Program-made: the position numbers and the translations under genes
Shown here: piece after piece, positions 1 through 64,000 of the stretch
Numbering within the stretch: position 1 is the stretch's first letter
How the letters are laid out: the number at the start of each line of letters is the position of its first letter
Source: Bacillota bacterium
Lineage (GTDB): Bacteria > Bacillota > Clostridia > Lachnospirales > Bianqueaceae
Reading direction: 5' to 3'
DNA length: 64,000 bases
Assembly: GCA_017441925.1 (NCBI GenBank)
Contig: JAFRUE010000002.1
Span: 124,001-188,000, forward strand
Notes under the pieces: generated by a model
The model's input: only the letters and a program-made list of their open reading frames with translations
What the model was told of the DNA's origin: nothing
The model's database searches: none

Positions 1-814
1 GGCTTCTCGCAAAATAGAATCCGTCCGCGATCCTTTCGTCAAGCGTCGCGCCGATATCGATCACATCGCGCATCTGTCTCGTTCCGTCCTCCATCAGCAT
101 TTCTTCCTTATGAAGCGTTCCGATGGTGACCATAATGGAGTTGGTCCCGTAGTTATTCAGATGATGGTAGACGCTTGGGCACTTGATAGATCCCAGATTA
201 CTGGCAAGAACCGTTGCGTAATTGGTATCCGTCTCCCAGACAAAATGCGGCAGATGACCCCAGAAATCAAGGATCCGGATGATCTTGGTCACAAACATCA
301 GCAGCAGCCGCGGCAGCTTGGCCAGCGAATCGATGACCGCATCGGATCCGGTATGATTCTCCGGATTCTTCCTCATGCGGGTAACGTCCCCTACGATCGT
401 CTTGCTGATCGAATCCAGCGTATCCTCCGGTCCCGGCGTCAGAGCCATCAGCGACTCCTCTGCCCCGTCGGCGAACTGACGCTTGGCGATAAAAGCCAGT
501 CCGACCTCATATCTCTCATACATTCTCCGTCCCTGGATGAAGCGGTTCAGGAAAGGACGCTCCATGACCATGCGTGTAATGCCGGTCAGCATACAATGAA
601 AGATCGTCGTCTTGTATTCAGGATGCTCTGCGTTCTTGCGCTCCAGGTATTTCACCAGCTCCGTCGCGTCGATCTTATCGCTGAGATAGACCTCACTGTC
701 CGTACGGTTGATGAAAATATTCATCATCAGAGCCTGTACGCCGGTAATATCCTTCACATAACGTCCGTCCGGACGGTCTTTCCAGCTGCTGCGCTTAAAA
801 GTATGAAAACCCAT
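1..814 (-). CDS. Partial 2-oxoacid dehydrogenase E2 / CAT-fold acyltransferase-like protein, catalytic His replaced
   Basis: My translation from ATG at 814 (MGFHTFKRSSW) stays open to the window edge, so the C-terminus is missing. The pattern resembles the catalytic domain of 2-oxoacid dehydrogenase E2 and chloramphenicol acetyltransferase: a trimer-like core, a segment reading NYGTNSIMVTIGTLHKEE, and the DHRxxDG active-site box near the end. Here that box reads DERIADG, so Glu stands where the catalytic His is expected while the Asp-Gly is kept. No lipoyl domain precedes it and no E1 or E3 gene is adjacent. An in-frame ATG two codons upstream (820) sits too close to the AGGAA ribosome-binding site. 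The gene has its own promoter just after lrgB. Fold assignment is fairly sure; enzymatic activity is doubtful. Confidence 0.7.
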   Translation of the reverse strand, partial: MGFHTFKRSSWKDRPDGRYVKDITGVQALMMNIFINRTDSEVYLSDKIDATELVKYLERKNAEHPEYKTTIFHCMLTGITRMVMERPFLNRFIQGRRMYERYEVGLAFIAKRQFADGAEESLMALTPGPEDTLDSISKTIVGDVTRMRKNPENHTGSDAVIDSLAKLPRLLLMFVTKIIRILDFWGHLPHFVWETDTNYATVLASNLGSIKCPSVYHHLNNYGTNSIMVTIGTLHKEEMLMEDGTRQMRDVIDIGATLDERIADGFYFARS

Positions 815-867
815 GATCATTGTTCCTTTCTGGTTCCGGCTCGCGCCGTTATTGTATGATTTAGTTT

Positions 868-896
868 AGAATACACCTTTTCCTGCCGGGCGTCAA
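868..896 (-). promoter_or_regulatory. Sigma-A type promoter for the E2-like gene
   Basis: On the minus strand TTGACG (896-891) and TATTCT (873-868) are separated by 17 bp, in the short gap between lrgB and the E2-like gene. The E2-like gene can therefore be transcribed apart from lrgAB. Confidence 0.6.
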
Positions 897-900
897 TCTG

Positions 901-1584
901 TCAGAAGACTAACGGGATCAGAAACGCTGTCAGGATCCCTGCTGCCGCGAGCGATAGGCTACTGACCGCGCCCTGTATGCTGCCCAGTTCATTAGCCCGC
1001 GTGGTACCGATCACATGAGCAGCCGTTCCCAGCGCCGCTCCCTGAGCGATCGGATCCTTTATCTTAAGGATTTTGCAAAGGAAGGATCCACTGATGTTGC
1101 CAAGAATACCGGTAATAATGATCGCCGTGACCGTGATTGCCGATAGTCCCCCCATCCCCTCACTGAGCGGTGCGCCGATCGCCGTCGTAACGCTCTTGGG
1201 AAGCAAAGAAACGGTCATCGTATGATCCAGCTTAAAAAGCAGGCACAGCCCTGCCACGCACAGCAGGCTGACTACAGTGCCGCATGCGACACCTGCAAGG
1301 ATGGCCGGGAGCTTCCCCCGCAGCACCCGTATCTGCTCATAGAGCGGCACCGCCAGACACACCGTGGCAGGCGTCATCAGGAAACTCAAAGGCTTCATGC
1401 TTGCCTGATAAGCGGCATTCGGGATCTTCAGCACTAACAGCACCACAATGATCACGGCAGTCGATACCAGGATCGGATGTAGTACGGGAGATTTTGCTTT
1501 TTTCTGCAGGAACGACGCCAGCCGCCAGATCAGGAGCGTCAGCGTGATGGCAAAAAGGCTGCTTCCGGACAGAAACTCAGTCAT
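901..1584 (-). CDS. lrgB: LrgB family membrane protein
   Basis: This 227-aa, very hydrophobic protein has about six to seven membrane segments and the glycine-rich C-terminal half (GMGGLSAITVTAIIITGILG, then AAHVIGTTRA) typical of LrgB/CidB. The family partners with the holin-like LrgA and has been linked to control of murein hydrolase activity, cell death and pyruvate or by-product transport. The start codon overlaps the end of lrgA by 8 bp, with an AGGAGG site inside lrgA, which indicates translational coupling. Length is normal for the family. The LytSR two-component system that often regulates this pair is not in the window. Confidence 0.9.
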   Translation of the reverse strand: MTEFLSGSSLFAITLTLLIWRLASFLQKKAKSPVLHPILVSTAVIIVVLLVLKIPNAAYQASMKPLSFLMTPATVCLAVPLYEQIRVLRGKLPAILAGVACGTVVSLLCVAGLCLLFKLDHTMTVSLLPKSVTTAIGAPLSEGMGGLSAITVTAIIITGILGNISGSFLCKILKIKDPIAQGAALGTAAHVIGTTRANELGSIQGAVSSLSLAAAGILTAFLIPLVF

Positions 1585-1936
1585 TTTTGTCCTCCTTCCT
1601 TCCGGAAAGGAGCTGCGTAATCAATCCCGCAGCGGCAAATGTCACAAATGTGGATACCACTATGATAATAATGAAAGCCGGCAGCGACTCGGCAAGCGTG
1701 CCTGCCTGATCCAGCAGATTCACGGTCGGCGCCACGAACAGGAGCGGCAGGATCGCGATCATCCAGCCGCTGGCCTCCTTGATCTGCTCCGGTTTGACGA
1801 TCTTAAAGCAAAGCGCGGCAAAGAGCAGGATCAGTCCCCAGATGGCTGCCGGGATCCCCAGCGGGATCAGCGCGGCAAGCGCCTCTCCAAGGAAGGTAAA
1901 CAGGAGGATCACAGCCGCCTGATACAGATATTTCAT
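1577..1936 (-). CDS. lrgA: LrgA/CidA family holin-like protein
   Basis: This 119-aa protein has about four membrane helices, opening MKYLYQAAVILLFTFLGEAL and containing an IPxAIWGLILLF-type segment, characteristic of LrgA/CidA. These small proteins are thought to act like phage holins or as part of a small-metabolite transport complex with LrgB in the cytoplasmic membrane. The ATG at 1936 follows an AGAGGTGAAG site. It is first in a two-gene unit with lrgB. Confidence 0.9.
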   Translation of the reverse strand: MKYLYQAAVILLFTFLGEALAALIPLGIPAAIWGLILLFAALCFKIVKPEQIKEASGWMIAILPLLFVAPTVNLLDQAGTLAESLPAFIIIIVVSTFVTFAAAGLITQLLSGRKEDKND

Positions 1937-2015
1937 GACTTCACCTCTTCATCAGCGTTTGTTCATCGAACAGTGCGTTTTCCGGATCCGGTATGCTTTC
2001 TTCATGACCGGCTGT

Positions 2016-2045
2016 ATTGTATCACATCTGACATACATATCTCAA
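2016..2045 (-). promoter_or_regulatory. Promoter for lrgAB
   Basis: TTGAGA (2045-2040) and TACAAT (2021-2016) are spaced 18 bp on the minus strand, with a TGA extension before the -10. It lies 80 bp upstream of lrgA and is divergent from the ATP-grasp promoter. Confidence 0.5.
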
Positions 2046-2083
2046 GACAGTTCCGCAATTAAATCATCCCGCTCCGCTCTGCA

Positions 2084-2112
2084 TTGTTTTTTTCCGGAAG
2101 AAATGATATAAT
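2084..2112 (+). promoter_or_regulatory. Promoter for the ATP-grasp/esterase pair
   Basis: TTGTTT (2084-2089) and TATAAT (2107-2112) are spaced 17 bp, with a TG extension of the -10 box (TGATATAAT). Confidence 0.6.
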
Positions 2113-2183
2113 GTCGGCATTGATCTGCCTGCCGCACAGGCCGCGGATCAAAATCCAGATAAATGAAAACGACGGATGATCCT

Positions 2184-3392
2184 ATGAACGTAATCTTTAT
2201 CTCTCCGAATTTTCCGCATACATACTGGCAGTTCTGCGACAGACTCAAGAGACGCGGTGTCAACGTCCTCGGCATCGGTGACGCGCCGTACGATTCTCTG
2301 GAGTATAACCTCCGGAACTCGCTGACTGAGTATTACCGTGTCCCCTCCTTGGAGAATTATGACGAAATGCTCCGCGCCGTTGGTTATTTCACGTTCCGTT
2401 ACGGCAAGATCGACTGGCTCGAGTCCAATAATGAGTACTGGCTGGAACAGGATGCCAGGCTCAGGACAGATTTCCACATCACGACAGGCATTCAGGCGGG
2501 CGAAATCGAATCCTGGAAGCATAAGTCTTCTATGAAACCTGTCTACGCTGCCGCAGGGATCCCGACCGCGCGCTGCCATCAGGTCACGAGCTATGAAGCC
2601 GCGAGCGAATTCATTGAGTCGGTCGGCGGTTTCCCTGTCATTGCCAAGCCGGACGTCGGCGTCGGCGCGGCCAACACTTATAAACTGGAGAACAAAGAAC
2701 AACTGGAACTCTTTTTCGCCGGCAAGCCCAACGTTCCCTATGTAATGGAAGAATTCGTGGAGGGTGATATCTGCTCCTATGACGCGATCACCGATTCCCG
2801 GTGTGAGCCGCTTTTTGAATCCATGACCGTCTGGCCGCCGTCGATCGCGGATATTGTGAACAAAGATCTGGATCTGTCCTACTATACCGCTGCCGCAGTC
2901 CCGGAGGCCCTCGCAGAGCTCGGCCGGTCCGCTCTGAAAGCTTTCCGCGTCCGCAGCCGTTTCGTACATCTGGAGTTCTTCCGGATGACGAAGGCCCGTC
3001 CCGGTCACGGCGAAACAGGTGATTTTGTCGGGCTAGAAGTCAATATGCGTCCTGCAGGCGGTTATACTCCGGACATGATGAATTACGCGCACTCCACAGA
3101 CGTATACCAGATCTGGGCCGATATGCTTATCGAGGACCGGCGGATCCTGCCCGAGAGCGGTGACGACCACTGGTGCGTCTACGCCTCCCGGAAGGACAGC
3201 CATTCCTATCTGCACACACATGAAGAGATCCTGGAGAAATACGGCAAGGATATCGTGATGTGTGAGCGGATGCCGGAGCTGATGTGGGCGACCATGGGCT
3301 GCCAGATGTATACGGCACACGCCCGCAGTGAAGAGCAGGTGCGGGAGTTCATCGATTTCATTCACAAGAGAGATACCGAGAGCCATGACTGA
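2184..3392 (+). CDS. ATP-grasp domain ligase-like protein
   Basis: The protein is about 402 aa from ATG 2184 (MNVIFISPNFPHTYW); an in-frame ATG at 2163 would add seven residues but does not fit the usual family start. It has an N-terminal Rossmann-like domain, then the ATP-grasp fold: the nucleotide-binding lysine region IAKPDVGVGAA (about 153-163), the EEFVEGD strand (about 189-195), and the Mg-ligand strand GLEVNMRPAGG (about 283-293). ATP-grasp enzymes join a carboxylate to an amine or thiol through an acyl phosphate. The substrate cannot be told from sequence; it resembles the carbamoyl-phosphate-synthase-like group. Its stop overlaps the next start by 8 bp (ATGACTGA), so the downstream esterase is its likely functional partner. 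Confidence 0.75.
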   Translation: MNVIFISPNFPHTYWQFCDRLKRRGVNVLGIGDAPYDSLEYNLRNSLTEYYRVPSLENYDEMLRAVGYFTFRYGKIDWLESNNEYWLEQDARLRTDFHITTGIQAGEIESWKHKSSMKPVYAAAGIPTARCHQVTSYEAASEFIESVGGFPVIAKPDVGVGAANTYKLENKEQLELFFAGKPNVPYVMEEFVEGDICSYDAITDSRCEPLFESMTVWPPSIADIVNKDLDLSYYTAAAVPEALAELGRSALKAFRVRSRFVHLEFFRMTKARPGHGETGDFVGLEVNMRPAGGYTPDMMNYAHSTDVYQIWADMLIEDRRILPESGDDHWCVYASRKDSHSYLHTHEEILEKYGKDIVMCERMPELMWATMGCQMYTAHARSEEQVREFIDFIHKRDTESHD

Positions 3393-4161
3393 GCATTGGA
3401 ATAAAAGTTACAGCCGGATTCTCGGCCGGGAGATGGAATACGGTGTTTTCGGGGATGCCGGTAAGCTCTGCTTCGCTTTCCCGCCGCAGAACGGACGGTT
3501 CTATGACTTCCCGAATTTCGGAATGGTAGATGTCGTGCGGCCGTGGATCGATGCCGGTCGCTTAAGGATCGTCTGTCCGGACGGTATCGACGGCGAAAGC
3601 TGGTCAAGTCCGGATGACAACTGCCGCGCAAGGATCGAAATGCAGGAGAAATGGTTCCATTATATCGTCGACGAACTGCTTTCGGAAGTCAGCGGACAGC
3701 AGGCCGGCAATGCCGGGGAAGGCAATGATCCGTGCGGAAAAGCCATGGCCTGCGGCTGCAGCATGGGCGGCGTCCACGCCGGAGTTTTCTTCTTCCGGAG
3801 ACCGGATCTTTTCGATACCATGCTCAGCATGAGCGGTTTGTTTAATGCGGATTTCTTCTTCAATGGCTATATAGACGACCTGGTCTACGCCAACTCGCCG
3901 GTCCATTTCCTGCGGAACATGCCTGAGGATCACCCCTGGATGGACCTTTACCGCCGCAGCCGGATCATCACGTGCGTTGGACAGGGAGCCTGGGAAGATG
4001 ACCTGCTTGCCGGCACCCGTGAACTTGACGCGGTGCTTACGGAGAAAAACATCCCTCACTGGTCGGATTACTGGGGCCATGACGTCAATCACGACTGGGA
4101 CTGGTGGCAGAAACAGTTCCCGTACTTTATGGAGCATATTCTCGGACCCGCAGACGGGTAA
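3385..4161 (+). CDS. Esterase-like alpha/beta hydrolase
   Basis: The protein is 258 aa from ATG 3385 (MTEHWNKSYS), which overlaps the ATP-grasp gene by 8 bp. It is an alpha/beta hydrolase of the esterase D/PHB-depolymerase-like group. The nucleophile elbow is GCSMGG, with Ser at about 126; a likely Asp lies in WEDDLL (about 203-208) and the likely His in WGHDVNHDW (about 230-238). No signal peptide is visible, so it is probably cytoplasmic. Tight coupling to an ATP-grasp ligase suggests that it releases, trims or edits the product of that enzyme, which is inference. A terminator follows. Confidence 0.75.
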   Translation: MTEHWNKSYSRILGREMEYGVFGDAGKLCFAFPPQNGRFYDFPNFGMVDVVRPWIDAGRLRIVCPDGIDGESWSSPDDNCRARIEMQEKWFHYIVDELLSEVSGQQAGNAGEGNDPCGKAMACGCSMGGVHAGVFFFRRPDLFDTMLSMSGLFNADFFFNGYIDDLVYANSPVHFLRNMPEDHPWMDLYRRSRIITCVGQGAWEDDLLAGTRELDAVLTEKNIPHWSDYWGHDVNHDWDWWQKQFPYFMEHILGPADG

Positions 4162-4200
4162 CCGAGTGCGGGCAAAGCTGCGCCCACATCATATAAGAAA

Positions 4201-4241
4201 GGCCGGAACCGCTGTTGTTCACAGCTGTTCCGGTCTTTTTT
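4201..4241 (+). terminator. Rho-independent terminator after the esterase gene
   Basis: A stem CCGGAAC (4203-4209) pairs with GTTCCGG (4227-4233) and is followed by a run of T. It sits between convergent units. Confidence 0.75.
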
Positions 4242-4261
4242 GTCCGTATTGTACGAACGTA

Positions 4262-6676
4262 TTACTTTGCCAGGACCGTGATCTCTGCCGGCTGCAATCC
4301 TTCCGTCCAGGCCTTGACGCAGATCTCTCCCGGCACGTCCGCCACAACGGCAGCCATGGCACGTCCCTGATATGCCTTGCAGAAAGGATCTCCGAAACCT
4401 TCTTCGGTGCAGGGATTGCCGGATCCGATACCGGCGAGACAACCGGCTCCGCTGACTTCGATATGGATCGTGGAAGTCTCATACGGCACACGGTCGCCGT
4501 TCTCATCCACAAGCGTCAGTGCAATATAAGCCAGATCCTGAGAGTCGGCACAGATCTCCGTTCGGTCGGCACAAAGAGTTACCGCACAGGCGCTGCCGGC
4601 CGTCTTCAGACAGCAGCGGGCAGCCTCTGCTCCGTCACGGTAAGCAACTGCCTCCAGAATGCCTTTTTCATAGGGGATCTCCAGAGAGGCTTCCAGCTTG
4701 ACGACCGGAGCTTTCCCGACAGAAACACCGTTCAGGAAAAATTCGACCTCATCTGCATCCGCATAAGCGTCAACCTTGACCGGTGTCCCCAGCCACTCGT
4801 CTCCGAAGGTCCAGGTGTCTTCAACATCCCGCCAATGCCATCCGGTTCCCCAGAAATTGTCCCCGTTATGGCAGGGATGTGTGGTGAAGAGCGCCATTTT
4901 GTCACTGTGCCCGTCAAAAGCTTCCCACATGATCTCGCGGTAATAGGACTGGCCGGTCCGGTAACCACAGAGATCCATATCACCCTGGAAACAGCTGCGC
5001 CACGGATACGCTCCCATGAAACCGTGATCCTCGCCGGTTCTGTCCCAGACGACGCGTCCGACGCCGGCCTCGCCCAGATTGTCGAAAGCCGTCCAGATAA
5101 AATCGCCGATCACGTGGCTGTTCTCCATCGTTGCCTTCCAGAAATCATACGTTGTGAACGGGAAAGTCTCCGTCCCCATGATCACGCGTCCCGGGAACTT
5201 CTCTCTGTCGGATTCGTAGCGCTGTACCAGATAATTGTATCCGACGATATCAAGCGCAGAAGCGTAGTCCGCCGTCTTCTCGCCCCAGTTATCCCGACCC
5301 TTGCTCTTCTGCGGCAGGTTCTGCATATTGACTTTCTCCGGGTCGCCCGCTTCTTTCAGCGCTTCTTCGTAGGCTTCCGCGTCGAAGATCCCGCAGAGCG
5401 CAGATGTGACAAAATGCGTCCTGTCAAGCGAACGGATCTTATCGGCGAGCCTGTGGGCCCAGTAATAACCGTCCCCGGAACCGTCCCTTTCACCGATCTC
5501 ATTGCCGATGGAATAGGAGAATACACAGGGATGATTGCGGTCGCGCAGGACCATATACTCGATGTCGCGCTCCCACCACTCTTCAAAATACAGATGATAA
5601 TCAAGAGAACACTTGCCGATGCGCCAGCAGTCAAAAGCTTCATCCAGCAGAATGATCCCTTCGCGGTCGCAGGCTTCAAGCATCGCGAGCGATGGCGGAT
5701 AATGGCTGATCCTTACGGCATTGTAGCCGGCTGCCTTCAGGATCTGGATCTTGCGCTCTTCCGCGCGAGGCCAGGCCGCCGAGCCCAGAAAAGCATGATC
5801 ATGATGGATACAGCCGCCTTTCAGCTTCAGCGGTTCACCGTTCAGGCGCAGCCCGTTAACCGCGTCAACCTCGTATTTACGGATTCCAAAGACCGTCTCG
5901 GCCGTTTCATCCTCCTGCCCGGGTACGCTGACCGTAGTCCGCAGCGTGTACAGATTCGCGGCCTTAGGGCTCCACAGTTTCGGATCGCGGATTTCCAGCC
6001 TGATCCTGGATCTGACCTTCTCCCCCGGCACAACAGCGGAAAGGATCTGCCCGCAGGCTGCTTCCCGGCCGTCCGCATCTACAGCGACAGTTTTAATGAC
6101 AGCGCTGCTGCGCACGCTGTGATGTGTGGAAACAGATACTTCCACCTCCGCAATTGCACGATCCCCGGAAACCTCCGGCGTGGATACGAAGATATCCCAC
6201 GGCTCGATTCCGACCGGCTGTCCTACCCAAAGAGATACGCTGCGGTACAGGCCTCCGCCGGAATACCAGCGTGTGGACGGCTGTCTGCTCTGTGCCGTGA
6301 TCATCAGATAGTTTTTACCGGGTCTGACATGATCCGTCAGATCCACAAGATAAGCGGTATAGCCGTACGGATGCATCGCCAGCAGTTCACGGTTCAGCGA
6401 AATCTCCGCGTTCATGTACGCGCCGTCGATGTCCAGAATGATCCGTTTCCCGATCCACTCCTCCGGAATCTCAAGGGTCTTCTCATAGATTCCCCGGCCC
6501 TCGCCGAAATAACCGTTCGGAGACGCTCCGGCCGCGTCTTTATCCCGCGGTTTGGTATAAATAAAATCGTGCGGAAGATTGATGGTCTTGCTGACCGGTC
6601 CTCCCGCTCCGGGAAGTGTCCCCATCCGGTTGCTCTCCCGGAATCTCCAGTTCAGGTTCAGATTGTACTTCTGCAT
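4262..6676 (-). CDS. Glycoside hydrolase family 2 (beta-galactosidase/beta-glucuronidase-like)
   Basis: The protein is 804 aa from ATG 6676 (MQKYNLNLNWRF), chosen because AGGGGAT lies about 7 bp upstream; an ATG seven codons earlier lacks a site. Domain order is the GH2 sugar-binding jelly roll, an immunoglobulin-like domain, and a TIM barrel with the acid/base in YSIGNEIGE (Glu about 393) and the nucleophile in MGTETFP (Glu about 503). A DUF4982-like region (WHWRDVEDTW onward) and a final Ig-like domain follow. It has no signal peptide, so it acts on imported oligosaccharides. It follows a GH36-like gene by 17 bp, and the two probably attack the same galactoside-containing glycan. Exact specificity is not determinable here. 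Confidence 0.9.
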   Translation of the reverse strand: MQKYNLNLNWRFRESNRMGTLPGAGGPVSKTINLPHDFIYTKPRDKDAAGASPNGYFGEGRGIYEKTLEIPEEWIGKRIILDIDGAYMNAEISLNRELLAMHPYGYTAYLVDLTDHVRPGKNYLMITAQSRQPSTRWYSGGGLYRSVSLWVGQPVGIEPWDIFVSTPEVSGDRAIAEVEVSVSTHHSVRSSAVIKTVAVDADGREAACGQILSAVVPGEKVRSRIRLEIRDPKLWSPKAANLYTLRTTVSVPGQEDETAETVFGIRKYEVDAVNGLRLNGEPLKLKGGCIHHDHAFLGSAAWPRAEERKIQILKAAGYNAVRISHYPPSLAMLEACDREGIILLDEAFDCWRIGKCSLDYHLYFEEWWERDIEYMVLRDRNHPCVFSYSIGNEIGERDGSGDGYYWAHRLADKIRSLDRTHFVTSALCGIFDAEAYEEALKEAGDPEKVNMQNLPQKSKGRDNWGEKTADYASALDIVGYNYLVQRYESDREKFPGRVIMGTETFPFTTYDFWKATMENSHVIGDFIWTAFDNLGEAGVGRVVWDRTGEDHGFMGAYPWRSCFQGDMDLCGYRTGQSYYREIMWEAFDGHSDKMALFTTHPCHNGDNFWGTGWHWRDVEDTWTFGDEWLGTPVKVDAYADADEVEFFLNGVSVGKAPVVKLEASLEIPYEKGILEAVAYRDGAEAARCCLKTAGSACAVTLCADRTEICADSQDLAYIALTLVDENGDRVPYETSTIHIEVSGAGCLAGIGSGNPCTEEGFGDPFCKAYQGRAMAAVVADVPGEICVKAWTEGLQPAEITVLAK

Positions 6677-6693
6677 AGTGATCCCCTTTCTGT

Positions 6694-8595
6694 TCACATT
6701 TCTGTCAGTTTTCCGTCCCTGATATACGAGCAGGGACCGTTTTCTTTTAATATGATCCTATCCTGGTCCGCATACAGTACCGCAGCGGGTGAAATATACT
6801 TGTCCGTCCTTCCGATCACGCCGAATCCGCCCGTCAGCGGGACGATCATATAGAGGCGGTAATCATCTGCGTTCTCCAGACTGATCTCCATCCGTTCCTC
6901 ATGCCGCAGAATGGTACACTCTTTTGAGAAATGCTCGTAGACCGCATATTCTCCGGCCTTAAGTCCCCGGACATCACTCGGTGATATACTGCCTCTGACA
7001 CTTCTGTTCTCATCCGCGGACAGATTAAAGGCGGCAATCACACCGCTGCCGTTTGCAATATTCTGCACCTTAAAGATCTTTCCGCTCACGGCAGGATCCT
7101 CAAAAAGACAGTCAGCCGCCGGCAGGCCCGGCCGATCGCAGCGCAGAATACGTCCATCCTCCAGAATCAGCGGCTCGAGAATCTCCCGTCTACTTCTTCC
7201 GATCTCATCGCTGACATAGACCGGACCTCCGCTCACGGCACGGAGCACGCTGTTCTTTCCGGCCTGCTCATCATCAGTCCACCACATATCATAATCATTA
7301 TAATACAGCTGACCCTGTGTCAGACCGTTGTACGTGCACTGCAGGATATGTTTCCGGAACCAGGCTCTGTTTTCCGGCTGGAAATCGTCGCTGCATCTGG
7401 ACACCGCGCTTGAGCTCCGGTTCCACATCGTTTCCGCCGCCATCCCCATGCAGTTGATCATCCGTCCGCCAAAAGCCTCCCCGACAGCAGCTTCTATCCC
7501 GCTGCCGATTCCCCGGGCAATCTCCCCGATCGGCGCAAGGCCCTTATAGTGACGGCGCGGCATCGACTGATTGTCTATTTTAACAAAATCCGCGCCTGCT
7601 TTCCGGAAAAAGTCAAAAACCGTCCGCAGGAACATATAGTACCGCGAAGCATCATAGGAAGGGACAGTTTTTCCATCTTGCGTCGTGATCGTATACTTCG
7701 CGAGCTTCTTATAGGCTGTTCCGTCCGGATCCAGTCCAGACCAGTAGCCGGTCGTAGGAAGCCACATTCCGACGTCGATCCCGTAGCTTCTGATCATCCC
7801 GACAGCATGCTTCAGCCCATTCGGAAAACGGATCGGATCCGCCTCGTAGGAATACATCCTGCTCGCGTGCATGAGCTCGATCATTTCCCGTTTATCGGCG
7901 TATGTCCTGCCGTAAAAATCGCGGATCTCCGCCCACATGTCGTCCAGGATCGCCCAACGGACCGGGATGTTCTTGGCTTTGAATTCCTCGCACTTCTGCT
8001 TCAGTCCCTCTTCATTGATGCGGATCTGCATGCTGTCCCAGCTGCACCATCCGAGATACTCGAGGAATTCCGGATAATCCCGCTCATTTCTGAGGCGGCA
8101 GTGATTACCGAGGAGCTGCACCGCAGTCCTGAAACAGTCCTCTAGCAGACGGAAGGGGTCATCCCCCTCAGCGCAGACAAAAAGAAGTCCGTTACAGCGG
8201 TCCGACTCCGCATACCAACTGAATGTGCGGGAACAAAGGCCCTCGTCACTGCCATACAGCTCGGTCTTGTATTCCGCACCGACAACAGGGAGAACCGCTG
8301 CATACATACCGTCCGCTTTCCGGCACAGCACACAGTTCGTTCTATCCGGCACGTCACTCCACCGTCCGGAAAAAGACGGTTCCGTCCAGAACGGTGACAT
8401 TTCCCCGATCGAAAGGATCTTCCCGATCTCGCCGGAGAAGCCGATCCTGACGGAAACCGCATTCTCCGGATCAAACGAGGAACATCTGATATCGTCCGCA
8501 TAAACAGCCAGTACACCGTCTGTTTCCACGGTTCTGAACGCAGCCTCCTGCATGAATCCGTCCCTGCCCTTAGAATATGCAGCAAAATCAAACAT
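6694..8595 (-). CDS. GH36 raffinose-synthase/Sip1-type alpha-galactosidase
   Basis: This 633-aa protein carries the signature of the Sip1/raffinose synthase branch of GH36: LGWCSWD (181-187), AILDDMW (about 215-221), the nucleophile strand DFVKIDNQ (Asp about 341) and the acid/base region RCSDDF (about 400-405). Members cleave or transfer alpha-galactosyl groups; bacterial members are usually hydrolases. No signal peptide is present. It is the first gene of a two-gene unit with the GH2 enzyme. The start at 8595 has a GGGG motif about 9 bp upstream. No transporter is attached to this unit. Confidence 0.85.
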   Translation of the reverse strand: MFDFAAYSKGRDGFMQEAAFRTVETDGVLAVYADDIRCSSFDPENAVSVRIGFSGEIGKILSIGEMSPFWTEPSFSGRWSDVPDRTNCVLCRKADGMYAAVLPVVGAEYKTELYGSDEGLCSRTFSWYAESDRCNGLLFVCAEGDDPFRLLEDCFRTAVQLLGNHCRLRNERDYPEFLEYLGWCSWDSMQIRINEEGLKQKCEEFKAKNIPVRWAILDDMWAEIRDFYGRTYADKREMIELMHASRMYSYEADPIRFPNGLKHAVGMIRSYGIDVGMWLPTTGYWSGLDPDGTAYKKLAKYTITTQDGKTVPSYDASRYYMFLRTVFDFFRKAGADFVKIDNQSMPRRHYKGLAPIGEIARGIGSGIEAAVGEAFGGRMINCMGMAAETMWNRSSSAVSRCSDDFQPENRAWFRKHILQCTYNGLTQGQLYYNDYDMWWTDDEQAGKNSVLRAVSGGPVYVSDEIGRSRREILEPLILEDGRILRCDRPGLPAADCLFEDPAVSGKIFKVQNIANGSGVIAAFNLSADENRSVRGSISPSDVRGLKAGEYAVYEHFSKECTILRHEERMEISLENADDYRLYMIVPLTGGFGVIGRTDKYISPAAVLYADQDRIILKENGPCSYIRDGKLTEM

Positions 8596-8620
8596 ATACT
8601 TTTTACCCCGGTATTTACAG

Positions 8621-8646
8621 AAAAAGGGAGCGCCGCAGCGCTCCCT
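8621..8646 (-). terminator. Terminator after the GHKL-like gene
   Basis: A nine-bp perfect stem (AGGGAGCGC at 8625-8633 with GCGCTCCCT at 8638-8646) has a four-base loop and is followed on the minus strand by TTTTT. It ends the STAS/GHKL-like unit and separates it from the glycosidase unit. Confidence 0.85.
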
Positions 8647-8657
8647 ATCAGCTTATT

Positions 8658-9236
8658 TCATGCCAGTTTCTTGTATACGGTCATCTCAATAACAGAATTC
8701 TTAATGCTGACCTTGATCTCGTCCGCAACATGCGTAATGACAGATTTCTCCAGCTCATCCCAGGCTTCCTCTGCGCCTGCACGCTTCTCCGCCAGAGAAC
8801 GCTCGATCTCCAGCGCATAGGCACGCATACTCCACTCCATGCCTGCTCCGGCTTCTTCATCCTCAAAACCGATCGTGAAAACAGGCAGATCATCTACCGG
8901 CTCGAAGAAAGCTCTGATCTTGCCCATAAAGCCCTTATGCGCTTCGTTCACGCCGCTTGAAGAAGCGGAGATCAGTTTCTGCCTAATGTCGTAGTCGGTA
9001 GCTGACTGCACACGAAGATGCAGTTCATAGTTATCGTCTTCATTCTCGATCCAGAACTTGCCGTCCAGTGAACCTGTGATCGCGCGGACCATGCTCATCA
9101 TCTCTTCTGCCATAAGGCGCAGATACATCGCGCTCTTGGGGGACAGTTCGCCGTATGCCGCAACGCGTTCAGTCGTTTTAAGGACAAGCCCGATCTTGTC
9201 CGCACCGTTGGATACCGCAATAATATCGCTTCTCAT
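8658..9236 (-). CDS. Degenerate GHKL (HATPase)-like regulatory protein
   Basis: This 192-aa protein lies 13 bp after a STAS gene. The region AMYLRLMAEEMMSMVRAI (about 35-52) sits where RsbW/SpoIIAB-type anti-sigma kinases have the N-box helix, but the Asn that binds Mg-ATP is not present, and no clear DxGxG box follows. An insert (about 95-150) precedes a final strand pair ending MTVYKKLA. The best reading is a partner of the STAS protein in a switching module, possibly one that no longer hydrolyses ATP. No sigma factor or PP2C phosphatase is adjacent. Homology is inferred from context plus a short motif, so alternatives remain open. Confidence 0.5.
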   Translation of the reverse strand: MRSDIIAVSNGADKIGLVLKTTERVAAYGELSPKSAMYLRLMAEEMMSMVRAITGSLDGKFWIENEDDNYELHLRVQSATDYDIRQKLISASSSGVNEAHKGFMGKIRAFFEPVDDLPVFTIGFEDEEAGAGMEWSMRAYALEIERSLAEKRAGAEEAWDELEKSVITHVADEIKVSIKNSVIEMTVYKKLA

Positions 9237-9249
9237 ATCCCGTTCTCCT

Positions 9250-9549
9250 TTATTCGATGGTCAGAATTTCCGAAAAGCCCGTAACGTCAAAGATTTCCTG
9301 AATGATCTCGTTGACGTTGACGACCTTTAATCCGCCTTTCTCAGCCATCGTCTTCTGGATCGAAAGGATAACACGAAGTCCTGCAGATGAAACATATTCG
9401 AGTTTCTCAAAATCCAGTGTCAGGCTTTCCGCTTCTGCCAGTGTATCCTTCATCGCAGTCTCAAGCTCAGGGGCCGTTACGGTGTCAAGTCTTCCTTCCA
9501 GAGCAACGACGGTCCTGCCGTCTTCAATTGTTTTAGTAATATTCAGCAT
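9250..9549 (-). CDS. STAS-domain anti-sigma factor antagonist-like protein
   Basis: This 99-aa single-domain protein has the SpoIIAA/RsbV pattern: VVALEGRLD at the N-terminus, then LDFEKLEYVSSAGLRV, where the Ser at about 54 matches the phosphorylated Ser of SpoIIAA, and a C-terminal EIFDVTGFSEIL. Such proteins bind anti-sigma kinases or other output partners when unphosphorylated. The gene has a strong promoter and is followed by the GHKL-like gene, its probable partner. Confidence 0.85.
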   Translation of the reverse strand: MLNITKTIEDGRTVVALEGRLDTVTAPELETAMKDTLAEAESLTLDFEKLEYVSSAGLRVILSIQKTMAEKGGLKVVNVNEIIQEIFDVTGFSEILTIE

Positions 9550-9588
9550 TTCTGATCCTCCATTTCAAAGATCGTATATTCGAGATTA

Positions 9589-9617
9589 ATTATACATTGC
9601 CACGGTTAAAAAATCAA
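9589..9617 (-). promoter_or_regulatory. Promoter for the STAS/GHKL-like unit
   Basis: TTGATT (9617-9612) and TATAAT (9594-9589) are spaced 17 bp on the minus strand, about 40 bp upstream of the STAS start codon. Confidence 0.7.
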
Positions 9618-9643
9618 CCTCAACACGCAATTCTTTTGGCAAA

Positions 9644-10339
9644 TCAGGTGCATCTGCCATCTTGCCGCGTTTCCTGAGGCGGCTGCCACATGAACAGGCC
9701 TTCAGCCTCCGCCAGCTTTCTGACCCTCTCCAGGAATACCGGGTCGGTACCGTATACCGTGACAGACGTATCACACGGATCCAGATCGATCATTGCCTCC
9801 CGTGCCTCGAATACCGCGCGGAAAAAGCCGTTCGCGGGAATATCGGCAAGCTTCCCGGCAAAGGTCTCCGGATCCGGCTCTTTCTCCCAGCTCATGCATG
9901 AATCAAATGTTACCGCCATAGAATCATAACAGTTGAGCCGGAGGAAGATCTCTGCATATTTACGCCGGAGCACTTTGCCTCTTTCCGGCTGCAGGAAATA
10001 CCGTTCCACGTCAAAATACTGTCCCGGCGCATATGCAGGAACCTGTTCCGGGAGATTGTCGAGAATGTAATAGTTCCCCTCAAGGAGCTTTCCCATCAGA
10101 TCATCATACTGTCTCGGATCCTCTGCAGCTGCGTCCGCATCCGATGCCGCCTCAGTCAACACTTCTATTTTCATGATATCTGATTTGAAGATCTGAACGC
10201 CGCCGATCCCAAGGCTCTCCTCTTCCCGTCCGAATTCATGCAGCCCGTAACCGGATGGATACGAATCCGCTGTCCCGGTAAAAACCGAACCGTCCGTCGT
10301 ATGGATTTTCACTTCTTTTCCGTTAAAACGTTCGAGCAT
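9644..10339 (-). CDS. Uncharacterised protein with LSm-like N-terminal domain
   Basis: This 231-aa protein begins MLERFNGKEVKIHTTDGSVF, followed by GTADSYPSGYGLHEFGREEESLGI and FKSDIMKIEVL; together these look like the five-strand SH3-like barrel of LSm/Hfq-type proteins (about residues 1-60). An acidic linker follows. The C-terminal half (about 90-225) is not recognised; it is predicted helical and contains YAEIFLRLNCYDSM and an Asp/Phe-rich stretch. It starts 9 bp after the upstream Ser-rich membrane protein gene, so the two are one operon. LSm barrels usually bind RNA or peptides, but nothing here proves that. Confidence 0.55.
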   Translation of the reverse strand: MLERFNGKEVKIHTTDGSVFTGTADSYPSGYGLHEFGREEESLGIGGVQIFKSDIMKIEVLTEAASDADAAAEDPRQYDDLMGKLLEGNYYILDNLPEQVPAYAPGQYFDVERYFLQPERGKVLRRKYAEIFLRLNCYDSMAVTFDSCMSWEKEPDPETFAGKLADIPANGFFRAVFEAREAMIDLDPCDTSVTVYGTDPVFLERVRKLAEAEGLFMWQPPQETRQDGRCT

Positions 10340-10348
10340 AAGCTTTCC

Positions 10349-11842
10349 TCATTCAAAATACCAGAGGCCGGAGGCATCATACTCTGCGGGTAGCTCGATC
10401 CAGTCACCGTATGAGGCTTCGATGAACCAGCCATCCGCATCATGCTCCATCCAGCCATAGTCTCCGAAGTCAGAGGAGATCCCTTCATACCAGTACTGCC
10501 AGACAGGCGGCTCTACGTCAGTGTTGTACCAGACCCAGCAATCGGAATCCGGATCATAGAAACTCTCAAAAGAACTGTCCCATGTAAGTGTCTTGTCCGT
10601 TGCAAACCCGTCCTCGGAGATCTTATAGGCATTCTTCCCGCTCCGGACGAGATACAGCGTATCAAACTGGTTGTAATCAATCTCATCGATGTACCAGAGA
10701 TTTGACGTGTCATAATCCGCCGGAAGTCCTATCCAGTTGTCGTAAGAAGCTTCGATGAACCAGCCGTCAGCATCATGCTCCATCCATCCGTAATCTCCGT
10801 AATCCGAAGAGATCCCTTCATACCAGTACTGCCAGACAGGCGGCTCAACATCCGTATTCTGCCAGATCCAGCAATCGGAATCCGGATCATAGAAACTCTC
10901 GGCATCTTCATCCCAGGCAAGCCTCTTGTCGGCATCTCCTTCCGAATCGGAAAATCTATAGCCGTTCCCGCTCGTCCGTACAAGATACAGTACATCCTGT
11001 TCTTCCGGATCCGTGTAGGTCTGCTGGCTGGTGTAGCTGTAGCTGTCTGAAGGCCTGTCATTATCCGGCAGGTTATTCCCGATGAAATAAAGTATGATCG
11101 ACGCAATAAAGATCACAACGAACCACAGCAGGCAGCCGTGTCTGTTTCTCGTAGGCGGCTTATTCTGCCACATCTCTGACGGCTGCTCGCCCTGATACTG
11201 CGGATTTGACCGGGTATCAACGTCGGTCTGCATATAGTCATCCAGCTGAGAACGGATCTCCAGCGGTGCGCCGCAGCTTGGGCACTTCAGATCGCGGGAC
11301 TCCACGTCCTTCGCGTTCAGATTCATGACCGTATCCTGCCCGCAGTACGGACAATGACAAAGAACGTTCTCATACTGCCCGTTTTTGTTGAAGGCTACGT
11401 CATCATAACGCGTACCGTTCTCGTCATAATATCCTTTTTCGTAATACACACCCGTAGAATCATCCGTCCACGCAAAAGGATAATATATATAGTCGTGTCT
11501 GCGGCCGTATACATAATGCGGCCTCTGAGTGGTATTACCTGTCGGTTTGTATCCGGTCGGCTGATTATACCGGGTACGGCTCGGCTGGGTAAATCTTGAC
11601 GAGCTGCCGGAATGGCTGGAACCGGAATGCCGGCTTGGACCGCCTGAATACCGTCCGGAACCGGACGACCGGGAAGAGCCGGAATAAGAGGACCGTGAAG
11701 AAGACGATCTGGACGAAGAATAAGATGATCTGGATGAACTCGATCTGGAGCTCGATGAGCTTGACCGTGAACCGGATGAATGCGAACCTGAAGAATGTGA
11801 GCTTGAAGAATGTGAACTGGAGCTGTGTCCGCTCGGAGCCAT
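10349..11842 (-). CDS. Ser-rich zinc-ribbon membrane protein with duplicated C-terminal domain
   Basis: This 497-aa protein starts at ATG 11842 after GGGAGGTAAG. Its parts in order are a Ser/His/Gly/Arg low-complexity region (1-100), a Tyr-rich segment, a zinc ribbon with CPYC (164-167) and CPSC (187-190), one membrane helix (about 237-254), and two roughly 100-residue repeats (about 285-385 and 395-497). Each repeat opens with LYLVR and contains FYDPDSDCW, DVEPPVWQYWYEGISSD and YGWMEHDADGWFIEAS. With no signal peptide, the repeats would lie outside if the ribbon is cytoplasmic. The function is not recognised. It is cotranscribed with the LSm-like gene. Confidence 0.75.
   Translation of the reverse strand: MAPSGHSSSSHSSSSHSSGSHSSGSRSSSSSSRSSSSRSSYSSSRSSSSRSSYSGSSRSSGSGRYSGGPSRHSGSSHSGSSSRFTQPSRTRYNQPTGYKPTGNTTQRPHYVYGRRHDYIYYPFAWTDDSTGVYYEKGYYDENGTRYDDVAFNKNGQYENVLCHCPYCGQDTVMNLNAKDVESRDLKCPSCGAPLEIRSQLDDYMQTDVDTRSNPQYQGEQPSEMWQNKPPTRNRHGCLLWFVVIFIASIILYFIGNNLPDNDRPSDSYSYTSQQTYTDPEEQDVLYLVRTSGNGYRFSDSEGDADKRLAWDEDAESFYDPDSDCWIWQNTDVEPPVWQYWYEGISSDYGDYGWMEHDADGWFIEASYDNWIGLPADYDTSNLWYIDEIDYNQFDTLYLVRSGKNAYKISEDGFATDKTLTWDSSFESFYDPDSDCWVWYNTDVEPPVWQYWYEGISSDFGDYGWMEHDADGWFIEASYGDWIELPAEYDASGLWYFE
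10352..10990 (-). repeat. Direct intragenic duplication of a ~100-aa domain
   Basis: The region encoding residues about 395-497 (10352-10660) repeats that for about 285-385 (10688-10990). The copies share long near-identical runs at DNA level, for example the stretch reading CCAGTACTGCCAGACAGGCG on the plus strand at about 10493 and 10823. This points to a recent tandem duplication or gene conversion. Confidence 0.85.
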
Positions 11843-11892
11843 TTGCTTACCTCCCGTTTTTATTTCAAAGATGTACCTGCCTCTTTATCAAA

Positions 11893-11921
11893 AGCATAAC
11901 ATAAAAGCCTCTGCCGGTCAA
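11893..11921 (-). promoter_or_regulatory. Promoter for the Ser-rich/LSm-like operon
   Basis: TTGACC (11921-11916) and TATGCT (11898-11893) are spaced 17 bp on the minus strand, about 50 bp before the start codon. Confidence 0.6.
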
Positions 11922-11971
11922 TCCGGATCGGCTGCCGTATCCTGGCCGGGTCCCTGGTCCGCCCGGCTCTG

Positions 11972-12103
11972 TCAGCCGGTCTCAGCCGGCGGATAGGAAA
12001 AAACGATCGCGCTGTCTACACCCGCAGCGTCCAATCTGTCCAAAAACGTTTCCACCGGGACCCGTACGAGCCCCTGGTGCATATGGCAGTCTAAAAACTT
12101 CAT
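11972..12103 (-). pseudogene. Truncated amidohydrolase N-terminus
   Basis: From ATG 12103, preceded by CGGAG at a good distance, the frame encodes only 43 residues: MKFLDCHMHQGLVRV onward, ending in YPPAETG and a stop. The CHMH motif is the N-terminal metal-binding HxH of TIM-barrel amidohydrolases, and the following helix-strand (FLDRLDAAGVDSAIVF) fits that family. A full enzyme would be about 280 aa or more, and no continuation is readable in the 70 bp before the next gene's promoter. It lies directly downstream of the sugar permease gene, so the operon probably once carried a complete hydrolase. Confidence 0.65.
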
Positions 12104-12245
12104 ACTATTGCTCCGTTCGTTACTCTGCATACATTGTACGCGTAGTATCCCTGCCCGTTTTTCAAATAAAAAGAATATCCTATCAGCATTATAGAGTTTT
12201 CGGTCAGAATAATCAATCCCCATTTCCAAAGGAACAGCAAAACTC

Positions 12246-12265
12246 CCGCTGCTGGGAGACAGCGG
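12246..12265 (-). terminator. Possible weak terminator after the ABC permease operon
   Basis: CCGCTG (12246-12251) pairs with CAGCGG (12260-12265) around an eight-base loop; on the minus strand only a short TTTT follows. It could be a processing hairpin instead. Confidence 0.35.
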
Positions 12266-12310
12266 AAGTCTGCAGGAAAGGAAACAATGAAGTTTTACGG
12301 CAGTTGTGTT

Positions 12311-13144
12311 TTATCCTTTGATAGCTCCGGCGATAAAGCTCTCCTGTATTCTTTTGCTCAGGAAAACATATACCAACAGCGTCGGGAAAGTCGCCAGGAC
12401 CAGTGCCGCGCCGATCGGTCCCCACTCTGTCGTGTACTGTCCGGACAGAGCCTGGACGCCGACAGGCAGGGTCTTAAGGGCTGTCTTGCTGATGAAGATA
12501 TTCGCGAACATCAGCTCATTCCAGCACTGCAGGAAGGTGTAGATACCGACGGTCGCGACAGCCGGTCTCATCAGCGGTACAATGATGCGGAGGAAGATGC
12601 CCCATACACTGCATCCGTCGATACAGGCCGCTTCGTCAAGGTCAAACGGGATCTCGTTCATGAAGCCTGTGCAGACCAGAATAGCCATGGACAGTGAGAA
12701 AGCCGCATACGGTATGATGAGCGCCCAGTATGTGTTCAGCATATGCATCCGTGACAAGGTCACATACACCGGCACGATCGATGCGTGGATCGGGATCGTC
12801 AGACCCAGCATGAAGAATTTATTCATTGCCTTGCGCCTCTTCCAGATCAGGCGGGAAAGCGCGTAAGTCGCCATGACAGCAGCTACCAGTGTGATAAGAA
12901 TCGTAGAGAAAGCAACGATCACGCTGTTCAGGAAATAGATTCCCATCTTTCCGGTCTTCAGGGCACTGGTGTAATTGGACCACAGCCAGTGCTGCGGCAG
13001 TCCGACAACATTCTGTCCGAAGATCTCGGCATTGTTCTTCAGAGAAAAAGTGAACATCCAGTAGACTGGGAACAGATTGATCAGAAGCCAGAGGATCAGT
13101 CCGGCGTAAATGGCTATGCGGGCCGCTTTGGAATTATTATTCAT
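12311..13144 (-). CDS. Carbohydrate ABC transporter permease, MalG type
   Basis: This 277-aa inner-membrane protein has six predicted helices and the EAA loop reading DEAACIDGCSVWGIFLRIIVP (about 170-190), which contacts the ATPase. The final residues (IQESFIAGAIKG) are typical of MalG/CUT1 permeases. It starts 4 bp after the stop of the partner permease. With the partner it forms the translocation channel for an oligosaccharide delivered by the binding protein encoded upstream. No ATPase gene is in the cluster, so a shared MsmX/MsmK-type ATPase from elsewhere is expected. Confidence 0.93.
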   Translation of the reverse strand: MNNNSKAARIAIYAGLILWLLINLFPVYWMFTFSLKNNAEIFGQNVVGLPQHWLWSNYTSALKTGKMGIYFLNSVIVAFSTILITLVAAVMATYALSRLIWKRRKAMNKFFMLGLTIPIHASIVPVYVTLSRMHMLNTYWALIIPYAAFSLSMAILVCTGFMNEIPFDLDEAACIDGCSVWGIFLRIIVPLMRPAVATVGIYTFLQCWNELMFANIFISKTALKTLPVGVQALSGQYTTEWGPIGAALVLATFPTLLVYVFLSKRIQESFIAGAIKG

Positions 13145-13148
13145 GGCA

Positions 13149-14030
13149 TCAGTCCTCCTGTTTGAACAGCGCGCTGATAATAAGCGCGAAAAGGAAGCAA
13201 AGGACGATCAGAAGTACTGCGATCGTACTGCCCATTCCGTAGCGGTTGCGCAAGAAAAGCATCTCTATCATCAGGGTACTCGGAACCTGTGTGGAACGCA
13301 GAGGACCTCCGTTTGTCAGAACGTAAATCATATCGAACGATTTCAGCGAACCGGTGACCGCAAAGATCACGCTGATCCGGATAATCGGTTTAATATACGG
13401 CAGGACAATAAACCGGTTGACCTGCCCGTCGGTGGCACCGTCCAGCATCGCCGCTTCACGCAGCTCTCCCGGGACGCTCTTAACGCCGGCGTACAGAAGC
13501 AGCATATGATAGCCCACGTACTGCCACAGGGTGGGGACGAATACCGCGCCAAGGGCGGTCTCCTTGGTGCCGAGCCAGATCCTGGTCCATTTCTCCAGGC
13601 CGATGGCTCTCAGGAACACATTCAGAATACCGTATTCCGGGTTGTAGATCTTAAGCCAGAGCTGTCCGATAACGACTGTCGAGATCAGTACCGGCATAAA
13701 GTATACGGAAAGGAAGACACGCTCGCCTTTCACTTTTTTGCCCAAAGTCAGGGCCAGAAGGAGCGCCAGCGGCAGCTGCAGGAACACAGACAGAAGCGCC
13801 AGCAGCAGAGAGTTGCGCAGTGCTTTCATGAAGCCGATGTCGATACTGGTAAAGACTTCCTTATAATTGGCGAGACCTACGAAGGTCTTATCTGCGCTCA
13901 TACCGTTCCATTCGAACAGGCTGTAGTAGAAAGAAGCTCCGATCGGCGCGATCAGTATCCCGCAGAACAGGAGCAGCGCCGGCAAGAGAAAAATCAGAAT
14001 ATGCAGTTTATTACCGTACATTCTATTCAT
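13149..14030 (-). CDS. Carbohydrate ABC transporter permease, MalF type
   Basis: The protein is 293 aa from ATG 14030 (MNRMYGNKLHIL), selected because AAGGAGATC lies at the right distance; an upstream in-frame start lacks a site. It has six predicted helices with the EAA loop REAAMLDGATDGQVNRFIVLP. It pairs with the MalG-type protein downstream, and together they form the CUT1-family channel. It is separated from the solute-binding gene by a stem-loop that may set the expression ratio. Confidence 0.93.
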   Translation of the reverse strand: MNRMYGNKLHILIFLLPALLLFCGILIAPIGASFYYSLFEWNGMSADKTFVGLANYKEVFTSIDIGFMKALRNSLLLALLSVFLQLPLALLLALTLGKKVKGERVFLSVYFMPVLISTVVIGQLWLKIYNPEYGILNVFLRAIGLEKWTRIWLGTKETALGAVFVPTLWQYVGYHMLLLYAGVKSVPGELREAAMLDGATDGQVNRFIVLPYIKPIIRISVIFAVTGSLKSFDMIYVLTNGGPLRSTQVPSTLMIEMLFLRNRYGMGSTIAVLLIVLCFLFALIISALFKQED

Positions 14031-14058
14031 GATCGTCGATCTCCTTTTTGCAAAGGGA

Positions 14059-14099
14059 GGCGGCACCGTTAAGCTCTGGACAGTTTGACAGGTGCCGCC
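14059..14099 (-). other. Intercistronic stem-loop between binding protein and permease genes
   Basis: GGCGGCACC (14059-14067) pairs perfectly with GGTGCCGCC (14091-14099) around a 23-base loop. On the minus strand the stem is followed by CTCCCTTTGC rather than a T run. It therefore looks like an mRNA-stabilising or partially attenuating hairpin of the kind found after solute-binding protein genes. Confidence 0.75.
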
Positions 14100-14151
14100 C
14101 CATTTTTATTGAATCAAATCGGCTTAATCACGGGCTAAGCCGGGATACTAA

Positions 14152-15405
14152 TTACTGCAGATCTTTTGCCAGTCCGGCAATGAATCCGGCGCCGTCGATC
14201 TCCTTACCATAAACCTTATCAACATAGCTCAGGTAGGTGTTAGCCGGATCAGCACTCATAGCGGTGTCGCCGAACAGAACCATACCGTCGGACTTGACAG
14301 CCATGTCGCCGGCAGCAATGACCATAGGCTTAACCGCGCTGACGTCGTAGTCAGGAGTCCAGGCCGGAAGACCGGAACCGATCAGATAAGCATAGTGGCA
14401 GATGCTCTTGCCAAGCTCGAAAGCGACTTCAGCAGCCAGTTCCTTCTGCTTGGAATGTGAGGAAACGGCAAGTGTGTCGGACGGTCCGCCGATCAGCTGG
14501 CCGTAGGTAGCCTTAGCGGAATCCATAACGGGGAACAGGCAGAGCTGAGCGTTGAAATCAGCATCATTGACTTCGCCGCAGTTCCAGGTTCCGTTCTGAT
14601 AGAAAGCGGTCTTGCCGGCAAGGAAGTTAGCCTTGACTTCGTCATTGGAAAGAGCCGTTCCGTTAGGATCGAAGTAACCCTTGTCGATCATATCCTGCAG
14701 AGTGGCAACGGAAGAAGCGATTCCTTCGTTGTTCCAGGTCGCGCGTCCGGCAAATACTTCATTCAGATCCTGGTATCCGATGGTCTTCAGAATGATGGGC
14801 TCAAGATACTCGGTAACGCACCAGGTCTCTTTGCCGGCGCATCCGAAGGGAATGATTCCTTTCGCAAGCAGCGCATCGCAGCATGCAGTCAGATCTTCAT
14901 AGGTCTCGGGAACATGATCCCAGCCTGCCTGTGCCAGCAGATCCATGTTGGCAAACATTCCTACGAAGTTGTAGGTCAGCGGAACACCGTAATGCTTGCC
15001 GTTGTAGGTGGAGTTCGCAAGCATCTTTTCCGGCAGAGCGTCTTTATGAGCCTTGTAGGCATCATCCAGGCAGTAAGCAGCTTCAGCAGCCGCAAAATCT
15101 CCAAGGAAAGCGCCAGCCCAGGTGAAGAAAATGTCCGGAAGGGTGTCCGGATCGCTCATAGCGGCTTTGATCTTGGTCTTGTAAGACTGATTCTCAAAAG
15201 CTTCCCATTCGATCTTTACGCCGGGATGAGCTTTCTGGTACTCGTCAATTGCCTGTTCATACGCTTTGTGGTTTGCATCGCTCTCCGTAGCGATACACCA
15301 CAGGGTGATGGTCTTCTCTTCGCTTTCCTTTTTGTTACCGCTGCAGCCGGCAAACATTCCGAGCGCGATAACCAGTGCTAAAGCGATGGCAGTAATCTTT
15401 TTCAT
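14152..15405 (-). CDS. Extracellular sugar-binding lipoprotein of ABC transporter
   Basis: This 417-aa protein has a lipoprotein signal peptide ending at the lipobox FAGC (Cys21), after which it should be lipid-anchored outside the membrane. The mature part is a family 1 solute-binding protein (ITLWCIATESDANHKAYEQA near the N-terminus; DIFFTWAGAFLGDF; FYQNGTWNCGEV). It captures a mono- or oligosaccharide for the two permeases downstream. It lies 136 bp after the lacI-type gene and may be expressed from its own promoter in that gap. AGGAGG precedes the ATG. Confidence 0.93.
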   Translation of the reverse strand: MKKITAIALALVIALGMFAGCSGNKKESEEKTITLWCIATESDANHKAYEQAIDEYQKAHPGVKIEWEAFENQSYKTKIKAAMSDPDTLPDIFFTWAGAFLGDFAAAEAAYCLDDAYKAHKDALPEKMLANSTYNGKHYGVPLTYNFVGMFANMDLLAQAGWDHVPETYEDLTACCDALLAKGIIPFGCAGKETWCVTEYLEPIILKTIGYQDLNEVFAGRATWNNEGIASSVATLQDMIDKGYFDPNGTALSNDEVKANFLAGKTAFYQNGTWNCGEVNDADFNAQLCLFPVMDSAKATYGQLIGGPSDTLAVSSHSKQKELAAEVAFELGKSICHYAYLIGSGLPAWTPDYDVSAVKPMVIAAGDMAVKSDGMVLFGDTAMSADPANTYLSYVDKVYGKEIDGAGFIAGLAKDLQ

Positions 15406-15423
15406 AGTATCCTCCTTTGATTT

Positions 15424-15446
15424 GATAGAACTGTTTTCATGCTATC
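15424..15446 (-). promoter_or_regulatory. Candidate operator in the leader of the sugar-binding protein gene
   Basis: GATAG (15424-15428) and CTATC (15442-15446) flank the core GAACTGTTTTCAT (15428-15440). A 12 of 13 match to this core (GAGCTGTTTTCAT) occurs at 51403-51415 in the GH28 leader. It lies 20-40 bp before the start codon. It could bind the adjacent LacI-type regulator or a global catabolite regulator; this is inferred from position and the shared word. Confidence 0.4.
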
Positions 15447-15541
15447 AATATTGAGATCTGCTTAGCCCTGCTGTGTCCAGACAGGAAGGTTTAAGCCAGT
15501 CCCAACATTTGACGAAGTGAATGTGTTTCCGGTAAACGGCT

Positions 15542-16549
15542 TCAGATCTCTCTGACAGTTTCGCCTTCCAGCAGGCTGCCGTTTACTTCGATGTGTTTCG
15601 GAAGCGTCGTACGCGGATTCTCGATCTTGGCAATCAGTTCCGCCGCGGCGATACGTCCCAGTTCCGGTGTGTTCTGCTGCCACGTTGTCAGCTTCGGATT
15701 CATGATACCGGCGATATGGATTCCGTCATAACCCGCTACCGAGATATCTTCCGGCACTCTCAGTCCGGCTTCGCGGATCGCGTTCATACCGCCGATATAA
15801 GAGTAATCATCCGAAAACAGAATGCAGGTCGGGCGGTCCTCAAGCTCCAGGAGCCGTTTGGTCGCTTTGTAGCAGCTGATCGGCTCATGGTACTCACACT
15901 CTTCCAGGTACTCTTTCGGTATCCTAATCCCCAGCTCTTCACAGGCACGGTAGAAACCCATCATGCGGCTCTCCGTTACGGCTGTCGGATTCCCGCGGAT
16001 GTAGGCGATCTTGTGATGGCCCTTTCCGTAAACGTATTTGACGAGTGATTCGACGCCGTGCATGTTGTCCGACATGACCGCGGTCCTGTTATTGAAGGCA
16101 TGATCCAGTGTTACGACCGGCAGATCCGAGTATGCCAGCTCCTGTACAGTCGGATCAAAAAAGTCTGCACAGATAATGGCAACACCATCGACCCCTCGGA
16201 ACAAGGCGTGCTGCAGATAACTTGTAGCCGCCATGCGCGAGTTGCTGCTGAGGAACACGATATCGTATCCGCAGCGCTCTGCCTCCAAACGGAAATTTGT
16301 CAGCGTAGAAGCGAAATACTCATGGGTGAAGCCGCTGTTCGACAGATCCATGAACAGGATCCCGATCAGATAACTGCGGTTCGTCTTTAAGGAACGAGCT
16401 GCGGAATTACCGGTATAGCCAAGTTCTTTAGCTGCCTGTATAACCTTCTCGCGGATCGCATCGCCGATATCGGACTGTCCATTAAGGGCTTTGCTTACTG
16501 TTGCTATCGATACGCCGCAGCGTTTCGCGATGTCTTTCATCGAGACCAA
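15542..16549 (-). CDS. LacI family transcriptional regulator
   Basis: The protein is about 335 aa from TTG 16549 (reading (M)VSMKDIAKRCGVS); AAGGAG lies 9 bp before this TTG, while the ATG three codons later is too far from it. The N-terminal helix-turn-helix and hinge (DIAKRCGVSIATVSKALNG) are followed by a periplasmic-binding-protein-like sugar-sensing domain (IGILFMDLSNSGFTHEY; VSVAGYDGIHIA). It probably represses the importer immediately downstream until its sugar is present. Two palindromes with a central CG upstream of its own gene suggest autoregulation. Confidence 0.92.
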   Translation of the reverse strand: MVSMKDIAKRCGVSIATVSKALNGQSDIGDAIREKVIQAAKELGYTGNSAARSLKTNRSYLIGILFMDLSNSGFTHEYFASTLTNFRLEAERCGYDIVFLSSNSRMAATSYLQHALFRGVDGVAIICADFFDPTVQELAYSDLPVVTLDHAFNNRTAVMSDNMHGVESLVKYVYGKGHHKIAYIRGNPTAVTESRMMGFYRACEELGIRIPKEYLEECEYHEPISCYKATKRLLELEDRPTCILFSDDYSYIGGMNAIREAGLRVPEDISVAGYDGIHIAGIMNPKLTTWQQNTPELGRIAAAELIAKIENPRTTLPKHIEVNGSLLEGETVREI

Positions 16550-16562
16550 TGTACCGCGCTCC

Positions 16563-16582
16563 TTACTTAAACGTTTTCGTAA
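16563..16582. promoter_or_regulatory. LacI-type operator near the regulator start
   Basis: TTACTTAAACGTTTTCGTAA is a 20-bp palindrome with 8 of 10 arm positions matching and the central CG typical of LacI-family operators. It lies just upstream of the ribosome-binding site and shares CGTTTTCGT with the site at 16739-16754. Confidence 0.6.
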
Positions 16583-16738
16583 TTTGAATTTACTAGATTT
16601 TCCCCGAAAAATCAAGTGGTTTTTGTGCAAAATTACATATTTGTCAGACCTGTGCAAATTCAGACAACGTTTTTTGGTGATTTTTAACAAAATTCAACAC
16701 CTCTTTTGACCTTGTCCTATATAAAGCAGGCCGTTTTT

Positions 16739-16754
16739 ACGAAATCGTTTTCGT
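16739..16754. promoter_or_regulatory. LacI-type operator upstream of the regulator gene
   Basis: ACGAAATCGTTTTCGT is a near-perfect palindrome (7 of 8 arm positions) with a central CG. On the minus strand it overlaps a plausible -35 region for a -10 TATATA at about 16721. Confidence 0.65.
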
Positions 16755-16773
16755 TCCTCTGTTCCACATACAT

Positions 16774-16805
16774 AAACAAAGCTGTCAGGAAGGTCTCCTG
16801 ACAGC
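16774..16805 (-). terminator. Terminator after the MATE transporter gene
   Basis: A ten-bp perfect stem (GCTGTCAGGA 16781-16790 with TCCTGACAGC 16796-16805) has a five-base loop and is followed on the minus strand by TTTGTTTA. Confidence 0.75.
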
Positions 16806-16845
16806 CGTAGATGAACCGGTTTTTTCTTGTCTTATCGAAGCAGGC

Positions 16846-18258
16846 TCATGCCCGGATACCGGCCCGGCCGAACGGCGCCGGCTCTCCATCCTTCAGCCTG
16901 TTGATTTTCCTCAGCATGGACACTGCAAACGGGAGCGCAAGGCAGATTCCGGAGATCAGGTCTGAAAGCGCCTGACAGCAGGCAAGGCCCTCTGCTCCGA
17001 AGAATCGCGGAACGATCAGGACAAGCGGTATGAGTACGAGAAGCTGGCGCGACATGCTCAGAATCAGATTCCCTACCGGCTTGCCGAGGGACTGATACAG
17101 ATTGCTTGTGACCATAACGAATATATGAGGGATAAAGACAATGCACAGGGAACGGATCTTGAACGCTCCGATACGCAGCATTGTTTCGTTGCCGCTGGAA
17201 TTGAAGATGCCGATAAGAGGCTTCGCAAAGATAAACATCAGTACGCCGAGGATCAGCGCGCCTGTAAAGCCGATCCCGCACGTTGTAAAGAAAGATTCCT
17301 TGACGCGCTTATATTTCCTGGCGCCCCAGCAGAAGCCGGCGACAGGGCCGAAGCCCTGCGAGAATCCCATAATGACGGAAGCGATCAGACGGTAAAGCTT
17401 GTTAGCGACTGCAATACCGGCCAGAACCGCGGTACCGAATCCCTTCGCGACGTTGTTGGTCACGATGCCGCCGAGCGACATCAGGCTCATGCGCAGAAAG
17501 GCGGGAATGCCCATGCGCGCGACTTCCCTGACATTTTCGAAATCGATATAGAAGTGTTTAGGACTGATCTCCAGCATCGCGCGTTTCCGGATATACGGCA
17601 TGCCCAGAACGATACAGCTGAAAATCTTGCTCAGCGCTGTCGCTCCGGCTGCGCCGGCGACTCCCCATCCGAACAGGTTGATGAACAGCGGATCCAGCGC
17701 TACATTGAGAATGCAGCCGGAACACATGCCGATCATCGCGTAATGGGTGCTGCCCTCACTGCGCAGAAGCTGGTTCAGGATCAGATTGGCCGTTGTAAAA
17801 GGAGCAGCCAGTGTGATCCATGTCGCATAATCAACGGAATACCGGTGTGCTTCTGCCGTACTGCCCAGCCAGTTCACGATCGTTCCTTTGAACGCAAAGC
17901 TGATCAGACCGATCAGCAGTGAAAACATGCAGCCGATCGTCAGGGTCGTTGTCGCTACGTTAGATGCTCTGTCATCCTGTTTTGCACCCATCAGACGGGA
18001 AATATAGCTGGATGCACCGAGAGCAAAGCCCATCGCGATAGCTCTCAGGATATTCATCAGCGAGTCATTGACGGCAACGGCAGCGGTAGCCGTTTCCCCA
18101 AGCCCGCTGACAAAAAAGGTGTCCGCCAGATTATAGATCGAATCGATTACGGAAGAGATGATCATGGGGACTGCCATCGTGGGAATGACCCGGATCATCG
18201 GATCTTCAAGCATCATTTTCTGCCGTTTGGCCCGGGCAGAAGTCTTCGTATTCTCCAT
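16846..18258 (-). CDS. MATE family multidrug/cation antiporter
   Basis: This 470-aa membrane protein has about twelve helices in two homologous halves. The N-terminal half contains the family pattern MIISSVIDSIYNLADTFFVSGLGETATAAV, and the second half a matching block around GFSQGFGPVAGFCWGA. MATE transporters export drugs or metabolites in exchange for Na+ or H+. It resembles the DinF/NorM-like clostridial branch. It is monocistronic: AAAGGATTG precedes the ATG and a terminator follows. The natural substrate cannot be inferred. Confidence 0.93.
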   Translation of the reverse strand: MENTKTSARAKRQKMMLEDPMIRVIPTMAVPMIISSVIDSIYNLADTFFVSGLGETATAAVAVNDSLMNILRAIAMGFALGASSYISRLMGAKQDDRASNVATTTLTIGCMFSLLIGLISFAFKGTIVNWLGSTAEAHRYSVDYATWITLAAPFTTANLILNQLLRSEGSTHYAMIGMCSGCILNVALDPLFINLFGWGVAGAAGATALSKIFSCIVLGMPYIRKRAMLEISPKHFYIDFENVREVARMGIPAFLRMSLMSLGGIVTNNVAKGFGTAVLAGIAVANKLYRLIASVIMGFSQGFGPVAGFCWGARKYKRVKESFFTTCGIGFTGALILGVLMFIFAKPLIGIFNSSGNETMLRIGAFKIRSLCIVFIPHIFVMVTSNLYQSLGKPVGNLILSMSRQLLVLIPLVLIVPRFFGAEGLACCQALSDLISGICLALPFAVSMLRKINRLKDGEPAPFGRAGIRA

Positions 18259-18330
18259 GTGTTCAATCCTTTTGTTTATTATGCGTCAGGATTCCTGCCG
18301 TGAAGATCCTGACCGGATGCCGGTCTGGAA

Positions 18331-18840
18331 TCAGTCCCTAGCTCGCATCCGTTTCAGGAACTCGCGGAAAGCCTGCGGAATGTTGCGGAGCGGGTGTTCG
18401 AAGAAAGCGCCGTTCGAATCATAATCCGGCGCGGCCGGATCCGTACCCCCGATATCCGTAACCACGGCATATTTCATCAGCAATCCGAGCCGATAAGCCC
18501 GGTAATGAGCATCCAATTCAAAATGCAGGCCTCGCAGGGAACGACCGGTCAGCGCGCCGGGACAGCTGCTACGTGCCGCGGCCAGCATCTCTCCGGCAAG
18601 CGTCCTGGCAGCCTGCCGCCTTCTGCAGACTGCTGCCTGAGCCTGCCGGTTGTCAAAAGTCAGAACACCGTCCCCGGTTATTTCGAAATCCAGGACGTAC
18701 TCCTCTGCTCTGCGAATCGTCAGCCCGAAAAAGCGGCATGAAGGTACACAAATCCGGACCCGGTAATACCGGATCCCTTCTGACTCTTTCAGCAAATCGG
18801 TTTTTACAGGCAGCATTCCGCCGCCGTCTTTTTTGTTCAT
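18331..18840 (-). CDS. Uncharacterised small protein
   Basis: The protein is 169 aa from ATG 18840; ATG 18816 (MLPVKTDLL), preceded by a G-rich stretch, is an alternative. No known family is recognised. Visible features are a beta-rich N-terminal half (IRYYRVRICVPSCRFFGLTI), a basic, Ala-rich helical centre, and an acidic turn segment (DIGGTDPAAPDYDSNGAFFE) before a basic C-terminus. No signal peptide or membrane helix is seen. It lies 72 bp upstream of the MATE gene on the same strand and could be cotranscribed with it. Confidence 0.55.
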   Translation of the reverse strand: MNKKDGGGMLPVKTDLLKESEGIRYYRVRICVPSCRFFGLTIRRAEEYVLDFEITGDGVLTFDNRQAQAAVCRRRQAARTLAGEMLAAARSSCPGALTGRSLRGLHFELDAHYRAYRLGLLMKYAVVTDIGGTDPAAPDYDSNGAFFEHPLRNIPQAFREFLKRMRARD

Positions 18841-18880
18841 GTTCTGTCCGTTTTACAATTCCGGCAGTCCGGGCTTCGCT

Positions 18881-19042
18881 TTATTTTTTGCTCTCCATGA
18901 CAGCCTTAGCACATACCGGAAGACCGCCGTTCTTAAGATGGTTCGCGAGACAGTCACAGCAATGGCCATGATTGGGACAGCCTATGTTGGTACAGGGACA
19001 GGGATGCGTATTGGAACAGACTTTGCATTTATCTTCCGACAT
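18881..19042 (-). CDS. Cys-rich miniprotein (53 aa), probable metal binder
   Basis: I translated this small gene from ATG 19042, preceded by GGAGGAACCGTT. The protein reads MSEDKCKVCSNTHPCPCTN at the start and contains nine cysteines in the first 48 residues (KCKVC, HPCPC, GCPNHGHCCDC, VCAK) plus His residues. The spacing suggests one or two zinc or Fe-S knuckles. The translation ends cleanly in TAA. Similar short Cys-rich proteins of unknown function occur in clostridia; I cannot name the family with certainty. It may share a transcript with the 169-aa gene 40 bp downstream. Confidence 0.75.
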   Translation of the reverse strand: MSEDKCKVCSNTHPCPCTNIGCPNHGHCCDCLANHLKNGGLPVCAKAVMESKK

Positions 19043-19132
19043 AACGGTTCCTCCTTATGTTTTATATATGCATTATAGCATACACGTTGTATCCGGGTCA
19101 AATTACAGAATTGTATTCTGCCGGCTGCATAC

Positions 19133-19161
19133 TGTACTAATTCCCAGAATTATTATATAAT
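19133..19161 (+). promoter_or_regulatory. Promoter for the sialidase-like gene
   Basis: A perfect TATAAT (19156-19161) has a weak -35 (TGTACT, 19133-19138) 17 bp upstream. Confidence 0.5.
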
Positions 19162-19208
19162 GGAAAGGGTTCCTGAACGATAATACATAACGATGACAGG
19201 AGATAAAA

Positions 19209-20339
19209 ATGTATAAGAATATAACCAATCATTATGATCCGGGAAAGAAACGCCCGAAACTGGTCTGCTTTGAAAAGATTCTGTTTGAACCGACCAAAGA
19301 ATGGGGATTTGCGCACCACCCTGCCATCATCTGGTTCAAGGGCCGGTTTTATGTCATGTTCAGCAGCGGACATGTGAATGAAGACGATGTTGGACAGGTC
19401 GTAAGGTACACGACTAGCGAAGATTTTGAAGAATGGACGGAGCCGGAGCTTTTATACGGTCCGATCCAGGGTGAATTCAGGGAAGCGGTGGCAAGTCCAG
19501 GCGGATGGTACACCGACGGAGAGACGCTTGTCGCCTATTTCCATTCTTTTGAATATGACGAAAGTGTCCTGGAAGACGGTCACCGCGCCATCGGAAACAA
19601 AGGACATAAAAACCGCCGGAACCAGTACAGGACCAGTACCGACGGCGTTCATTGGTCAGAACCTCAGGACAGTTCCGCAGTGGGCGGAAACCATCAGCCG
19701 GCCAGACTGCAGAGCGGACGGCTGTTATGCTGCGGGAGCGCCAGGCATTCCTACAGTGATAATCCGGACGGTATCCACGACTGGCATGTATCGACCTGTT
19801 TTCCCGACGGCTATCCAAACAACGTGGATTTTGACAACGGGGAAGGCGTCGCAGTGGACACGCCGGCCGGCGTAGTTTCAGACAATCTGGTGGGCTTGTG
19901 TGAAGGCTCCTTTGTCCAGACAGACGACGGGACCATCTATATGTATTACAGGAGCGGAACCCCGTACCTCTGGGCCGCTGAAAGCCATGACAACGCGGAA
20001 ACATGGACACTGCCGCAGCCGACCAAGTTCACGGACAACCGGACCAAGTTCCATTTCGGACGGCTGCCCGGCGGGAAATTCTATTATGTAGGGACGCCGG
20101 ATCCCTTCCCGCCAAGAACCCGGCATGTGCTTGTCTTGTCGCTTTCCGATAACGGGCTTGACTATAACCAGCATTTTATACTGGCGGACACCCAGTACAA
20201 AGGACGATTTGTCGGGATCGACAAGAACGGTGTCTACGGCTATCCGTCCACACTGGTCCATGACGGTTATCTTTACATTGTCGTCTCGATCTGTAAAGAA
20301 AAAATACTGGGGCTCCGGGTCCCGGTCGATACGCTGTGA
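19209..20339 (+). CDS. Sialidase/BNR-type beta-propeller glycoside hydrolase-like protein
   Basis: This 376-aa protein is preceded by AGGAG. It has the repeat pattern of a six-bladed sialidase-like or five-bladed GH propeller: blades opening with segments such as WFKGRFYVMFSSG, SEDFEEWTEPELLYG, STDGVHWSEPQ, SHDNAETWTLPQP and SDNGLDYNQHF. Two are Asp-box-like (SxDxGxxW: STDGVHW, SHDNAETW). No signal peptide is seen, so it would act in the cytoplasm on imported glycans or be a lectin-like protein. Whether the sialidase Arg triad and nucleophilic Tyr are present cannot be settled by eye. It is monocistronic. Confidence 0.7.
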   Translation: MYKNITNHYDPGKKRPKLVCFEKILFEPTKEWGFAHHPAIIWFKGRFYVMFSSGHVNEDDVGQVVRYTTSEDFEEWTEPELLYGPIQGEFREAVASPGGWYTDGETLVAYFHSFEYDESVLEDGHRAIGNKGHKNRRNQYRTSTDGVHWSEPQDSSAVGGNHQPARLQSGRLLCCGSARHSYSDNPDGIHDWHVSTCFPDGYPNNVDFDNGEGVAVDTPAGVVSDNLVGLCEGSFVQTDDGTIYMYYRSGTPYLWAAESHDNAETWTLPQPTKFTDNRTKFHFGRLPGGKFYYVGTPDPFPPRTRHVLVLSLSDNGLDYNQHFILADTQYKGRFVGIDKNGVYGYPSTLVHDGYLYIVVSICKEKILGLRVPVDTL

Positions 20340-20405
20340 GATACAGACTCAGTCCCGGATCACGCTGATTGATCGCCATGACCGACCCGTCGGAGCCTGT
20401 ATAGC

Positions 20406-20443
20406 AAAAAACGCCGCCGTCTATAAAGCCGGTGGCGTTTTTT
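20406..20443 (+). terminator. Bidirectional terminator
   Basis: AAAAAACGCCGCC (20406-20418) pairs with GGTGGCGTTTTTT (20431-20443). A T run follows the stem on both strands, so it can serve the sialidase-like gene and the convergent remnant. Confidence 0.85.
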
Positions 20444-20477
20444 CATGAAATACAACTCTGACGTATCAGGGCAAATG

Positions 20478-20773
20478 TCAATGTAAGGCGATATTGCCGC
20501 CGTTGCTGTTGACCCAGTTGACCATGATGGGCATCAGGAGCTTGAGGGCAAGAATCAGCACAAAGATCAGCACAAAACCGATGATGGCGATCTTCAGGGC
20601 ACCCTTGGCTTTTTCACGGTCCTGAGGCTCCTCAGCCTTGGCGAACTTAACGCCCAGTACTACACAGTACAGTGCGCCTGCAGCGCCGACAATAAGGAGC
20701 AATCGGCGTCAGGATGTTGTTGAGCAGTGATACAATCGGGGCTACAACGGAATCAAACTTTTTTACTCTCCAT
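20478..20773 (-). pseudogene. Frameshifted small two-helix membrane protein (pilin-like)
   Basis: A start at ATG 20773 gives MESKK and then a stop; removing one base in the A6 run restores FDSVVAPIVSLLNNILTPI. A second one-base shift near 20700 is needed to join the longer frame, which reads LLIVGAAGALYCVVLGVKFA, a charged loop (KAEEPQDREKAKG) and a second helix. The reconstructed product of about 95 aa has two or three membrane segments and resembles VirB2/TrbC-like or Maff2-like small proteins of conjugative elements. There is no good ribosome-binding site. Two frameshifts suggest decay, although sequencing errors at the homopolymer are possible. Confidence 0.55.
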
Positions 20774-20874
20774 ATCTATTGATTATTGTTTTGCTTTGAC
20801 ACGTTATACCGGTTCAATCAAAGCATTTTTCACATTATAACAACCGAATATAAAAAACAATGTATATTTTTTCG

Positions 20875-21414
20875 TTATATCCTATTACAAAAATCGATGA
20901 TTTCCTGTTTTCTCGGTTCAACATCCTGTCTGTTCTCGACAGATGTCAGGCTCAGGTCTCCGCAGAATTCGATCTCCAGATGCCCGTAGAAGTGTTCGAT
21001 GGTTCCTGTAATTCTCTCACATTCTTTCATGTTCGAGCCTGTACGAAGGGCTACGGCGTAACCTTTTTTCCCTGACGGAATGGTTTTATGCGGAACATGA
21101 GTATTACACCAGGGTGTGCATCTGTCGATAAATGCCTTGAACTGACCGGGGACATCCGCCCAATAGGATGGAGAAACCACAATGATCCTATCTGCCCGCG
21201 CGAACTCGCTCATCAGTTTATCAACATCATCGTGTTGAATACATTCTGCTGTTGTATGACAGCTGCGGCACCCTTTACAGTAGGCAAAGCTATAGTCATC
21301 GATGCAGACTGACTTTACATCAAATCTTCCGGACAGCTGTCCGGCAATGATCCTGCAGATTTCTGCTGTTGCTCCCGACCTTACGGGACTGCAGTTAATA
21401 ATAAGAGTCTTCAT
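20875..21414 (-). CDS. Flavodoxin-like NAD(P)H-dependent FMN reductase
   Basis: The protein is 179 aa from ATG 21414 (MKTLIINCSPVRSGATAEI), behind AAGGAG. The N-terminal loop CSPVRSGAT is the FMN phosphate-binding loop of the flavodoxin_2/NADPH-dependent FMN reductase fold. A CKGCRSC motif (about 54-60) is seen in clostridial members and may be redox active. It also has VSPSYWADVPGQFKAFIDR, a typical flavin-binding strand-helix. It likely reduces quinones, nitro compounds or disulfides in the cytoplasm. It is probably monocistronic. Confidence 0.88.
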   Translation of the reverse strand: MKTLIINCSPVRSGATAEICRIIAGQLSGRFDVKSVCIDDYSFAYCKGCRSCHTTAECIQHDDVDKLMSEFARADRIIVVSPSYWADVPGQFKAFIDRCTPWCNTHVPHKTIPSGKKGYAVALRTGSNMKECERITGTIEHFYGHLEIEFCGDLSLTSVENRQDVEPRKQEIIDFCNRI

Positions 21415-21508
21415 ACAGATTTTCTCCTTACAATTATGATTTACCTGCGTAACCGCATTCACCTTTCACCGGTTCCGATAGTCCGGTCCGCTGATAAAGC
21501 TGGATCGG

Positions 21509-21723
21509 TTAATCCAGCAGCTTACCTATAGTCTGTTCGTAGTCGGAATCTATCAGCACAATCTGTTCTCCTGCATTCTGAAATCCGTCAATATGTATCC
21601 TCACAAACGCCGATTTATTTCATCATCTTTACAACTAAAAAACCTCCATACCGGACAGCATGATCGCCAAAGATATCTGTCATCAGCTTTGTATCCGACT
21701 TCTTTGTCAATAGTATACTTCAT
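21509..21723 (-). pseudogene. Possible decayed small gene
   Basis: Upstream of the flavodoxin gene, ATG 21723 opens a frame MKYTIDKEVGYKADDRYLWR that ends after 40 residues. A frame shifted by one base then reads VRIHIDGFQNAGEQIVLID and ends LLD stop at 21509. Both pieces have protein-like composition, which suggests one small gene broken by a frameshift. There is no clear ribosome-binding site and no recognised family. The evidence is only the join of two short frames. Confidence 0.25.
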
Positions 21724-21808
21724 TTTGGTCCGGCTGACAAGCCCGCTTCTTTCAGCCTGTATGCTGCCGGCTTCGTCCGACTGACGGAATAAACGGAAGT
21801 ATTGCCGC

Positions 21809-21837
21809 TTTACAGGATCCTGCTGCTATGTTACAAT
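21809..21837 (+). promoter_or_regulatory. Promoter for the cupin-like gene
   Basis: TTTACA (21809-21814) and TACAAT (21832-21837) are spaced 17 bp. Transcription would start about 20 bp before the AAGGAGG site. Confidence 0.55.
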
Positions 21838-21866
21838 CAATACAGTTTCAGAAGGAGGTTTTGAAC

Positions 21867-22631
21867 ATGGAAAAATATTACATCGCCCGTCCTGAAGATC
21901 TGGATCTGACATTTGACGAAAACGGTTTTGCCTGCGCGGAGCTGCTTCCCGGCACCTACGATGGCGGGATCCGCAACTATATGTGCCGTCTGAAGCCCGG
22001 CTGCAGTGTTTCGCCGGAGATGTATGCCGACAAGACCGTCCTCTTCATGTTCGGATTCGGAAAAGGTTATATCTGCGACAGCGAAACCAGCTACAATATC
22101 AACGAAGTCAGCTTCTACTTCCCCAACTTTGATCAGTGCCCCTACCGCATCCATGCCGTAGAAGAGATGGAATTCGTCATGAGCGTGGTGGACCTGAACG
22201 AGTGGGATAAGGAACTTATGGCGGAAAACCACCTCTACCTGCCCCTCTTCCGGCCGCTTGGCACCTGCCTGCGCTATGTCCAGGACTGCAAGGGTCAGAA
22301 CACGGAAGCCCGCATGGTGCTGTCCGGCACTCAGCTTGGCCGCATCATACTGGGCACCACCCGCGCCATCGGCGAAGGTACTAAGGAAAAGGGACATCCC
22401 ATCGTCCATCAGTGGAACTACTGCCTGGGGAATTCGGACTTTAACATGACGGTGGATCATGGCGAACCGGTCCCACACAAAGCGCACGAGTGGAGCTTTA
22501 TCCCAGCCGGCCCGGACCACGACCTAGTGGCTGATCCCGGCAAGGAAGTCTTCTATATCTGGTATGAACATTTCGTCCGCGAGAAAGATTTTTCCGTCAA
22601 CCCGATGCCCGGACAGAAGTGGCCGGTCTAA
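21867..22631 (+). CDS. Cupin-like protein
   Basis: The protein is 254 aa from ATG 21867 (MEKYYIARPEDLDL), after AAGGAGG; the frame is open 13 codons further upstream but without a site. The sequence is beta-rich with two similar halves. The second contains HQWNYCLGNSDFNMTVDHGE and HEWSFIPAGPDHDL, which fits a bicupin with His/Glu metal ligands. No close enzyme family is certain; sugar isomerases and ureidoglycine-type enzymes share this look. It is cytoplasmic and monocistronic, with its own promoter and terminator. Confidence 0.65.
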   Translation: MEKYYIARPEDLDLTFDENGFACAELLPGTYDGGIRNYMCRLKPGCSVSPEMYADKTVLFMFGFGKGYICDSETSYNINEVSFYFPNFDQCPYRIHAVEEMEFVMSVVDLNEWDKELMAENHLYLPLFRPLGTCLRYVQDCKGQNTEARMVLSGTQLGRIILGTTRAIGEGTKEKGHPIVHQWNYCLGNSDFNMTVDHGEPVPHKAHEWSFIPAGPDHDLVADPGKEVFYIWYEHFVREKDFSVNPMPGQKWPV

Positions 22632-22684
22632 GCGGACGCTCATAAGAAAAGTTTAGGACAATCATATAGGATTGCCGACAGAAC

Positions 22685-22720
22685 AAACCGGACTGTTGTA
22701 ACCGCGACAGTCCGGTTTTT
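22685..22720 (+). terminator. Terminator after the cupin-like gene
   Basis: AAACCGGACTGT pairs with ACAGTCCGGTTT around a ten-base loop, followed by TTTTTG. The 180 bp beyond it hold nothing I can identify. Confidence 0.85.
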
Positions 22721-22897
22721 GTATATCGATGTGTGAACGTCCGGCAGGAATTCGATATTCGTCCGGTTCTTTCCTGTGACTCACAGGCCGGAATTTGTCA
22801 GGCTGTTTCATTATATGCAGACTGCTGGCCGCTATTCTGATCATCAGTCAGTAAACTATGAACCCGATAAACCTCTTGTTCTGCTAAATTGGAATTC

Positions 22898-23530
22898 TTA
22901 GTCTGTTGCTGATACGAGCATCACTACATATCTGTTCATGCACTTGTCATAGATGCTCCAGCAGCATGCACCGTACCATTCGTGTCCGGCGTCAAAAAAA
23001 TCTGACCAGTCTGTTGTCCATTCATAGATATCAAGCGCAGCCGTACCGTTTGGAAACAAAACCTCATTCACCTTTTTGAAGTCTTCGGGCGTATTTCTCT
23101 TGCCGTGTATCGGTTCCATCAAAGCATACCAGTAAGGAACAGTAGTTCCAAAGTTATCATCATTCGGTTCCCACTCGGCATCATAGAAGACGCAGCCATT
23201 ATAATCAATCTTAACAATATTCGGGCAATATAAAAACTCGTTCGGACCCAGTGATGTCGGCTGAGCCTTATCGATATCATAGACCAATGGGCATAGCTGA
23301 TCTGCCATGTCATCGCCATATCTTTCTCTGACGCCTTTCAGATCCTCTCTGCTGTTTTGTGCCAGATGATCAAAGACAACGATTAGGGCTTTCCTGTGGG
23401 ATTGCAGGCCTTCGTAATGCTTATCATCTTCTAATATGTGGTAGTCAACTTCGCCGACAAAATGATATTCGGGATCCGAATCATATTGTTTTGCTAAACC
23501 ATAGAAATCGTCATTTTTTATTTCATGCAT
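22898..23530 (-). CDS. Uncharacterised acidic protein
   Basis: This 210-aa acidic protein opens MHEIKNDDFYGLAKQYDSD. It is rich in Asp, Tyr and Trp, with segments such as GCVFYDAEWEPNDDNFGTTVP and DIYEWTTDWSDFFDAGHEWY. No signal peptide, membrane helix or catalytic motif is recognised. The start codon has no strong ribosome-binding site. It follows a small membrane protein gene by 15 bp, hence probably one operon. The composition resembles small immunity-type (SMI1/KNR4-like) or other soluble interaction proteins, but that is only an impression. Confidence 0.6.
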   Translation of the reverse strand: MHEIKNDDFYGLAKQYDSDPEYHFVGEVDYHILEDDKHYEGLQSHRKALIVVFDHLAQNSREDLKGVRERYGDDMADQLCPLVYDIDKAQPTSLGPNEFLYCPNIVKIDYNGCVFYDAEWEPNDDNFGTTVPYWYALMEPIHGKRNTPEDFKKVNEVLFPNGTAALDIYEWTTDWSDFFDAGHEWYGACCWSIYDKCMNRYVVMLVSATD

Positions 23531-23545
23531 AATGCTGAGTTGAAA

Positions 23546-23728
23546 CTATCTTCTGTTATCTATGATACCAACAATCCCCATAACAACAAAGGCAATTGCT
23601 AATACCAGTGTTATTATCCATCTCGTTACTATCTCTCCTTTGATTGCCAGCACCACAAATGCAACTATAGCGGCCAGCCCAACAATTACCTGAAAAATGG
23701 AACTAATCAAATACCATCGGCTCTTCAC
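23546..23728 (-). CDS. Small two-helix membrane protein
   Basis: The protein is 60 aa from GTG 23728 (MKSRWYLISSIFQVI), chosen because GGAGGAGA lies just before it; the upstream in-frame ATG at 23746 overlaps that site. Two hydrophobic helices (about 5-29 and 35-55) are separated by a short charged loop (KGEIVTRW). No family is recognised. It sits between a lipoprotein gene and a 210-aa soluble protein in one transcription unit. Confidence 0.6.
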   Translation of the reverse strand: MKSRWYLISSIFQVIVGLAAIVAFVVLAIKGEIVTRWIITLVLAIAFVVMGIVGIIDNRR

Positions 23729-23779
23729 GATTATAATCTCCTCCATAGGTTATATAAGATATCGATAAACTTGAATTTG

Positions 23780-24211
23780 TTATTCTGCACCGTATTCTTT
23801 CACAAGATATTCATGTTTCGATTTTGCCCATTCGAGAATATCATCATAGTCTACTCCTTGTTTTGCCAGATAAAACTCTGAGCCGATTTGAATATAGTCA
23901 CGGTGGAACGAAACTGTTATTTCCTCGCTATTACTCACCTTATCTTTGGGGTTATAGGTAATTCGATACAGCCAATCCTCTTCTTTGTCGGCAGGCTCCA
24001 AAGGAGCCTCTTCTATCTGTAATGATGACAGCGAAGCAAGATCCTGCATATTCCAAACGTAAACTTTGACTCCGTCTGATGATTCCATCAAAGCAACAGA
24101 GCTTCCCTGTATTCTATCAAATATGGATTTCTCTTTTTCTTTTGATGCAGAACAAGCAGTTAAGGCCATAATCACTATTACAGTAATCAATATCGTTATT
24201 GCTTTCTTCAT
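23780..24211 (-). CDS. Small lipoprotein of unknown function
   Basis: The protein is 143 aa from ATG 24211, behind GGAGG. The signal peptide MKKAITILITVIVIMAL is followed by the lipobox LTAC (Cys20), so the mature protein is anchored to the outer face of the membrane. The rest is acidic (EEAPLEPADKEEDWLYRI, HRDYIQIGSEFYLAKQG) and of no known fold. It is the first gene of the three-gene unit (lipoprotein, membrane peptide, soluble protein) and is preceded by a leader of about 200 nt. Confidence 0.7.
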   Translation of the reverse strand: MKKAITILITVIVIMALTACSASKEKEKSIFDRIQGSSVALMESSDGVKVYVWNMQDLASLSSLQIEEAPLEPADKEEDWLYRITYNPKDKVSNSEEITVSFHRDYIQIGSEFYLAKQGVDYDDILEWAKSKHEYLVKEYGAE

Positions 24212-24259
24212 CGCTTTTTCCTCCAAAAACACCGATTTGTACTTGCGCAGCTTTTCCAC

Positions 24260-24427
24260 CTCCTGCGCTGTTTCGTTGGTACCTATTCCGAAAAGTCACC
24301 GGCAGCGTCCCAGAGTCCTGCCTTTCCCAGTCCCGGCCAATATAGGGAAGAGTTGCGGATGATAAGTCCGCCTCTTGCTTTGGGAAGTTTATCAGCGCTT
24401 GACTGTCCAACCTATATCTGTATGCCT
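24260..24427 (-). other. Long untranslated leader of the lipoprotein operon
   Basis: About 170-200 nt separate the TATAAT at 24428 from the lipoprotein start. On the minus strand the leader has a small hairpin (GCGGA...TCCGC). A second, GCGCAG...CTGCGC, would enclose an AGGAGG motif about 40 nt before the ATG. It matches no riboswitch class that I recognise, and short frames in it look non-coding. Confidence 0.35.
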
Positions 24428-24456
24428 ATTATACCAGAATTTCGAATTCCAATCTA
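24428..24456 (-). promoter_or_regulatory. Promoter for the three-gene lipoprotein unit
   Basis: A perfect TATAAT (24433-24428) has a weak -35 TAGATT (24456-24451) at 17 bp. Confidence 0.5.
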
Positions 24457-24540
24457 CCGGAAAACTGTAAACAATGCGCCATCAGCGCTCCATTTCCCGT
24501 ACTTTCTGCCTGATCTCCGGGAGTGTGAACCGATCTGCAC

Positions 24541-24570
24541 AAAAATGAGCTCCGAAATCAATCGGAGCTC
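24541..24570 (-). terminator. Terminator of the mreB-lysS operon
   Basis: GAGCTCCGA (24547-24555) pairs with TCGGAGCTC (24562-24570) around a six-base loop, and TTTTT follows on the minus strand. It lies 60 bp after the lysS stop. Confidence 0.85.
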
Positions 24571-24629
24571 GTGGTAAAAATGGCGTTTATCAAGTGATTG
24601 CGGCGATCTATAGCCGCTTTAGTGTACTT

Positions 24630-26675
24630 TTAATACAGCTTCGCGCCGGCCGGGATGCTCGGATCCACCATCAGAAGGTGAAGCTTTTCTTCTTCGCCTT
24701 CCTTGTTGACGGCACTGATCAGCATGCCGCAGGAATCGATGCCCATCATCTTGCGAGGGGGCAGATTCGTGATGGCGATGCAGGTCTTGCCGATCAGCTG
24801 CTCCGGCTCGTAGAAGGCGTGAATGCCGCTTAAAATCGTCCGCTTCTCGCCGGAACCGTCGTCCAGGGTGAACTTCAAGAGCTTCTTGGACTTCGGAACG
24901 GCTTCGCATTCCAGCACCTTGACGGCGCGGAAATCGCTCTTACTGAAGGTCTCGAAATCGACATAATCCTCAAAGAGAGGCTCGATCACGAGGTTCGCAA
25001 GATCGGGCTCCTTCGCGTCGAAGAGAGGCATTGCCGGGTCGTTTACGCTGACCGCCTGAGCCGCCTTGCATTCCTCCTGAGAGGGGCATGTAAAGCAGGC
25101 GCATTCGAATTCTGCGGGCTTTTCTTCATTTGTGGATTCCCCGGAATTCTGTACACCATTCTGACCCTGTGGTGTACCAATGGGCTTCATCATGGGGAAG
25201 AGCAGAACTTCGCGAATGGAATCCTGATTCGTCAGCAGCATGCAAAGACGATCCACACCGAACCCGAGTCCACCGGTGGGAGGCATGCCGTATTCCAGAG
25301 CATTGATGAAATCATAGTCTACTTCCGCGCGGCTGTTCGGATCCAGCTGCCTGCGCTCTGCGACCTGGCGCTCGAAGCGGGCTCTCTGATCGATCGGATC
25401 GTTCAGCTCGGAGAACGCGTTGCCGAATTCAATCGCATTGATGAAATACTCAAAGCGCTCGGTGAATTCAGGATCGTCAGGCTTTCTCTTTGCAAGAGGA
25501 CTGATCTCGACAGGATAATCATAGATAAAGGTCGGCTGAATCAGCTTCTCCTCGACGAACGCGTCGAAGAATTCCGCCAGGATCGCGCCGCGGGTCGGCA
25601 CCTCGGGCAGATTGACGTTATGCGCCTTTGCTGCCGCGATCGCGTCTTCGTCAGTCTTCCAGTCGTCAAAATTGACACCGCTGTACTTCAGCACAGCTTC
25701 TTTCATCGTCAGACGCTGCCAGCTGCCGAGATCGATCTGCTGTCCCATGAAAGGAACAACGAGGGTGCCGCAGACTTTCTCCGCGACGTATTTCATCATG
25801 TCCTCGACCAGATCCATCATGCCGTGGAAATCCGTATAGGCCTGATAGAGCTCGATCGTTGTGAATTCCGGATTATGCTTGAGGTCCATGCCTTCGTTGC
25901 GGAAGATACGGCCGACCTCATAGACGCGCTCCATTCCGCCGACGATCAGGCGCTTCAGATACAGCTCTGTCTCGATACGCAGGACCATATCCATATCCAG
26001 CGCGTTCAGGTGCGTATAGAAGGGCTTTGCGGACGCGCCGATCTCGAATGGTGTCAGTACCGGCGTATCGACCTCCAGGAATCCGCGGCCGTCGAGGAAT
26101 GTGCGCAGTTCCTTCAGAATGCGGCTGCGCTTGATGAAAGTCTCCATAGAGTCCTGATTCATCATCAGGTCAACGTAACGCTGGCGGTAACGGGCTTCCT
26201 TGTCGGTCAGTCCGTGGAATTTCTCCGGCATCATCTGCAGGCTCTTGGAAAGCAGCGTGATCGACTCCAGATGCAGGGATACTTCGCCCTTTTGCGTCTT
26301 GAAGACAAAACCCTTCGCGCCGACGATGTCGCCGACGTCGATCATTCTCTTGAAAAAAGCATATCCTTCGTCGCCGATATCATCGCGACGGACGTAGATC
26401 TGGATCTGTCCGTCACGGTCCTGCAGATGGCAGAAAGAAGCCTTGCCCATGACGCGCTTGCTCATCAGACGGCCGGCGATCGAGAAAGTCTTGCCCTCTA
26501 TCTCCTCAAAATGCTCCAGGATATCGCTGCTGTGCGCGGTTACTTCATATGACGTGATCTTGAAAGGATCGTTGCCGCTCTGCTGCAGTTCACCGAGCTT
26601 CTCCCGGCGCAGACGCAGGATCTCGCTGAGATCCTGTTCCTGGATGTTGATGTTCTGTCTGTTCTCGTCACTCAT
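24630..26675 (-). CDS. lysS: Lysyl-tRNA synthetase (class II) with C-terminal tRNA-binding domain
   Basis: The protein is 681 aa from ATG 26675 (MSDENRQNINIQEQDL), preceded by AAGGAGCC. Residues about 1-503 are a normal bacterial class II LysRS: the anticodon-binding OB domain (ITSYEVTAHSSDI...), then the catalytic core ending in motif 3 GLGFGVDRLCM. It charges tRNA-Lys in the cytoplasm. Unusually, a linker (about 504-569) with the Cys cluster CACFTCPSQEEC leads into an extra EMAP/Trbp111-like tRNA-binding OB domain (about 570-681; SDFRAVKVLECEAVPKSKKL, RTILSGIHAFYEPEQL). That domain normally lies at the end of MetRS. The ordinary bacterial enzyme is about 500 aa. It is last gene of the housekeeping run. 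Confidence 0.95.
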   Translation of the reverse strand: MSDENRQNINIQEQDLSEILRLRREKLGELQQSGNDPFKITSYEVTAHSSDILEHFEEIEGKTFSIAGRLMSKRVMGKASFCHLQDRDGQIQIYVRRDDIGDEGYAFFKRMIDVGDIVGAKGFVFKTQKGEVSLHLESITLLSKSLQMMPEKFHGLTDKEARYRQRYVDLMMNQDSMETFIKRSRILKELRTFLDGRGFLEVDTPVLTPFEIGASAKPFYTHLNALDMDMVLRIETELYLKRLIVGGMERVYEVGRIFRNEGMDLKHNPEFTTIELYQAYTDFHGMMDLVEDMMKYVAEKVCGTLVVPFMGQQIDLGSWQRLTMKEAVLKYSGVNFDDWKTDEDAIAAAKAHNVNLPEVPTRGAILAEFFDAFVEEKLIQPTFIYDYPVEISPLAKRKPDDPEFTERFEYFINAIEFGNAFSELNDPIDQRARFERQVAERRQLDPNSRAEVDYDFINALEYGMPPTGGLGFGVDRLCMLLTNQDSIREVLLFPMMKPIGTPQGQNGVQNSGESTNEEKPAEFECACFTCPSQEECKAAQAVSVNDPAMPLFDAKEPDLANLVIEPLFEDYVDFETFSKSDFRAVKVLECEAVPKSKKLLKFTLDDGSGEKRTILSGIHAFYEPEQLIGKTCIAITNLPPRKMMGIDSCGMLISAVNKEGEEEKLHLLMVDPSIPAGAKLY

Positions 26676-26688
26676 TCTTACAGGCTCC

Positions 26689-27159
26689 TTACTGTGCAAT
26701 ACGCAGGATCTTAAGTGAGAACTCTCCGCCCGGAGCCATTACCGTAACGGTTTCACCTTCCTGTCTGCCAAGCAGAGCCGCACCGACAGGTGATTCATTG
26801 GAGATCCAGTTCTTTCCGGGATCGGCCTCGGTCGATCCGACGATCTTGTAACTGATCTCTTCCTCCATCTCCTCATCATAGACCGTAACGGTCTGTCCCG
26901 GAGAAACACGGCCTTCCATACTGCTGTCTTCTTCGATGACTTCGGCATTGCGCAGGATGTTCTCGATCTCGGTGATACGGTCCTCGATCTCGCCCTGACG
27001 GTCCTTGGCCGCGTGATATTCCGCGTTCTCGGAGAGATCTCCCAAAGCCCGCGCTTCCTTGATCTGCTGCGCTACTTCTTTTCTCGCATTCGTCTTGAGC
27101 TCGACAAGCTCCTCTTCCAGACGGTCTTTGCCTTCCTGTGTAAGAATTTCCTTGTTCAT
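26689..27159 (-). CDS. greA: Transcription elongation factor GreA
   Basis: This 156-aa protein has the standard length. The N-terminal coiled coil carries the tip motif GDLSENAEYHAAKDRQ (about 40-55), whose acidic residues reach the RNA polymerase active site to stimulate cleavage of backtracked RNA. The C-terminal FKBP-like domain includes the conserved ISNESPVGAALLG. GGGAGATC precedes the ATG. It lies 13 bp before lysS in the same unit; a greA-lysS pairing is common in Firmicutes. Confidence 0.96.
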   Translation of the reverse strand: MNKEILTQEGKDRLEEELVELKTNARKEVAQQIKEARALGDLSENAEYHAAKDRQGEIEDRITEIENILRNAEVIEEDSSMEGRVSPGQTVTVYDEEMEEEISYKIVGSTEADPGKNWISNESPVGAALLGRQEGETVTVMAPGGEFSLKILRIAQ

Positions 27160-27238
27160 ATGAGATCTCCCTTTCTCTTCTTTCCAAATCCCGGCAAAAT
27201 GTTCCGGTCTTCAGAATTTACATTATATAACGGCTTAA

Positions 27239-28204
27239 TCAGATTGTCAAACGATTCAGCAGTTCTTCGAGCTCTGCGATCGTTGAGATCTGCTGCATCT
27301 GCGAGCGTACCGCGCTTGAGCCGCGCAGGCCTCTGACATAAAAAGCCATATGCGCGCGCATCTCCCGCATCCCCGTATACTCGCCCTTCTGCGCTACGGT
27401 CATCCGGCACTGCTCAAGGATCATCGCGCAGCGTTCGCGGATATCCGGCGGCGCGGGGATCTCCTCTCCCCGCAAGGCTGCCTGGATCTCCCGGAAGATC
27501 CACGGATTCCCCCGTGCGGCTCTGCCGACCATGATCCCGGCGCATCCCGTCTCTTCTTTCATCCGTAAAGCATCCTCGGCGGAACTGATGTCGCCGTTCC
27601 CGATAACCGGGATCTGTACGGCCTCAACGACATCGCGGATCACGTTCCAATCCGCCTGACCGCGGTACATCTGCGCGGCGGTCCTCCCGTGCACAGCGAT
27701 TGCGGAAGCTCCGCCTTCCTGTGCGGCAAGCGCTGCTTCCACCGCGAGATTCTCTCCGTGAATTCCTTTGCGGATCTTGACGGTCACAGGGACCGGGACG
27801 GCCTCGGTAACGGCTTTCACGATGCGGCAGATCAGATCCGGATCCTCCAGCAGGGACGAACCCTCGTGGTTGCGGAACACTTTAGGCGCCGGGCAGCCCA
27901 TATTCAGATCGATCCCGGCAAAATTCCCTGTCTGTCTGTTTTCAAGCACGATCCGGGCTCCCTCCGCAAGCACCTCCGGTTCGGATCCAAACAGCTGGAC
28001 GAAAACGGGCTGTTCCTCCGGATCCGCTTCCAGATACTGCAGCGTACGTTCGTTATGATAGGTCAGGGCTTTCGCGCTGACCATCTCCGTCACCGTCGCA
28101 TCGCAGCCCATCCTGCGGCAGATCAGGCGGAAGCTTTTATCAGTATATCCGGCCATCGGCGCAAGATATACGCCTTGGCCTACGTCAACGTTTCCGACTC
28201 TCAT
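27239..28204 (-). CDS. dus: tRNA-dihydrouridine synthase
   Basis: This 321-aa FMN-dependent enzyme reduces uridines in tRNA D-loops. It has the N-terminal TIM barrel with VYLAPMAGYTDKSFR, the catalytic Cys104 in LNMGCPAPKV, and the FMN phosphate-binding end VIGNGDISSAEDA and GIMVGRAARGNPWIF, followed by a small helical domain. It best fits the DusB branch of Firmicutes. It lies between a small conserved gene and greA in the operon. Confidence 0.94.
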   Translation of the reverse strand: MRVGNVDVGQGVYLAPMAGYTDKSFRLICRRMGCDATVTEMVSAKALTYHNERTLQYLEADPEEQPVFVQLFGSEPEVLAEGARIVLENRQTGNFAGIDLNMGCPAPKVFRNHEGSSLLEDPDLICRIVKAVTEAVPVPVTVKIRKGIHGENLAVEAALAAQEGGASAIAVHGRTAAQMYRGQADWNVIRDVVEAVQIPVIGNGDISSAEDALRMKEETGCAGIMVGRAARGNPWIFREIQAALRGEEIPAPPDIRERCAMILEQCRMTVAQKGEYTGMREMRAHMAFYVRGLRGSSAVRSQMQQISTIAELEELLNRLTI

Positions 28205-28215
28205 GGACCGGTCTT

Positions 28216-28569
28216 TCAGCCTTTCTTACGGACGATCTCTCTGTACCACTGCTCCAGCTCTTCGATCAGATCGGCGTGCTCCCGCTCGATCTCCCGGATC
28301 GTCAGGCCGGCAGAGATCTCATCGTAACCGAGATCTCCCTCCTCGGCCGTACTGGCCAGATAGACAGATCCATCCTCCTCAAACCCCATGATGGTCATGC
28401 CGCCTGATTCCTCCGTAGCCCAGACGAGCAGTACGAGGACTTCCTTACGGACCTCGTCCGGAATGGGGCCAAGTGAATCGTTGAAAAAGTATTTATCCGT
28501 ATACTGGCTCGCCGCCGCAAGCACTACGCGTCCGGCCGGATCCGATACAGATTCTGTTGAAATAATCAT
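28216..28569 (-). CDS. Small conserved protein of the ftsH-dus operon
   Basis: The protein is 117 aa from ATG 28569 (MIISTESVSDPAG); the RBS AGGG lies inside the end of ftsH, which stops 2 bp upstream. It is acidic, with an N-terminal beta-rich part (YFFNDSLGPIPDEVRKEVL, ESGGMTIMGFEEDGSVYL) and a C-terminal helix with alternating charge (REIEREHADLIEELEQWY). No catalytic motif is visible. Its tight position between ftsH and dus suggests a conserved Lachnospiraceae gene, but I do not know the function. Confidence 0.7.
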   Translation of the reverse strand: MIISTESVSDPAGRVVLAAASQYTDKYFFNDSLGPIPDEVRKEVLVLLVWATEESGGMTIMGFEEDGSVYLASTAEEGDLGYDEISAGLTIREIEREHADLIEELEQWYREIVRKKG

Positions 28570-28570
28570 C

Positions 28571-30412
28571 TTATCCCTCAAACAAGGCGGTGAATTCCGC
28601 CCCGGTGATTTTTTCCTTCTCGATCAGGAGCTCTGCGCCTTTGTGCAGGATCGCTTCATTCTCCTTAAGGATCTCGCGGGCCTTGGCATACGACTCGTCA
28701 ACAAGCTCCTTGACTTCACGGTCGATCTCGTCGGCCGTCTTCTCGCCGTAATTCCGCGTGTGCCCGATCTCGCGTCCGAGGAAGACTTCCTCGTGGTGAT
28801 CTCCGAATTCGAGCGGTCCCAGTGTATCGCTCATACCGTACTGCGTGACCATCGCACGCGCGATCTCACTGACACGGTGCAGATCATTGGAAGCGCCTGT
28901 CGTCACATCCTCCAGAATGATCTCTTCCGCCGCACGGCCGCCGAGCAGTCCGACCATCTCGGCCTTAAGCTCGGATTTGGACTGGTACATGCGGTCTTCT
29001 TCCGGGATGGACATCGTGTATCCGCCTGCCATTCCGGTCGGAATGATCGAGATCGCGTGGACCTCGTCAAGCTCCGGCAGCAGGTGGTTCAGGATCGCAT
29101 GTCCGACCTCATGATAGGCCGTCACGCGCTTCTCTTTATCCGAAATGCGGCGGCTCTTCTTCTCCGTGCCGACGCCGACGCGGATCAGCGATGCCTGCAG
29201 ATCTTCCATGGAAATATAGTTCTCCTGATTGCGGGCAGCAAGGATCGCGGCCTCGTTCATCAGGTTCTCCAGATCCGCCGGCGTAAAACCGGCTGTGATA
29301 CGGGCGATCCTGTCAAGATCCACATCACTGGAGAGCGGTTTGTCTTTGGCGTAAATATCCAGGACTTCGCGTCTGCCCTCGACGTCAGGTCTGTTCACGA
29401 CGATCTGCCGGTCAAAACGGCCCGGACGCAGCAGCGCCGGATCCAGGATATCGACACGATTTGTAGCCGCCATAACAATAACGCCCTGATTGACGGTGAA
29501 CCCGTCCATTTCCACAAGCAGCTGGTTCAGCGTCTGCTCGCGCTCATCATGACCGCCTCCGAGGCCTGTGCCGCGCTGACGGCCGACCGCGTCGATCTCA
29601 TCGATAAAGACGATACAAGGCATGCGGCGCTTGGCCTGGTCAAACAGATCACGGACACGGGACGCGCCGACACCGACGAACATCTCGACGAAATCCGATC
29701 CTGAGATCGTCAGGAACGGTACTCCCGCCTCGCCCGCAACCGCGCGCGCCAGATAGGTCTTACCGGTCCCCGGAGGGCCGATCAGCAGTACGCCCTTGGG
29801 GATCCTCGCGCCCATACTGGAGAAACGCGCCGGATTTTTGAGGAATTCCACGAGCTCCTGGAGCTCTTTTTTCTCCTCCTGACAGCCCGCGACGTCCTTG
29901 AATGTGATCGGGTTCTTTTTATCGGCAAGCTGTGCCTGACTGCGGCCGAAATTCATCATTCTGCTGTTTGCGCCGTTGGCATTGGCCTGCGCCGACATCA
30001 TGAAGACGAATCCGAGCACCAGAACGATCAGGGCGATATACGGCACGACCTTGACCCAGGCGGATTCCTCCCGAAGCGGACTTACCGCGACCTCGACCTT
30101 GGGATACTGCTCCAGGATCTCTTTACGGAACTGAGCAACGTCCGACACGAAATAATAACGGATCAGCGTTGCCTCTTCGTCTTTCACCGTCAGTACAGCC
30201 TGTCCGGATGCCGCGTCGCCGGCCCGGATCGGAGAGATCCGGATCGCTTTGACTTTGTTTTCTTCCAGCAGCTTGACTGTCTCCGTATCGGACAGCCAGA
30301 CCTGCGGATTGGAGATCGACTGCATCACGGTTATCAGAACAATGAGCAAAGCGGCAATAAATAGGACGTAGACTATAAAACCGCGAGTACTTCTTCTTGC
30401 GGGATCGCTCAT
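28571..30412 (-). CDS. ftsH: ATP-dependent zinc metalloprotease FtsH
   Basis: This 613-aa membrane AAA+ protease has two N-terminal helices (about 11-31 and 122-140) flanking a small external domain. The AAA module has Walker A GPPGTGKT (212-219), Walker B IVFIDEID (267-274) and the SRH arginine-finger region [18 protein letters not shown]. The zinc site HEVGH is at 434-438. It degrades misassembled membrane and regulatory proteins as a hexamer. It overlaps tilS by 4 bp (ATGA), the classic tilS-ftsH arrangement of Firmicutes. Confidence 0.97.
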
Positions 30413-31836
30413 CTCTTATCTTCCTCCTCCTGCCGTTTCCGGCACTCTATCTGCAGGACTCTTTTTGTATCGGGTCTGACATAGCTGTCCGCGCTGATCC
30501 GTCCCCCGACGATCCAGAGAATATCCTGCCCGTCAGCAATGAGGAGGATCTGATCACGTTCCCTCTCCGGGATCTTGGCGTCAACCATTACGTCCTGCAG
30601 TTTCTTATGTCCACTCCCGATCGCGATCCGGTCGCCCGGAAGTCTTGTCCGGATCCAAAGCCGACTCTTCACTTTATCACAATTCAGCCATTTTGTATAG
30701 GGCATATCCGGAATTTGCCTTTGTTTAAGGGACTCTGCGTCTGCAGATTCCGCACGGTATTCATAATCTCCGGCCGGATGCCACAGACCGTCGGCAAGCA
30801 GTTCCGTCCCGGTAAAAGGCTCTGCGGTTTTTGCGGAATACTGATCTGTCTCTTTCGCGCCTAACGCTGCGATCCGGCCGTATTCTTTGCGGAAGACCCG
30901 GCCTCCCGGGAAAACCGTTTCTGTCCCTGTCTCGGCTTCACACAGTTTCTCAAGCTGACGGATATGGACTTCACCGACATCGTGCAGTCCGCATGTGTCT
31001 GAGGCGAAAAGCCGCAGCACCCTCCTTCGGACAGCTTCCGGGAGTCTCGTGAGCGCGTCTGAACGGATCGCATTCTTCCAAGCCACGGTCCGGTAAGCCT
31101 GCTCTGCTTCTTTCTGCAGATGATCTTCATCCGCCCGCAGAAGCTCTGCCGTCCTGCAGAGTGCCTGCGTAACAGCAGGATTCTGCTGCCGCATCAACGG
31201 AATGAGCTCACTGCGGATCCAGTTGCGTGTATAACCGGTATCGTTATTGGAATCATCTTCCAGCCAGGACAAGCCGTTCTCCTGCAGGTATTCTTCGATC
31301 TGTCCCCTGCCTGCCTCAAGCAGCGGACGGATGACACGGCAGGGAATCTGGTCTAATGCCGGGAAGCCGGTATCCATCCGGCTGTCCTCCCGCATCCCGG
31401 TCAGACCTGTCAGCCCGCTTCCCCGCATCAGATGCAGCAGAAGCGTCTCAGCCTGATCTTCCGCATGGTGCGCCGTCAGGATCACCCCATGAACGCCGGC
31501 AGCCTCTCCAAGCGCTTGATAGCGCAGGATACGCGCGGCTTCCTCGGTGGACAGACCGTTTGCAGCGGCATATTCCGCAGTCCCGATCCGCACACAGCTG
31601 TACCGGATCCCGCGTTCATCACAAAAACGGCGAGTCCAAAGAGCCTCACCGTCTGCTTCGCTCCGCAGGCCGTGATGTACATAGACCGCCTGCATTCCGG
31701 TATACCCGAGCTTGTACAGAAGATGGACCAGACATACCGAATCACGCCCTCCGGAGAATCCGACCGTGACCGGATCCGTCCGCGTGATCCCGCATCTGTC
31801 CATTGCTTCTTTTACCAATTCCGAAATTGTCCGCAA
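30409..31836 (-). CDS. tilS: tRNA(Ile)-lysidine synthase
   Basis: The protein is 475 aa from TTG 31836, with AGGG upstream. It has the ATP pyrophosphatase P-loop SGGRDS (28-33), [18 protein letters not shown] and the TilS-specific central and C-terminal domains ([19 protein letters not shown] near residue 410). It converts C34 of tRNA-Ile(CAU) to lysidine so that AUA is read as Ile. It is essential in most bacteria. It overlaps ftsH by 4 bp and follows plsC by 15 bp. Confidence 0.95.
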
Positions 31837-31851
31837 ATACTGTCCCTCGTC

Positions 31852-32583
31852 TTATGTCTTATCGTCCTGTCCGGCCGGTTCCCTCAATGCGGTAATAATG
31901 CCCCCGATCTGCTCCGCCAGCTCATTCTCTGCCTGACGGTCCATATCTTTTGTCGGGATCGGCTGACCGAAATACACATGCACCTCTGTCGGTTTCACGC
32001 ACAGGCCTCTGTTTCCTTCAAAAATCCCGGCCGTACCATCGATGAAGGCAGGCAGGACCGGTACCTTTGCCATAAAAGCCGGCTTGAGGCTTCCCTTCTT
32101 AAAGGGGTGCAGCTCGCCACCGCGGCTGCGCGTCCCTTCCGGGAAAACGATCATATTCATCTTGTATTCCGTCATCTGGTTCGCTGCCTGACGCATCACC
32201 TTGACGGCCTGTCTCGCGTCCTCGCGGTCCAGATAGAGGCAGCCGAGCAGTTCCAGCCACTTGTGCAGCAGCGGCACCTTGGCAAGGGATTTTTTCGCGA
32301 TAAAAGCCGACGGCCGGTCCATTTCGGCCAGCAGCACAAAAACGTCAAAAACGCTCTGATGGTTCGCCGCGATATAGACCGGTTCGTCCGGTATGTTCTC
32401 CACACCGTGGTAGATGACTCTGGAACCGGTAGCCTGGATCGTGCGCTCACCGACCTTGACGATCGTCCGCAGGCTCTGATCCATCCTCTCCTGCGGCGGG
32501 AGCTTACCAAGCTTTCTGCCCATGGCAATATGCCTGATCAGCTGTCCGATAAAAACAAATAATGTATATAATGCTCTAAACAT
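31852..32583 (-). CDS. plsC: 1-acyl-sn-glycerol-3-phosphate acyltransferase
   Basis: The protein is 243 aa from ATG 32583 (MFRALYTLFVFIG), behind GGAGGAGA; earlier in-frame starts would overlap its promoter. It has the N-terminal membrane anchor, then the acyltransferase motifs NHQSVFD (74-80, catalytic His/Asp) and FPEGTRS (147-153). It acylates lysophosphatidic acid to phosphatidic acid at the membrane. A separate promoter lies directly upstream. Confidence 0.93.
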   Translation of the reverse strand: MFRALYTLFVFIGQLIRHIAMGRKLGKLPPQERMDQSLRTIVKVGERTIQATGSRVIYHGVENIPDEPVYIAANHQSVFDVFVLLAEMDRPSAFIAKKSLAKVPLLHKWLELLGCLYLDREDARQAVKVMRQAANQMTEYKMNMIVFPEGTRSRGGELHPFKKGSLKPAFMAKVPVLPAFIDGTAGIFEGNRGLCVKPTEVHVYFGQPIPTKDMDRQAENELAEQIGGIITALREPAGQDDKT

Positions 32584-32629
32584 CCCGTTCTCCTCCGGAT
32601 AGCCATATAGAACTCTGTGTGACACCTGA

Positions 32630-32658
32630 ATTATAGCACATTCCCGGTAAAAGGACAA
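32630..32658 (-). promoter_or_regulatory. Internal promoter before plsC
   Basis: TTGTCC (32658-32653) and TATAAT (32635-32630) are spaced 17 bp, with an extended -10 (TGCTATAAT). It would drive plsC-tilS-ftsH and the following genes independently of mreB. Confidence 0.75.
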
Positions 32659-32675
32659 CATTCTGTACCGTCCCG

Positions 32676-33395
32676 TTATGTCCGTATACTGAAAGTCCAA
32701 AACCGGATCTCCTGATCCGGATACGCCTCCAAGATCGCTTTCGCGCAGGATTCGACCGTCGCGCCGGATGTATAGATATCGTCAACGATAACGGCCATTC
32801 CCTGTGGTCTCGGGATCTCTCTGTTCACTGAAAAAGCGTGGGCAAGACTGTCCCTGCGGCTTTTCGCGCCCTGTCCGCGCAGCGCTCTGGTCTCTTCGGC
32901 TCTTTCAAGTCCGTCCCATACCGGAACGACGAGACGCTTTGCCAGTTCTTCCGCCAGTATGCCTGCCTGATTATAGCCGCGTTCCCGCAGTCTGCGGGCA
33001 TGCACCGGAACCGGTACCAGGAAGAACTGTCCCTGTCCGCGCCAGAACGGTCCGTCATACCGTATCATCAGCTCCGCATATCCGGCAATATATGCTTTCA
33101 TCCCGCTGTCCTTGACTGCATGGACGGACTCAAGGACCGCGCCGTCATAGACGAATGTGCCCCGTCCCCTGATGCGGCTCTGATGGTTGCGGCAGCCGGG
33201 ACATCTGTCCCCGGCTTGCCCGATCGGTCTGCTGCAGATATAACATCGGGGTTCAGCCGGCAGGTACCGTTCCGGCCTGCAGTTTTCACACAAAGGACTC
33301 TCCGCGCGGAAATCCAGCAGATTCCCGCATAAAAGACAACGCGGGGGATACACGATCCTCCGCAGCGTCTCAGCAATCATCTTACCTGTTTTCAA
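32676..33395 (-). CDS. comFC: ComF family protein (ComFC-like phosphoribosyltransferase)
   Basis: The protein is 239 aa from TTG 33395, which overlaps the recD2 stop and has GGAG 8 bp upstream; ATG 33380 is an alternative start. N-terminal Cys pairs (CLLC, CENC, CYIC, CPGC; residues about 20-70) form zinc knuckles. The C-terminal half has the phosphoribosyltransferase PRPP motif VIVDDIYTSGAT. ComFC/GntX proteins are needed for DNA uptake in competent species, though many non-competent clostridia keep it. Coupling to a RecD2 helicase fits DNA metabolism. Confidence 0.9.
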   Translation of the reverse strand: MKTGKMIAETLRRIVYPPRCLLCGNLLDFRAESPLCENCRPERYLPAEPRCYICSRPIGQAGDRCPGCRNHQSRIRGRGTFVYDGAVLESVHAVKDSGMKAYIAGYAELMIRYDGPFWRGQGQFFLVPVPVHARRLRERGYNQAGILAEELAKRLVVPVWDGLERAEETRALRGQGAKSRRDSLAHAFSVNREIPRPQGMAVIVDDIYTSGATVESCAKAILEAYPDQEIRFWTFSIRT

Positions 33396-35728
33396 AAATC
33401 ATACTCCACGTTATCGGCTTCGATCAGTTCATCCGTCCAGTCTGTCTCCGGGATCTCCTGCTGCCAGCCGGTCATCGCAGCCGGTCTGCCGAACGCCTCG
33501 CACAGCCGAATCCGCAGCGTTGTATTACGTCTTGTCGGACGGTTGTTGGCGATCATGCGCGTGACGACCTCTCTCTCCCCGATGATCACGAGCGCCTGCT
33601 GTGCACGTGTTACCGCCGTATATAGCAGATTACGGGAGAAAAGCATCGGAGGTCCGCCGAGAAGCGGCAGGATAATGACCGGACTCTCTGTTCCCTGTGC
33701 TTTATGGATCGTGATCGCGTACGCAAGCTCGATCTCCTCTAGCGCAGCATATTCGTAATCGATCTCATGACGGTCTTCAAAACGCACTCTGACCGTTCTT
33801 GCCGTTTTATCGATCGACAGGACGCGGCCGATATCACCGTTGAAAACGCCCTGTCCTTCTTCCAGTGTGTATCCGAAATCATTCCGGACTGCCCAGGCGA
33901 TATTGTAATTATTTCGGATCTGCATGACTTTATCGCCCTCCCGCAGGATATTCCTGCGGAATTCCATCTCATTCTTGCGGGATGAGGGAGGATTCAGCGT
34001 CTTCTGCAGGAGCACGTTCAGCGCTTCCGCTCCAAGAGGCGTTTTGCGCATCGGTGTCAGCACCTGGATATCGTCGACCGGATTGCATTTCAGGTATTTG
34101 GGAATACGGCGGCTCACCGTCTCTGCAAGAGCCGTTGATGCCGCTTCAAGCGTGGACCTCTTCATGAAGAAGAAATCCGTCCCGTCGGTATTGTAGACCG
34201 GTTCCTGTCCGTGCAGGATCCGGTGAGCATTCGCGATGATCTGGCTCTCTTCTCCCTGCCGGAAAATATGCTCCAGCCGCACGACCGGTACACATTCCGA
34301 ATCGATAATGTCGCGCAGCACGCTTCCCGGTCCGACAGAAGGCAGCTGATCCACGTCGCCGACCATGATCAGCCGGGTCCCGGGCATGATCGCCTGCGTG
34401 AGATGATCCATGAGCAGGATATCGACCATCGAAGTCTCATCGACAATGACAACGTCTGCCTCAAGCGGATTGTCGGCATTCCGGTTGAAATTCTGCCGCT
34501 GTCCTTCCTCCGGCTGGAATTCGATCTCCAGAAGCCGGTGAATCGTCTGGGCCTCCCGCCCGGTCGCCTCCGTCATCCTTTTGGCGGCACGTCCTGTCGG
34601 CGCCGCAAGCAGGTAGTCTTCGTCCCTGTCCTCCAGAATATCCAGAAGGATCCGTATGATCGTCGTCTTACCGGTACCGGGGCCGCCCGTTATGACCATC
34701 ATGCCGTGCTGCAGCGCTTCCGTCAGCGCCATCCGCTGCTCCTCTGCAAGCACAACACCGTATTTCTGCGCTTTACGGGTTATAGCATCGTCAAGATCCT
34801 CCGGAACCGCGCCATCGTTCCCGCCCGGCGCGTCCAGCGCCAGTTCCGCGATCCGGGCCGCTACATGGACCTCTGCCATATAATAGGACGTGACATACAG
34901 ACGGTCCGCACCGCCCTCGTTCTTCTCGACGATCCGCCCGTCCAGGATCAGCTGCAGCTTGGCATTTTCCACGTCCACGCCGACAACACCTGTCAGCTCC
35001 GCGACCTGGTCCTCCACCTGCGCCAGGGTCAGATAGACATGTCCGTTCCCGGCAGCCTCAGTCAGCACATATTCCACGGCAGCCTGGATCCTTTCTTCCG
35101 AATCCGGCTGTATGCCCATCCTTGCCGCGATCTCGTCGGCCTTGCGGAATCCGATGCCCCTGACCCGCCGCGCCAGTGCATAGGGATTGGTCCGCATGAC
35201 CTGGATCGTTTTCTCCTTAAAAGCCGTATAGATCCTCATGGCCAGGACTGTCGAGATCCCATACTGCTGCAGGAAGATCAGGCTGTCCCGCAGATAGGAC
35301 TGTTCCTGAAACTGCGCTCCGATCTCCATCGCGCCTTTCATGCTGATCCCGCGGACCTCTGCGAGCCTCTCCGGCTCCCGGCTGATGACTTCAAGCGTCT
35401 CATCGCCGAATTTGCCGACGATCCTCTTGGCAAGCGCCGGACCTATTCCCTTTAAAGAACCAGACCCGAGATAACGCTCTACCGCATCCCGGGTCTTAGG
35501 CATGGATTTCTCAAAATACTGTACTTCCAGCTGCCGCCCGTAGGTTGTATGATCCTTCCAGATTCCTTCTGCGGCGACCGTCTCGCCTGCCGAAAGGTCC
35601 GGCATGATCCCGACGATCGTTACAGTCTCTCCGTCTTCCTGCGTCACTTCGCAGACTTTGTAACCGTTCTGATCATTCGCGTAGATCACTTCGGTTACGG
35701 ATCCCTCAATGCGGCTTAGTTCTGTCAT
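33392..35728 (-). CDS. recD2: RecD2-type ATP-dependent 5'-3' DNA helicase
   Basis: This 778-aa SF1B helicase has an N-terminal OB-like region, tandem helix-hairpin-helix motifs (GSGSLKGIGPALAKRI about 88-103; RGIGFRKADEIA about 190-201) and Walker A GGPGTGKTT (348-356). Further motifs are VIVDETSMVD (II), GDVDQLPSVGPGSVL (III) and AITIHKAQGTE (VI). RecD2 acts without RecBC in mismatch, replication-fork and oxidative damage repair. It lies 39 bp after metK, with AAAGGATAAG before the ATG. Confidence 0.95.
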   Translation of the reverse strand: MTELSRIEGSVTEVIYANDQNGYKVCEVTQEDGETVTIVGIMPDLSAGETVAAEGIWKDHTTYGRQLEVQYFEKSMPKTRDAVERYLGSGSLKGIGPALAKRIVGKFGDETLEVISREPERLAEVRGISMKGAMEIGAQFQEQSYLRDSLIFLQQYGISTVLAMRIYTAFKEKTIQVMRTNPYALARRVRGIGFRKADEIAARMGIQPDSEERIQAAVEYVLTEAAGNGHVYLTLAQVEDQVAELTGVVGVDVENAKLQLILDGRIVEKNEGGADRLYVTSYYMAEVHVAARIAELALDAPGGNDGAVPEDLDDAITRKAQKYGVVLAEEQRMALTEALQHGMMVITGGPGTGKTTIIRILLDILEDRDEDYLLAAPTGRAAKRMTEATGREAQTIHRLLEIEFQPEEGQRQNFNRNADNPLEADVVIVDETSMVDILLMDHLTQAIMPGTRLIMVGDVDQLPSVGPGSVLRDIIDSECVPVVRLEHIFRQGEESQIIANAHRILHGQEPVYNTDGTDFFFMKRSTLEAASTALAETVSRRIPKYLKCNPVDDIQVLTPMRKTPLGAEALNVLLQKTLNPPSSRKNEMEFRRNILREGDKVMQIRNNYNIAWAVRNDFGYTLEEGQGVFNGDIGRVLSIDKTARTVRVRFEDRHEIDYEYAALEEIELAYAITIHKAQGTESPVIILPLLGGPPMLFSRNLLYTAVTRAQQALVIIGEREVVTRMIANNRPTRRNTTLRIRLCEAFGRPAAMTGWQQEIPETDWTDELIEADNVEYDF

Positions 35729-35767
35729 TCTTATCCTTTGCTCCGGATCTTATCCGGTCTGTATATC

Positions 35768-36961
35768 TCAGCCGTTCAGTCCGGCTTCCTTACGGAGGAT
35801 CTCCGCCTTGTCGGTCCTCTCCCACGGCAGATCCAGATCGGTCCTGCCGAAATGTCCGTACGCGGCCGTCTGACTGTAGATCGGCCTGCGCAGATCCAGC
35901 TCCTTGATGATGCCGGCGGGTCTGAGATCAAAATGCTTGCGGACCAGCTCCTCAAGACGTGCCTCCGGAACCCTTGCCGTACCCTTTGTATCAATGTGAA
36001 TGGAGACCGGCTCTGCTACGCCGATCGCGTAGGCAAGCTCGATCTCGCAGCAGGACGCGAGCCCGGCCGCGACAATGTTCTTGGCAACGTGACGCGCCTG
36101 ATAAGCCGCGCTGCGGTCGACCTTGGTCGGATCCTTGCCGGAGAAAGCTCCGCCGCCGTGGCTGGCATATCCTCCGTAGGTATCCACGATGATCTTGCGT
36201 CCGGTCAGTCCCGAATCTCCCTGCGGTCCGCCGATCACAAAACGTCCCGTCGGATTGATCAGGAAACGTGTCCTCTCGTCCAGCATCTCCGCCGGAATGG
36301 CAGTACGGATCACTTCACGGATAATGTCTTCCCGTAGCAGGGCGAGCGTTACGTCCGGATTGTGCTGTGCGGATACAACAACAGTATCCACACGCCTCGG
36401 GCGTCCGTCTTCGTCATATTCGACCGTGACCTGTGTCTTGCCGTCCGGGCGCAGATACGGGATTACGCCGTTCTTGCGGACTTCGGCCAGTTTTCTGGAC
36501 AGCCTGTGCGCAAGCGCGATCGGCATCGGCATATACTCAGGCGTCTCGTCGCAGGCATAACCGAACATCATGCCCTGGTCTCCGGCGCCGAGAGAAAGGT
36601 CCTCTTCCTGACGGCCCTGTTTTGCTTCGGCGGAACGGTCCACGCCAAGCGCGATGTCGGGTGACTGCTCGTCGATTGTCGTAATGACCGAGCATGATTT
36701 GTAATCGCATCCGTAATCCGCGTTATCATAACCGATCCTGCGGATGACATCACGCACGATCCTGGGAATGTCCACATAGCACTTTGTCGAAATCTCTCCC
36801 ATGACAAGCACGACGCCTGTCGTCGCGATCGTCTCGCAGGCTACCCGCGCCAGAGGATCCTTCTCAAGGATCGCGTCAAGGATGCTGTCAGAGATCTGAT
36901 CGCACATCTTATCCGGATGGCCCTCTGTTACCGATTCTGATGAAAAAAATCTCCGGCTCAT
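35768..36961 (-). CDS. metK: S-adenosylmethionine synthetase
   Basis: The protein is 397 aa from ATG 36961 ([18 protein letters not shown]), after AAGGAGG. All three family blocks are present: [12 protein letters not shown] at the N-terminus, [12 protein letters not shown] in the middle, and [20 protein letters not shown] toward the C-terminus. It makes AdoMet from methionine and ATP. No SAM riboswitch precedes it; it follows mreB by 13 bp, so its expression seems tied to the operon promoter rather than to methionine control. Confidence 0.97.
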
Positions 36962-36974
36962 CTGATATTCCTCC

Positions 36975-37961
36975 TTAATATTTCTGCGTGATGTAATCCA
37001 CGTATTTGCCTGTACCCGTCGCAACGCAGGAGATCGCGTCGTCCGCTACGAACACGTCGATGCCCATATTCTCCTGGATCAGTCTGTCGATACCGTGCAG
37101 GAGACTGCCGCCGCCCGTCATGACGATGCCGCGGTCCATGATATCCGCGGAAAGCTCCGGAGGCGTCCGCTCCAATACGCTGTGAATTGTGTCCAGAATC
37201 GAGGAAAGTGGCTCCTTAAAGGCCTCCAGCGTATCCTGGGAAGTAATGCGGATCGTTGCGGGAAGTCCGGTTACAAGGTCGCGGCCCTTAACGTCCATGA
37301 AATGATTCTCCTCGGCATGATAGGCCTCGCCGATCTTTGTCTTGATGTCTTCTGCCGTCCGTTCACCGATCAGCAGGTTATAGCGCTTGCGCAGATAATG
37401 GGTCAGCGCCTCGTCAAAAACGTCCCCCGCGACTTTGATCGATTCGCTGAGAACGATACCGCCGAGCGATACGACCGCAACGTCCGTCGTCCCGCCGCCG
37501 ATATCCACGATCATGCTGCCGGCAGGCTTGGTAACGTCGACTCCTGCGCCGATGGCGGCTGCAAGGGGCTCTTCAATGACATAAACCTTACTCGCACCGG
37601 CTTGGTAGGTAACGTCCATGACCGCCCGGCGCTCCACTTCGGTAACGCCGCTCGGAACGCACACCGCGATAACGGACTTCAGAAAACGACGTCCGATGGA
37701 CCGCTCCACAAAATACTTGAGCATCTTCTCGGTATACTGGAAGTCGGAAATAACGCCCTCCCGGAGCGGACGGATCGTGGTCAGATACTTCGGCGTACGG
37801 CCAATCATTTTCCTTGCCTCTTCTCCCACAGCCACAACCTGGTTGTCCTCCTGCGTATTTACAGCAACAACAGAAGGCTCGCGCAGTACGATCCCCTTCT
37901 TGCGGACATAAACCAGTACACTGGAAGTTCCAAGGTCGATTCCGATATTCGTAGACAACAT
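36975..37961 (-). CDS. mreB: MreB/Mbl-family rod-shape actin
   Basis: This 328-aa bacterial actin has the phosphate 1 loop [14 protein letters not shown], phosphate 2 [19 protein letters not shown] (about 153-171) and the adenosine region [12 protein letters not shown] (about 276-287). It polymerises under the membrane to guide lateral wall synthesis. No mreC or mreD follows, so it may be an Mbl or MreBH-type paralogue. It heads the long housekeeping run, and GAGAGG precedes the ATG. Confidence 0.93.
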
Positions 37962-38091
37962 GGTACAGATTCCTCTCTATCTGTCAGGGGAAATCACCCC
38001 GTCGAGGGTCTCCCCGCCTTCACTGAAAAAATGTCTGAGAAAACTTTCTGCAAATCTTTCTGCCTGAACGGTATAGTGTGTCAGCCTATTA

Positions 38092-38120
38092 ATGATACAC
38101 CATCCGAGGGCAAATTTCAA
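38092..38120 (-). promoter_or_regulatory. Promoter for the mreB-metK-recD2... operon
   Basis: TTGAAA (38120-38115) and TATCAT (38097-38092) are spaced 17 bp on the minus strand. The transcript leader is about 130 nt. Confidence 0.65.
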
Positions 38121-38139
38121 TGCCTCTGCTACTAAAAAC

Positions 38140-38169
38140 TTGCAGGATTCTATAGCTGCATGCTATAAT
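38140..38169 (+). promoter_or_regulatory. Promoter for the alpha-galactosidase gene
   Basis: TTGCAG (38140-38145) and TATAAT (38164-38169) are spaced 18 bp, with a TGC extension before the -10. Confidence 0.65.
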
Positions 38170-38191
38170 AAAGCAAAAAGGGGTATCACAC

Positions 38192-40405
38192 ATGAGAATC
38201 GGCAGTATCAACACAGAATTCGGAGTCCAGGTCAATGGGAAACGCTACTTCCCCGGGGCAAAATGCGATTTCCCCGGTGGACGTTTTATTGTACACACGC
38301 AGCCGGTAACAGGGGATTCCGCAGAGGACATTGAAGTGTCCCTAATCATCCGGAATACCGGCACAGAGCCTCTTCAGCTCGATGAAATCATCCTGTTCCA
38401 CACGGAGGATCCGCTGCTTGCGGATGTGCCCTCCTCCGACTGGTATATCTATCGCCAGGGCCGTCACAAGAATGATCTGCCCGCCATCGCTAAGCTGTCG
38501 GATACCGGAGCCGCCTTTGAAGACCTGCGGACAACGCTGCAGGAGAACGGTCTCGGGACGGATACCATCGCTTCCCGGATCGAATCCGACACCATGACGC
38601 TGTTATCGGACGGCGGCTGCCGCAATCTGCTACTGACCTATGAGACCTCCGAAGATATGCTGGTGGAAACCCGTCTTACGCTCTCTTCTGATCACTCGTA
38701 TCTCGGCTGTGAATCTGTCTGCCAGGCCCAGATCCGTCTGGATCCCGGGGCCGAGATCACATCCGAGGTTCTGCGCGTCAGTTTTCCCAAAGATCCCTGG
38801 GCAGCCATCGATGCCTGGACAGCGCGTAAAGCGGCCCGGTTGCATGCCCGCAAAACCGCGTCCATTCCGTCGGTTTTCTGCACCTGGTATTATTACGGGC
38901 TGACTGTCAGCGAAGAGGATGTCCGGGAGAATCTGCAGGCCTGTCTTGACCGCAGCCTGCCTTTTGACGTATATCAGATCGATGAAGGCTGGGAACGGGT
39001 CCTGGGCGATTGGCGTCCTAACGCAAAATTCCCCAGAGGAATGACTGTCCTTGCGAAGCTCATTCAGGATGCCGGCATGGTGCCAGGCATCTGGACCAGT
39101 CCCTTTATTGCGCACGAAACAGCTCCCGTAACTCAGGAGCATCCGGACTGGTTCCTGAAGGATCTTGCCGGCGAATGGGTTCTGTTCCCGATGAACGACA
39201 CCGTGTATCGGGTGATGGATATCACCGTACCGGAAGCGGTTGCATGGGCCGCTCAGCTCTACACGGATCTTCGCGGGATGGGTTACCGCTATCATAAGCT
39301 GGATTTCACCCGGGCCGCTGTCCTGTATCCGGATGCCGTGCGCCATGATCCGACAATACCGATGGCAAAAGCCTATCGGGAAGCGATTGCCGCGATCCGC
39401 AGGGCCATGGGAGAAGACGCGTATTTCCTGATGTGCGGCGGACTGTACGATCCGTTGATCGGCCTGGTAGACGCGCAGCGCACGGGCTCGGATGTGAAAA
39501 GCATGTGGAGCGTGACGGCCGGACCCAGTCCCAAAACCATCCCCTACACTTCCAAGCAGAATCTGCTGCGCTACTATCTCAACGCTTTCTGGGACGTGGA
39601 TCCTGACGCTCTGATGCTGCGCAGGCGGACGGAGCCCGACAAAGGCGACCTACTCTCCCTGGGGCTTCTGACAGATGACGAGGCTATGACCAATGTTATG
39701 GCCATGTTCCTTGGCTGTGGCCTGTGCTGCGATACGGAGAAGCTTGTCGAAACAGATCAGGATCGTCTGATGCTGCTCCGCCATGTCATGCCGGTCTATG
39801 CCGGCACCGCTCATCCGCGGTATCTGTTTAGCGGAGAGCGCTATCCCAAGGCTGTGGATATCGCTTATCCCGATTATCATCTGGTTGCGCTGCTGAACTG
39901 GTCGGATACGGAGGAGCTTCCGGCTGTATTCCGGCTCGATCGGGAGCTGCTTGGATCCTTCGCGGACCAAACTGCGGAATTTACGGTTTCGAGTTTCTTT
40001 GATGGAGCCTGGCAGGATCAGGCTGCGGGGAGCATCTGTGATTTCGGAATGATCCGTCCCCATGCCTGCGGGCTGTATAAGATTCAGCCTGCTGCAGCTA
40101 CGATTCAGCCTGCTGCGGCTACGATTCAGCCTGCTGTGGCTACGCCGGCTGTCGTCACCAGCGACGCGCACTTTTCGATGGGCCGGGAACTCACGGATCT
40201 ATCCATCCGCGATGGCGTCCTGCACTTCTCTGTAACGTGGGAATATGAAGTTCCCGCTCATTACGGAATCCGTGTTCCATACTCGTGTAAAGGAATCGAT
40301 GCATCCGGCCAGCCTGTTAACTTGGGAACAGACGGATTGATTTATATTACAGTTCCTGGAAAGGGTAACTGGGATTATACAGTTTCTCTTCAATTGGAAG
40401 ACTGA
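38192..40405 (+). CDS. Alpha-galactosidase (GH36)
   Basis: This 737-aa intracellular enzyme is preceded by AAGGGG. The N-terminal beta-sandwich (1-220) is followed by the barrel beginning CTWYYYGLT and DVYQIDEGWE (about 259-268). The nucleophile is in YHKLDF (Asp about 371), and the acid/base is in RTGSDV (Asp about 434). A C-terminal beta domain includes a small heptapeptide repeat (about 630-653). It probably removes terminal alpha-galactose from oligosaccharides such as melibiose or raffinose. It is monocistronic and convergent with an orphan binding-protein gene, a likely functional neighbour. Confidence 0.9.
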   Translation: MRIGSINTEFGVQVNGKRYFPGAKCDFPGGRFIVHTQPVTGDSAEDIEVSLIIRNTGTEPLQLDEIILFHTEDPLLADVPSSDWYIYRQGRHKNDLPAIAKLSDTGAAFEDLRTTLQENGLGTDTIASRIESDTMTLLSDGGCRNLLLTYETSEDMLVETRLTLSSDHSYLGCESVCQAQIRLDPGAEITSEVLRVSFPKDPWAAIDAWTARKAARLHARKTASIPSVFCTWYYYGLTVSEEDVRENLQACLDRSLPFDVYQIDEGWERVLGDWRPNAKFPRGMTVLAKLIQDAGMVPGIWTSPFIAHETAPVTQEHPDWFLKDLAGEWVLFPMNDTVYRVMDITVPEAVAWAAQLYTDLRGMGYRYHKLDFTRAAVLYPDAVRHDPTIPMAKAYREAIAAIRRAMGEDAYFLMCGGLYDPLIGLVDAQRTGSDVKSMWSVTAGPSPKTIPYTSKQNLLRYYLNAFWDVDPDALMLRRRTEPDKGDLLSLGLLTDDEAMTNVMAMFLGCGLCCDTEKLVETDQDRLMLLRHVMPVYAGTAHPRYLFSGERYPKAVDIAYPDYHLVALLNWSDTEELPAVFRLDRELLGSFADQTAEFTVSSFFDGAWQDQAAGSICDFGMIRPHACGLYKIQPAAATIQPAAATIQPAVATPAVVTSDAHFSMGRELTDLSIRDGVLHFSVTWEYEVPAHYGIRVPYSCKGIDASGQPVNLGTDGLIYITVPGKGNWDYTVSLQLED
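40083..40148 (+). repeat. Three tandem 21-bp repeats inside the alpha-galactosidase gene
   Basis: Three near-identical units of about 21 bp (unit start ATTCAGCCTGCTGCAGCTAC) encode IQPAAAT, IQPAAAT and IQPAVAT. They extend an interdomain linker in frame. Confidence 0.9.
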
Positions 40406-40433
40406 TCGGGATTCGCGCATTTTATTAGTATCA

Positions 40434-40484
40434 AAAGAGGCTGAGAAACAACGAATCGCCGCTGTTTCTCAGCCCCTCTTTATT
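40434..40484. terminator. Bidirectional terminator
   Basis: AGAGGCTGAGAAACA (40437-40451) pairs with TGTTTCTCAGCCCCTCT (40464-40480) with one bulge, then TTATTT on the plus strand and TTTTGAT on the minus strand. It is shared by the convergent alpha-galactosidase and binding-protein genes. Confidence 0.75.
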
Positions 40485-40512
40485 TGATAATTATTAGATC
40501 ATTTACTGATCT

Positions 40513-42204
40513 TTAGCCTGCGTAATACTGATCCAGATACTTCTGGTACAGTTCCACATAACGATCTACGCCAGCATTCTGCAGATTGCTGAGCATTCCG
40601 TTCCAGTTGTCATCGGTCACGCCATGCATGATCATATTGGCAACAGCTTCGTCGTAAATGCTCTCAAGGTTTGCAAAAATCTGCGCTCTCTCTGCGGAGT
40701 CATCAGGATTAAAGGAAAGACGGTTGCTCAGAATACCAAATGCATTCTCTTCTTCGTAGCCATTCTCCTTATAGAACTTATCGTAGCCGATACGCTCTTC
40801 GCGGTAATCAGGCTGTACGAATGTCTCGTTGTAATACCAGCCAGGCAGGTAGTAGATACCGTTTACGCCCAGGCTATACTGCAGAACGCCCTGATCTCCT
40901 GCGGGACCTACTTCACACTTGTGGTCCGCATTCCAGCTCCAGATATTGCCCTCAGGTCCGTAATAGGTCTCGTATGTAGGCTGGTCGCACAGCAGATAAT
41001 CAACCCACTTCGCGGAAACTTCCAGATTCTCGTTGCTGATTGTGAAGTACAATCCTTCGGAAGCAGATCCAACGCTTGTGGAAGTCAGGAATTTCTTGCC
41101 TTCCGCGTGGATGGGCTGCAGCCATACCATGCTCTCCTGCAGCGGATCAACACCGGCAGACAGAAGTCTCCAGTAGTTAACCAGACCTACGTTGTTCTGG
41201 TTCAGAACGCTGGTAACGCTGTTGCTGTCCTGCGTTACGCTTGCGGGATCCATCAGGCCTTCTTCATACATGGTGTGCAGGTACTCAACGCCGGCACGAT
41301 AGTCCTCTGCGAAAGGCAGGAACTGGACTTTCTTGTCAGTATCGATGGCAATATGTCTCGAATTCTCCGGAATTCCCCAGAAATTGAAGGTACCGGTCGT
41401 CATATTGTCAAACGTAGTGCAGAAGCCGACTTCGTCGGTGAGATCGCCGTTCTTGTTGGGATCCTGTGTCATGAAAGCACGCATGACATCCAGCAGCTCA
41501 TCGGTAGTGGTAGGAGCTGTCAGATTCAGAGCGTCAAGCCAATCCTGGTTGATGAACCAGCAGTTGCCGCCGATACGGGTTCCGTCATCGGACATCTTGG
41601 CGATACCGTACATATGGCCGTCTGTGTGGATGATGGACTTCCAGGAGTCGCTCTCTTTATCAAGACGCGCCTTGTATACAGGCATGAACTGCTCGATCAA
41701 ATCGTCAAGGACTACCAGAATACCCTGGTCAACGCCGTATACTTCGGAGTCTACAGCGCCGGAGCTTCTATTGATGATATTCGGATACTCACCGGAAGCG
41801 AAAGTCAGATTCAGCGTATTGTCCCAGTCAGATGTATTGACCTGCTGGTAATCAATATGAACGCCTGTATCCTCTTCACACTTCTTGACATACCAGAAAT
41901 CATCGCTAAGAGTAGTTGCGTCTACATCACGGATGCCCTGCATACAGGACAGGGTAACCGAACCTGCTTCTACGATCGGCAGATCCATGGTAGTACCGTC
42001 CCAGTTGGTCAGAGTCTTTGTGACTTCCAGTGCTGTACTCTCTTCTTTGCTGGACTCAGCTGCTTTGCTGGTCTCAGCTGCCTTACTGGACTCTGCTGCT
42101 TTGCTGGTCTCTGCGGGTTTGCTGGATTCGGAAGTGCTGCCGGTGCATCCGGAAAGCGCGCTAACGACCATGATAAAAGCAAGCAAAATAGCAAACTTTT
42201 TCAA
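40513..42204 (-). CDS. Orphan extracellular solute-binding lipoprotein (family 1, LipO-like)
   Basis: The protein is 563 aa from TTG 42204 (AAAGGATG upstream). The signal peptide ends at lipobox LSGC (Cys20). A Ser/Lys/Ala/Glu repeat linker (SKAAESSKAAETSKAAESSK, about 33-52) tethers the domain. The mature domain is of the large LplA/YtcQ-like type (GIRDVDATTLSDDFWYVKKC, DPNKNGDLTDEVGF, the last resembling a calcium-binding loop). Such proteins feed complex oligosaccharides, often pectic or plant glycans, to CUT1 permeases. No permease gene is adjacent. A strong promoter and structured leader precede it. Confidence 0.9.
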   Translation of the reverse strand: MKKFAILLAFIMVVSALSGCTGSTSESSKPAETSKAAESSKAAETSKAAESSKEESTALEVTKTLTNWDGTTMDLPIVEAGSVTLSCMQGIRDVDATTLSDDFWYVKKCEEDTGVHIDYQQVNTSDWDNTLNLTFASGEYPNIINRSSGAVDSEVYGVDQGILVVLDDLIEQFMPVYKARLDKESDSWKSIIHTDGHMYGIAKMSDDGTRIGGNCWFINQDWLDALNLTAPTTTDELLDVMRAFMTQDPNKNGDLTDEVGFCTTFDNMTTGTFNFWGIPENSRHIAIDTDKKVQFLPFAEDYRAGVEYLHTMYEEGLMDPASVTQDSNSVTSVLNQNNVGLVNYWRLLSAGVDPLQESMVWLQPIHAEGKKFLTSTSVGSASEGLYFTISNENLEVSAKWVDYLLCDQPTYETYYGPEGNIWSWNADHKCEVGPAGDQGVLQYSLGVNGIYYLPGWYYNETFVQPDYREERIGYDKFYKENGYEEENAFGILSNRLSFNPDDSAERAQIFANLESIYDEAVANMIMHGVTDDNWNGMLSNLQNAGVDRYVELYQKYLDQYYAG

Positions 42205-42322
42205 ATCTTACACATCCTTTCTCAAAGTGTTTCCATTGCCATCAAGTTGTGTAAATCTTAATAGCAACCATTTGATAAGACATTAAACGGGATACCTGCG
42301 CAGGATTCTCCCTCACAATATA

Positions 42323-42362
42323 GAATCAGTATGATGCCGCTCAATGATCTGCGGACTGATTC
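42323..42362 (-). promoter_or_regulatory. Nested stem-loop in the leader of the orphan binding-protein gene
   Basis: GAATCAGT (42323-42330) pairs with ACTGATTC (42355-42362), and an inner stem CCGC (42337-42340) pairs with GCGG (42351-42354). It lies just downstream of the promoter in a leader of about 165 nt. It could be an operator or an RNA structure. Confidence 0.5.
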
Positions 42363-42376
42363 AAATACTATGAAGG

Positions 42377-42406
42377 ATTTTAACACAACAATATCAGTAT
42401 TGTCAA
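42377..42406 (-). promoter_or_regulatory. Promoter for the orphan binding-protein gene
   Basis: TTGACA (42406-42401) and TAAAAT (42382-42377) are spaced 18 bp. Upstream of it the region 42407-42600 is AT-rich and otherwise featureless apart from a GAACTGTCCCC word. Confidence 0.65.
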
Positions 42407-42604
42407 GATTTATTCGCAATTTAAGCATAGCATATAGCGTTCAATAATAGTTATTCAACAATTTATGCATAGAATTAGAACTGTCCCCTGCATTCGCCCA
42501 GAGTCTCAATTATCAAGCAGCGCTGTGCAGAAGAGCTTTACCATCTCAAACGTCTCTCCCATTCCCCTCACATAAATATAATATATGTAAACCTTCATGA
42601 GAAC

Positions 42605-42657
42605 AAAAAACCACCCTCGGAGATCTTCTGCTGAAACATCCCTTCCGGGTGGTTTTG
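42605..42657 (-). terminator. Terminator after the ABC exporter gene
   Basis: AAAACCACCC (42608-42617) pairs with GGGTGGTTTT (42648-42657) and is followed on the minus strand by a T run. The loop is long (30 bases). Confidence 0.65.
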
Positions 42658-42722
42658 CAAATTCGTTAGTCAATCCGGCGCTGCAGATAACTAATGCTGA
42701 TTGCTATTGTAATTGCTTCTGC

Positions 42723-44492
42723 TCATTCAGTGCGGAACTGATACTCATACAGCTCTTTATAGAGTCCGCTGTTCTTCATCAGTTCTTCGTGGGTACCGCG
42801 TTCCTCAATACCGTCTTTCGTCAATACGATGATTTCATCGGCATTCTTTACAGTCGAAAGCCTATGGGCGACAATAATACAGGTGCGGCCCCGCGACAGT
42901 TCTTCCAGAGATTCCTGAATCAGCATCTCCGTAGCGTTATCCAGAGCAGACGTTGCTTCATCCAGAATCAATATGGACGGATTCTTCAGGAATACACGGG
43001 CAATCGAGATCCGCTGTTTCTGTCCTCCGGACAGTCTGACGCCGCGTTCTCCCACCTGCGTATCATAGCCGTTCTCCATCGTCATGATGTAATCATGAAT
43101 ATTGGCTTTCTTTGCGGCTTCGATGATCTCCTCATCCGTGGCTTCCAGATTGCCGTATGCAATATTCTCCCGTATTGTCCCGTCAAACAGGAATACATCC
43201 TGGGCGACCATTCCGATATTCCGCCGCAGATCATAACTGGCCATGCTACGAATATCGATACCGTCAATCGTGATCTTCCCTGCATCGATCTCATAGAACC
43301 GCGGCAGCAGATGGCAGATTGTGGTTTTCCCGGCTCCGGATGGTCCGACAAGAGCCACTTTGCGTCCCTTAGGGATCATCAGGCTCATATCATGGATGAC
43401 CTTGTCGGCTCCGTCCGTCTCATCCGTATTGTGATATTCAAAGTCCACATGATCAAAGGCGATATCTCCTGCAAGTGTTCCGACTTTTGCAGGCTCTTCC
43501 GGCTCCATCTCCTCGGCTTCTTCCATGATCTCACGGAAGCGGATAAAACCGGTCATACCGTTCTGGATCGTCTCAAAAATGTTGACCATCTTCTGAACCG
43601 GCTTCAGGAACATACTGATGTAAAGCAGATAGGCTGTGAATTCACCGGCGTTGATCTTCCCGTTATAAAGGAACATTCCGCCGGCCAGGATCCCGACCAG
43701 ATACATCAGATCCTGGAAGAATCCCATGCTAGATCCGAACTTGCCCATTGCCTTATAGGAACGCGCGCGGGCTTTCTTGAAATTCTCGTTCGTACGGCGG
43801 AATTTATCGATTTCGTGTTCTTCTGTCGTATAGGCTTTGGACACACGGATACCCGAAATCGCGGTCTCCACTCCGGCGTTGACCTCTGCGATCTGCTCCC
43901 GCGTGATCCGGTATGTCTCGCGCAGCTCTTTGCGCAGCACGATCGCAAGCACGGCAATCACGGGTATAAAAGCGAAAATGATACAGGTCAGCGCCAGATT
44001 GATCCGCGCGAGCATGACAAACGAACCGATCAGCATGACCACCGAGAGGAAAATATCCTCAGGCCCGTGGTGCGACAGCTCCGCGATATCCTGCAGATCG
44101 TTGACGATCCTGGACATAATGGATCCCGTTCTGGTCTCGTCGAAGAATTTGAAAGGCAGGCGCTGCAGATGACGGAAGATATCCATACGCATGTCACCCT
44201 GGATCCGGACGCCGACAACATGTCCCCAGTACTGGAGGAAGAAGTTCAGTCCGGCCTTGGCAAGATAGATCGCCGTCAGCACAGCTGCCCATATCAGCAT
44301 CAGCCGCAGATTCCGGTCCGGAACGTATATATTGATGATGTTCTTCGCGATCATCGGCATGACCAGATCTGCCGCCGCAAGGAGCAGCGCACAGAACAGA
44401 TCCGTATAGAAAAGTACCCTGTGAGGCTTATAATAGGAGATAAAGTGCTTCAGCAGATGCTGCGGCGCTTTTTTATTCTTCTGTCCGCTCAA
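42723..44492 (-). CDS. ABC exporter, fused membrane and ATPase domains
   Basis: The protein is 589 aa from TTG 44492, which overlaps the upstream stop by 4 bp and has GGAGG 7 bp before it. Six N-terminal helices (about 20-310) form the type I exporter domain. The ATPase has Walker A GPSGAGKTT, the signature LSGGQKQR, Walker B ILILDEATSALD and the H-loop VAHRLST. It works as a homodimer or with a partner, moving lipids, peptides or drugs outward. Its last position after an aminopeptidase and a transglutaminase-like gene suggests export of a peptide-related product, which is inference. Confidence 0.93.
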   Translation of the reverse strand: MSGQKNKKAPQHLLKHFISYYKPHRVLFYTDLFCALLLAAADLVMPMIAKNIINIYVPDRNLRLMLIWAAVLTAIYLAKAGLNFFLQYWGHVVGVRIQGDMRMDIFRHLQRLPFKFFDETRTGSIMSRIVNDLQDIAELSHHGPEDIFLSVVMLIGSFVMLARINLALTCIIFAFIPVIAVLAIVLRKELRETYRITREQIAEVNAGVETAISGIRVSKAYTTEEHEIDKFRRTNENFKKARARSYKAMGKFGSSMGFFQDLMYLVGILAGGMFLYNGKINAGEFTAYLLYISMFLKPVQKMVNIFETIQNGMTGFIRFREIMEEAEEMEPEEPAKVGTLAGDIAFDHVDFEYHNTDETDGADKVIHDMSLMIPKGRKVALVGPSGAGKTTICHLLPRFYEIDAGKITIDGIDIRSMASYDLRRNIGMVAQDVFLFDGTIRENIAYGNLEATDEEIIEAAKKANIHDYIMTMENGYDTQVGERGVRLSGGQKQRISIARVFLKNPSILILDEATSALDNATEMLIQESLEELSRGRTCIIVAHRLSTVKNADEIIVLTKDGIEERGTHEELMKNSGLYKELYEYQFRTE

Positions 44493-45874
44493 CTCTCGTC
44501 CTCCACCGGCTCCAGGCTCAGAAGTTCATGCCATCCGTCAAATTCCTTTCCCATCAGTCCATGTCCTTCGTATTCCGCCTCTCCGATCTGGTTATCGTAA
44601 GGATCATGGCGGTTCTCCAGTTTCGGCGGATCGAATTCATATTCATATTCGGAGTTGAAGATGATCCTAAACGGATCCAGATTGCCGAAATAATGATTCC
44701 ATTTCTCTGTGTCGCCCGCACGATAAGCACTGCCGCCAAAGGAACAATCGGCAAACAGCCATCCGTAAGGAGCGATATAGAACTGAGCCCAGTCATGCAT
44801 ATCGATCTCGATCGGTCCCGCACAAAGCCCCGTCTGCCATCTCGCAGGGATGCCCGCCGCGCGGCAGAGCGTAATGAACAGCAGCGCCTGCACGCCGCAG
44901 TCTCCGCTCAGGTTCTTGGCAGCATATTCCGGAATATTCTCCAGAATATAGTATGCCGGCATGAAGGTATAACGGACTTTGGTCGTGACGAAATCATAAA
45001 ACGCTCTTGCTTTGAGCAGTGGATTCGTCTCCCCGCCTGCGAGTTCCTTCACAAGATCTCGGATATACGGTGTGAACAGAATATGCGGTGCCTGCTCTTC
45101 CGTGTGAAAATCAGGCTGTTCTGCGGAAACTTTATCCGGATCGAGACGTACATACGGTACGCGGTTCACGATCTCAAATTCTACGGAGTATTCATGATTC
45201 TCCTCGGGAGCTTCAGCGAAATATATTGTCCGGCTCGGATAATCCTCCGGAGCGATATACATTGGATCCGGCGTGATCTTAAGGATACGCACGGACTTGA
45301 CCTGCTCGCATACAGCCGGTGCCGGCAGATGCACTCTGAGCGTCTCTCCCGGACGGAAGGCATCGTCCTCGACTTTCAGTACACAGCGTGCCCGGATCTT
45401 CCTGGCTGCATATCCATCCCGCTGCATATCATGGATCGTACTGTTCAGAAGCAGTTTCTCCCGCCATTCGACATCATTCTTCTCAGCCTTCATATATCGT
45501 TTCTGAAGCTCCGGCTGAGTATGGACCAGCGTCCGGAAGAAACGTCTGTGAAAGCAGATCTGACCATCATTGTAATGCCACAGGGCATTGCCGTTACGCA
45601 TGTAATAGAACAGCTCCTCTTCCGGAGCCTTATCGGAAGGAAGCAGCTCCTCTTTCATCATCTGCACAGCCTCATCCCAGGGAACCGTATATTCCCGGCG
45701 CTGTTCTCCGATGATCGTCTTTTCAAGCTGCAGACGCTCCTTCAATCCCTGCGGCAGTTCTTTTGCCAGGAGGAAATCGATCTGGTCCAAAGCGTCATCC
45801 CACTTCCCGTTGTCCTTTAACAGGCGGACATCATCCGGCAAAGGAAAAGCTAAGGACTCCCAGTTATTCTTCAT
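44489..45874 (-). CDS. Transglutaminase-like (papain-fold) domain protein
   Basis: This 461-aa protein has a complete Cys-His-Asp triad of the transglutaminase-like fold in its C-terminal half: LSGDCGVQALL (Cys326), IDMHDW (His360) and LFADCSFGG (Asp376). The N-terminal 150 residues are helical, and a beta-sandwich-like middle (about 160-245) precedes the catalytic domain. No signal peptide is evident, so it probably acts inside the cell on peptides. It is flanked by aminopeptidase P (18 bp upstream) and the ABC exporter (overlapping). Confidence 0.85.
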   Translation of the reverse strand: MKNNWESLAFPLPDDVRLLKDNGKWDDALDQIDFLLAKELPQGLKERLQLEKTIIGEQRREYTVPWDEAVQMMKEELLPSDKAPEEELFYYMRNGNALWHYNDGQICFHRRFFRTLVHTQPELQKRYMKAEKNDVEWREKLLLNSTIHDMQRDGYAARKIRARCVLKVEDDAFRPGETLRVHLPAPAVCEQVKSVRILKITPDPMYIAPEDYPSRTIYFAEAPEENHEYSVEFEIVNRVPYVRLDPDKVSAEQPDFHTEEQAPHILFTPYIRDLVKELAGGETNPLLKARAFYDFVTTKVRYTFMPAYYILENIPEYAAKNLSGDCGVQALLFITLCRAAGIPARWQTGLCAGPIEIDMHDWAQFYIAPYGWLFADCSFGGSAYRAGDTEKWNHYFGNLDPFRIIFNSEYEYEFDPPKLENRHDPYDNQIGEAEYEGHGLMGKEFDGWHELLSLEPVEDES

Positions 45875-45892
45875 AATAACTCCTTTCCGCCA

Positions 45893-47671
45893 TTAACGGC
45901 CGGTCTCCGCAGCAAGCCATTCTCTCTCTTCTTCAGTAAGATACGGGCTGAGCGTTTCACGGATTCTCTTATTATATGCGTCAAGCCAGTCTTTTTCCTC
46001 TGCCGTCAGCAGAGAAACATCGATCAGATCCGGCTCATAGGGGCAAAGCGTCAGGTTCTCAAACTTCAGGAAACGTCCGTCAGATGTCCGGCAGGCCTCC
46101 TTGGTCAGGATCAGATTCTCGATGCGGACACCGAATTCGCCTTCCGGATAATAGCCCGGTTCATCAGATGTCACCATGCCCGGTTCAAGGGCAACCGGCA
46201 CATCCTTGCGGAGACCGATATTCTGCGGGCCTTCATGAACGGCAAGTGCAAAACCTACGCCGTGTCCGGTCCCGTGGCGGAAATCCATCCCGTGCTTCCA
46301 CAGCGGCTCTCTGGCGAGAATATCCAGATAATGGCCTTCTGTACCTTCCATAAAGACAGCGTTTGCGAGCTGCAGATGTCCCTTCAGGACAAGAGTATAG
46401 ATGAATCTCATGCGGTCTGTTACCGGACCGAGTGCGATCGTACGTGTAATGTCCGTCGTACCCTCATAGTACTGTCCGCCGGAATCCACGACAATCATGC
46501 CCTCCGGCTTAAGAGCGGCCGCGGTTTCTTTTTTTGCACTGTAATGAATAATGGAACCATTCGGTCCGTATCCTGCGATCGTTCCGAAACTAAGATCGAA
46601 GCAGGAATCGCAGGACAGTCTGATCTCCTTCAGTTTCTCTCCGACGGAGTACTCATCCAGATTTGCCGCGGGATCCTTGACGGTCTCCTTAAGCCACTTG
46701 ATGAAACGGACCATCGCCGCACCGTCCTTCTCATGGGCAACCCTGAAATTCTTCTGCTCTGTTTCGTTCTTGCAGGCTTTATACACTGTAGTGATATCCG
46801 TCTCTGACTGTACTGTCCACGACTCAGGGATCGAGCCGGAAAGAAGCTTATTGATCCGTGCTTCGTCGAGGAGGATCTTCCCTGCGGGAAGTGTCCCCAG
46901 AAGCTCCGGCAGACGATCGTAAGAGCCTATATCCACACCGTCCCGCTCCAGATCCGCGCGGATTGCATCGTTCAGTTTCCGGTCATCGATGCAGAGCCAG
47001 GCCTTATCCTGTCCGATCAGCAGATAGGAATAAAAGACCGGTGTATACAGAATATCCCGGCCGCGCAGATTCAATGTCCACGCAATGTCATCGAGCGACG
47101 CAAGCATCAGATAATCTGCCTTCTGTTCCGTCATATGGAGGCGGATCCTTGCAAGTTTATCGGTCCGGCTCTCTCCGGTAAACTCAGTTCCGAGTTCGAA
47201 AACCAGGCCTGCCGGAAGCGCGAGTCTGTCAGGCCATGCTTTACCCGCAAGATCCTCTGCGAACAGGATCCTGGCCTGCGGAAGAAGCGTCTCAAGTTCT
47301 TTGCTGCCTTTTGTGCTGAAAGTACGGCCGTCATAAGCGACGGTCTCGCCTTCCTTCACATGTTCCTTAAGCCATTCGTTCGGCGAAGGAACTCCGGGAA
47401 GTCCCATTTTGACCGGCGTAACATCCGTACCCTCGGTCTCTTTAACGACCTGTATATGATAGCGTCCGTCCGCCCACACACAGGCCTCGTTCTTCGTAAC
47501 GATCAGCGTTCCCGCGGATCCTGTAAACCCGCTGAAATATGCTCTTGCTCTCCAATATCCTGCAACATATTCACTCTGGTGCGCATCCTGGCTGGGAATG
47601 ATATAATAGTCCGCTCCAACCTTAGCCATCTCCTGACGAAGTGCCGCCAGTCTTTCGTTTACTACTGACAC
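45893..47671 (-). CDS. Xaa-Pro aminopeptidase (aminopeptidase P, long form)
   Basis: The protein is 592 aa from GTG 47671, behind AAGGAGGAG. It has two creatinase-like N-terminal domains (about 1-300), then the pita-bread metallopeptidase domain with dimetal ligands: VVDSGGQYYEGTTDITR (two Asp), RHGTGHGVGF (His), SDEPGYY (Glu) and GVRIENL (Glu). It removes N-terminal residues preceding proline. It resembles the roughly 600-aa eukaryotic-like form rather than the roughly 440-aa PepP. It is the second gene of a four-gene operon. Confidence 0.94.
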   Translation of the reverse strand: MSVVNERLAALRQEMAKVGADYYIIPSQDAHQSEYVAGYWRARAYFSGFTGSAGTLIVTKNEACVWADGRYHIQVVKETEGTDVTPVKMGLPGVPSPNEWLKEHVKEGETVAYDGRTFSTKGSKELETLLPQARILFAEDLAGKAWPDRLALPAGLVFELGTEFTGESRTDKLARIRLHMTEQKADYLMLASLDDIAWTLNLRGRDILYTPVFYSYLLIGQDKAWLCIDDRKLNDAIRADLERDGVDIGSYDRLPELLGTLPAGKILLDEARINKLLSGSIPESWTVQSETDITTVYKACKNETEQKNFRVAHEKDGAAMVRFIKWLKETVKDPAANLDEYSVGEKLKEIRLSCDSCFDLSFGTIAGYGPNGSIIHYSAKKETAAALKPEGMIVVDSGGQYYEGTTDITRTIALGPVTDRMRFIYTLVLKGHLQLANAVFMEGTEGHYLDILAREPLWKHGMDFRHGTGHGVGFALAVHEGPQNIGLRKDVPVALEPGMVTSDEPGYYPEGEFGVRIENLILTKEACRTSDGRFLKFENLTLCPYEPDLIDVSLLTAEEKDWLDAYNKRIRETLSPYLTEEEREWLAAETGR

Positions 47672-47684
47672 CGCGCTCTCCTCC

Positions 47685-48500
47685 TTATCCGATCAGTTTA
47701 TCCATCAACGGCCTCTTGTCTGCATTCTTCCTGAAATACGCGATCTTATCATCAGACAGTTTGCCGCTCTCCGCGTCCACAAGCAGATTCATGGCTATAC
47801 GGGCTGCCTCAAGCTTCGGTCTATCCGGTTCCGCAGTCGTAACATATCTCTGCAGCAGATCTCCCGCCTGATTCAGAACTTCCTTAAGTGCCGGCGCTTT
47901 CTCTTCCGGAAGCCGGAAGCCTTCATATGCAAGTCCTGTAATCAATCCCTGCTGCACCAGTCCGTGTCCGAGCGGGAGCCATCCGAATACCGCCTGAGAA
48001 GCGAAATAATACACGATGAAATTCGTCCCGCAGCGGCGGGAGATTCTGGACACCTCCTCTGCCTGTTCCTGTGTGATCCGTCCCTTCTGCTTCTCATAAG
48101 CCTCTATCACTTTATGTTCGGCTCCGTGATACTGACGGACCTTGCCGTCCGTTCCGAAAATATGATAGAACAGAGCTCCAAGATAAGCATAACCTGCTCC
48201 GAGACAGATACCCCCGAGTATCCGCATGCTCTTCTTGTCCCGCAGGGTCAGCAGAGCCCCGGCGGCGGACAGTGTGGATATTCCCGCGCTCGCAAGCATC
48301 CCCGGATTGCGGAAGATACTGTAAAGACCGCGGACAACGGGTATTTTGCGGATCTTCCTGACTGCGTCTCCATTCTCATCCGCTATCGGATACAGTCCGT
48401 AGATATAATCCTGTCTCTTCTTGTCGTACCAGAACGTTACGGCATATTTGTCTCCGTATAGTGTTATTCCGTTTTTCCTCGAACTGCCGGCTGTCTTCAC
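47685..48500 (-). CDS. DUF1385 family membrane protein
   Basis: The protein is 271 aa from GTG 48500, behind GGGGAG. It has the family motif QYHGAEHKVIEAYE (about 143-156), a following SRRCGTNF, and several hydrophobic helices. The biochemical role is unknown; HGAEHK suggests metal binding or catalysis near the membrane. The usual C-terminal part is modified here: residues about 215-271 form a soluble helical tail. It heads the operon with aminopeptidase P. Confidence 0.85.
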   Translation of the reverse strand: MKTAGSSRKNGITLYGDKYAVTFWYDKKRQDYIYGLYPIADENGDAVRKIRKIPVVRGLYSIFRNPGMLASAGISTLSAAGALLTLRDKKSMRILGGICLGAGYAYLGALFYHIFGTDGKVRQYHGAEHKVIEAYEKQKGRITQEQAEEVSRISRRCGTNFIVYYFASQAVFGWLPLGHGLVQQGLITGLAYEGFRLPEEKAPALKEVLNQAGDLLQRYVTTAEPDRPKLEAARIAMNLLVDAESGKLSDDKIAYFRKNADKRPLMDKLIG

Positions 48501-48536
48501 TTTGGATCTCCCCTTTCTTCCGAAACTGTATATTCA

Positions 48537-48565
48537 ATTGTAGCATAACAGGATTCTGTAATCAA
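48537..48565 (-). promoter_or_regulatory. Promoter for the DUF1385-aminopeptidase-transglutaminase-ABC operon
   Basis: TTGATT (48565-48560) and TACAAT (48542-48537) are spaced 17 bp, with TGC before the -10. The -35 overlaps the rmuC stop codon. Confidence 0.6.
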
Positions 48566-49920
48566 GTGCCGTCCGGTAAATCCATTCCCGGCAGCGGCAT
48601 GGAAACAAAATCCTGTTCTCCCGGGCTGTTCAGCAGATTCACGCCGGTAAGCCGCTTCCGGATCAGGTCCGACCGTTTCTTCATATCCTCCGTACTGCGG
48701 ACCGCAAGATCAAGATTCCGCTGCGTCCTGTCGATCAGATCGCCAAATTTCGCATACTGATCCCGTATATTCTCCAGAACCTCCAGTACCTGACGGGTAT
48801 TTCTGGAGACAGTCAGATAGCGGAATCCGACGGCAAGACTGTTAAGCAGCGCACTGATGGTGGCCGGTCCGGCGATCAGGACTTTGTAATCCTTCTGACA
48901 GGACTCGGCAAGTCCGGAAATCCGGAGGATCTCGGAATACAGACTCTCCGTCGGCACAAAAAGAACAGCGAAATCCGTCGTCTGCGGCGGATTGATATAC
49001 TTCGTGCAGATATCCTTTGCTTCATTGCGGATCCGGTTCTTCAGCTCATTAACGGCAGCCTCGGCCGCTCTCGCGTCCACCGCGGCGGCTGCCACCTGTA
49101 TCTTCTGATAGACATCCGCCGGGAATTTGGAATCGATCGGCAGCAGGATCGTCCTGCCGTCGACCGTCTTGTCCGGGATCCTGATGGCATACTCCACCCG
49201 TTCCTGACTGCCTTCCTTAACCTGCGCATTGCGTATATACAGGTCTTCCGGGAAAATATTGGAAAGGATCTGGCCGAGCTGCATCTCGCCCCACGTACCG
49301 CGGCTCTTCACGTTGGAAAGGGTACGGTTCAGCGACTCCACGCCTCCAGATAACGCCTGGAGCTCGCCTGCCGTCTTATAAAGCAGCGAAAGCTGTTGCC
49401 CGATCTTGTCAAAGCTGGAATCCAGCCGCTCGTTCAGTGATCTGTCCAGCTTCTCCCGCATATCTGCCTGGATCTCAGCCAGTTTCTCACTGTTCACACG
49501 CGTCATCGTCTGAATGGATTCGACAAGCCTGTTCATGATCATCTCCTGCGTCTCATGATCCTGCCTCAGGAGTTCCTTCTGCATATTCTGCAGGATCGCG
49601 GACTGCGCGTCCTCCTGATTTGCCATCTGCTCCCGCTGAGCGTCAAAACTGCGGCGAATGGAGAGATCGATCTGATCCCACTTCTGCTCATTCTCCATAC
49701 GCAGGCTCTGCATGGACCGCTCCAGCGACTGTGTGATCCGCGTCTGCTCATCCGCGGAATCCTTGGACAGCTCAAGACGCAGATTCTGCAGCTCGCGTGA
49801 CATCCTATCCTGCAGTTCCCTGGCGAACTCTCTGTACATACCCTTACGCGTCAGGACCAGTATGATCAGGATCTCCAGCACCAGAACCGCTCCAAGCATT
49901 ACCCATGCGACTGTATCCAT
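48562..49920 (-). CDS. rmuC: DNA recombination protein RmuC
   Basis: This 452-aa protein has one N-terminal membrane helix (about 5-23), a long coiled coil (about 30-195), and then the RmuC nuclease-like domain (SRGTWGEMQLGQILSNI, LPIDSKFPADVYQ, TDFAVLFVPTESLYSE). It limits inversions and other short-repeat rearrangements; the core resembles restriction-endonuclease folds. AGGAGGG precedes the ATG. It has its own sigma-A promoter. Confidence 0.95.
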   Translation of the reverse strand: MDTVAWVMLGAVLVLEILIILVLTRKGMYREFARELQDRMSRELQNLRLELSKDSADEQTRITQSLERSMQSLRMENEQKWDQIDLSIRRSFDAQREQMANQEDAQSAILQNMQKELLRQDHETQEMIMNRLVESIQTMTRVNSEKLAEIQADMREKLDRSLNERLDSSFDKIGQQLSLLYKTAGELQALSGGVESLNRTLSNVKSRGTWGEMQLGQILSNIFPEDLYIRNAQVKEGSQERVEYAIRIPDKTVDGRTILLPIDSKFPADVYQKIQVAAAAVDARAAEAAVNELKNRIRNEAKDICTKYINPPQTTDFAVLFVPTESLYSEILRISGLAESCQKDYKVLIAGPATISALLNSLAVGFRYLTVSRNTRQVLEVLENIRDQYAKFGDLIDRTQRNLDLAVRSTEDMKKRSDLIRKRLTGVNLLNSPGEQDFVSMPLPGMDLPDGT

Positions 49921-49977
49921 ATATTATCCCTCCTGAAAAAACCTGCAAACGGCTTTGTATGATCTTCATATGCTGAC

Positions 49978-50006
49978 AGCATACAGCCGTTCGCCGGTTT
50001 TGTCAA
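49978..50006 (-). promoter_or_regulatory. Promoter for rmuC
   Basis: TTGACA (50006-50001) and TATGCT (49983-49978) are spaced 17 bp. Confidence 0.75.
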
Positions 50007-50040
50007 GAGAAAAGCGAACATTTGTTTTTATTTTTTTTGC

Positions 50041-50075
50041 AAAAAAGCGCCCATGCCGCAGCACAGGCGCTTTTT
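50041..50075 (-). terminator. Terminator after the GH28 gene
   Basis: AAAAAAGCGCC (50041-50051) pairs with GGCGCTTTTT (50066-50075). T runs flank it on both strands. Confidence 0.85.
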
Positions 50076-50105
50076 GCTACTATTGTGATCCGTCTTCCCG
50101 ATGCC

Positions 50106-51383
50106 TTAATGAATCGTTACATCCGCGGTCCCGTCCAGATCATAGATACCGCCCTGGATCCCCTTCAGGACTACATTGTTAAAAATGATGCCCTTCGCGT
50201 TCCGGACATAGAATCCGGACTGTTTCATCATCGGCACTTCGTCAGCCATTGCCGGAAGAGCGGCTTCGGCCTCTGCTGCCATCGTGACGGAGCAGTTGTT
50301 GAACTGAACGTTGTCGACCGGCATTTCCGGCAGCCCGTTGATGAAGCCGGCGCAGGAAGTAATGTCCCTTGCAATGATGTTGTTGATCTGTACGTTCCGC
50401 AGAAGCGGTGTGCCCTCGTTGACAGGCTGCGGATTCTTGTCCCGCACGAACGGTGTCCTGCCGTCTTTTCCGCAGTTGTAATACATATTGAAGACAAACG
50501 GACAGAGCACCTTGTCCATGACGATATTGGAGATGATCACATCCTCAACGACTCCGCCGCGCCTCCTGCGCGTTTTCACGCGGATACCGCGGTCCGTCTC
50601 ATAGAATACACAGTTGGAAATCACAACATTGCGTACGCCGCCGCTCATTTCCGAGCCGATTACGACACCGCCGTGTCCGTGAAGCATGGTGCAGCCTGTG
50701 ATCGTGATGTTTTCGCAGGGACGCTTCTCCGGTGTGTCCTCCGTACCGGATTTCAGAACGATGCAGTCATCGCCGACATCAACAGTGCAGCCTTCAATCC
50801 GCAGATTGCTGGTCCCGTCCGGATCCATTCCGTCGGTATTCGGCGAATCCCACGGATTGCGGATCGTAACGCCGCGAATCAGCATGTTGTCGCAGTACAG
50901 CGGATGGATCGTCCAGGACGGAGACATCGTCAGCGTCACGTCTTCGATCTTTGTATTGCGGCAGTACTGGAAGCAGACCAGATTCGGCCGGGTATAGGCC
51001 AGTCTGCGGGCACGCAGCTCTTCCCACCAGCGCTTGCCGTTCCCGTTGAGCGTTCCGCGTCCGATCAGTGCGATATTATCTGCATGATCCGCGAAAATAA
51101 GCGGTTTGTAGGCTTTGGAAGCGATCCCTTCGAACTCTGTGTCGATCAGCTCGTAATTCTCGATATCGTCCGTAAAGGAAATCGTCGCGCCGGCATCCAC
51201 CCACAGCGTCGTATTGCTGTAAAGCTGTATGGAACGTGTCGGATACTGTCCCGCAGGAACAAAAAGGATACCTCCGCCCTGCTCTCCGATCTCGGTCAGC
51301 GCCTGACGGAAAGCCTCTGTCCAGTCGCTTCCGTCCCGGGAAGCGGCACTATAAGAAAGAATACTTGTAAATCCCTGATTCAT
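50106..51383 (-). CDS. Glycoside hydrolase family 28 (polygalacturonase-like)
   Basis: This 425-aa right-handed beta-helix protein has all GH28 catalytic blocks: NTDGMD (NTD 182-184), GDDC (DD about 205-206), HGHGG (235-239) and RVK (268-270). GH28 enzymes hydrolyse galacturonic acid linkages in pectin. There is no signal peptide, so it probably acts on imported pectic oligosaccharides. GGAGG precedes the ATG and a consensus promoter lies 30 bp upstream. It is monocistronic. Confidence 0.93.
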   Translation of the reverse strand: MNQGFTSILSYSAASRDGSDWTEAFRQALTEIGEQGGGILFVPAGQYPTRSIQLYSNTTLWVDAGATISFTDDIENYELIDTEFEGIASKAYKPLIFADHADNIALIGRGTLNGNGKRWWEELRARRLAYTRPNLVCFQYCRNTKIEDVTLTMSPSWTIHPLYCDNMLIRGVTIRNPWDSPNTDGMDPDGTSNLRIEGCTVDVGDDCIVLKSGTEDTPEKRPCENITITGCTMLHGHGGVVIGSEMSGGVRNVVISNCVFYETDRGIRVKTRRRRGGVVEDVIISNIVMDKVLCPFVFNMYYNCGKDGRTPFVRDKNPQPVNEGTPLLRNVQINNIIARDITSCAGFINGLPEMPVDNVQFNNCSVTMAAEAEAALPAMADEVPMMKQSGFYVRNAKGIIFNNVVLKGIQGGIYDLDGTADVTIH

Positions 51384-51402
51384 TTAAATGACCTCCTCAC
51401 TT

Positions 51403-51415
51403 GAGCTGTTTTCAT
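51403..51415 (-). promoter_or_regulatory. Candidate operator at the GH28 transcription start
   Basis: GAGCTGTTTTCAT overlaps and follows the -10 box. It matches 12 of 13 bases of the core found in the sugar-importer leader at 15428-15440. A shared repressor is possible. Confidence 0.35.
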
Positions 51416-51442
51416 TATATCTTTCCTGAAAACCACTGTCAA
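51414..51442 (-). promoter_or_regulatory. Consensus promoter for GH28
   Basis: TTGACA (51442-51437) and TATAAT (51419-51414) are perfect hexamers with a 17-bp spacer. Confidence 0.85.
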
Positions 51443-51444
51443 GT

Positions 51445-51493
51445 GAACTGTCCCCGTATCTTGCCGCTTTTGTTCCGAAAACAGGGACAGTTC
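51445..51493. repeat. Inverted repeat GAACTGTCCC...GGGACAGTTC
   Basis: GAACTGTCCC (51445-51454) and GGGACAGTTC (51484-51493) form a perfect ten-bp inverted repeat with a 29-bp spacer, between divergent promoters. A single copy of the word occurs at 42478-42488. It may be a remnant of a REP-like element. Confidence 0.6.
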
Positions 51494-51509
51494 TGCAGGC
51501 AATTTTCCC

Positions 51510-51538
51510 TTGTATTTCACAGACTTCAGTAGTAAACT
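51510..51538 (+). promoter_or_regulatory. Promoter for the response regulator-rdgB unit
   Basis: TTGTAT (51510-51515) and TAAACT (51533-51538) are spaced 17 bp. Confidence 0.55.
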
Positions 51539-51565
51539 GGATATACTGAAACGGAGGTGAACGCA

Positions 51566-52267
51566 GTGATCGATGTCCTTATCGCCGACCGGGACCCGCA
51601 GACCCGGCAGCTTCTTGTGGATATTCTCGTATCTGTTGCCGGATACAGGGTCAGGAGCTGCTGCGGCAGTCTGGAACAACTCGACAAGGCGCTTGTGGAT
51701 CATTCCGTTCAGTTGATCCTCGGGGAGCTTAAATTCCAGGACGGTAATATTCAGGACCGTATCTGGACGCTGCGCAGCCGCCGTATTCCGATAGACTGGA
51801 TCGTCGTGACCGCCGAGAGAGCCTATCATCTGTTCTACCGGGCCCAGCAGCTCGGCGCGATCGATTATATCCTGAAACCGTTTCCGGACAGCCGTCTTCT
51901 GGAGGCGCTTTATCGCTACCGCTCCATGAAACAGGACCTTATGCCGGATATTCCTCTTTCACAGGATGCGCTTGACGCAGTGTTCTTCGCAGGCAACAGC
52001 CTCCGGCTTCAGGAGGAAGGTCCGGCATACTATAAAGTCAGTCATTCCATAATCGACACCGTCCTGCAGTACGCGAAATCACAGGGCAGCAGTGGTTTTA
52101 CCGTCTCTGATCTCGTCGGGACGGATATCGTGTCGCTGTCTACCGCAAGACGATGTCTTAAACGTCTGGAAGTCGCGAACCAACTGGAAGCGGTCCCCGA
52201 ATACGGACAATTGGGAAGGCCCCGCAACCGATACCGTTACAGGGCCGACAGAGAGGAGCAGGAATAA
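51566..52267 (+). CDS. Orphan response regulator, CitB/DpiA-like, phospho-acceptor replaced
   Basis: The protein is 233 aa from GTG 51566, because GGAGG lies 8 bp before it and overlaps the earlier in-frame GTG. The receiver domain has the acidic pair (LIADRD), the Thr (VVTAERA) and Lys (ILKPFPD), but the phospho-Asp position reads ILGELKF, so Glu54 replaces Asp. The C-terminal helix-turn-helix (SLSTARRCLKRLEVANQLEA, GRPRNRYR) resembles DpiA/CitT regulators of organic acid metabolism. No kinase gene is adjacent. It overlaps rdgB by 1 bp (TAATG). Confidence 0.8.
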   Translation: MIDVLIADRDPQTRQLLVDILVSVAGYRVRSCCGSLEQLDKALVDHSVQLILGELKFQDGNIQDRIWTLRSRRIPIDWIVVTAERAYHLFYRAQQLGAIDYILKPFPDSRLLEALYRYRSMKQDLMPDIPLSQDALDAVFFAGNSLRLQEEGPAYYKVSHSIIDTVLQYAKSQGSSGFTVSDLVGTDIVSLSTARRCLKRLEVANQLEAVPEYGQLGRPRNRYRYRADREEQE

Positions 52268-52893
52268 TGGAGATCATCGTTGCGACCGGCAATCAGGGAA
52301 AACTGCGGGAATTCCGCGAGATACTGTCCGACTGGCAGGTCCGTTCCATGGCGGAAGCCGGCATCCGGGCGGATGCGGATGAGACCGGGACTACATTTGC
52401 CGAGAATGCTCTCATCAAGGCAGAGGCGCTGGAAAAAGTCCTGCGCGAACGCCATATCGAGGCCATCGCTGTCTCGGACGATTCGGGACTTGAGATCGAC
52501 GCGTTCGGAGGCGCTCCGGGAGTGTATTCTGCCCGGTATCTCGGGCATGATACGCCTTACGAAATAAAGAACCGGATCATTCTGAACCGTCTGGCAGACA
52601 CGCCTGACGAAGAGCGGACAGCCCGGTACGTCGCCGCCATCGCCGCCGTCATGCCGGACGGGACAGTTCTGCACTCACACGGTACCGTGGAGGGTATCAT
52701 CGGCTGGAAAAGTGAGGGGGACGGCGGTTTCGGTTATGATCCGATCTTCTATGTACCGGAATTCGGCAAAACCATGGCTCTGCTCTCTCCGGATGAAAAA
52801 AACAGCATCTCCCATCGGGGACGCGCCCTGAGAGAGATGCTTGTCAAGATCAGGTCCTGGCTCGAAACGAACGGCCGCACTGCGGACAGGTGA
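52267..52893 (+). CDS. rdgB: XTP/dITP (non-canonical purine NTP) pyrophosphatase
   Basis: This 208-aa protein is of the HAM1/RdgB family. It has TGNQGKLREF (about 7-16) for phosphate binding, SDDSGLEIDAFGGAPG (about 74-89) with the catalytic Asp, and the C-terminal SHRGRAL (about 180-186). It hydrolyses ITP, dITP and XTP to keep them out of nucleic acids. It is translationally coupled to the response regulator. Its last 44 bp overlap the end of the convergent gene. Confidence 0.96.
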   Translation: MEIIVATGNQGKLREFREILSDWQVRSMAEAGIRADADETGTTFAENALIKAEALEKVLRERHIEAIAVSDDSGLEIDAFGGAPGVYSARYLGHDTPYEIKNRIILNRLADTPDEERTARYVAAIAAVMPDGTVLHSHGTVEGIIGWKSEGDGGFGYDPIFYVPEFGKTMALLSPDEKNSISHRGRALREMLVKIRSWLETNGRTADR

Positions 52894-53266
52894 TCTCGAT
52901 ATTGCCTTTTTTGCGCGGTACACGCAGTTCTTTGCGGCACTGCGGACAGGTATAATACTTATAGTTGGAATCTCCGAACATGTGCCGGGCCGTATGTCTG
53001 CACCAGCGATAGACCTTGAGGACAGCCTGCGTAAACACGCTGTTCTCTTTTTGTCTCGCCGGGAAATTCCGGGACAGAGACCGGAACAGATGATATCCCA
53101 GTACCGCTGCAGTGAAAAGCGTAAGCCCTGCCGACTTTGCGAATGCGTTGATCAGCATCAGAAGCAGCGCAAATCCCAGCAGCGCGATGTTCAGATTATC
53201 CCTGCCGCCGTAGCGTCCGCTCATGAATCTTGTGAGATACTCTGCCATACGACGGAATAGATTCAT
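52850..53266 (-). CDS. Small membrane protein with C-terminal zinc ribbon
   Basis: This 138-aa protein has AAGGGAAG before the ATG. Two hydrophobic segments (about 26-42 and 44-62) are followed by a basic linker and a zinc ribbon of CPQC (107-110) and CPQC (127-130). The function is unknown; such ribbons often bind zinc for protein or nucleic-acid contacts. Its 3' end overlaps rdgB by 44 bp tail to tail, so the two mRNAs are complementary there. It is the last gene of an operon with the toroid protein and lipoprotein. Confidence 0.75.
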   Translation of the reverse strand: MNLFRRMAEYLTRFMSGRYGGRDNLNIALLGFALLLMLINAFAKSAGLTLFTAAVLGYHLFRSLSRNFPARQKENSVFTQAVLKVYRWCRHTARHMFGDSNYKYYTCPQCRKELRVPRKKGNIEITCPQCGRSFRART

Positions 53267-53293
53267 ATATGTTACTTCCCTTCTATGATGATC

Positions 53294-54319
53294 TTAAATG
53301 AAAGGACGGCGGTCCAGGACCAGTTTCAGCGGCTTATCGCTTCGGAGCTCGCCCGGAAGCGCTGCCTGCAGTTCCGCGAGAGCGCAGATGCTGCCGAAAA
53401 GCCTGTGCATATCGTTAAGACCTTCGTCCGTCTTCGCGTCCAGACCATCCAGATAGTCCAGATACTCCGCCGCGAAGTCCCTGAGAGCCTGTTTCGCTTC
53501 AGCGTAACGGTATCCGCACTGACGCAGCGAACGAGTCAGGCAGTACACCCAGTCGATCTCCGCAAAGGAGACGGAATGCCCGAGAGCCGGCCATTCTCTG
53601 TTACGGTAGATCCGGATGCATGTATCGATCATTTTCTCCGGATACGGCAGCGGGCGGTGTGCATACTCATGGTTGAACGTATAGTGGAACGTCGAAGCGA
53701 GATGCGGGAATACGGACGGTCTCGCGAGAGGCCCCGCAAAAGAGTCCGCATGCAGGATAGGCTCTACGCAGCCCTTCCGCAGGAAGCCGCTCTCCGGGTC
53801 GAAATTGTCCCACAGCCAGCCGAAATACGCGTCCTGCCAGTCAAGATCCGCTTCTCCCTGCAGCACCATGGCCGCATAGATCCCGGCTCCCTGATGGGAA
53901 GCGGTCCACGGATTTTCGGCCCAGTCAAGCCCGTCCAGGAGCTCTCTGAGCTTGTCATGGTCCAGATACGGCTCCATGGCCTTAAGCGGATATTTCGCCC
54001 GCTCTTCAAAAAGCTCCAGCGCGGCAATGCAATGCGCTGTCGTATGGAACGGATGATGCGTGCCTTCCACAAACAGTCCGTCGTCTTCATGCTGGAATTC
54101 CTGCAGATGGCGCACCCATTCTGCTCTCTCCGCCGCGTCTTTTGGGAATTCACCGATCATATACAGATTATTCGCGGCATCCGCGCATCCGTATTCGTTG
54201 ATCCCCAGTCTGCGTCCTGTATTATCCGGCCAGATCCAGCGGGCATAAGCCCCTGTCTCCAGCTTATGGGACGCGATAACTTCCTTTGCTTTCTCGATAA
54301 TCGGCTGTAAATCTCTCAT
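53294..54319 (-). CDS. Uncharacterised alpha/alpha-toroid-like protein
   Basis: This 341-aa protein is preceded by AAAGGAAC. It looks like repeated helical hairpins of the six-hairpin or prenyltransferase/squalene-cyclase type: GINEYGCADAANNLYMIGEF, THHPFHTTAHCIAALELFEE, NPWTASHQGAGIYAAMVL and ALGHSVSFAEIDWVYCL. There are many conserved-looking His, Trp and Asp residues on loops. No signal peptide is found. A role in carbohydrate or terpenoid chemistry is possible, but I cannot name the family. It lies 20 bp after the lipoprotein gene. Confidence 0.6.
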   Translation of the reverse strand: MRDLQPIIEKAKEVIASHKLETGAYARWIWPDNTGRRLGINEYGCADAANNLYMIGEFPKDAAERAEWVRHLQEFQHEDDGLFVEGTHHPFHTTAHCIAALELFEERAKYPLKAMEPYLDHDKLRELLDGLDWAENPWTASHQGAGIYAAMVLQGEADLDWQDAYFGWLWDNFDPESGFLRKGCVEPILHADSFAGPLARPSVFPHLASTFHYTFNHEYAHRPLPYPEKMIDTCIRIYRNREWPALGHSVSFAEIDWVYCLTRSLRQCGYRYAEAKQALRDFAAEYLDYLDGLDAKTDEGLNDMHRLFGSICALAELQAALPGELRSDKPLKLVLDRRPFI

Positions 54320-54339
54320 TCCGGTTCCTTTCCGCGCGG

Positions 54340-54996
54340 TTATCCCGCGAATGTATGATATCTTACAACGACCTCACTGTCCGAAAGGAACTGTGATCCC
54401 GCGCTGAAATTCTCCAGCCCTCCGATCGAGATTCCTTCCGTATCTCCGTCAGAATGCATAAATCCAAAGATCAGGTCTCCGAGCGCAACAGTCCGGATAT
54501 TGGTGAACCCTGCGGCTTCGAGCCTGTTTATGACATCCTGCACATTCATTCCGACGCAGTTCCCCGCGGAGATGCCCGGTGTGATAAACCGTGTATTATT
54601 CTCCGCGTACGTCTCGTAAGACTGCATCTTTTCTTTATATTCCAGATAGTCAAGGTTCAGACCGGTGAACCGGTCATTGACCGACTTGTAATCTTCCTTA
54701 AGCTTGGTCAGCTCTTCCTGTGCTTTTTCCAGATCTTTCGTTGTCTCGGAAAGCTCCTGGTTCAACCGCGCCTTCTCCGCGTTTGCCTTGGACAGCGAAT
54801 TCTCCGTCTGCTTCAGCTTCATCGCGGTCTCCTCATAGAGCGCTTTATAGGTATCCGCGAGCTCATCCGGCCCATCATCCGGTGAGGTTCGGACCGATAT
54901 GCTGTCATTCCCGCAGCCGGACAGTAAAGCCGCCGCGCCGCATGCCATGCAAAGCGCCATCACCATTGCCAGCAGCTTACAGAACTGTTTTTTCAA
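54340..54996 (-). CDS. Coiled-coil lipoprotein with PASTA-like C-terminus
   Basis: The protein is 218 aa from TTG 54996, behind GGAGGA. The signal peptide ends at lipobox LSGC (Cys28). A continuous coiled coil (about 47-125; SLSKANAEKARLNQELSETT) leads to a domain with the PASTA pattern (GNCVGMNVQDVINRLEAAGF, then TNIRTV and EVVVRYHT). PASTA domains bind muropeptides or beta-lactams in wall kinases and penicillin-binding proteins. The layout suggests an envelope sensor or spacer. A single PASTA on a lipoprotein stalk is unusual. Confidence 0.65.
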   Translation of the reverse strand: MKKQFCKLLAMVMALCMACGAAALLSGCGNDSISVRTSPDDGPDELADTYKALYEETAMKLKQTENSLSKANAEKARLNQELSETTKDLEKAQEELTKLKEDYKSVNDRFTGLNLDYLEYKEKMQSYETYAENNTRFITPGISAGNCVGMNVQDVINRLEAAGFTNIRTVALGDLIFGFMHSDGDTEGISIGGLENFSAGSQFLSDSEVVVRYHTFAG

Positions 54997-55036
54997 CTAC
55001 CATTCCTCCATTCATGATGATTTTCCTTATATGCTG

Positions 55037-55065
55037 ACTATAACCCAGGCAGGATGATCTGTCAA
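55037..55065 (-). promoter_or_regulatory. Promoter for the lipoprotein/toroid/zinc-ribbon operon
   Basis: TTGACA (55065-55060) and TATAGT (55042-55037) are spaced 17 bp. Confidence 0.75.
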
Positions 55066-55085
55066 GAAAACGATTTGTGAACAGA

Positions 55086-55114
55086 TTGACAAAAGGCCGT
55101 CTGTTTTCTATAAT
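55086..55114 (+). promoter_or_regulatory. Consensus promoter for the M42 peptidase gene
   Basis: TTGACA (55086-55091) and TATAAT (55109-55114) are perfect with a 17-bp spacer, divergent from the lipoprotein promoter 21 bp away. Confidence 0.85.
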
Positions 55115-55174
55115 GAACCTGCCGTTTATGTAACCGGTCTGCTCTGCAATTATCTGAATATGGAGGCACTTCCC

Positions 55175-56248
55175 ATGGATGAGAAAACCATTCAGCTGAT
55201 CATGAAACTGTCCGACGCGTTCGGCGCGCCTGGTTTTGAAGATGCCGTCGTTAAAACCGCCGCAGGATACGCTAAAGATTTTATCGGTGAGATCCGCAAA
55301 GACGCTATGAACAATCTGTACCTGAACCGTGGAGGGCTCCCTGCGCAGGCGCCTGTTGTCATGCTGGACGCGCACAGTGATGAAGTCGGTTTCATGATCC
55401 AGGCGATCCACGATAATGGGACGCTGGATTTCCTGCCGCTCGGCGGCTGGGGCGCCGCGACGCTGTCCGGATCCCTTGTCCGCATCCGCACACGCGAAGG
55501 GAAACTGATCCCTGGCATCATCGCAAGCAAACCGGTGCATTTTATGACGGAGGAAGACCGCCGTGCGCTTTCTTCTCCCGATAAAATGGTCATCGATGTA
55601 GGCGCTGTAAGCAAAGAGGAGGCCCTGACGGTTTACGGCGTACGTGTCGGTGATCCGGTCGTTCCGGCTGTAAAAGCGGAACGCGTCGGGACGGATCTGA
55701 TCCTCGGCAAGGCTTTTGACGACCGTATCGGCTGTGCTGTCGTTCTGGAAACGCTGCGCCGTCTGACGGACGAGGAGCTCTATGTCAATCTGATCGGAAC
55801 GCTGACCAGCCAGGAAGAAGTCGGCGAACGGGGCGCCGAGGCCGCTGCCGCCGCGATCAGTCCCGCGCTTGCCCTCGTAATCGAAGGCGCGCCGGCAGAC
55901 GATACTTTCACCCCGGAATACAAGATCCAGACAGGGCTGCGCCGCGGACCGATGATCCGTCACATGGACACCAGCATGATCGCGAATCCCAGACTTGTCC
56001 GGTTCGTACAGGAAACTGCAGCCGAGCTCGGGATCCCGCTGCAGGAATCCGTCCGCAAAGGCGGGAGCACCAACGCCGGCGTCATTCATAAACTGCCCGC
56101 TGGTGTTCCGTCCATTGTCATCAGTGTCCCTGTCCGCTATGCGCATAGTTCCTATTGCTATATGTCGCTGCAGGATTTTGAACAGACCGTAACTCTCGTC
56201 TGCGAACTGCTGAAGAAACTGACCAACGCGCTGATCCAGTCATTCTGA
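55175..56248 (+). CDS. M42 family aminopeptidase
   Basis: The protein is 357 aa from ATG 55175 (MDEKTIQLIMKLS), since GGAGG lies just before it; the ATG at 55160 overlaps that site. Dimetal ligands are in DAHSDEVGF (His67), FDDRIGC (Asp182), TSQEEVG (Glu214/215) and IEGAPADD (Glu237). Later GGSTNAGVIH matches the family. M42 enzymes form large tetrahedral particles that trim peptides. It is monocistronic with its own promoter and terminator. Confidence 0.94.
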   Translation: MDEKTIQLIMKLSDAFGAPGFEDAVVKTAAGYAKDFIGEIRKDAMNNLYLNRGGLPAQAPVVMLDAHSDEVGFMIQAIHDNGTLDFLPLGGWGAATLSGSLVRIRTREGKLIPGIIASKPVHFMTEEDRRALSSPDKMVIDVGAVSKEEALTVYGVRVGDPVVPAVKAERVGTDLILGKAFDDRIGCAVVLETLRRLTDEELYVNLIGTLTSQEEVGERGAEAAAAAISPALALVIEGAPADDTFTPEYKIQTGLRRGPMIRHMDTSMIANPRLVRFVQETAAELGIPLQESVRKGGSTNAGVIHKLPAGVPSIVISVPVRYAHSSYCYMSLQDFEQTVTLVCELLKKLTNALIQSF

Positions 56249-56278
56249 GGTTTGCACAGCGCTTCCGTACAAAAACAA

Positions 56279-56311
56279 GAGGCCATCCGATTCGTTCGGA
56301 TGGCCTTTTTC
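56279..56311 (+). terminator. Terminator after the M42 peptidase gene
   Basis: AGGCCATCCGA (56280-56290) pairs with TTCGGATGGCC (56295-56305) around a short loop, followed by TTTTTC. Confidence 0.88.
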
Positions 56312-56326
56312 TCTATGGTTTCCGAT

Positions 56327-57208
56327 TCACAGGATGCTGCGCATATATTCGGCGGATCTGCGAATTCCTTCATACTGATCCTGCATCCCGTAATGCTCGA
56401 TGACGAAATAATCATCGTATCCGCGTGCTTTTTCCTTATCCACGATCGTCCGGATCGGTATATAACCGTCCCCGACTGCGCATGCCGCGATGTATTTCCG
56501 TGGATCCGTCTCCGGCACCGCAGCATTGACTGCCCGGTCTTTGCAGTGAATATGGCTGATATACGGCAGCAGGACTTCATAGGCTTTGAGCACGTCCTCG
56601 CAGCTGTAGGCAAAATTCCCGGTATCCAGCGCGAAATGCAGTCCGGGAACATTTTTCATGAACCACAGGTTCTGAAAAAGCATTGCTGTCGGAGAAGTCC
56701 ACCGGTCAAAGTCCTCGACTACGATCCGGATGCCGTGCCGCTCTGCCTCACGGCAGAACACCGCAAGCCCGTCCCGCACCTGACACGCCGCACTGCTTTG
56801 CTCCATCCAGGCGGCTGTCTCCGCATAAGACCAGTGCCGCGCGTTTATCTCACGGGCATCTTCCTCGCTGAAGAAACCGGCTACGATCAACACAGTCGAA
56901 GTACCGGCACGCCGGGCCATCTCCATGAGGTCCCGCGCCTCTTCTTCCAAAGCACCGCCGGCTCCGCCCGGATTCTTCACAAAGTCATGCCGGTGACAGA
57001 TCCCGCTGATCTTCAGACCTGCAGCCTCAAGCATCGGCAACACGGTATCTCCGGACTCGGCAAGTGTCCCTGAATTGATCTCAACGGCGGAAATGCCCCA
57101 GTCCTGGCACAGTTTCAGCATCTCGGAGACAGACACCTCTGCTCCTTTCTCACGGGTCTGCCTCTCCGCTTCCAGAATGTGGTCATAGAAGACCGCAAGA
57201 TTTCCCAT
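56327..57208 (-). CDS. Sugar phosphate isomerase/epimerase-like TIM barrel
   Basis: This 293-aa protein is of the xylose-isomerase-like/AP endonuclease 2 superfamily. Metal-site strands are visible: the Glu in IRIVVEDFDRW (about 155-165), the Asp in LHFALDTGNFAYSCED (about 184-199), the His in YISHIHCKDR and the final Glu in DDYFVIEHYG. These enzymes epimerise or isomerise sugars, inositols or their phosphates. GGGAGG precedes the ATG. It is single-gene, so the substrate is unknown. Confidence 0.85.
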   Translation of the reverse strand: MGNLAVFYDHILEAERQTREKGAEVSVSEMLKLCQDWGISAVEINSGTLAESGDTVLPMLEAAGLKISGICHRHDFVKNPGGAGGALEEEARDLMEMARRAGTSTVLIVAGFFSEEDAREINARHWSYAETAAWMEQSSAACQVRDGLAVFCREAERHGIRIVVEDFDRWTSPTAMLFQNLWFMKNVPGLHFALDTGNFAYSCEDVLKAYEVLLPYISHIHCKDRAVNAAVPETDPRKYIAACAVGDGYIPIRTIVDKEKARGYDDYFVIEHYGMQDQYEGIRRSAEYMRSIL

Positions 57209-57236
57209 ATATGATTCCTCCCGGATATAAAGGAAC

Positions 57237-57270
57237 GCAGGCTGTCCGCCTGATAAGCGGTACAGCCTGC
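57237..57270 (-). terminator. Terminator-like hairpin after the PFOR gene
   Basis: GCAGGCTGTCCGC (57237-57249) pairs with GCGGTACAGCCTGC (57257-57270) with one bulge. The T tract is interrupted on the minus strand, so strength is uncertain. Confidence 0.55.
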
Positions 57271-57307
57271 GGCTTTTAATGGCTTAATATTACCGGATCA
57301 GCGGATC

Positions 57308-60300
57308 TTACTCCTCATCCGGTGCATACAGCTTGGTCAGCTTCTGCAGATGCGCATACTTGGCCTCGGCCTCGCCCTGGTTCTTGGCGAACAGCTTAGC
57401 GGCGCGTTCCGGATTGGCGTTCCTCAGTGAAGAGTAACGGACCTCACCCATCAGGAATTCCTTATAATCTCCGGTCGGAGCCTTGCTGTCAAGTGTGAAC
57501 GGGTTCTTGCCCTCTTCCGCCTTACGAGGATCGAAGCGGAAGTTGTTCCAGTAACCGCTCTCAACAGCGAGCTTCTCTTCTGTCTGAGACTTGCTCATGC
57601 CCTTGCGGATACCATGGTTGATACATGGAGCGTATGCGATAATCAGAGACGGTCCCGGATAGCTCTCAGCTTCCTGGAAGGCCTTCAGACACTGCATGTA
57701 ATCCGCGCCCATGGATACCTGTGCGACATAAACATATCCATAGCTCATCATGATAGCGGCAAGATCCTTCTTCTTGGTCTCCTTACCGGCAGCCGCGAAC
57801 TGAGCGATCGCACCGGTCGGGGTAGCCTTGGAGGACTGTCCGCCTGTGTTGGAATAAACCTCGGTATCAAAGACCAGAACGTTGACATCCTGTCCGGAAG
57901 CCAGTACGTGATCCAGTCCGCCGAATCCGATATCATAGGACCATCCGTCGCCGCCGAGGATCCACTGGCTCTTCTTCGCCAGGAAGTCCTTATTGGCAAC
58001 CAGATCCTTGCAGTCAGCGTCGTCGCAGTCAGCGATCGCGGCGACCAGCTTATCGGTCGCAGCGCCGTTCAGAGCACCGATGCCGAATGTATCAAGATAC
58101 TCCTTGGCAGCAGCCTTGACTTCGTCAGAAGCGCCTTCCTTCTCGCAAAGAGCTTCAACCTTGGTCTTAAGGCCGTCGCGCAGAGCACGCTGTGCCAGGA
58201 ACATACCGAAACCGAATTCCGCAGCATCCTCAAACAGAGAGTTGCTCCATGCGGGACCCTGTCCCTTCATGTTAACGGTATAAGGCGTGGACGGAGAGGA
58301 ATTGCCCCAGATGGAGGAGCATCCGGTCGCGTTCGCGATATACATACGGTTGCCGAACAGCTGTGTAGCAAGCTTCGCATAAGGAGTCTCGCCGCAGCCT
58401 GCGCAGGCGCCGGAGAACTCAAGCAGCGGCTTGTGGAACTGGCTGCCCTTGACCGTCGTGTCTTTGAATTTTGCCAGAACTTCCGGCTTCTCGTCCAGAG
58501 TCTGACCATAGTCGAATACCTGCTGTCCATCGCGGGCATCGTCCAGACGGACCATTCCGAGAGCCTTCTCGCCCTTCTTGCCCGGACATACGTTCGCGCA
58601 GGATCCGCAGCCGGTGCAGTCCAGAACGGAAACAGCAACGGTGAAGAAGTAACCCGGCATACCCATCATCGGAACCTTCTTGGTGTTCTCAGGAGCCTTG
58701 GCAGCCTCTTCCTCAGTCATAACGACAGGACGGATCGCTGCATGCGGGCAGACATAAGAGCAAAAGTTGCACTGGATGCAGTTAGCGGGATCCCATACAG
58801 GAACGCTGACCGCGATTCCGCGCTTCTCATAAGCGGAAGATCCGGACGGAGTGGAGCCGTCTGCGTAAGGAACGAATGCGGATACAGGCAGGCTGTTGCC
58901 TTCCTGGGCGCTGACCTTGGTCTGTACGTTGTTGACGAAATCAACGACGTCCTGACGGGTTCCGGTAGCGGTATTGTAGTCCAGAGGCTCATCCTTGGCA
59001 TCCTTCCAGCTCTCGGGAACCTTGACCTCAACGATCTGCTTGGCACCTTCCTCGATAGCTGCCCAGTTGGTCTTAACGACTTCCTCGCCCTTGCGGCCGT
59101 AGGTAGCCTTGGCAGCATCCTTCAGCAGCTGGATCGCCTTCTCCTCGGGGATGATGTTGGCCAGCTTGAAGAAAGCGGACTGCAGGATCGTGTTGATACG
59201 GGTCGGGCCCATGCCGGTCTCGATACCGATCTTAACACCGTCGATGGTGTAGAACTTGATGTTGTGCTCAGCGATGAATCTCTTCACCTGACCCGGCAGA
59301 TGCTCTTCCAGTCCGGCCTGATCCCAAGCGCAGTTCAGCAGGAAAGTACCGCCGTCGACCAGCTCCTGAACCATGTTGTACTTACGTACGTATGCCGGAT
59401 TGTGGCATGCTACGAAGTTGGCCTTGTGGATCAGGTATGTGGACTTGATCGGCTTGTGTCCGAAACGCAGATGAGACATCGTAACGCCGCCGGACTTCTT
59501 GGAGTCATAATCGAAGTATGCCTGAGCATACATGTCAGTGTTGTCTCCGATAACCTTGATGGAGTTCTTGTTCGCGCCGACGGTACCGTCAGAGCCAAGA
59601 CCCCAGAACTTGCAGTTGATCGTGCCTTCCGGCGTGGTGATCAGCTCTTCGCCCAGAGGCAGAGAAAGATTGGTAACATCATCGTTGATACCAACGGTGA
59701 AGCGCTTCTTGTCCTTGTTGTTGAATACGGCAACGATCTGAGTCGGGGTCGTATCCTTGGAACCCAGTCCGTAACGTCCGGACAGGATCGGGACCTGGTC
59801 GAACTTGCTGCCCTTAAGAGCCGCGACAACATCCAGATACAGAGGCTCGCCAAGAGAGCCGGGCTCCTTGGTGCGGTCCAGAACGGAGATCTGCTGTACA
59901 GTATCCGGGATCGCGTCGATCAGAGCTTCGGCGCAGAACGGACGGTACAGACGGACCTTGATCATACCGACCTTCTCACCCTTGCCGACCAGATAGTCGA
60001 CGGTCTCCTCGATCGCGTCATTGACAGAACCCATGGCAACGATCACATGCGTTGCGTCCGGAGCTCCGTAATAGTTGAACAGTTTGTAATCTGTTCCGAT
60101 CTTCTCGTTGACCTTGTCCATGTACTCCTGAACGATTGCCGGCAGAGCGTCGTAGTAACCGTTGGAAGCCTCACGGGCCTGGAAGAAGATGTCAGGGTTC
60201 TGTGCGGAACCTCTCTGACAAGGATGATTCGGATTCAGGGCGTTCTCACGGAAAGCCTTGACCGCATCCCAGTCGAGCATGTCAGCCAGATCCTTGTAAT

Positions 60301-60859
60301 CCCATGTCTCGATCTTCTGGATCTCATGAGAAGTACGGAATCCGTCAAAGAAGTTAATGAACGGCAGACGTCCCTTGATCGCGGCCAGATGCGCGACAGG
60401 CGTCAGATCCATAACCTCCTGAACACCGCCTTCGCACAGCATCGCGCAGCCGGTCTGACGGCATGCATACACGTCAGAATGATCTCCGAAAATGGAGAGC
60501 GCATGGCTTGCGATGGCACGGGCAGATACGTCGAAAACTGCCGGGAGCTGCTCACCGGCGATCTTGTACATATTCGGAATCATCAGCAGCAATCCCTGAG
60601 ACGCCGTAAAGGTCGTCGTCAGAGCACCGGCAGCAAGAGATCCGTGAACCGTACCGGCAGCACCGGCCTCGGACTGCATCTCTGTGATCTGAACCTCATG
60701 TCCGAAAACATTGGTCCGTCCGGCAGTTGCCCACTCATCAGTCGCTTCCGCCATAACGGAAGAAGGAGTGATCGGATAGATAGCCGCTACATCGGTATAC
60801 GCGTAGGAAACGTGAGCCGCTGCATGGTTTCCATCCATTGTTTTCATGCTTCTAGCCAT
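57308..60859 (-). CDS. nifJ: Pyruvate:ferredoxin (flavodoxin) oxidoreductase
   Basis: The protein is 1183 aa from ATG 60859 (MARSMKTMDGNHAAAHV). It is the single-chain form with all domains in order: TPP pyrimidine domain (AYTDVAAIYPITPSSVMAE), transketolase-C-like domain, gamma domain, ferredoxin domain with CIQCNFCSYVCPH and CTGCGSCANVCPG (two 4Fe-4S clusters), and the TPP pyrophosphate domain. That last domain starts CAGCGETPYAKL, with GDGWSYDIGFGGLDHV and NTGGQSSK; its Cys residues hold the third cluster. It converts pyruvate and CoA to acetyl-CoA, CO2 and reduced ferredoxin, the central step of clostridial fermentation. It is monocistronic. Confidence 0.98.
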   Translation of the reverse strand: MARSMKTMDGNHAAAHVSYAYTDVAAIYPITPSSVMAEATDEWATAGRTNVFGHEVQITEMQSEAGAAGTVHGSLAAGALTTTFTASQGLLLMIPNMYKIAGEQLPAVFDVSARAIASHALSIFGDHSDVYACRQTGCAMLCEGGVQEVMDLTPVAHLAAIKGRLPFINFFDGFRTSHEIQKIETWDYKDLADMLDWDAVKAFRENALNPNHPCQRGSAQNPDIFFQAREASNGYYDALPAIVQEYMDKVNEKIGTDYKLFNYYGAPDATHVIVAMGSVNDAIEETVDYLVGKGEKVGMIKVRLYRPFCAEALIDAIPDTVQQISVLDRTKEPGSLGEPLYLDVVAALKGSKFDQVPILSGRYGLGSKDTTPTQIVAVFNNKDKKRFTVGINDDVTNLSLPLGEELITTPEGTINCKFWGLGSDGTVGANKNSIKVIGDNTDMYAQAYFDYDSKKSGGVTMSHLRFGHKPIKSTYLIHKANFVACHNPAYVRKYNMVQELVDGGTFLLNCAWDQAGLEEHLPGQVKRFIAEHNIKFYTIDGVKIGIETGMGPTRINTILQSAFFKLANIIPEEKAIQLLKDAAKATYGRKGEEVVKTNWAAIEEGAKQIVEVKVPESWKDAKDEPLDYNTATGTRQDVVDFVNNVQTKVSAQEGNSLPVSAFVPYADGSTPSGSSAYEKRGIAVSVPVWDPANCIQCNFCSYVCPHAAIRPVVMTEEEAAKAPENTKKVPMMGMPGYFFTVAVSVLDCTGCGSCANVCPGKKGEKALGMVRLDDARDGQQVFDYGQTLDEKPEVLAKFKDTTVKGSQFHKPLLEFSGACAGCGETPYAKLATQLFGNRMYIANATGCSSIWGNSSPSTPYTVNMKGQGPAWSNSLFEDAAEFGFGMFLAQRALRDGLKTKVEALCEKEGASDEVKAAAKEYLDTFGIGALNGAATDKLVAAIADCDDADCKDLVANKDFLAKKSQWILGGDGWSYDIGFGGLDHVLASGQDVNVLVFDTEVYSNTGGQSSKATPTGAIAQFAAAGKETKKKDLAAIMMSYGYVYVAQVSMGADYMQCLKAFQEAESYPGPSLIIAYAPCINHGIRKGMSKSQTEEKLAVESGYWNNFRFDPRKAEEGKNPFTLDSKAPTGDYKEFLMGEVRYSSLRNANPERAAKLFAKNQGEAEAKYAHLQKLTKLYAPDEE

Positions 60860-60962
60860 TGAATACATCCTTTCTTTTCATAGGTCTATGCCTTGAAATT
60901 GTATTGCGTAGGATATCTGTTTCTCACACACAAAGAAAAGGTATCCCTCAGAACCTAAAATC

Positions 60963-60991
60963 AGTTTAGCATTATTCCCGCAAATTGTAAA
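60963..60991 (-). promoter_or_regulatory. Promoter for the PFOR gene
   Basis: TTTACA (60991-60986) and TAAACT (60968-60963) are spaced 17 bp. The leader is about 95 nt. Confidence 0.65.
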
Positions 60992-61063
60992 GACCCAAGA
61001 GGCTGATTTGCGTTATTTTTTGCTGTGCCTTCCGCCCCGGCAGCTATCGTCCGGCCGGCAGGC

Positions 61064-61885
61064 TTATTCGCCGTAAGTATAAATACGGATGGACTCGATG
61101 ATTACGTCCTTGATCGGCTTGTCCAGGAAGACTTCGGTCTGGTCCGGACCGTTCTTGATGATGGCTTCGTTGACTTCCTTCTCTCCGCAGGTCTTCACAT
61201 GGGAGATCGCGTCGACGATGTCCATTCCCTCCACGACCTGACCGAAAACAGTGTGGCGGTACTGCTGATAGCTGGAATCCGGATATTTGACGACACGGAG
61301 ATAGGACAGCTGATAGTCAAGATGCATCACGCCGCCGACTTCTTTGAACTTCATGATCTTGGCGTCGTCTGCCCGGTATTTCTTATCCACTTCCATGTTG
61401 TAGCGCTGGTACTGCTCTACGTCCTTGTCCTGCCGCGTAATGATGAAGAACTGGCTCTTGTTCGTATCCGGGCCCGCGTTGGCCATGCAGAGAGCGCCGC
61501 GGTATGTGGAGAGATACGGACACAGCTCATCCTCAAACGTGCCTCCCCAGATACTGTCCCCGCCGTAACCTGTCCCGGTCGGATCACCGCCCTGAATAAT
61601 GAAATCGTCTACGACCCGGTGGAAGGTCACACCGTCATAATAGCCTTCCTCGGCATGCTTTACGAAATTCTCAACCGCTTTTGGCGCTTCTTCCGGGAAA
61701 AGCCGGATCACGATCGTGCCCATGCTCGTGGTAAGTTCTGCCATCGTGTCGCCCTTTTTAGGCGCGGCGAACTGCTTCTCATACGCGCTTGCGTCGTAAT
61801 GCCGATAGATCGTCGAATCATCGCAGCCCGCGAACATGGCCGCCGCAAGGACGATAACGGCAAAGAGCGCTGTTATTCTTTTCAT
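61064..61885 (-). CDS. Cyclophilin-type peptidyl-prolyl isomerase lipoprotein
   Basis: The protein is 273 aa from ATG 61885 (MKRITALFAV), because GGAGG is 8 bp before it; the ATG two codons earlier is too close. Lipobox FAGC (Cys21) predicts anchoring outside. The cyclophilin domain is recognisable in YYDGVTFHRVVDDFIIQGGDP (split by positions about 81-101), FFIITRQD and TVFGQVVEGMDIVDAI. An insert between FFIITRQD and VFGQV (about 148-195) is longer than usual. It would help fold exported proteins. It follows murG in one unit. Confidence 0.92.
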   Translation of the reverse strand: MKRITALFAVIVLAAAMFAGCDDSTIYRHYDASAYEKQFAAPKKGDTMAELTTSMGTIVIRLFPEEAPKAVENFVKHAEEGYYDGVTFHRVVDDFIIQGGDPTGTGYGGDSIWGGTFEDELCPYLSTYRGALCMANAGPDTNKSQFFIITRQDKDVEQYQRYNMEVDKKYRADDAKIMKFKEVGGVMHLDYQLSYLRVVKYPDSSYQQYRHTVFGQVVEGMDIVDAISHVKTCGEKEVNEAIIKNGPDQTEVFLDKPIKDVIIESIRIYTYGE

Positions 61886-61952
61886 TTTCATTTCCTCCCG
61901 GTATAACTGATCTTCTGTCTATATTGTCTGTGTTCCGCTGGTACGGAAAGCC

Positions 61953-63035
61953 TCACGAACGGGCAGCAAGCACCTCGCGGATGACTGCGAGTACCCTCTC
62001 TGTACCGGATCCGGCCGGGTCCTCCGCCATCTGCCGCCTGTACTTCTCACGGTTCTCATAGGCTTCCTTCACACTCGTGAGGATCGTGTCCGCCGTCATT
62101 TTCTCCTGCTCCAGGATGAGGCTAAAGCCCTTTTTCTCGAAGGACTGCGCGTTCAGGATCTGGTCTCCCCTGCTTGCGGAAAGCGGCAGCGGCACCAGTA
62201 CGTTCGGCAGATGCAGGGCCAGGATCTCCGCCAGAGAATTCGCTCCGGCACGGCAGAGCGTCACGTCCGAAACGGCATAGAGATGCGGCATTTCTTCGTT
62301 CGCATACTCGATCTGGAAATATCCCTCGCGCCCGGCAAGCGATGGATCCGCGTTGCCCCTCCCGCAGAGATGCGCGATCTGAAAATACGGCAGGAGCTTG
62401 TCCAGTGCGCCTCGCACACCTTCATTCAGTGCCTGGGCTCCGGAACTGCCGCCCATTACGAGCAGAACGGGCTTGTCCGCTGTAAAACCGCAGATCCTTA
62501 AACCTTCTTCCCGCGATCCATGCAGCAGTTCGTCACGGATCGGTGTACCTGTATAGACGCCCTTCTCCTTGGAAACATACGCAAGCGCTTCCTGGAAGTT
62601 CACGCAGATTTTTTCCGCAAAAGGCGTCGAGAGCTTGTTGGCCAGTCCCGGCGTCAGATCGGATTCATGGCATACGACAGGAATATGCAGCCTGTGCGCC
62701 GCGTATACGACCGGCACGCTGACAAAACCGCCTTTGGAAAAGACGATATCCGGTCTGATCTGTTTCAGGAGCTTCTTGGCCTGTGTGATCCCGCGGACCA
62801 CGTGGAAAGGCATCAGCAGATTCTGCGCTGTCAGGTAGCGGTGCAGCCTTGCGGTATCGATCCCATAATACGGAATGCCGAACGGCTCGATCAGGCCTTT
62901 CTCCATGCCCGCAATGCTGCCGATATAGCGGATATCCGCGCCTTCTGCCTTGAGATACGGGATCAGTGCCATATTCGGTGTAACGTGCCCACCGGTGCCT
63001 CCGCCCGTCAGAACGATCCTGTACGATCCGCTCAT
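61953..63035 (-). CDS. murG: UDP-GlcNAc:undecaprenyl-PP-MurNAc-pentapeptide GlcNAc transferase (MurG)
   Basis: The protein is 360 aa from ATG 63035 (MSGSYRIVLTGGGTGGH), which overlaps the HIT gene stop (ATGA). It is a GT28/GT-B fold: GGGTGGHVTP for lipid/diphosphate binding, IVFSKGGFVSVPVVYAA, VMGGSSGAQALNEGV as the second Gly loop, and the UDP-binding LCRAGANSLAEILAL. It forms lipid II at the inner face of the membrane. Here it lies outside the usual division and wall cluster, so it could be a second copy. Confidence 0.94.
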   Translation of the reverse strand: MSGSYRIVLTGGGTGGHVTPNMALIPYLKAEGADIRYIGSIAGMEKGLIEPFGIPYYGIDTARLHRYLTAQNLLMPFHVVRGITQAKKLLKQIRPDIVFSKGGFVSVPVVYAAHRLHIPVVCHESDLTPGLANKLSTPFAEKICVNFQEALAYVSKEKGVYTGTPIRDELLHGSREEGLRICGFTADKPVLLVMGGSSGAQALNEGVRGALDKLLPYFQIAHLCGRGNADPSLAGREGYFQIEYANEEMPHLYAVSDVTLCRAGANSLAEILALHLPNVLVPLPLSASRGDQILNAQSFEKKGFSLILEQEKMTADTILTSVKEAYENREKYRRQMAEDPAGSGTERVLAVIREVLAARS

Positions 63036-63454
63036 TTCTGCTCCTGCAGGGCTGCCGCGATCGCTGCCACGGCGGCATGTGTCTCCACCTGTTCCGGATG
63101 CAGCTGTCTCCACGTCGGCAGGATCCCGTCCCCATAGTAACGCGGAATCACATGCATATGGAAATGCATCACGGTCTGGCCGGCAGCCTCGCCATTATTC
63201 TGGATCACATTGATGCCGTCCGGCTTAAGCGCCGTCTTCATTGCGATCACAGTCTTACGGACAGCCTTCATGACCTCCGCAGCCGTTTCCTCATCCAGTT
63301 CTGTCATATTCGCCGTATGCTTCTTGGTGATCACCAGCAGATGCCCGACATTTGCCGGATTCGCGTCCGCGATGACCCGCACGTAATCATTCTCATAAGC
63401 AGTTTCGGTCGGAATCTCACCGTTAGCCAGTTTGCAGAAAATACAATCGCTCAT
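63032..63454 (-). CDS. HIT family nucleotide-binding hydrolase
   Basis: This 140-aa protein has the CIFCKLANGEIPTE start (a zinc-binding Cys pair) and the catalytic triad motif HFHMHV (about 98-103). These Hint-like proteins hydrolyse adenosine phosphoramidates or dinucleotides. GAGGAG precedes the ATG and a strong promoter lies 40 bp upstream. It is the first gene of the HIT-murG-cyclophilin unit. Confidence 0.95.
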   Translation of the reverse strand: MSDCIFCKLANGEIPTETAYENDYVRVIADANPANVGHLLVITKKHTANMTELDEETAAEVMKAVRKTVIAMKTALKPDGINVIQNNGEAAGQTVMHFHMHVIPRYYGDGILPTWRQLHPEQVETHAAVAAIAAALQEQK

Positions 63455-63492
63455 TCTGTTCTCCTCTGTCTGTTCAGATTAAATCACGTTAT

Positions 63493-63521
63493 ATTATATC
63501 ACTCTTCCGGCCGCTTTTCAA
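63493..63521 (-). promoter_or_regulatory. Promoter for the HIT-murG-cyclophilin operon
   Basis: TTGAAA (63521-63516) and TATAAT (63498-63493) are spaced 17 bp, with TGA before the -10. Confidence 0.78.
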
Positions 63522-63588
63522 TCCATTCCCCAGGAAGGAGTTGTAAACATTCCTTAAATATACTGTGAGGACTATATCGCGTTTCCTC

Positions 63589-63629
63589 CAAAAAACTGCA
63601 GTCATGGTCATGGACCACAACTGCAGTTT
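63589..63629 (-). terminator. Terminator of the surface protein gene
   Basis: AAACTGCAGT (63593-63602) pairs with ACTGCAGTTT (63620-63629), and a T run follows on the minus strand. Confidence 0.8.
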
Positions 63630-63679
63630 GCTTAAGTCATACTTTTTTAAGTCCGATCCCGGCTATGTGCCAGATGCTT

Positions 63680-64000
63680 TTAGATACCGCGTTTCCTGCG
63701 ATAGGTCAGAATACTGATAATCGCACCGGCCAGAGCCGCTGCCATCAACCCGGCGAAAACAAACGGTCTAGAATTATCGCCTGTTGCCGGAACCGGTTTC
63801 TCAGGCTTGGATTCTTCCGGTTTGGATTCTTCCGGCTTGGATTCTTCCGGTTTGGATTCCTCGGGTTTGGACTCTTCCGGAACAGACTCTTCGGGTTCGG
63901 ATTCCTCAGGTTTGGACTCTTCCGGAACAGATTCCTCGGGTACAGACTCCTCGGGCTTGGGCTCCTCGGGCTCTTCAGGAATGTGCACATTGGTCAGAAT
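63680..64000 (-). CDS. Partial wall-anchored surface protein (C-terminus)
   Basis: The frame is open to the window edge, so only the last 106 or so residues are seen. A Pro-Glu-rich stalk of PEES(K/V) pentapeptides (about twelve units) leads to a sorting signal VPATGDNS, a hydrophobic helix (FVFAGLMAAALAGAIISIL) and the basic tail YRRKRGI. VPATG is a variant of LPXTG, so a sortase should link it to peptidoglycan. The stalk would hold an unseen functional domain away from the cell. Confidence 0.85.
   Translation of the reverse strand: MLTNVHIPEEPEEPKPEESVPEESVPEESKPEESEPEESVPEESKPEESKPEESKPEESKPEESKPEKPVPATGDNSRPFVFAGLMAAALAGAIISILTYRRKRGI
63780..63987 (-). repeat. 15-bp tandem repeats encoding PEES(K/V/E)
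   Basis: Imperfect 15-bp units (plus-strand unit like TCCGGTTTGGATTCT) repeat about twelve times. The units differ mainly at synonymous or K/V-changing positions. Such arrays change length by slippage. Confidence 0.85.

What the first reader, a model, noticed from the sequence alone, without database searches (positions are those of the whole stretch)
9644..11842. LSm-like protein cotranscribed with a Ser-rich zinc-ribbon membrane protein
Neither gene belongs to a family I recognise, yet they form a clean operon. The pairing of an LSm-type barrel with a membrane protein carrying Ser/His-rich disorder, a zinc ribbon and a duplicated Trp/Asp-rich domain is unexplained and could be a new envelope-linked system.
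Basis: partly seen in the sequence, partly recalled or inferred. Interest (0 to 1): 0.52.

Follow-up and report, generated by a model that had tools for sequence, protein, structure and literature searches.

The report
Orphan toxin-antidote-like protein beside membrane protein
A gut-type bacterium carries a small protein whose front half folds like, and is related to, antidotes that other bacteria keep against RNA-cutting toxins; it sits in an operon with an unrelated, widespread membrane protein, and that pairing looks like a local accident.

Summary
The two genes are real and form a tight minus-strand operon: gene B (10349-11842, 497 aa), then gene A (9644-10339, 231 aa), 9 bases apart. The proposed joint envelope system is not supported: A's second domain is found in 0 of 80 B loci and an Sm-like domain in 1 of 80. 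New here is what A's barrel is related to. Its relatives outside the window's family sit directly behind Ntox50 RNase-toxin genes (19 of 22 matches; also phage phiC2), often in alternating toxin/Sm arrays. The solved Bacillus Ntox50 immunity protein YxxD also has an Sm-like fold and blocks its toxin with an acidic beta2-beta3 loop; A has a loop of that length in that place with four acidic residues. No Ntox50 was found in the window's genome. In its family the Sm-like domain is instead fused to acetyltransferases or, in A, to a second uncharacterised acidic domain. Best reading: A is an orphan, immunity-derived two-domain protein; B is an orphan membrane protein family of gut anaerobes. A's activity is inferred, not shown.

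The parts
10349..11842 (-). gene B, 497 aa single-pass membrane protein, orphan family
11522..11842 (-). B residues 1-107, Ser/His-rich tail starting MAPSGHSSSSHSS (family start mostly MPPS)
11273..11359 (-). B residues 162-190, four-cysteine zinc ribbon, present in 81 of 81 family members
11075..11137 (-). B membrane helix, about residues 236-256, predicted N-in/C-out
10691..10996 (-). B Trp/Asp-rich repeat 1 (residues 283-384)
10352..10663 (-). B Trp/Asp-rich repeat 2 (residues 394-497), 75/102 identical to repeat 1
10340..10348 (-). 9-base gap between B and A; with the end of B it holds A's Shine-Dalgarno-like GAGGAAAG
9644..10339 (-). gene A, 231 aa two-domain protein, net charge -18
10145..10339 (-). 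A residues 1-65, Sm/LSm-like domain related to Ntox50-adjacent proteins
10217..10261 (-). A residues 27-41, beta2-beta3 loop with four acidic residues
9662..10117 (-). A residues 75-226, 'DILP' domain (my label), uncharacterised family of small stand-alone Clostridia proteins
11893..11921 (-). promoter-like boxes upstream of B
   Evidence: weak

Best explanation
Gene A encodes an orphan, immunity-derived protein. Its N-terminal Sm-like barrel descends from the domain that other Clostridia and phage phiC2 keep directly behind Ntox50 RNase toxins. By analogy with YxxD it would bind a BECR-fold RNase, pushing its acidic beta2-beta3 loop into the basic RNA-binding active site, rather than bind RNA. 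The C-terminal DILP domain is a second acidic domain, probably another toxin- or RNase-binding module, so that A resembles a two-domain polyimmunity protein covering toxins delivered by neighbours. Gene B is an independent, widespread single-pass membrane protein (Ser/His-rich tail and zinc ribbon inside, aromatic-rich beta repeats outside, probably ligand binding) that shares a transcript with A only in this lineage. Shown: anatomy, Sm fold (predicted), relation to toxin-adjacent proteins, no conserved A-B pairing. Inferred: toxin binding, DILP's role, B's topology and function.
For: A profile from 18 relatives outside the window's family (toxin-array and toxin-adjacent Sm-like proteins, window excluded) finds A as the only good match among 846 window ORFs, E 8.4e-7; best of 2000 shuffles E 0.18. 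Of 22 matches outside the window's family, 19 have an Ntox50 gene directly upstream (gaps up to about 45 bases), on 11 of 12 contigs; phiC2p05 likewise follows the phage head protein with a C-terminal Ntox50. Ntox50 identity: Pfam E 1.6e-33. YxxD, immunity protein of the Ntox50 toxin YxiD, has an Sm-like fold and an acidic 14-residue beta2-beta3 loop that blocks the active site (PMC12700104, passages). A's model has the fold and a 15-residue loop YPSGYGLHEFGREEE there. Its structural neighbours include those reported for YxxD: YaeO 6jie, Hfq 3hsb, Lsm2-8 4m77. All 22 Sm-like rows are net negative, -5 to -14, and 21 of 22 DILP rows, which fits mimicry of nucleic acid. In L168 a DILP gene overlaps the end of a secreted toxin-like gene.
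Against: No Ntox50 in the window's genome or in 40 relatives (the search works, 7 of 7), so A has no visible cognate toxin. In the window's family the domain is fused to GNAT acetyltransferases, which may mean another role. A's loop is less acidic than described for YxxD (4 of 15, plus one Arg). YxxD itself was not matched by sequence. The DILP-toxin link rests on one locus whose toxin-like protein matches no toxin family.
Confidence: 0.55

Rival explanations
1. The Sm-like domain has been co-opted as a sensor or adaptor. In this bacterial family it and DILP are interchangeable N-terminal modules of GNAT acetyltransferases, so A would be a regulator that lost its enzyme, not an antidote.
For: Sm-GNAT fusions in G001, G004, G014, G015 and L085; DILP-GNAT in L008 and L165; a 2'-5' RNA ligase-GNAT fusion beside the DILP-GNAT gene in L008. 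All 5 family-f1 genomes with the Sm-like domain also have DILP, against 10 of 19 with DILP overall. No Ntox50 in these genomes.
Against: A has no enzyme domain; the acidic character typical of nuclease inhibitors is kept.
Confidence: 0.25
2. A is an RNA-binding LSm/Hfq-like regulator.
For: Fold matches are Hfq/Sm/LSm.
Against: Domain strongly acidic (-7 in 70 residues); relatives lie next to RNase toxins; the classic Sm1/Sm2 RNA-contact residues (recalled motif, not tested) are not evident by eye.
Confidence: 0.08
3. A and B form an envelope system: A works inside on the zinc-ribbon tail of B.
For: Tight co-transcription-type spacing; B's zinc-ribbon side is predicted cytosolic.
Against: No co-occurrence: DILP 0 of 80 and Sm-like 1 of 80 B loci; no recurring neighbour of B; among 295 genomes of the order only the window's own has convincing matches to both.
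Confidence: 0.12

Closest known systems
YxxD, immunity protein of the Bacillus subtilis Ntox50 toxin YxiD (PMC12700104)
   Same: Sm-like fold, acidic beta2-beta3 loop of similar length, family found next to Ntox50 genes
   Different: A has no toxin beside it, no Ntox50 in its genome, and carries a second domain; no direct sequence match to YxxD was obtained
phrog_1865 / phiC2p05 and the Sm-like proteins of tandem Ntox50 arrays (L157-L159)
   Same: A residues 2-60 align over almost the whole family model, E 8e-5; profile match E 8.4e-7
   Different: those are 65-100 aa stand-alone proteins, mostly directly behind a toxin gene
Polyimmunity proteins (PMC3482391)
   Same: several candidate immunity domains in one polypeptide, operon without toxin genes
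   Different: DILP is not a recognised immunity domain; Ntox50 had no assigned immunity family in that paper's table
Sm-GNAT proteins of the same bacterial family (L016, L161, L162, L054) and of L085
   Same: N-terminal Sm-like domain, E 4.6e-12 for A with a profile of these five alone
   Different: C-terminus is a GNAT acetyltransferase, not DILP
B family: Ser-rich zinc-ribbon membrane proteins of rumen/gut Oscillospiraceae, Lachnospiraceae, Saccharofermentans and Flexilinea
   Same: all features, up to 54% identity
   Different: most have one Trp/Asp repeat (58 of 81); the window has two (23 of 81 do)

Membership tests
Sm/LSm superfamily (gene A, residues 1-65) | N-terminal helix plus five-strand Sm barrel | tested here: met
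   AlphaFold2 H2-5, E9-14, E19-26, E42-45, E48-51, E55-62; Foldseek probability 1.00 to Hfq/LSm; VIA Z 7.0 to Hfq, rmsd 1.4 over 49
Sm/LSm superfamily (gene A, residues 1-65) | ring assembly and RNA binding | not testable with these tools
   needs biochemistry; acidic charge argues against
Ntox50 immunity (YxxD type) | sequence family found directly behind Ntox50 genes | tested here: met
   profile of 18 relatives outside the window's family finds A at E 8.4e-7; adjacency in 19 of 22 matches outside the window's family
Ntox50 immunity (YxxD type) | acidic extended beta2-beta3 loop | tested here: met
   residues 27-41, 4 acidic and 1 basic of 15; weaker than the loop described for YxxD
Ntox50 immunity (YxxD type) | sequence similarity to YxxD itself | tested here: inconclusive
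   no YxxD chain among hits, although its toxin partner is in the PDB copy as 9v8i
Ntox50 toxin-immunity pair | cognate toxin gene adjacent | tested here: not met
   upstream gene is B; no Ntox50 in the own genome (positive control). A is therefore not filed as one half of a toxin-immunity pair
Ntox50 immunity (YxxD type) | neutralises the toxin | not testable with these tools
   no bench data
Polyimmunity protein | two or more immunity domains in one protein | tested here: inconclusive
   second domain DILP has one toxin-linked relative (L168) and no family assignment
Polymorphic toxin (gene B) | conserved N-terminus with variable C-terminal toxin domain | tested here: not met
   the C-terminal Trp/Asp repeat is found in 81 of 81 members
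OCRE-type aromatic beta meander (B repeats) | OCRE fold | tested here: inconclusive
   5mf9 Z 2.6, rmsd 2.7 over 50

The most novel reading that the evidence does not exclude
In this family of Clostridia the Sm-like immunity domain, DILP, a 2'-5' RNA ligase-like phosphoesterase and GNAT acetyltransferases are exchangeable modules of a toxin-free RNase-resistance kit. Gene A would be a bifunctional orphan antidote covering two RNase classes without any cognate toxin in the cell, an architecture that I did not find described for polyimmunity proteins.
Probability: 0.25. Interest if true: 0.72.

Novelty: new variant of a known kind. Interest (0 to 1): 0.47.

Why it matters
It connects an unnamed LSm-like domain to a solved immunity mechanism, shows that Sm-like candidates for Ntox50 antidotes are spread over Clostridia and a phage in tandem toxin/antidote arrays, and gives a case where the antidote-type domain occurs without its toxin and is fused to other domains. 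It also defines a widespread, uncharacterised membrane protein family (B) of gut and rumen anaerobes.

Tried and rejected
A-B as a conserved system: rejected. B as polymorphic toxin: rejected, its C-terminus is invariant in kind. A fold for B's repeats: Foldseek best E 0.78, VIA best Z 4.1 and that to the zinc ribbon; weak rows for OCRE 5mf9 and the CPAP/Sas-4 G-box (4ld1, 4mpz) only. A fold for DILP: rows to spermine synthase N-domain (Z 7.3, rmsd 3.7 over 88) and RnlA (Z 7.0, rmsd 3.6 over 88), in the range that may mean only a common arrangement. DILP in phage, plasmid and viral collections: nothing. B core in plasmids: nothing. The WD40 rows and the leucine-repeat rows are, in my reading, repeat artefacts. 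PADLOC gave nothing useful. The viral structure library gave only uncharacterised small phage proteins on the Sm-like part. G206's weak B match (E 7.9e-4) overlaps an unrelated zinc-ribbon protein and was not counted. The simple motif count undercounts B's repeats; one search replaces it. Papers: 5 hits for Ntox50+immunity; searches listed no description of A, DILP or B. PMC12700104, PMC3482391 and PMC5576092 were seen as passages, with abstract starts in the listing; none was read whole.

Full report
The observation. Two minus-strand ORFs lie at the stated place: B, 497 aa (10349-11842), and downstream A, 231 aa (9644-10339). B's stop and A's start are 9 bases apart, with GAGGAAAG in front of A's ATG. 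The spacing supports co-transcription. No terminator was found between A and the STAS gene that follows 94 bases later; a strong one lies at 8646-8625, and a promoter-like box at 9617-9589 precedes the STAS gene. The transcript may therefore end after A or run on.

Gene A has two domains. AlphaFold2, with an alignment of 22 sequences whose other rows cover only the C-terminal part, gave mean pLDDT 86. Residues 1-65 form a helix and five strands. The best Foldseek PDB hits are Hfq and Sm/LSm chains, probability 1.00, E about 2e-3. VIA-align rows are YaeO 6jie Z 7.5 (rmsd 2.8 over 60) and archaeal Hfq Z 7.0 (rmsd 1.4 over 49). Residues 75-226 form a separate alpha/beta domain, which I call DILP after its D-I-L-P motif. 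Pfam and NCBIfam do not name A, but PHROGs family 1865 of unknown function covers A residues 2-60, E 8e-5, and one array Sm-like protein at E 1.4e-12.

Where the Sm-like domain comes from. A two-sequence profile of the N-terminus (A3) searched 295 genomes of the order and found 12 genomes and 27 listed matches. Five matches are in the window's family (f1): the window itself and four genes, all with a GNAT acetyltransferase behind the Sm-like domain. The other 22 are in 7 genomes of families f5 and f19. Scanning their loci for Ntox50 gave an Ntox50 gene directly upstream in 19 of 22. The exceptions are L065 (Ntox50 on the downstream side), L072 (second Sm-like gene after a toxin/Sm pair) and L068 (none). 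The matches lie on 12 contigs, 11 with the adjacency; several are in the same arrays and G264/G197 share a genus, so they are not 22 independent cases. Three arrays alternate toxin and Sm-like genes (L157-L159), with up to five toxin genes each. In Clostridioides phage phiC2 the homologous phiC2p05 starts 14 bases after the head morphogenesis gene, whose end encodes Ntox50.

Is A really related to these? A profile built from 18 relatives outside f1 (16 array or toxin-adjacent rows of A5, phiC2p05 and one L160 protein), without the window or any f1 sequence, was run against all 846 stop-to-stop ORFs of at least 40 aa in the window. A is the only match better than E 1: E 8.4e-7, 24.7 bits. The best of 2000 shuffles of A's first 70 residues reached 8.8 bits. 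A profile of five Sm-GNAT N-termini finds A at E 4.6e-12 and finds toxin-adjacent proteins at about 2e-6 to 5e-6 in that small set.

The mechanism in the literature. The Bacillus YxiD C-terminal toxin is Ntox50 with a BECR RNase fold. Its immunity protein YxxD has an Sm-like fold (closest: archaeal Sm 1I5L, YaeO 6JIE, Hfq 3HSB, Lsm8 4M77). Its loop Asp33-Asp46 between beta2 and beta3, rich in acidic residues, sits in the toxin's active site; the complex is 1:1 with Kd about 9.4 nM (PMC12700104, passages). A's model has the corresponding loop at residues 27-41, YPSGYGLHEFGREEE, with four acidic residues and low confidence, i.e. perhaps mobile. All 22 Sm-like rows are net negative. YxxD itself could not be matched by sequence, so the link to YxxD is through fold, loop and genomic neighbour, not direct sequence. 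In 2012 Ntox50 had no assigned immunity family (PMC3482391 table).

Why 'orphan'. No Ntox50 was found in the window's genome or in 40 relatives, including all 18 other f1 genomes searched. The 14 named control genomes also had none, so I ran a positive control: 7 of 7 genomes with Sm-like genes outside f1 have it. A is therefore not half of a toxin-immunity pair here. Polyimmunity loci and proteins without toxin genes are known from the 2012 survey (passages).

DILP. It is a stand-alone protein of roughly 130-200 aa in most of the 21 of 295 genomes of the order that have it and in 7 of 341 of the class (two genomes, G000 and G104, are in both counts). It is fused to GNAT in L008 and L165, and to the Sm-like domain only in the window. 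21 of 22 rows are net negative. In L168 it overlaps the end of a gene for a secreted protein with a toxin-like tail, but that protein matches no toxin family; the toxin resemblance is my reading of the sequence. In f1, all 5 genomes with the Sm-like domain also have DILP, against 10 of 19 with DILP (chance about 0.02 by hand, and many of these assemblies are incomplete).

Gene B. A search of the named genome collection found 119 relatives; 80 were kept, from rumen and gut Oscillospiraceae, Lachnospiraceae, Saccharofermentans and Flexilinea. In the window plus 80: a four-cysteine motif in 81 of 81 and always before the strongest hydrophobic helix; one such helix in 73, two in 5, none above the cut-off in 3; of the 78 with a helix, charge bias for N-in/C-out in 56, against in 14, neutral in 8. 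One Trp/Asp repeat in 58 and two in 23; the window's two are 75/102 identical, which suggests a recent duplication. AlphaFold2 (50 sequences, residues 105-497) is confident for the zinc-ribbon part and the repeats. The zinc-ribbon region is the only part with recurring PDB rows (Z up to 4.1); the repeats have none above Z 3.2. No neighbour recurs: the largest non-B cluster, with an ABC-ATPase-like representative, is in 12 of 80 loci at scattered positions. DILP is in 0 of 80 and Sm-like in 1 of 80. Within f1 only the window's genome has B. B's likely role, an envelope protein that binds a ligand outside through aromatic beta repeats and signals or anchors through a zinc-ribbon tail, is inference.

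Context.

Verdict. Observation confirmed, anatomy right, joint-system interpretation not supported. Gene A is best explained as an orphan two-domain protein derived from Ntox50-type Sm-like immunity proteins (confidence 0.55 for an immunity role; the fold itself is much surer). Its architecture, Sm-like plus DILP, was seen only here.

Noticed in passing
8658-9549 (minus strand): An anti-sigma-factor-antagonist STAS protein (TIGR00377) followed by a 192 aa unnamed partner that looks by eye like a degenerate anti-sigma kinase (no Pfam hit); strong terminator at 8646-8625.
   Followed up: no
L157 2244-5203, L159 3-3454, L158 3418-7762: Tandem arrays alternating Ntox50 RNase-toxin genes and Sm-like genes, up to five toxin genes in a row.
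   Followed up: partly
L161 3175-3885, L162 2874-3632, L016 967-1710, L054 1477-2175, L085 9219-9935, L008 1435-2463, L165 1501-2403: GNAT acetyltransferases with N-terminal Sm-like or DILP domains; function of these fusions unknown.
   Followed up: partly
L008 2-874 and L015 1918-2499: 2'-5' RNA ligase-like proteins, one fused to a GNAT, close to DILP genes; possible RNA-repair link.
   Followed up: no
L168 1486-2636: Secreted protein with a toxin-like C-terminus (by eye) overlapping a DILP gene; no family match.
   Followed up: partly
L116 5728-7812 and L120 5583-7661: A second shorter B-family paralogue directly behind B.
   Followed up: no
L126, L129, L130: B family in gut Flexilinea/Chloroflexi assemblies, suggesting transfer between phyla.
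   Followed up: no
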